From: Synergistaceae bacterium
Lineage (GTDB): Bacteria; Synergistota; Synergistia; Synergistales; Aminobacteriaceae
Direction of reading: 5' to 3'
DNA length: 14,925 nt
Assembly: GCA_012523155.1 (NCBI GenBank)
Contig: JAAYJB010000440.1
Location: 1 to 14,925 of the forward strand
This document shows positions 1 through 14,925 of this stretch, piece by piece. The notes under the pieces were generated by a model, which was not told where the DNA came from, searched no databases, and saw nothing but the letters and a program-made list of their open reading frames with translations. Positions within the stretch are counted from its first letter, which is position 1; each line of letters begins with the position of its first letter. The translations under genes were made by a program, and so were the position numbers.

Positions 1-238
1 ACCTGCTGCGGTCGATCTGGACAACTCCGTTTTTGTCCCGGGAGAGGGCCATGGCGGGACAGACGGCGATGCATCCGCCGCACTGGTTGCAGACATGGAT
101 GTCGGGATAGCCTGCCACGGCCTCCACACGGATCCTGGAGAGACCGGGGTCGTCCTTCTTCGCCCACGTCTTCGAACAGGCGCTCATGCATGAGCCGCAG
201 ACTACGCACCGGTCAAGGTGCGGCTTGAGAAATTTCAT
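1..238 (-). CDS. Ferredoxin with two 4Fe-4S motifs, partial (3' end outside window)
   Basis: Only the first 79 residues are visible; the gene continues past the left edge. Two classic cluster motifs are seen: C11-x2-C14-x2-C17-x3-C21 and C50-x2-C53-x2-C56-x3-C60-P. About 29 residues separate them, more than in the compact bacterial ferredoxins, which resembles the electron-transfer subunits (HycB/CooF-like) that accompany redox enzymes. The ATG at 238 is preceded by a strong ribosome binding site, AAAGGAGT (about 247-254). The preceding gene, the DAO-family dehydrogenase, stops 24 bases upstream on the same strand, so this is very likely the next gene of the same operon. Inferred role: soluble electron acceptor or relay for the flavoenzyme complex encoded upstream. 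The cluster content is read from motifs; the partner is inferred from position. Full length and any extra C-terminal domain cannot be seen. Confidence 0.85.
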   Translation of the reverse strand, partial: MKFLKPHLDRCVVCGSCMSACSKTWAKKDDPGLSRIRVEAVAGYPDIHVCNQCGGCIAVCPAMALSRDKNGVVQIDRSR

Positions 239-262
239 GGGCTACACTCCTTTGCCGATATT

Positions 263-1411
263 CTACACTACATTTGATTCCCGGATGTGTTCACCCCTTG
301 CGAACCTTCGGTAATCAAGCATTGAAAAATCGATGTCAGGCGTCTTTCCTGCCAGGTGCTGTGCCAGGATCTTTCCTGCAACTGGTGCCAGCATGAAACC
401 GTGCCCGGAATAACCTGTGGAATGGTAGAAGTTTTTCACATCGGTTTCTCCGATAATAGGCTGGGCATCAGGCGTCATATCGTACATTCCGGACCACTGT
501 CTTGCGACCCGTATACCCTTTGTCCTGGGAAGAAGCCGAACCAGGGTCCTGGACATTTCTTCCAGGAAATTCCAGGTCGTTTTCATCTCGAAGTCTTCCG
601 GATGTCCTTCCGGACTCATACCGCATATGATGGATCCATGGGGACGCTGCTGTATGTAGTAGTTTCCGGAAAAGCTCATGAGCATGCAGGGACACACGCC
701 TGGAGCAACAGGTTCGGTGATCATTATCTCATGACGTTCGCCCCAGTTCGGGATGTCAATGCCTGCCATCTTTGCGATAAACTGGGCGTACGCTCCCGCA
801 CAGTTTATGACGATGGGGGCGCTGATGGTACCTCGTTCAGTCTCCACGCCCTTGACCACATTGTCTTCAACGACTATTCCGGTACAGGTGGTATGTCTGA
901 AGCAGGTGACGCCCATTTTTTTCGCTGCCTCGAGGTATGCGAAGGTCGTGAGGAAGGGGTCCGCATGGCCGTCCCTCCCGTGAAAGAAGAAGCCGAACGC
1001 GTCGTCAGCCGACAGTCCGGGACAAATTTCCCGGGCTTCCTTCAGAGAAATCATCCGTGAGTTTATACCCAGGGAGTTTTGAAGCACCATGCCTTTACGA
1101 AGCGTTTCAAATTCCTCTTCGTTATAGGCGACCAGGAGATAGCCTCCCTGGTTCAGCCCTACGCTCATCCCGAGCTCATCGTCAAGCTGCTCGAAAATAT
1201 CGAGCGCTGCGATACCGAGCCTGCAGTTCATCTCTGTGCCCCACTGGGCCCTTATGCCTGCGCCGCACCTTCCGGTGGATCCGCCGCATATGGTGCCCTT
1301 TTCAATAAGGACTATGTTTTCCATGCCTTCTTTGGCGAGATAGTATGCAGTGGACACGCCGATGATTCCTCCGCCTATGATTACCACGTCGGCAGTATTT
1401 TTCCACTCCAT
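263..1411 (-). CDS. FAD-dependent dehydrogenase, DAO family (HcnC / sarcosine oxidase beta / proline dehydrogenase beta type)
   Basis: This 382-residue protein belongs to the DAO (D-amino acid oxidase-like) flavoprotein family. It has an N-terminal dinucleotide-binding motif GGGIIG at residues 13-18, an acidic strand end (LIEKG) and the C-terminal FAD-closing segment TGYSGHGFMLAP. These proteins oxidise an amine carbon-nitrogen bond to an imine; known members act on glycine, sarcosine, proline, hydroxyproline or opines. Substrate cannot be read from the sequence. The chosen ATG at 1411 overlaps the stop of the upstream gene by one base (TAATG) and follows GGAGGAGAA. The frame stays open upstream to 1624, but that stretch lies over the BFD gene and looks like no family member. 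Length matches the roughly 380-residue beta subunit of archaeal dye-linked proline dehydrogenase. It probably forms the substrate-oxidising subunit of a complex with the four upstream gene products. Confidence 0.9.
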   Translation of the reverse strand: MEWKNTADVVIIGGGIIGVSTAYYLAKEGMENIVLIEKGTICGGSTGRCGAGIRAQWGTEMNCRLGIAALDIFEQLDDELGMSVGLNQGGYLLVAYNEEEFETLRKGMVLQNSLGINSRMISLKEAREICPGLSADDAFGFFFHGRDGHADPFLTTFAYLEAAKKMGVTCFRHTTCTGIVVEDNVVKGVETERGTISAPIVINCAGAYAQFIAKMAGIDIPNWGERHEIMITEPVAPGVCPCMLMSFSGNYYIQQRPHGSIICGMSPEGHPEDFEMKTTWNFLEEMSRTLVRLLPRTKGIRVARQWSGMYDMTPDAQPIIGETDVKNFYHSTGYSGHGFMLAPVAGKILAQHLAGKTPDIDFSMLDYRRFARGEHIRESNVV

Positions 1412-1701
1412 TATTCTTCTCCTCCCTCTGCAAGAAGGCCGATTTTGATTGGTTTTGCGGGTGGACGTACTGTGGCGGGCTCCACTTCGGATATATGCTT
1501 TCCGGTTTTTTTTGCGATTTCCCTCATGAGTATATCCTGGCATCCCCGTCCCTGGCAGGGGCCCATCCCCACCCGAAGAACTCTCTTCAACTCTTCCACA
1601 GTATCGTATCCCTTGTCTATCCATTCGTCTATTTCTTCAAGGGTGACCTCTTCACACCTGCAGACATAAATTTGGTCTTTCTTCCCGACAGAATCAGGCA
1701 T
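1411..1701 (-). CDS. BFD-like 2Fe-2S small protein
   Basis: This 96-residue protein contains the bacterioferritin-associated-ferredoxin (BFD) type [2Fe-2S] fold. Cys14 and Cys16 lie in VCRCEEVTLEE, and Cys49 and Cys54 in GMGPCQGRGC. The helical segment between them (EIDEWIDKGYDTVEELKRVLRVG) is typical of the family. In many HcnB-like or NirB-like flavoproteins this domain is fused to the C-terminus of the FAD subunit; here it is a separate gene. It starts with ATG at 1701, overlapping the stop of the upstream iron-sulfur gene by eight bases (ATGCCTGA), and its own TAA overlaps the next ATG. Such spacing suggests translational coupling and fixed stoichiometry. Inferred role: electron relay between the DAO-type and NAD(P)/FAD-type subunits. 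It occupies the position of the small delta subunit in archaeal proline dehydrogenase operons, as I recall that gene order. Confidence 0.88.
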   Translation of the reverse strand: MPDSVGKKDQIYVCRCEEVTLEEIDEWIDKGYDTVEELKRVLRVGMGPCQGRGCQDILMREIAKKTGKHISEVEPATVRPPAKPIKIGLLAEGGEE

Positions 1702-2209
1702 GGCACTCCACCACCTTTATGGCACGAAAGTCATTGACGACAGTCTTCGGCGCTGACACATGGACAACGTACGTCCTGTCCTTCCTGGGCTGGGTTATGT
1801 TTTCAACGGTCCCCTCTGCTATTTTCTCCCCCACCCTGTTAAGGCACGCGACCCTGTCGCCTTTCCGGGGCAGCGGCAGCATTTCATACGGCAGCTTGAA
1901 GAGCGCCAGGTCCTCGGAAAAGGTAAGGTCTATGACAAAGCATGCAAGCCCGGGGCAGGACGCCACGCAGAGCGTACATCCCGTACAGAGAGAATGGTCC
2001 ACTGAAGGAGTATCGTTGATGTCCTTAAATGGCCTGATGGCTCCTGTGGGACAGCTTGTAGCACAGGGGTTGCAGGGAATGCGCTGGGGGCACTCGACGA
2101 CGACCACACCGCCCTTTTTTGATTCCCAGAGCTCCCTGGGCGGCAATTGCGCCCCCTCTCTTTCCCCTGTAAGTACCCCGCTGTTGAAAAGCTTCTGCAT
2201 GTCATCCAT
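1694..2209 (-). CDS. Iron-sulfur protein with two 4Fe-4S motifs and C-terminal beta-rich domain (proline dehydrogenase gamma-like)
   Basis: The product has 171 residues from ATG 2209. That codon sits 9 bases after a GGGAGG ribosome binding site and overlaps the upstream stop by eight bases (ATGGATGA). ATGs at 2218 and 2200 are also in frame, and the frame is open to 2419, but the extra N-terminus lies over the conserved end of the upstream flavoprotein. Cysteines fall at 40, 46, 49, 53 (followed by P) and at 75, 78, 81, 85 (followed by P), with another at 90. The second motif is canonical C-x2-C-x2-C-x3-CP; the first has a C-x5-C opening. Residues about 100-171 lack cysteines apart from one near CLNRVG and a C-terminal one, and look like a beta-rich domain. 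Size and order match the roughly 19 kDa ferredoxin-like gamma subunit of Thermococcales L-proline dehydrogenase. Inferred role: electron transfer within the complex. Confidence 0.85.
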   Translation of the reverse strand: MDDMQKLFNSGVLTGEREGAQLPPRELWESKKGGVVVVECPQRIPCNPCATSCPTGAIRPFKDINDTPSVDHSLCTGCTLCVASCPGLACFVIDLTFSEDLALFKLPYEMLPLPRKGDRVACLNRVGEKIAEGTVENITQPRKDRTYVVHVSAPKTVVNDFRAIKVVECHA

Positions 2210-3311
2210 TCCGGCCATCCTCCCATCCGTTGACGAGAACGCACTCGATCCCCTGGCAAATTCTGGCCCCTGCCTCGCCGGACCTGAGTGACTGGAGGCG
2301 GCTCCAGTATTCGTCCAGTTTTCCGTGCTCTGTAAGATATCCAAGGCTCGATGCAGCTGAAAGTCCGGCGATCCGTCCTTCAACCATTGCCGCACTTGCT
2401 TCCTCAATGCCGCTGGCATCGCCGGCGGTAAAAAAGTCGGGGTTCGAAGTCTTCATGGACATATCTCTCCTGGCGACAAGACCGCATAACTGGGGGACGT
2501 ACATCATTTTGCATCCTGCCTGGGACAGGATTTCGGTAGTCGGTGAAAGGCCGACCGCGATACAGATAACATCACAGTCAACGAACGTCTCTTCGCCTAC
2601 TGGTTCGAATTTTTCGTTGAGCCCTGTGATGTACGCACCGGTGATGGTCCGGTCACCTACGGCTCTTTTAATGGAGTGACCGAGAAGGATGGGGACTCCC
2701 ATCCTCCGGACTTTTGCCGCGTGGACCCAGTATCCTCCGATCCTGGGTGCAGCCTCCACAATGGCGGCTACCTCGACTCCTGCCTGCATGAGCTGGTAGC
2801 TCACAATAAGTCCGATGTTTCCGGCACCGACCATGAGCACTCTTTTGCCGGGGATGACGCCGTATACGTTCATGAGCGTCTGCACCGCACCGGCACCGTA
2901 GACGCCCGGGAGGTCATTGTTTACGAAGGGAATGAGCCGTTCCTGGGCTCCAGTTGCGACAATTGTTTTTTGGGCCTGTATGTGGAAAAAGGATTCTTCG
3001 CCCCGCATGGCGGTGAATGTTTTGTCTTCTGAATAAAAGCCTGTTACGGTTGTGTTTTCGTGGATTTCAACATTATCTTTGCACGACTCGATCTCATTGA
3101 GCAGGATCTCCGCGATCTTGAACCCCCTGGTGCCGGCATATTCGTCCTTGCTTCCGAAAAACTTGTGCGTCTGCTTGACGAGCTGTCCCCCGAGGTGAAG
3201 ATCGCTTTCGATCACCATCACCTTCGCACCTGCCGAAGCCGCTTCAGCAGCGGCGCTCAATCCTGCCGCCCCTCCTCCGATCACGAGAATTTCAGTAGAG
3301 AGCGTCTTCAT
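2202..3311 (-). CDS. NAD(P)/FAD-dependent oxidoreductase (HcnB / proline dehydrogenase alpha-like)
   Basis: This 369-residue flavoprotein has two nucleotide-binding motifs in the pyridine-nucleotide disulfide oxidoreductase arrangement: GGGAAG at residues 12-17 (FAD) and GAGNIG at 162-167 (NAD(P)H). Between them is the ATGAQE segment (119-124), and near residue 295 the second FAD contact TAGDASG. Known relatives are the FAD subunits of hydrogen cyanide synthase (HcnB), opine oxidase and the NADH-oxidising alpha subunit of archaeal proline dehydrogenase. Those are often about 450-490 residues, with extra 2Fe-2S segments; here these are encoded separately (2Fe-2S gene 9 bases upstream, BFD gene downstream). 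ATG 3311 has only a weak ribosome binding site (GGAAGGA, 13 bases away), so coupling to the upstream gene is likely. Role: electron exchange between the complex and NAD(P) or another acceptor; direction is not known from sequence. Confidence 0.88.
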   Translation of the reverse strand: MKTLSTEILVIGGGAAGLSAAAEAASAGAKVMVIESDLHLGGQLVKQTHKFFGSKDEYAGTRGFKIAEILLNEIESCKDNVEIHENTTVTGFYSEDKTFTAMRGEESFFHIQAQKTIVATGAQERLIPFVNNDLPGVYGAGAVQTLMNVYGVIPGKRVLMVGAGNIGLIVSYQLMQAGVEVAAIVEAAPRIGGYWVHAAKVRRMGVPILLGHSIKRAVGDRTITGAYITGLNEKFEPVGEETFVDCDVICIAVGLSPTTEILSQAGCKMMYVPQLCGLVARRDMSMKTSNPDFFTAGDASGIEEASAAMVEGRIAGLSAASSLGYLTEHGKLDEYWSRLQSLRSGEAGARICQGIECVLVNGWEDGRNG

Positions 3312-3320
3312 GGGCTGTCA

Positions 3321-3680
3321 TCAGTCCTTCCCGTCCGGAACGCTGCCGTTGCCGTGCTGCGTTTCGACCTGCATACCCGGCTTCAGGGGCGTGATGCACG
3401 TCCGAACGTTCGGTACGCCGTCCACGACCATGAAGCAGCTGCTGCATTTTCCTATGGCGCAGAAAAAACCTCTGGGACGGTGTTCTTTTTCAGTTTCCCG
3501 ATACACCCGTACCCCGTTTGCATGAAGAGCCATTGCTATAGGCTCTCCCTCATAGCCCTCCATTTCCTTGCCGTCAAAGAAAAAGAGAACCTTTTCTCCG
3601 CGCTGGAAATCAAGGATGGGATGTTCCCCGATGAGCTCCACAGTTCCGCTGCCGCCTCCGGGACCTTGTTTTTCGACCAA
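3321..3680 (-). CDS. Small 2Fe-2S protein, HcnA/Fer2_4 family
   Basis: A 2Fe-2S protein with Cys74, Cys79, Cys82 and Cys95 (C-x4-C-x2-C-x12-C, numbered from the proposed start). The signature FFCAIGKCSSC and the following GVPNVRTC are typical of the small N-terminal subunit or domain of HcnABC, opine oxidase and D-hydroxyproline dehydrogenase sets. The frame is open to an ATG at 3704, but that ATG has no nearby ribosome binding site. In contrast, AAGGAGG lies inside that extension, 9 bases before an in-frame TTG at 3680, so I prefer the TTG start (119 residues); the ATG form would be 127. It is the first gene of the operon and ends 9 bases before the flavoprotein gene. Inferred role: plant-type ferredoxin-like relay attached to the alpha-like flavoprotein. 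Some relatives carry this domain fused to that flavoprotein. Confidence 0.87.
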   Translation of the reverse strand: MVEKQGPGGGSGTVELIGEHPILDFQRGEKVLFFFDGKEMEGYEGEPIAMALHANGVRVYRETEKEHRPRGFFCAIGKCSSCFMVVDGVPNVRTCITPLKPGMQVETQHGNGSVPDGKD

Positions 3681-3845
3681 GCCCGTATTCCTCCTTCCGG
3701 CCATGACAGGATTATCTGATTACCTCATAAAAGCGCTATGGAACGGGAAAAACAAAAAAAGGCGAGTGAAAGGAAAGCTTGTGAATAGAATCCAAATACC
3801 CCCTCCGTATGGTTGAGAGCAGATGGCATGACTTCTTTGTGTTCG

Positions 3846-3874
3846 ATTTTGTATCCTAAAATAATGTTTGTCAA
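3846..3874 (-). promoter_or_regulatory. Candidate sigma70-type promoter for the redox operon
   Basis: Reading the minus strand, a perfect -35 hexamer TTGACA (3874-3869) is followed after 17 bases by CAAAAT (3851-3846; four of six matches to TATAAT). Transcription would start near 3839, leaving a leader of about 160 bases before the proposed TTG start of the 2Fe-2S gene. The assignment rests on consensus match, spacing and position only. Confidence 0.5.
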
Positions 3875-3898
3875 GCATAAATTTAAATTAAGAGTATT

Positions 3899-3927
3899 TT
3901 GTATTTATAGGGATTTGTATATAAAAT
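3899..3927 (+). promoter_or_regulatory. Candidate sigma70-type promoter for the OCD-family gene
   Basis: TTGTAT (3899-3904) and TAAAAT (3922-3927) are separated by 17 bases, each close to the sigma70 consensus. A start near 3934 would give a leader of about 110 bases before the proposed ATG at 4046. The surrounding AT richness raises the chance of accidental matches. Confidence 0.45.
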
Positions 3928-4045
3928 ATATTACATAAGATCCACTGGTTTTTCAGGTAAAAAATCGACTATGACAGGGGAGCACAAAAAAGATAGAATT
4001 TTGATTGGAGCAGAGAGTACGAAAACAAAAAGGAGGGCTGTGAGA

Positions 4046-5020
4046 ATGTTTCTCATGAACAGCACCGGGATGCTTGCATCATTTTCCTGTCGGGAACTTA
4101 TGGATACTGCCGCGGAGGCCATCAAAGCTGCAAACTCACCGGAGAGCGGGGAAATAACAGCGCCGCTCCGGACAACCGTGAAGAGAGAAAATGATTCGCT
4201 TCTTCTCATGCCCTGTCTCACCAGCGAAACATGGGCGCTGAAGGTCCTCACCCTGTTTCCTGGAAATCCGGGAAAGGGGAGACCTTTTCTGAACGGGCTT
4301 GTCCTTCTGTTCGAAGGAGAAGATGGAACTCCTTCAGCCGTCATGGACGGCCGTATTCTGACAGCCCTGCGGACAGGTTCGGTGGGAGGGCTTGGTGTTC
4401 GTACCCTTTCAAGGCCGGATGTGGCGTCACTCGGAATAATCGGGGCCGGAGCCCAAGGATACTGGCAGGTCCGTTTTGCATGTGCTGCAAGGCCATTTTC
4501 AAGGGTGTTCATTTTTGATGTAAAGCGGGAAAATGCGGAAAACCTTTCCAATAAACTGCGGGTCGATCTTCCAGATGTGGAAATACGTGTCTGCGGGGGT
4601 GCCGCTGAACTTGTTGCGATGTCGGAAGTCATAATAACAGCGACTACATCCAGAAGCCCTGTGTTTCCGGAAAAGCCTGATCTGTTTCGGGATCGCTGTT
4701 TTGTGGGAATAGGGTCGTACACCCCGGATATGAGGGAATATCCGGATTGTTTTTTTGACGAGGTAAAAACAGTTTTCGTTGATACGCTCCATGCTCTGTC
4801 GGAAACAGGGGACCTTATTGATCCAATCAATGCGGGGACGCTGAAAAGGGAGACCGTTCGTCCTCTTTCGTCTCTTTTCTCATCAGGAACCGGATTTATC
4901 CCCGGGGAAGGCTCGGTGTTGTTTAAATCGGTGGGGGTATCTGTTTTTGATCTTTATGCTGCGAAAAACATCCTTTCCGCGGGAAGACGCCTGGGAGAAG
5001 GGATCGAATTCACCCTTTAA
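4046..5020 (+). CDS. Ornithine cyclodeaminase/mu-crystallin family protein; probable imine (ketimine) reductase
   Basis: This 324-residue protein has the family's signature run: K66 in WALKVL, FPGNP at 71-75, MDGRILTALRTG at 100-111, and the Rossmann motif GIIGAGAQG at 130-138 for NAD(P)H. VFVD (243-246) and GDL follow near the end of that domain. The family includes ornithine cyclodeaminase, delta1-pyrroline-2-carboxylate reductase, ketimine reductase and alanine dehydrogenase. Where true ornithine cyclodeaminase has the catalytic Asp of GGDCPGK, this protein reads GSYTPDMRE, with Tyr225. That argues against ornithine cyclodeamination and for imine reduction; this step is inference. The ATG at 4046 follows AAGGAGG by 9 bases; an in-frame ATG at 3971 has no clear ribosome binding site and would add 25 lysine/arginine-rich residues. 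It is divergent from the redox operon, suggesting shared regulation and a shared imino-acid intermediate. Confidence 0.85.
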   Translation: MFLMNSTGMLASFSCRELMDTAAEAIKAANSPESGEITAPLRTTVKRENDSLLLMPCLTSETWALKVLTLFPGNPGKGRPFLNGLVLLFEGEDGTPSAVMDGRILTALRTGSVGGLGVRTLSRPDVASLGIIGAGAQGYWQVRFACAARPFSRVFIFDVKRENAENLSNKLRVDLPDVEIRVCGGAAELVAMSEVIITATTSRSPVFPEKPDLFRDRCFVGIGSYTPDMREYPDCFFDEVKTVFVDTLHALSETGDLIDPINAGTLKRETVRPLSSLFSSGTGFIPGEGSVLFKSVGVSVFDLYAAKNILSAGRRLGEGIEFTL

Positions 5021-5043
5021 CGCAGTATCACGGGGATGACTTG

Positions 5044-5083
5044 AAAAAAAGCGCACCCGGTTTTCCTGGAAAACCGGGTGCGC
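5044..5083 (-). terminator. Factor-independent terminator after rlmB
   Basis: A perfect 15-bp stem (5051-5065 with 5069-5083) closes a 3-base loop. On the minus strand it is followed by seven T (opposite 5050-5044). It lies 13 bases past the rlmB stop and so ends the uvrB-uvrA-rlmB unit. The plus-strand side has no T run, but the stem also lies about 30 bases past the OCD-family stop and may slow converging transcription. Confidence 0.9.
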
Positions 5084-5096
5084 CTATTCCTTATGA

Positions 5097-5924
5097 TCAG
5101 GCCTGGGGTCCCCAGGTCCTCGCCCACTCGAACAAACCGACGGCACATGCGACGCTGGCGTTCAATGAGCCCGTCTTCCCGGACAGCGGAATTCTGACGG
5201 TCTCGTCGCATGTTTCCGCGACAAGGCGCGAAAGTCCCTCACCTTCAGCGCCGACTATTACGGCTGTTCTTGCCGGCAGGGGCTCGGACCAGAGAGAACG
5301 TCCTGCCCTGTTGTCGAGTCCTATGGTCCAAAGGCCTGCCTCCTGCAGTCGCTTGACTGCCTCGGAGACGTTATTGACTCCGACCATGGGGATGCGAAGC
5401 GCGGCACCTGCGCTTACCTTGACTACGGTGCCGCCGGGAAGCGCTCCCCTTCTCTTCGGGAAAAGCACTCCTCTTGCGCCGCATGCTTCGGCTGTCCGTG
5501 CGACTGCTCCAAGATTGTGGGGGTCCTGTACATGGTCGAGGATCACTGCCAGGACCGGTCCTTCTTCAGGCAGAACAGAAAGGAAATTTTCGAGTTCGAG
5601 AATAGACACTTCGCCGCTTTTGCACGCGACGCCCTGATGTCCGCTGTGGCCGCAAATTTCCGTGAGGACCTCCGGCGCCATCTCCTGGATGATGACTTTT
5701 CCCTTCTCGGCCAGGAGTTTTATCTGGCGGGAGAATGATTCGCTTACGTTTTTTCCGAGATATACCTTCTGCACCCTGTCGGGAGATTCCTTCAGGAGCT
5801 GAAGAACCACGTGCCGGCCCCAGTTGAGATCTTCGTTTATTTTCCGTTCCCCCCGGTGAAACGTTTCTTTTCCAGATGAGCCTGGCCGTTCCCTTCTGCC
5901 GCGTTTCTCATATGCTTTATCCAA
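5097..5924 (-). CDS. rlmB: 23S rRNA (guanosine-2'-O-)-methyltransferase RlmB, TrmH/SpoU family
   Basis: A 275-residue SPOUT-class methyltransferase. The N-terminal substrate-binding domain starts around GRHVVLQLL (residues 36-44) and contains HQGVA (96-100). The knotted catalytic domain shows motif 1 (LDHVQDPHNLGAVAR, 129-143, with the conserved Asn137 and Arg143), motif 2 (GAEGEGL, 225-231) and motif 3 (IPLSGKTGSLNASVA, 245-259). In the family RlmB adds a 2'-O-methyl group to a guanosine of the 23S rRNA peptidyl-transferase loop (G2251 in E. coli) using S-adenosylmethionine. The start is TTG at 5924, after AAAGGATGG, overlapping the uvrA stop by eight bases (TTGGATAA). About 30 charged residues precede the core domain, somewhat longer than in E. 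coli. Paralogues acting on other RNAs cannot be fully excluded. It is the last gene before a strong terminator. Confidence 0.88.
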   Translation of the reverse strand: MDKAYEKRGRRERPGSSGKETFHRGERKINEDLNWGRHVVLQLLKESPDRVQKVYLGKNVSESFSRQIKLLAEKGKVIIQEMAPEVLTEICGHSGHQGVACKSGEVSILELENFLSVLPEEGPVLAVILDHVQDPHNLGAVARTAEACGARGVLFPKRRGALPGGTVVKVSAGAALRIPMVGVNNVSEAVKRLQEAGLWTIGLDNRAGRSLWSEPLPARTAVIVGAEGEGLSRLVAETCDETVRIPLSGKTGSLNASVACAVGLFEWARTWGPQA

Positions 5925-8766
5925 TTTTTTCCATCCTTTCAGCTATCTGTGCAGCGTATTCCCGGAGATACTGTGCCGTATAGCCCTGTGTTCCCTTCAT
6001 CAGGTCCCCGGGGGAACCACAGGCTACAACCTCTCCTCCGCCGTGTCCTCCTTCCGGGCCGAGATCGATGATGTAGTCGGATGATAAAAGGACATCCAGA
6101 TTATGTTCTATCAGGATCACGGTGTTTCCCCGGTCAACAATTTTGTTGACTATGGTCATTAGCTTTTCAACATCCGTATAGAACAGCCCTGTTGTCGGTT
6201 CATCCAGAAGGTACAGCGTCGGGCCTGAGAATTTTTTGCTCAACTCCTTTGAGAGCTTCACCCTTTGTGCCTCTCCCCCGCTGAGGGTAAGAGCCGATTG
6301 TCCCAGTGTTATATATCCCAGCCCGGCATCGGAAAGGAGGGCTATTTTTGAAGCGATCCGCGGTATATCCCTGAAAAAGGCGGAAGCCTCGTCTACGGTC
6401 ATATCGAGAACGTCCGAAATTGTTTTCCCCTTGAACTTCACTTCCAGTGTTTCCCTGTTGTATCTTTTGCCTCCGCACACTTCGCAGGGGACATAGATAT
6501 CAGGCAGGAAAAGCATCGAGACCTTTGTCGAGCCTCCGCCTCCGCAGGCCTCACACCTGCCGCCCCTTACATTAAAACTGAAACGGCCCGGAAGATAGCC
6601 CCGGATGCGTGATTCGGGAAGTTCCGCGAAAAGCTCCCGAATCAGGGTGAACAGCCCCGTGTACGTCGCAGGGTTCGATCGCGGCGTTCTCCCTATAGGG
6701 GCCTGGTCAACGAGGACAACGTTCCTGAACTGTTCGGATCCTTCAATCGCCTTGTGTGCTCCTGCACGCTCCCGAAAATCTTTATCAAGAAGCCTTCTCA
6801 GTCCCTTGTAGAGCACGTCGTACACGAGACTGCTTTTTCCCGATCCGGAGACGCCCGATACGGTGACCAGAAGACCGGTCGGGAATGAGACATCGATATT
6901 CTTCAGGTTGTTGTGACAGGCACTCCTGACAGTGAGAAGGCCTCTTGATGTACGTTTAATCCCTGCGCGTACGATTCCCGTGCATTCCCCGCGCAGATAC
7001 GGACCCGTGAGAAAGTTCGAACGAAGGGCATCCGCATACTCACCTGCAAAAACGACTTCTCCTCCCTGGTCCCCTGCCGCCGGCCCCATTTCGATAATAG
7101 CGTCCGCGGCTGTCATAGTCTCCCTGTCATGTTCAACAACGACGACAGTGTTTCCAAGGTCCCTGATCGATTCCAGTGTTCCCACAAGCTTGTCCGTATC
7201 CCTGGAGTGAAGTCCTATCGTCGGTTCATCCAGTACGTACAGCACCCCGCTCAGTTTTGAACCTATCTGGGCGGCCAGCCGGATCCTCTGGCTTTCCCCG
7301 CCGCTGAGGGTGTCCGACCTTCTGATAAGTGACAGGTAGCCGACCCCCACATCGCTCAGGAAGCGAAGTCTCTTTTTCGTCTCCATGAGGACCTGGTGGA
7401 CGATGTTTTCTTCTCCTTCCGAGAGTGAGAGTTTTTCAACGACTGAAGACAGTTCGTCTATGGGCATGGAGACAAAATCTCCGATCCCGTACCCGTGTAC
7501 CTTCACGTTCAGAGCTTCCGGCCGCAGGCGCATGCCTTTGCACGAGGCACACTCGTCGTCCACACGATAGGTTTCGAGTTCCTCCATAAGCGCTTCCGAT
7601 GCGGTTTCCCTCCATCGTGCCTCAAGCCATGGAAGAAGACCCTCGTACCTGCCCATGTAGGTCTTTTTTTCCTCGCTGCGGTCCCGAAAGAACGGCATCG
7701 GAATCCTCTCGTCGGAACCGTGAAGGATAAAACTTCGGATTTCTTCGGGCAGTTTGCGGAACGGCGGGGTAAGGTCCCATTCATTTTTCAGTGCAAACTT
7801 TTCTAGCTTTGCCAGCATGTAGTGCTTTTTCTTCCAGGGAAGAATGGCGCCTTCGGGAACAGACCTTTCCGGGTCCACTGAGAGTTCCTCTGAGAAAAAC
7901 TGGTGGCTGCCCAGGCCCGAACAGTCCGGGCACGCACCGTATGGAGTGTTGAACGAGAAAAGCCTCGGTTCTATCTCGGGCAGTGAGATATCGCATGAAG
8001 GGCACGTAAAGTTCTCGGTCAGAAGTTTCTCCTCCCCCTCTTCGGGTACTGCCAGGACGTATCCCCCGCTCAGGGTGAGTGCGTTCTCCACGGCTTCAGC
8101 GATTCTTCCCCGCCTGTCTTCCTGGACGCGGAGTCTGTCCACCACGACCTCGATCGTGTGGCGCCTGTTTTTGTCAAGGGTGATCTCCTCTTCAAGCCAC
8201 AGAACGGTACCGTCCACACGAACGCGGAGAAAGCCTTTTTCCCGTGTCTGGGTGAAGAGGTTGCGGAATTCCCCTTTCTTCCCACGGACCAGCGGTGAGA
8301 GGATCTCGATCCTCTGGTCGGAAAAGTTTCTGAAAAGGATGTCAACGATCTCGTCAAGTGAATACCTCACTACCGGTTTTCCGCATGAAGGGCAATGAGG
8401 AACGCCGATCCTTCCGAAGAAAAGCCGTAAATAGTCGTATACCTCGGTCACCGTTCCCACGATCGACCGGGGATTGTGGGAGACACCCTTCTGTTCGATG
8501 GAAATAGCCGGGGAAAGGCCGGAAATATCGTCCACGTCCGGTTTGTTTTGTACGCCGAGAAACTGCCTTGCATAGGCGGAAAGCGATTCCACATAGCGGC
8601 GCTGGCCTTCGGCATAAAGCGTGTCGAACGCCAGGGAAGACTTTCCGGAACCGGAAGGTCCCGTGATCACGACGAGCTTGTTTCGCGGAACGTCAACGTC
8701 GATGTTTTTTAAATTGTGTTCTCTTGCTCCTTTTATTTGAATCCACTGCGACACGGTTAAATTCAT
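5917..8766 (-). CDS. uvrA: Excinuclease ABC subunit A (UvrA)
   Basis: UvrA is the damage-sensing ABC-type ATPase of nucleotide excision repair, working as a dimer that loads UvrB. From ATG 8766 the protein has 949 residues, normal for the family. Seen in order: [10 protein letters not shown] (13-22), Walker [10 protein letters not shown] (36-44), a CPSC...CPDC zinc site, signature LSGGESQR, Walker B with DEPTIGLH, a second Walker [11 protein letters not shown], a second zinc module CEAC...CEVC, signature LSGGEAQR and DEPTTGLF. The last residue is unusual: most UvrAs read GLH there. A GTG at 8754 gives an N-terminus closer to the E. coli length; the site GAAGGG lies 3 bases before the ATG and 15 before the GTG, so the start is unresolved. 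The TTG at 8814 is unlikely. The gene overlaps the end of uvrB by 62 or 74 bases and the start of rlmB by 8. Confidence 0.95.
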
Positions 8767-10723
8767 TCCCTTCAATCGAAGCCAGCATGTCACGAATCCT
8801 GGCGGCTTTCTCAAAATCGAGTTTTTCCACGGCCTCCCACATTAATTTCTCCAGGTCGGCGGCAGAGAGTTTTTCTTCCCTGGACTTTCCGCTTTCCGCT
8901 GTTCCGGTTCCGGCGGGGAGGATTTCCTCGGGAAGCAGTGAAACTACGTCCTTCTTTATGGTTTCAGGCGTTATTCCGTGGAGCTTATTGTACTCCATCT
9001 GGATGGAACGCCGCCTGGTTGTTTCCGCCGAAGCTTTGCGTATGCTCTCGGTGATTTCGTCTGCGTAGAGGATGACTTTCCCTGCCGTGTTCCTGGCAGC
9101 CCGCCCGATCATCTGGATGAGCGATCTCTCTGAACGAAGGAATCCCTCCCTGTCGGCATCCAGTATGGCGACAAGTGATACCTCGGGAAGATCCATCCCC
9201 TCCCGCAGCAGGTTGATTCCCACGAGAACTGAAATTTCTCCGTTCCTCAGGTCGCGGATAAGTTCCGCCCTTTCGAATGTATTCAGCTCGGAATGAATGT
9301 ATTTTACTCTGAACTGGAGATCTGCAAGATATTCCGCCAAGTCTTCGGATGATTTCTTCGTGAGCGTTGTAACAATAGCCCTTTCCCCTCGTCCCGTAAT
9401 TTCCCTGAGCCGGCCGATGAGGTCGTCAACCTGTCCTGTTGCGGGCTGTATCTCGACTTCCGGGTCGAGAACGCCCGTGGGCCGGATAACCTGCTCCGTA
9501 ACCTGCTGGGAAACGTTGAGCTCGTAATCCCCCGGTGTCGCCGTAACAAAGATGGCCTGTCTCATGTATTTTTCGAATTCGTTCCATTCGAGCGGCCTGT
9601 TATCAAGGCACGACGGCAGCCGGAAGCCGTTTTCGACCAGGGTGAGTTTTCTCGCCCTGTCTCCGTTGAACATTCCCCTCACCTGTGGAAGAGTGATGTG
9701 CGACTCATCAACAACAAGGATAAAGTCCTCGGGGAAAAAGTCGAGAAGTGTTCCGGGCGGTTCCCCGGAATTTCTACCGTCCAGGTATCGTGAATAGTTC
9801 TCTATTCCGGAGCAGTAGCCTGTTTCCTGGAGCATTTCCAGATCATAGAGCGTCCTCATCCTGATCCTCTGCGCCTCGAGAAACTTCCCTTGATTTTCGA
9901 ACATTGCTGACTGCTCCTCCATTTCCCGGCGGATCGGCTCTAAGGAACGCTCTATGGCATCCCGGTCGGTGACGTAATGTTGTGCCGGAAAGATGGATGC
10001 TTCCCTGAGATTTTCAAGGGATTTCCCCGTTACCGGATCGAATTCATCGATCCTCTCAATTTCGTCGTCGAAAAACAGGATTCGCAGTGCCCTGTCCCCG
10101 TATGCAGGAAAAATCTCGATAATATCGCCACGGGCACGGAATTTTCCCTGTTCGGTCACGAGATCGTTTCTCTCGTAATAATTATCGAGAAGTTTCTCCA
10201 TAAATGCCCGGCGATCCCATTGTTCCCCCACAGAAAACGGAAAGATGACTTTCTCGTATGTTTCTTTTTTCCCAAGGCCGTAAATACAGGAGACGCTGGC
10301 GACGACAACAACGTCACGCCGTTCTATCAGCGCCTTGGTGGCTGCAAGGCGAAGGCGTTCTATCCTGTCGTTTACAGAGGCATCCTTTTCGATGTATGTG
10401 TCTGTGGACGGAACATAGGCCTCGGGCTGATAGTAGTCATAATAGCTCACAAAGTAGTGAACGGCGTTCCGGGGAAAAAAACTGCGAAATTCACTGTAAA
10501 GCTGGGCTGCGAGGGTTTTATTGTGAGAGAGGACAAGAGCTGGCCTACCTGCTTCGGTGATGACATTAGCCACGGTAAATGTTTTCCCGCTTCCCGTTGC
10601 CCCGAGAAGTGTCTGGAAACGGAGACCCGAGGAGATGCCGGCCGAGAGCTGACGGATCGCTTCGGGCTGGTCACCTGAAGGAGCCCAGTCTGATACGATC
10701 TGAAACTTTCTGTCCCGTGTCAT
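8693..10723 (-). CDS. uvrB: Excinuclease ABC subunit B (UvrB)
   Basis: UvrB is the helicase-like subunit that verifies damage and, with UvrC, positions the dual incisions. The 676-residue protein shows Walker [10 protein letters not shown] (41-49), the damage-probing beta-hairpin region ([17 protein letters not shown], 94-110), DESH, and motif [15 protein letters not shown] domain for UvrC contact sits near residues 619-652 ([20 protein letters not shown]). The ATG at 10723 follows GAGGAGG by 10 bases. After the UVR domain comes a lysine/arginine-rich tail of about 24 residues that is read from DNA also encoding the UvrA N-terminus in another frame. uvrC is not in the window. Only about 30 bases lie between the upstream terminator stem and the ribosome binding site, so the promoter is not obvious. 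Confidence 0.96.
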
Positions 10724-10743
10724 GCTGCATTTTCCTCCTCTGC

Positions 10744-10760
10744 TTCTTTCAGGGAAAGAA
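10744..10760. repeat. 7-bp inverted repeat upstream of uvrB
   Basis: TTCTTTC (10744-10750) and GAAAGAA (10754-10760) are perfect inverted arms with a 3-base spacer. They lie between the ftsH terminator stem and the uvrB ribosome binding site, 21 bases before the uvrB start. It could be a regulator site or a small hairpin in the uvrB leader. The low-complexity purine/pyrimidine make-up makes a chance match possible. Confidence 0.4.
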
Positions 10761-10797
10761 AAAGAGAGGAGGCCTGACTGACCGGCTCCGCCTCCTC
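10755..10797 (-). terminator. Factor-independent terminator after ftsH
   Basis: On the minus strand GAGGAGGC (10797-10790) pairs with GCCTCCTC (10773-10766) around a 16-base loop, followed by a T-rich run (TCTTTTTCTTT, opposite 10765-10755). It begins 27 bases past the ftsH stop. Five T also follow the stem on the plus strand, so it could work in both directions. Confidence 0.75.
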
Positions 10798-10824
10798 TTT
10801 TTCTCCTGTCGTTTACGTTTTTCT

Positions 10825-12753
10825 CTATACGGCCGGTGCCTCTCCGACGAGGCCTGTTCCGTATGATTGCTCCTCGGGGGTGTCCTCGGAAGACTTCTGT
10901 CCTTCCTTTAGGGAGGTTTTTTCACTACCCTCCGGCTCTTCTCCTGAAAGCTGTTCCTCCATTCCGAGGAGTACCGTCAGTTCCTTCCCTTCTATTACTT
11001 CCTTTTCGAGAAGGACCCGGGCGACCTTTTCCACATCTTCCGAGTTCTCCTCAAGCAGGCTTCGGACTCTGCCATAGCATGAGTCAATGATCATTTTTAC
11101 TTCCTGGTCAATGGTATACGCAACTTCGTCGCTGTAGTTTCTTTCCTCGCCTATGTCTCTGCCCAGAAACACTTCGTGATGCTTATGTCCGAGCTTTACG
11201 AGTCCCAGTTTTTCGCTCATACCGAACTCTGTAACCATCTGCCTGGCGATTTGTGTCGCCCTCTCGAGATCATTGCTCGATCCGGTCGTGACGTCCCCGA
11301 ACTGAAGTTCCTCCGCAACGCGCCCGCCGAGAAGGACGCAAACCTTGTCCAGAAGGTCGGATTTCGACATGAGAAACCTGTCCTCTTCCGGCAGCTGCAG
11401 CGTATACCCTAGAGCCATGTGTCCCCTGGGAATTATTGAAATTTTGTGCACCGGGTCACAGGAAGGGATCAGTTTGGCCACAAGTGCATGTCCGGTTTCG
11501 TGGTAGGCGATGATCTTCTTCTCCTTGTCGCTTACAAGTCGGCTTTTCCTTTCGGGCCCTGCGATGACTCTATCAATGCCTTCTTCGAAATCCTTCATCC
11601 TGATCTCTTTCTGCCCGCTTCGAGCTGAAAGCAGGGCGGCTTCGTTCACAAGGTTCGCAAGATCCGCCCCAACGAAGCCGGGCGTCCTTCTTGCCAGCAC
11701 TGCAAGGTCCACGTCACCGGCAAGTTTTTTCCCTTTGGAATGAACCTCTAGAATTGCCTCCCGGCCTTTTACATCCGGGCGGTCGACGACGATATGTCTG
11801 TCAAACCGTCCGGGCCGCAGCAGGGCGGGATCAAGGATGTCAGGGCGGTTCGTCGCCGCAATGAGGATGATCCCCGTTGACTCGTCAAACCCGTCAAGTT
11901 CTACCAGCAGCTGGTTTAGTGTCTGCTCCCGCTCGTCGTGCCCTCCGCCGAGTCCAGCTCCGCGCTGACGCCCGACTGCATCCATTTCATCAATGAAAAT
12001 AATGCAGGGCTGGTATTTTCTCGCCTGTTCGAAGAGGTCCCTTACCCTTGCCGCACCAACGCCGACAAACATTTCAACGAAATCTGATCCGCTGACGCTG
12101 AAAAACGGCACATCGGCTTCGCCTGCAGCTGCACGGGCAAGAAGGGTCTTTCCCGTTCCCGGAGGACCAAGAAGCAGGATACCCCGCGGGACCTTCGCTC
12201 CCAGTGTGGTAAACCGGCCCGGGTCCTTGAGAAAGTACACGACCTCCGACAGTTCTTCTTTCGATTCATCACATCCGGCCACGTCCTTGAACGTCACCTT
12301 CGGGCGGTTATCAAGGAAAAGCTTCGCTTTGCTCTTCGCGAAGTTCATGACCTTACCCCCGCCTCCCTGCATGTTATAGAGGAAGAAAATCCAGACTCCT
12401 ATGAGCAGCAGGGTCGGGAACAGCGAGGAAAGCATATTGGCCCACCAGGGAGTCTTCTGGGGAGGCTCAACCTCCACGTTGACTCCCTTCTGTGCGATTT
12501 CCTTCGCGAGATCTCCGACGCCGACCACGTAAGTCACAAACTCTCTTCCGTCCGTGAACTTCCCCTTGAGGGAGTTCTCAAGTACCGAGACAGATCGTAT
12601 CCTGCCCGCGGATACCTCGGAAAGGAAAGAGCTGTAACTGATCTCAAGGGTCTGCTGAGGTCCCTGTGTTGGTGACAGAAAAACATTCACAAGGCTCACA
12701 ACGAGCACGATGAGAATGAGATACAAACCTAGATTTTTTACCAATCGGCCCAA
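10825..12753 (-). CDS. ftsH: ATP-dependent zinc metalloprotease FtsH
   Basis: FtsH is a membrane-anchored hexameric AAA+ protease that degrades unassembled membrane proteins and short-lived regulators. The 642-residue sequence shows a first membrane segment (about 8-27), a periplasmic domain, a second membrane segment (about 109-128), then Walker A GPPGTGKT (196-203), Walker [11 protein letters not shown] (251-260) and the second region of homology [19 protein letters not shown] (301-319). The zinc-binding HETGH (418-422) follows. Further on, DLERATQIA supplies the usual third acidic zinc-ligand region. The C-terminal tail is rich in Glu, Ser and Gly and looks disordered, as in many FtsH proteins. 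The start is TTG at 12753, 10 bases after AGGAGG; a second TTG at 12744 is possible. It follows hpt after 57 bases and ends at a terminator. The tilS-hpt-ftsH order is widespread in bacteria. Confidence 0.96.
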
Positions 12754-12810
12754 ATTATCGCCGCCTCCTGACTAGATTGAGTTTTTTTCCTGGTCTCTAT
12801 CGCTCCAAGT

Positions 12811-13356
12811 CTATTGCTCCAGGACCTCCACAATATGCACGGAGGGAAGGTTTCTCCATCTGCCGGCATAATCGAGGCCATAGCCCACAACAAACTTATC
12901 GGGTATTGAAAAACCTTTATATTCAACATGGACGGAAACCTTGCGCCTCTCTTCCTTGTCCAGCAACGCGCATACCCTTATGGTTCCCGGCTGGCGCTCG
13001 TGCATCAGCTTGACAAGATAAGACAGGGTAAGGCCCGTGTCAACTATATCTTCTACGATAAGGACATTTTTGTCCTTGACGCTGCTGTCAAGATCTTTGA
13101 CGATACGGACGATCCCGCTTGTTTTCGTGGAGTCTCCGTATGAGGATACCGCCATGAAATCGAGAGAGACGTTCACAGTCTCCGGGATCGCCCTCACAAG
13201 GTCTGACATGAAAACGACTGCTCCTTTGAGAATGCCGACGACTACGAGGTCTTTCCCCGCATAATCTTTTCCTATCTTCTCACCGATCTCGCGAACTCTT
13301 TTTGCTATTTCATTCTCAGGAATCAGAACTTCGGCAACTTTGTATTCCATGATCAT
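12811..13356 (-). CDS. hpt: Hypoxanthine phosphoribosyltransferase
   Basis: This 181-residue enzyme converts hypoxanthine (and usually guanine) plus PRPP into IMP or GMP in purine salvage; it is cytosolic. The PRPP-binding loop VLIVEDIVDTGLT (98-110) has the two adjacent acidic residues typical of the family. LKGAVVFMSDL (43-53) and SSYGDSTKTSG (71-81) match the active-site and flexible-loop regions, and VGYGLDYAGRWRNLP near the end is the family's base-binding C-terminal signature. The ATG at 13356 and a second in-frame ATG at 13350 are both possible; GGAGAGAAG lies upstream. The gene overlaps the end of tilS by 41 bases (35 with the later ATG), pointing to coupled translation. Confidence 0.95.
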   Translation of the reverse strand: MIMEYKVAEVLIPENEIAKRVREIGEKIGKDYAGKDLVVVGILKGAVVFMSDLVRAIPETVNVSLDFMAVSSYGDSTKTSGIVRIVKDLDSSVKDKNVLIVEDIVDTGLTLSYLVKLMHERQPGTIRVCALLDKEERRKVSVHVEYKGFSIPDKFVVGYGLDYAGRWRNLPSVHIVEVLEQ

Positions 13357-14731
13357 TCATCTTCTCTCCGCCTAAGTTTGGGAAAGCCGCTCTCAGATGG
13401 ACAGCGGCAGTGTTCTTCTTTTGGATGCCGGTTCTTCCCTGTTTTCCCCAGAAAGGAACCCATTCATGATCGCCGATGAAAAGTGCGGGAAATACATCAT
13501 TTCCCCATGAAGGGGCAATGAATTTTTCCCGGAGATTCGAGTCGCTCAAGGCAAAAACCCTGACGGAACCGCATTCAGGTAAAATAGCGTGCACGGGACC
13601 TACCGAATGAAAAGCCGTTTCCCTTTTCTCCCAGAAAAAAATCCATTTGTTCCACGCAAACTTTCCCCGCTCACCTTCCAGGGGAAAACATGCACCGGAA
13701 TGATCCAATCTGTTTAGTATATCAGGGTCTACCCATGAGACAAAGGGGGAGGAACAAAAAACAAACATCTCTCTCTGCCATTGAAAGCACCAGGAACCCG
13801 AGCTGCGGGCCAGCCGGACCAGGGATTGGGTCCTCTCGCGGGACAATGTCCTAAGCCCGATTTTTCTCCCTACACCCCTGAAAAAAACTGACATTTCCGC
13901 GTCTCCCAGTTTCCTGATCACATCAAGCCCGCATGAATATGATGAGAAGGGAACCTTCCTTTCAGCTGCGGAAAAAAGCGAATCCTGGAGCATTTCCTCT
14001 TTTTGCCTGTAATATGTCATGTCAGCTGCTGTGCCGAGGATATGTTCTTTAACACCGGGATTGAAGCGGCTTTCGAGAAAAGGAAGAAGACTCTTTCGTA
14101 TCCTGTTCCTGAGATATGCCGTATCCGTATTCGTCGAGTCCTCGCGCCAGGGGATGTTATATGTGTTCAGCATTCTTCTCAAAAAGTCTCTCGAGAAAGA
14201 CAGGAGGGGACGGAAAATGAATCCCCTTTTTTCCTGTATCCCGGTTAATCCCCGAACACCGCTCCCTCTGATCAGATTGTGGAGGAAGGTTTCCGCTGCA
14301 TCATCAGAGGTATGGGCAACGGCTATTCCCCACCCGCCGGCCGATGCCCTCGTGTTTTCGAGGAATTTGTACCGTATCCTCCTGGCACCATCCTCCAGAG
14401 ATTCCCCTTTCCTGAGGAGACCCGGAACATCCCGTGATTCACTAACGAGAGGAAGGCCGAAGCTGGCCGCCATTTCTGAAACGAATATCGCATCCTTCCG
14501 TGACTCGCTGCCACGAATACCATGCTCGAGGTGCGCTATTATCAGTTTTCCTTTCCAAAGTTCGGCAAACATCCAGAGCATTGCTACTGAATCGCTTCCC
14601 CCTGACACGGCAAGCACGATAGGAGAATCGATATCCCACCATCCCTGGGATTTACCTATCGTCTCGAATTCTTTTTTCAGCCGTGGAATGGAATATTCGA
14701 AAGGTATATCATTCCGGGGCCCTCTTTTCAT
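13316..14731 (-). CDS. tilS: tRNA(Ile)-lysidine synthetase TilS
   Basis: TilS attaches lysine to C34 of tRNA-Ile2 (anticodon CAU), changing its identity from Met to Ile and its reading from AUG to AUA. The 471-residue protein has the PP-loop ATP-pyrophosphatase motif SGGSDS (43-48), the lid-like region AHLEHGIRGSESRKDA, further conserved segments EDGARRIRY, HTSDDAAETFLHNLIRGSG and REDSTNTDTAYLRNRIR, and a C-terminal TilS_C-type domain ending in GDHEWVPFWG. The ATG at 14731 has a modest site (CAGGA) close by and GGGAGG farther up. The frame runs open to 14851, but that part crosses a terminator and a tRNA gene and cannot be coding. It lies directly downstream of two tRNA-Met genes and leads into hpt and ftsH. 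Confidence 0.95.
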   Translation of the reverse strand: MKRGPRNDIPFEYSIPRLKKEFETIGKSQGWWDIDSPIVLAVSGGSDSVAMLWMFAELWKGKLIIAHLEHGIRGSESRKDAIFVSEMAASFGLPLVSESRDVPGLLRKGESLEDGARRIRYKFLENTRASAGGWGIAVAHTSDDAAETFLHNLIRGSGVRGLTGIQEKRGFIFRPLLSFSRDFLRRMLNTYNIPWREDSTNTDTAYLRNRIRKSLLPFLESRFNPGVKEHILGTAADMTYYRQKEEMLQDSLFSAAERKVPFSSYSCGLDVIRKLGDAEMSVFFRGVGRKIGLRTLSRERTQSLVRLARSSGSWCFQWQREMFVFCSSPFVSWVDPDILNRLDHSGACFPLEGERGKFAWNKWIFFWEKRETAFHSVGPVHAILPECGSVRVFALSDSNLREKFIAPSWGNDVFPALFIGDHEWVPFWGKQGRTGIQKKNTAAVHLRAAFPNLGGEKMNDHGIQSCRSSDS

Positions 14732-14757
14732 GATCCTGCCGGGCACCTCCCTGACAT

Positions 14758-14783
14758 AAAAAAAAGCGGAGTCACCGCTCCGC
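14758..14783 (-). terminator. Factor-independent terminator between tRNA-Met and tilS
   Basis: On the minus strand GCGGAG (14783-14778) pairs with CTCCGC (14771-14766) around the loop CGGTGA, followed by eight T (opposite 14765-14758). It ends transcription of the tRNA genes 17 bases after the tRNA 3' end. tilS begins only 26 bases after the T run, leaving no room for a normal promoter beyond the terminator. Confidence 0.88.
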
Positions 14784-14800
14784 CTGTAATCATCATCAAT

Positions 14801-14877
14801 TGGTGGCGGTGACTGGAATCGAACCAGTGACACTGCGGGTATGAACCGCATGCTCTAGCCATCTGAGCTACACCGCC
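14801..14877 (-). tRNA. tRNA-Met (CAU), elongator
   Basis: A complete 77-base cloverleaf including encoded CCA (14803-14801). The acceptor arms GGCGGTG and CACCGCC pair fully, the D arm is GCTC/GAGC, the anticodon arm TGCGG/CCGCA holds loop TTCATAC with anticodon CAU (14843-14841), and the T arm ACTGG/CCAGT holds TTCGATT. G1 pairs with C72, so it is not the initiator. The loop differs from CTCATAA of tRNA-Ile2, and the body resembles Bacillus elongator tRNA-Met, which supports elongator Met over the TilS substrate tRNA-Ile2. It lies 4 bases after the initiator tRNA. Confidence 0.95.
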
Positions 14878-14881
14878 GAAA

Positions 14882-14925
<44 letters not shown>

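Follow-up and report, generated by a model that had tools for sequence, protein, structure and literature searches.

A proposed proline and hydroxyproline catabolic operon in Synergistales, built around a variant of the archaeal-type L-proline dehydrogenase complex

The genes at the locus

The window, by which we mean the whole stretch of DNA analysed (14,925 nucleotides from a Synergistaceae bacterium), is the entire contig C296, and it begins within a run of six consecutive minus-strand frames, g1 to g6, which we call real and which diverge from a gene of the ornithine cyclodeaminase/mu-crystallin (OCD) family:

1..238, minus strand: g6, polyferredoxin, 5' part only, truncated by the contig end (8 Cys seen in the window)
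263..1411, minus strand: g5, DAO-type FAD subunit, 382 aa (PF01266, 270 bits)
1411..1701, minus strand: g4, BFD-like [2Fe-2S] subunit, 96 aa (PF04324 and PF17806)
1694..2209 (start 2209 or 2218), minus strand: g3, two-cluster 4Fe-4S subunit with a C-terminal beta-rich domain (Fer4_7)
2202..3311, minus strand: g2, NAD(P)/FAD (Pyr_redox_2) subunit, 369 aa (PF07992)
3321..3704, minus strand: g1, Fer2_4 [2Fe-2S] subunit, 127 aa (PF13510, 108.9 bits)
3705..3970, no strand: divergent intergenic region between operon and OCD-family gene (consensus scan)
3971..5020, plus strand: OCD-family gene (PF02423)

The frames themselves, their Pfam domains (from g1 to g6, Fer2_4; Pyr_redox_2; Fer4_7/Fer4_6; Fer2_BFD with SO_alpha_A3; DAO; Fer4_10/Fer4_7) and the junctions read from start and stop codons (+9, -8, -8, -1 and +24, the second being -8 with the g3 start at 2209 and -17 if it is at 2218) bear out the arrangement given in a preliminary description of this DNA. 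That description had also allowed up to seven iron-sulfur clusters in one complex, a figure that we lower, as g1 to g5 show four cluster motifs: CX4CX2CX12C in g1 (Cys 82, 87, 90 and 103), the eight cluster cysteines of g3, invariant in a 12-sequence alignment, and Cys 14, 16, 49 and 54 of g4. A PDB fold search with a model of the g3 C-terminal domain (74 pLDDT) gave no match at E<=0.001. The DAO subunit, g5, carries a putative Arg-X-Trp FMN motif.

In the stretch that separates the operon from the OCD-family gene, a consensus scan alone places a promoter-like site on the minus strand at 3874-3846, in a scanned span (3600-4050) that holds 3 sites against 1.0 expected. The OCD-family product is possibly a Delta1-pyrroline-2-carboxylate (P2C; ketimine) reductase, as NCBIfam models for that enzyme match it below their cut-off. 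The gene is kept beside the operon in some relatives of the same family: a homologue (50-59%) holds the corresponding position on four contigs (L003, L004/L062, L007/L200 and L061), and a 40% fragment lies at the edge of L005.

Why does the operon stop at g6? The gene runs off the contig, and because all 11 intact homologues checked (127-166 aa) have 16-18 cysteines, its two-cluster look is, judging by these relatives, an effect of truncation. A 99% copy of the window's first 253 bases stands at the end of contig C69, which carries a second g6 copy in 4.7 kb free of any DAO complex. In each of the genomes G003 and G002, copies or pieces of the gene for aldehyde ferredoxin oxidoreductase (AOR) are spread over two or more contigs, so that a repeat probably caused the break in the assembly.

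A probable variant of the archaeal complex

The preliminary description likened the complex to archaeal-type L-proline dehydrogenase (PDH), and the comparison with solved structures upholds the likeness. The g5 protein shares 36% identity with PDH beta (1y56_B) and 28% with sarcosine oxidase beta; 1y56_B is its best solved-structure match at 268 bits, followed by sarcosine oxidase beta at 156 bits, and also its top Foldseek match (TM 0.92/0.94). By identity, bits and Foldseek, g5 thus stands nearer to PDH beta than to sarcosine oxidase beta, though the VIA-align Z scores tie (51.6 for 1y56_B, 51.3-51.8 for sarcosine oxidase beta). The g2 protein scores higher with sarcosine oxidase alpha (2gag_A, 83.9 bits) than with PDH alpha (1y56_A, 58.0 bits). 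In the Thermococcales enzyme, gamma is ferredoxin-like and delta BFD-like. The order g2-g3-g4-g5 is alpha-gamma-delta-beta, that of pdhA-F-X-B as described for Thermococcus in PMC4364671, with g3 and g4 matched to PdhF and PdhX by order alone. The archaeal alpha N-terminus is a Fer2 part according to PMC4575208; here that part is a separate gene, g1, so we call g1 to g5 a variant of the archaeal-type complex and not a full match, with g5 its proposed catalytic subunit by sequence kinship.

We rejected sarcosine or glycine oxidase as the family, both because g5 is closer to PDH beta and because g1, g2 and g4 each align with a different part of the 996-position soxA model TIGR01372, far below its cut-off of 1164 bits; the single alpha chain of about 1000 aa that marks heterotetrameric sarcosine oxidase was not found. 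That chain holds a folate domain. Plasmid-borne relatives reach at most about 35% identity among the 60 of 1252 records listed, and a search there for labelled beta subunits turned up mostly generic names.

The five-gene unit is more than a chance neighbourhood, since 81 of the 180 genomes examined from the order, the source genome among them, have a DAO orthologue (at least 57% identity; fragments in G004, G011 and G165 included), and g1 to g5 are complete and in the same order in 18 of the 22 loci of named relatives with at least 2.6 kb before DAO. In the other four (L014, L015, L024 and L027), two to four of g1 to g4 are missing from that stretch. A second set of 16 such loci, some of its contigs common to the first, keeps the order in 16/16.

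The operon in relatives

In relatives the operon continues past g6 with AOR, the HypD activase, HypD and a TRAP transporter. In the source genome, contig C285 carries the last 41 aa of an AOR (95% to that of L061), an activase, HypD and the TRAP genes DctP-Q-M, and very probably continues the operon of the window. Its HypD scores 1188.6 bits against the curated NF043068 cut-off of 1100 and keeps all 12 active-site residues compared (numbering from PMC7077986); a HplG-type hydroxyproline lyase was considered for the radical enzyme and rejected (418 bits against 982 for HypD, L061 copy).

DAO, ferredoxin and AOR are contiguous in eight of the 12 genomes of family f1 with a DAO orthologue; a contig end falls there in three more (G001, G002 and the source genome, G000), and G016 has no ferredoxin or AOR at that place. 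AOR also lies beside the DAO complex in family f8 (L073), with paralogues at 46-48% in L074 and L205, whereas the main AOR of the other families compared is either on a different contig or remote from the DAO operon, and in several loci it is near an apparent smpB, named from its sequence start only. Among the 59 genomes searched for HypD, it was not found in five (G040, G049, G012, G035 and G044) in which AOR and a DAO match occur together. On 16 contigs 2-oxoacid:ferredoxin oxidoreductase genes follow the DAO orthologue, four of them with a glutamate dehydrogenase-type gene. The AOR bears only a distant likeness to solved AORs (137 bits at best) and is predicted to be a tungsten-type aldehyde-oxidising enzyme.

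Distribution across the order

For the co-occurrence counts a DAO match was taken at E<=1e-60, which divides the 180 genomes into 90 with and 90 without. P5C (Delta1-pyrroline-5-carboxylate) dehydrogenase, counted by TIGR01236 (44 genomes at E<=1e-60, of which 41 exceed the cut-off), is found in 43/90 genomes with a DAO match and 1/90 without; TIGR01237, on which no count rests, matched no genome above its cut-off, and the seven hits scanned were all TIGR01236 over cut-off. AOR is found in 69/90 against 2/90, or 71 of the 180 genomes. By genus, with DAO against without, the figures are 35/37 and 0/21 for AOR and 24/37 and 0/21 for P5C dehydrogenase, and 36 of the 37 DAO genera have one or the other.

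Do the two enzymes exclude each other? Strictly, they do not: of the 90 genomes with a DAO match 29 have both, and a test for avoidance falls short of significance (p = 0.08 over the 90, 0.11 over the 81 with orthologues). None of these counts is adjusted for phylogeny. Seven have neither: G128, G142, G157, G161, G143 (96% complete), G172 (93%) and the source genome, scored AOR-negative despite its 41-aa AOR tail. Classical ProDH (PF01619) was found in none of 59 genomes, with controls positive in 8/14.

A proposed route to glutamate

Sequence families, gene order, co-occurrence and the HypD active-site residues together lead us to propose, at a probability of roughly two in three, a proline/hydroxyproline catabolic operon in which the PDH-like complex g1 to g5, AOR and HypD meet at P5C. 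To this footing the proposal adds the substrates of the DAO subunit and of AOR, the electron path and the continuity over the contig break. The preliminary description left the substrate open; L-proline is now pointed to, because relatives carry HypD in the operon and P5C dehydrogenase co-occurs with the complex. The g5 subunit would take two electrons from L-proline, giving P5C, and pass them via FAD/FMN and the four iron-sulfur clusters to the NAD/FAD subunit g2, while HypD would convert trans-4-hydroxy-L-proline to the same P5C, so that both routes would converge. P5C would hydrolyse to glutamate semialdehyde. Some members would oxidise this to glutamate with a canonical P5C dehydrogenase; where that enzyme was not found, as in the source genome, the unrelated AOR would perhaps take the step, with electrons leaving through g6 to ferredoxin. 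Proline and hydroxyproline are amino acids in which collagen is rich.

That electrons pass from the amine alone to NAD(P) or ferredoxin, as first suggested, is energetically doubtful for proline, since the P5C/Pro potential is about -123 mV. By analogy with other enzymes one may imagine that AOR, acting as a glutamate-semialdehyde:ferredoxin oxidoreductase, replaces P5C dehydrogenase and that g1 to g5 confurcate electrons, proline and reduced ferredoxin jointly reducing NAD+. We think this improbable; if true, one operon would ferment hydroxyproline and proline to glutamate without respiration. In the literature, mainly open-access, we found nothing on point about AOR acting on glutamate semialdehyde, or about AOR with proline or hydroxyproline in Synergistota.

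How else might the genes be read? The complex could be a dehydrogenase for another secondary amine or a D-amino acid (D-proline/D-hydroxyproline, sarcosine or an opine), yielding P2C or similar, which the OCD-family enzyme would reduce to L-proline. The below-cut-off ketimine reductase matches of that neighbour agree with this, as do the OCD-like genes (26-30%) near paralogous complexes in L074, L203, L204 and L206, the OCD-like and proline-racemase-family neighbours of a DAO paralogue in L075, and the database names of g5 homologues, where given, which are in the main "sarcosine oxidase subunit beta" or "FAD-binding oxidoreductase." We nevertheless hold it unlikely: g5 is nearer PDH beta, the HypD of the relatives' operon makes P5C, and the complex is tracked by P5C dehydrogenase, which is useful only where P5C is made. 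A much closer competitor, which we place somewhat below even odds, makes AOR a general aldehyde scavenger of peptide fermentation that tracks lifestyle, with P5C going to proline or ornithine; the broad substrate ranges of AORs (PMC6365974), the separation of AOR from the complex in the other families compared and its coexistence with P5C dehydrogenase all speak for it, and the position of AOR inside the f1 operon and beside DAO complexes in f8 and the paralogues speaks against it, as does the near-universal presence of one of the two enzymes in DAO genera.

The g6 product was first read as one more subunit beside the flavin proteins, and the gene does lie 24 bases past DAO on the same strand, but we regard a true sixth subunit as very improbable. 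The g6 homologue is immediately followed by AOR in 8 genomes; g6-like ferredoxins precede AOR without a DAO complex in fetched stretches of L147, L151 and L154; the C69 copy has no DAO complex within the 4.7 kb of its contig; and most of 71 DAO rows, some of them short, have no such ferredoxin beside DAO. Given the AOR next door and the 16-18 cysteines of its intact homologues, g6 is more likely an AorA-like electron-transfer small subunit of AOR.

If the proposed proline/hydroxyproline operon is right, it holds a bacterial counterpart of the archaeal complex, in genomes where classical ProDH was not found; the HypD product could proceed to glutamate and not back to proline; and glutamate semialdehyde becomes a candidate substrate for the AOR type of this order.

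Comparison with known systems

The AOR pair resembles AorAB, the tungsten AOR of Aromatoleum with a four-cluster small subunit (PMC6365974), in having an AFOR_N/AFOR_C large subunit and an adjoining 16-Cys small ferredoxin. L061 has both the AFOR domains and a four-cluster small subunit; of the pair, the source genome shows only the cut small subunit and the final 41 aa of AOR. No AorC FAD gene lies beside AOR in L061 or L200, where the activase comes next. In C. difficile, hypD adjoins proC (PMC12899673), whereas HypD in these relatives accompanies a proline dehydrogenase-like complex and AOR.

With bacterial D-hydroxyproline dehydrogenase, opine dehydrogenase and HCN synthase (alpha4beta4gamma4), the complex shares the DAO beta subunit, a separate [2Fe-2S] gamma and the Arg-X-Trp FMN motif. 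Those enzymes, as presented in PMC4575208, consist of three subunits, of which gamma and alpha carry [2Fe-2S] motifs and none is of the 4Fe-4S kind; here, in contrast, BFD is a separate gene (g4) and g3 is an extra two-cluster 4Fe-4S subunit, so the three-subunit layout does not apply.

The Thermococcales dye-linked L-proline dehydrogenase (pdhA-pdhF-pdhX-pdhB; T. profundus and T. litoralis) and the P. horikoshii enzyme (1y56) share with it the DAO-type beta, the NAD/FAD subunit, the two small subunits and their order. In T. litoralis the PDH genes cluster with those for a P2C reductase and a proline racemase (PMC4364671). The Synergistales complex differs from the archaeal one in giving the Fer2 part its own gene, and its operon in relatives also includes HypD, AOR and a TRAP transporter.

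Gene Cluster and Contig Break

The genome to which the window belongs, 2.26 Mb in 492 contigs, offers the window as one contig in its entirety (C296). Its six consecutive genes are there with the domains that the preliminary description gave them, and the junctions that it reported between the frames hold as well, provided that g3 starts at 2209.

1-3704, minus strand: g1 (Fer2_4), g2 (Pyr_redox_2), g3 (two-cluster 4Fe-4S), g4 (BFD), g5 (DAO) and g6 (ferredoxin, open-ended at the contig end)
1694-1900, minus strand: conserved beta-rich domain, the C-terminal half of g3
5097-14851, minus strand: housekeeping genes reading like RlmB, UvrA, UvrB, FtsH, Hpt and TilS
13316-14851, minus strand: long, TilS-like frame
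14801-14877: tRNA-Met (cat) gene

The tRNA gene overlaps the 5' end of the TilS-like frame, so the true start of that gene is probably further in. A fold search of the PDB with the g3 domain gave none matching at E<=0.001.

Why does the contig stop inside g6? The first 253 bases of the window are found again, at 99%, at the end of another contig of this genome (C69), where, in the stretch L138 3222-4704, a second g6 start (100% over 79 aa) comes after a gene reading like an EamA-type transporter. This suggests that the pair of ferredoxin and tungsten-type aldehyde ferredoxin oxidoreductase (AOR) is duplicated in the genus, and because the g6 start recurs and AOR copies are multiple in two sister genomes (matches or pieces on two other contigs of G003; a 126-aa tail on each of two contigs of G002), the repeat is the likely reason for the break.

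A Proposed Proline/Hydroxyproline Operon

A search of 180 genomes across the order found DAO orthologues of at least 57% identity in 81, while 90 have a DAO match of some kind at E<=1e-60. The full Fer2-Pyr-Fd-BFD-DAO series is preserved at 18 of 22 loci in one set (>=2.6 kb before DAO) and 16 of 16 in a second, the two sets having some contigs in common; at the exceptions (L014, L015, L024, L027), part or the whole of g1-g4 is missing immediately before the DAO orthologue.

Small ferredoxin and AOR come directly after DAO in 8 of the 12 genomes of family f1 with the orthologue; three of the others, the window's among them (G000, G001, G002), are contig-cut after DAO, and G016 runs on to the activase without ferredoxin and AOR. 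The hydroxyproline radical enzyme HypD is then present, in the same orientation, in seven of the eight (contig-cut itself in G004), and the eighth contig (G034) stops within AOR. One contig (L200) carries this run: a divergent ornithine cyclodeaminase-family gene (OCD), g2-g5, ferredoxin, AOR, activase, HypD, DctP, DctQ-like and DctM, with g1 there too, as L007 shows. In the window's own genome, contig C285 has the final 41 residues of AOR, which match L061 at 95% identity, together with activase, HypD and three TRAP genes. This HypD reaches 1188.6 bits, where the cut-off is 1100, and retains 12 of 12 active-site residues taken from the C. difficile structure paper, which names P5C (Delta1-pyrroline-5-carboxylate) as the enzyme's product (PMC7077986). 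In another family, L069 and L070 pair the five-gene unit with a more distant HypD (50-51%, above cut-off) and its activase, L069 also having a proline-racemase-family and a sodium-symporter-like gene.

If, as we propose, g1-g5 form a complex like the archaeal L-proline dehydrogenase, it would make P5C, and P5C-using enzymes should therefore keep its company. P5C dehydrogenase and AOR, a putative second enzyme of this kind, do so in counts that ignore relatedness.

Co-occurrence with DAO matches (relatedness ignored)
AOR, genomes: 69/90 with DAO, 2/90 without
Canonical P5C dehydrogenase (P5CDH, TIGR01236), genomes: 43/90 with, 1/90 without
AOR, genera: 35/37 with, 0/21 without
P5CDH, genera: 24/37 with, 0/21 without

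The exceptions without DAO (G063, G131) belong to genera that include DAO-bearing genomes. One or both enzymes occur in 36 of 37 DAO genera, the exception (g48) having a sole listed DAO genome that is 55% complete. Classical proline dehydrogenase had no match in any of 59 genomes searched, the window's included. A clean swap of AOR for P5CDH is another matter: both occur together in 29 of the 90 DAO-match genomes, neither in 7, and mutual avoidance among the 90 is not significant, all of which counts against it. In the window's genus, P5CDH was found in G001 and G002, and searches of G000, G003 and G004 found none.

The TRAP transporter, then, would serve uptake; HypD would convert hydroxyproline, and the five-gene complex L-proline, to P5C, which would open to glutamate semialdehyde, to be oxidized to glutamate by AOR with g6 or, where present, by P5CDH. 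Glutamate could feed the glutamate dehydrogenase and 2-oxoacid oxidoreductase that adjoin the complex in other families. Subunits of the latter follow the DAO unit in 24 of 71 locus rows (16 different contigs), the one alpha subunit tested scoring above the 2-oxoacid:acceptor oxidoreductase cut-off and below that for 2-oxoglutarate synthase; a glutamate dehydrogenase-type gene, below curated cut-offs, is next on 4 of the 16.

The P5C/proline potential, about -123 mV, is too high for proline alone to reduce NAD+, and three options are therefore to be considered: its electrons may pass to an acceptor of higher potential, the complex may run in reverse and reduce P5C or, boldest, there may be a coupling to reduced ferredoxin.

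Paralogous Complexes and the Sixth Gene

Separate complexes with DAO about 50% identical (L203, L204, L206, L201, L074) have OCD-like (all but L201) or symporter-like neighbors and probably act on another substrate. In L074 and L205, paralogous DAO complexes have AOR paralogues (46-48%) as neighbors; the AOR next to two DAO complexes in L073 is at 58%. The L205 complex (G164:C4; DAO 39% identical) is near its own ferredoxin and AOR (46-54% by piece) and several genes without assigned role.

What, finally, is g6? In L061, where the gene is intact, the homologue carries four CX2CX2CX3C motifs with 16 cysteines (16-18 cysteines in 11 of 11 homologues checked) and directly precedes an AOR with AFOR_N and AFOR_C domains; a g6-like ferredoxin precedes AOR even in retrieved stretches that lack the DAO complex (L147, L151, L154). 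Because of this, and because the Aromatoleum AOR has a four-cluster small subunit, AorA (PMC6365974), g6 is best read as an AOR subunit.
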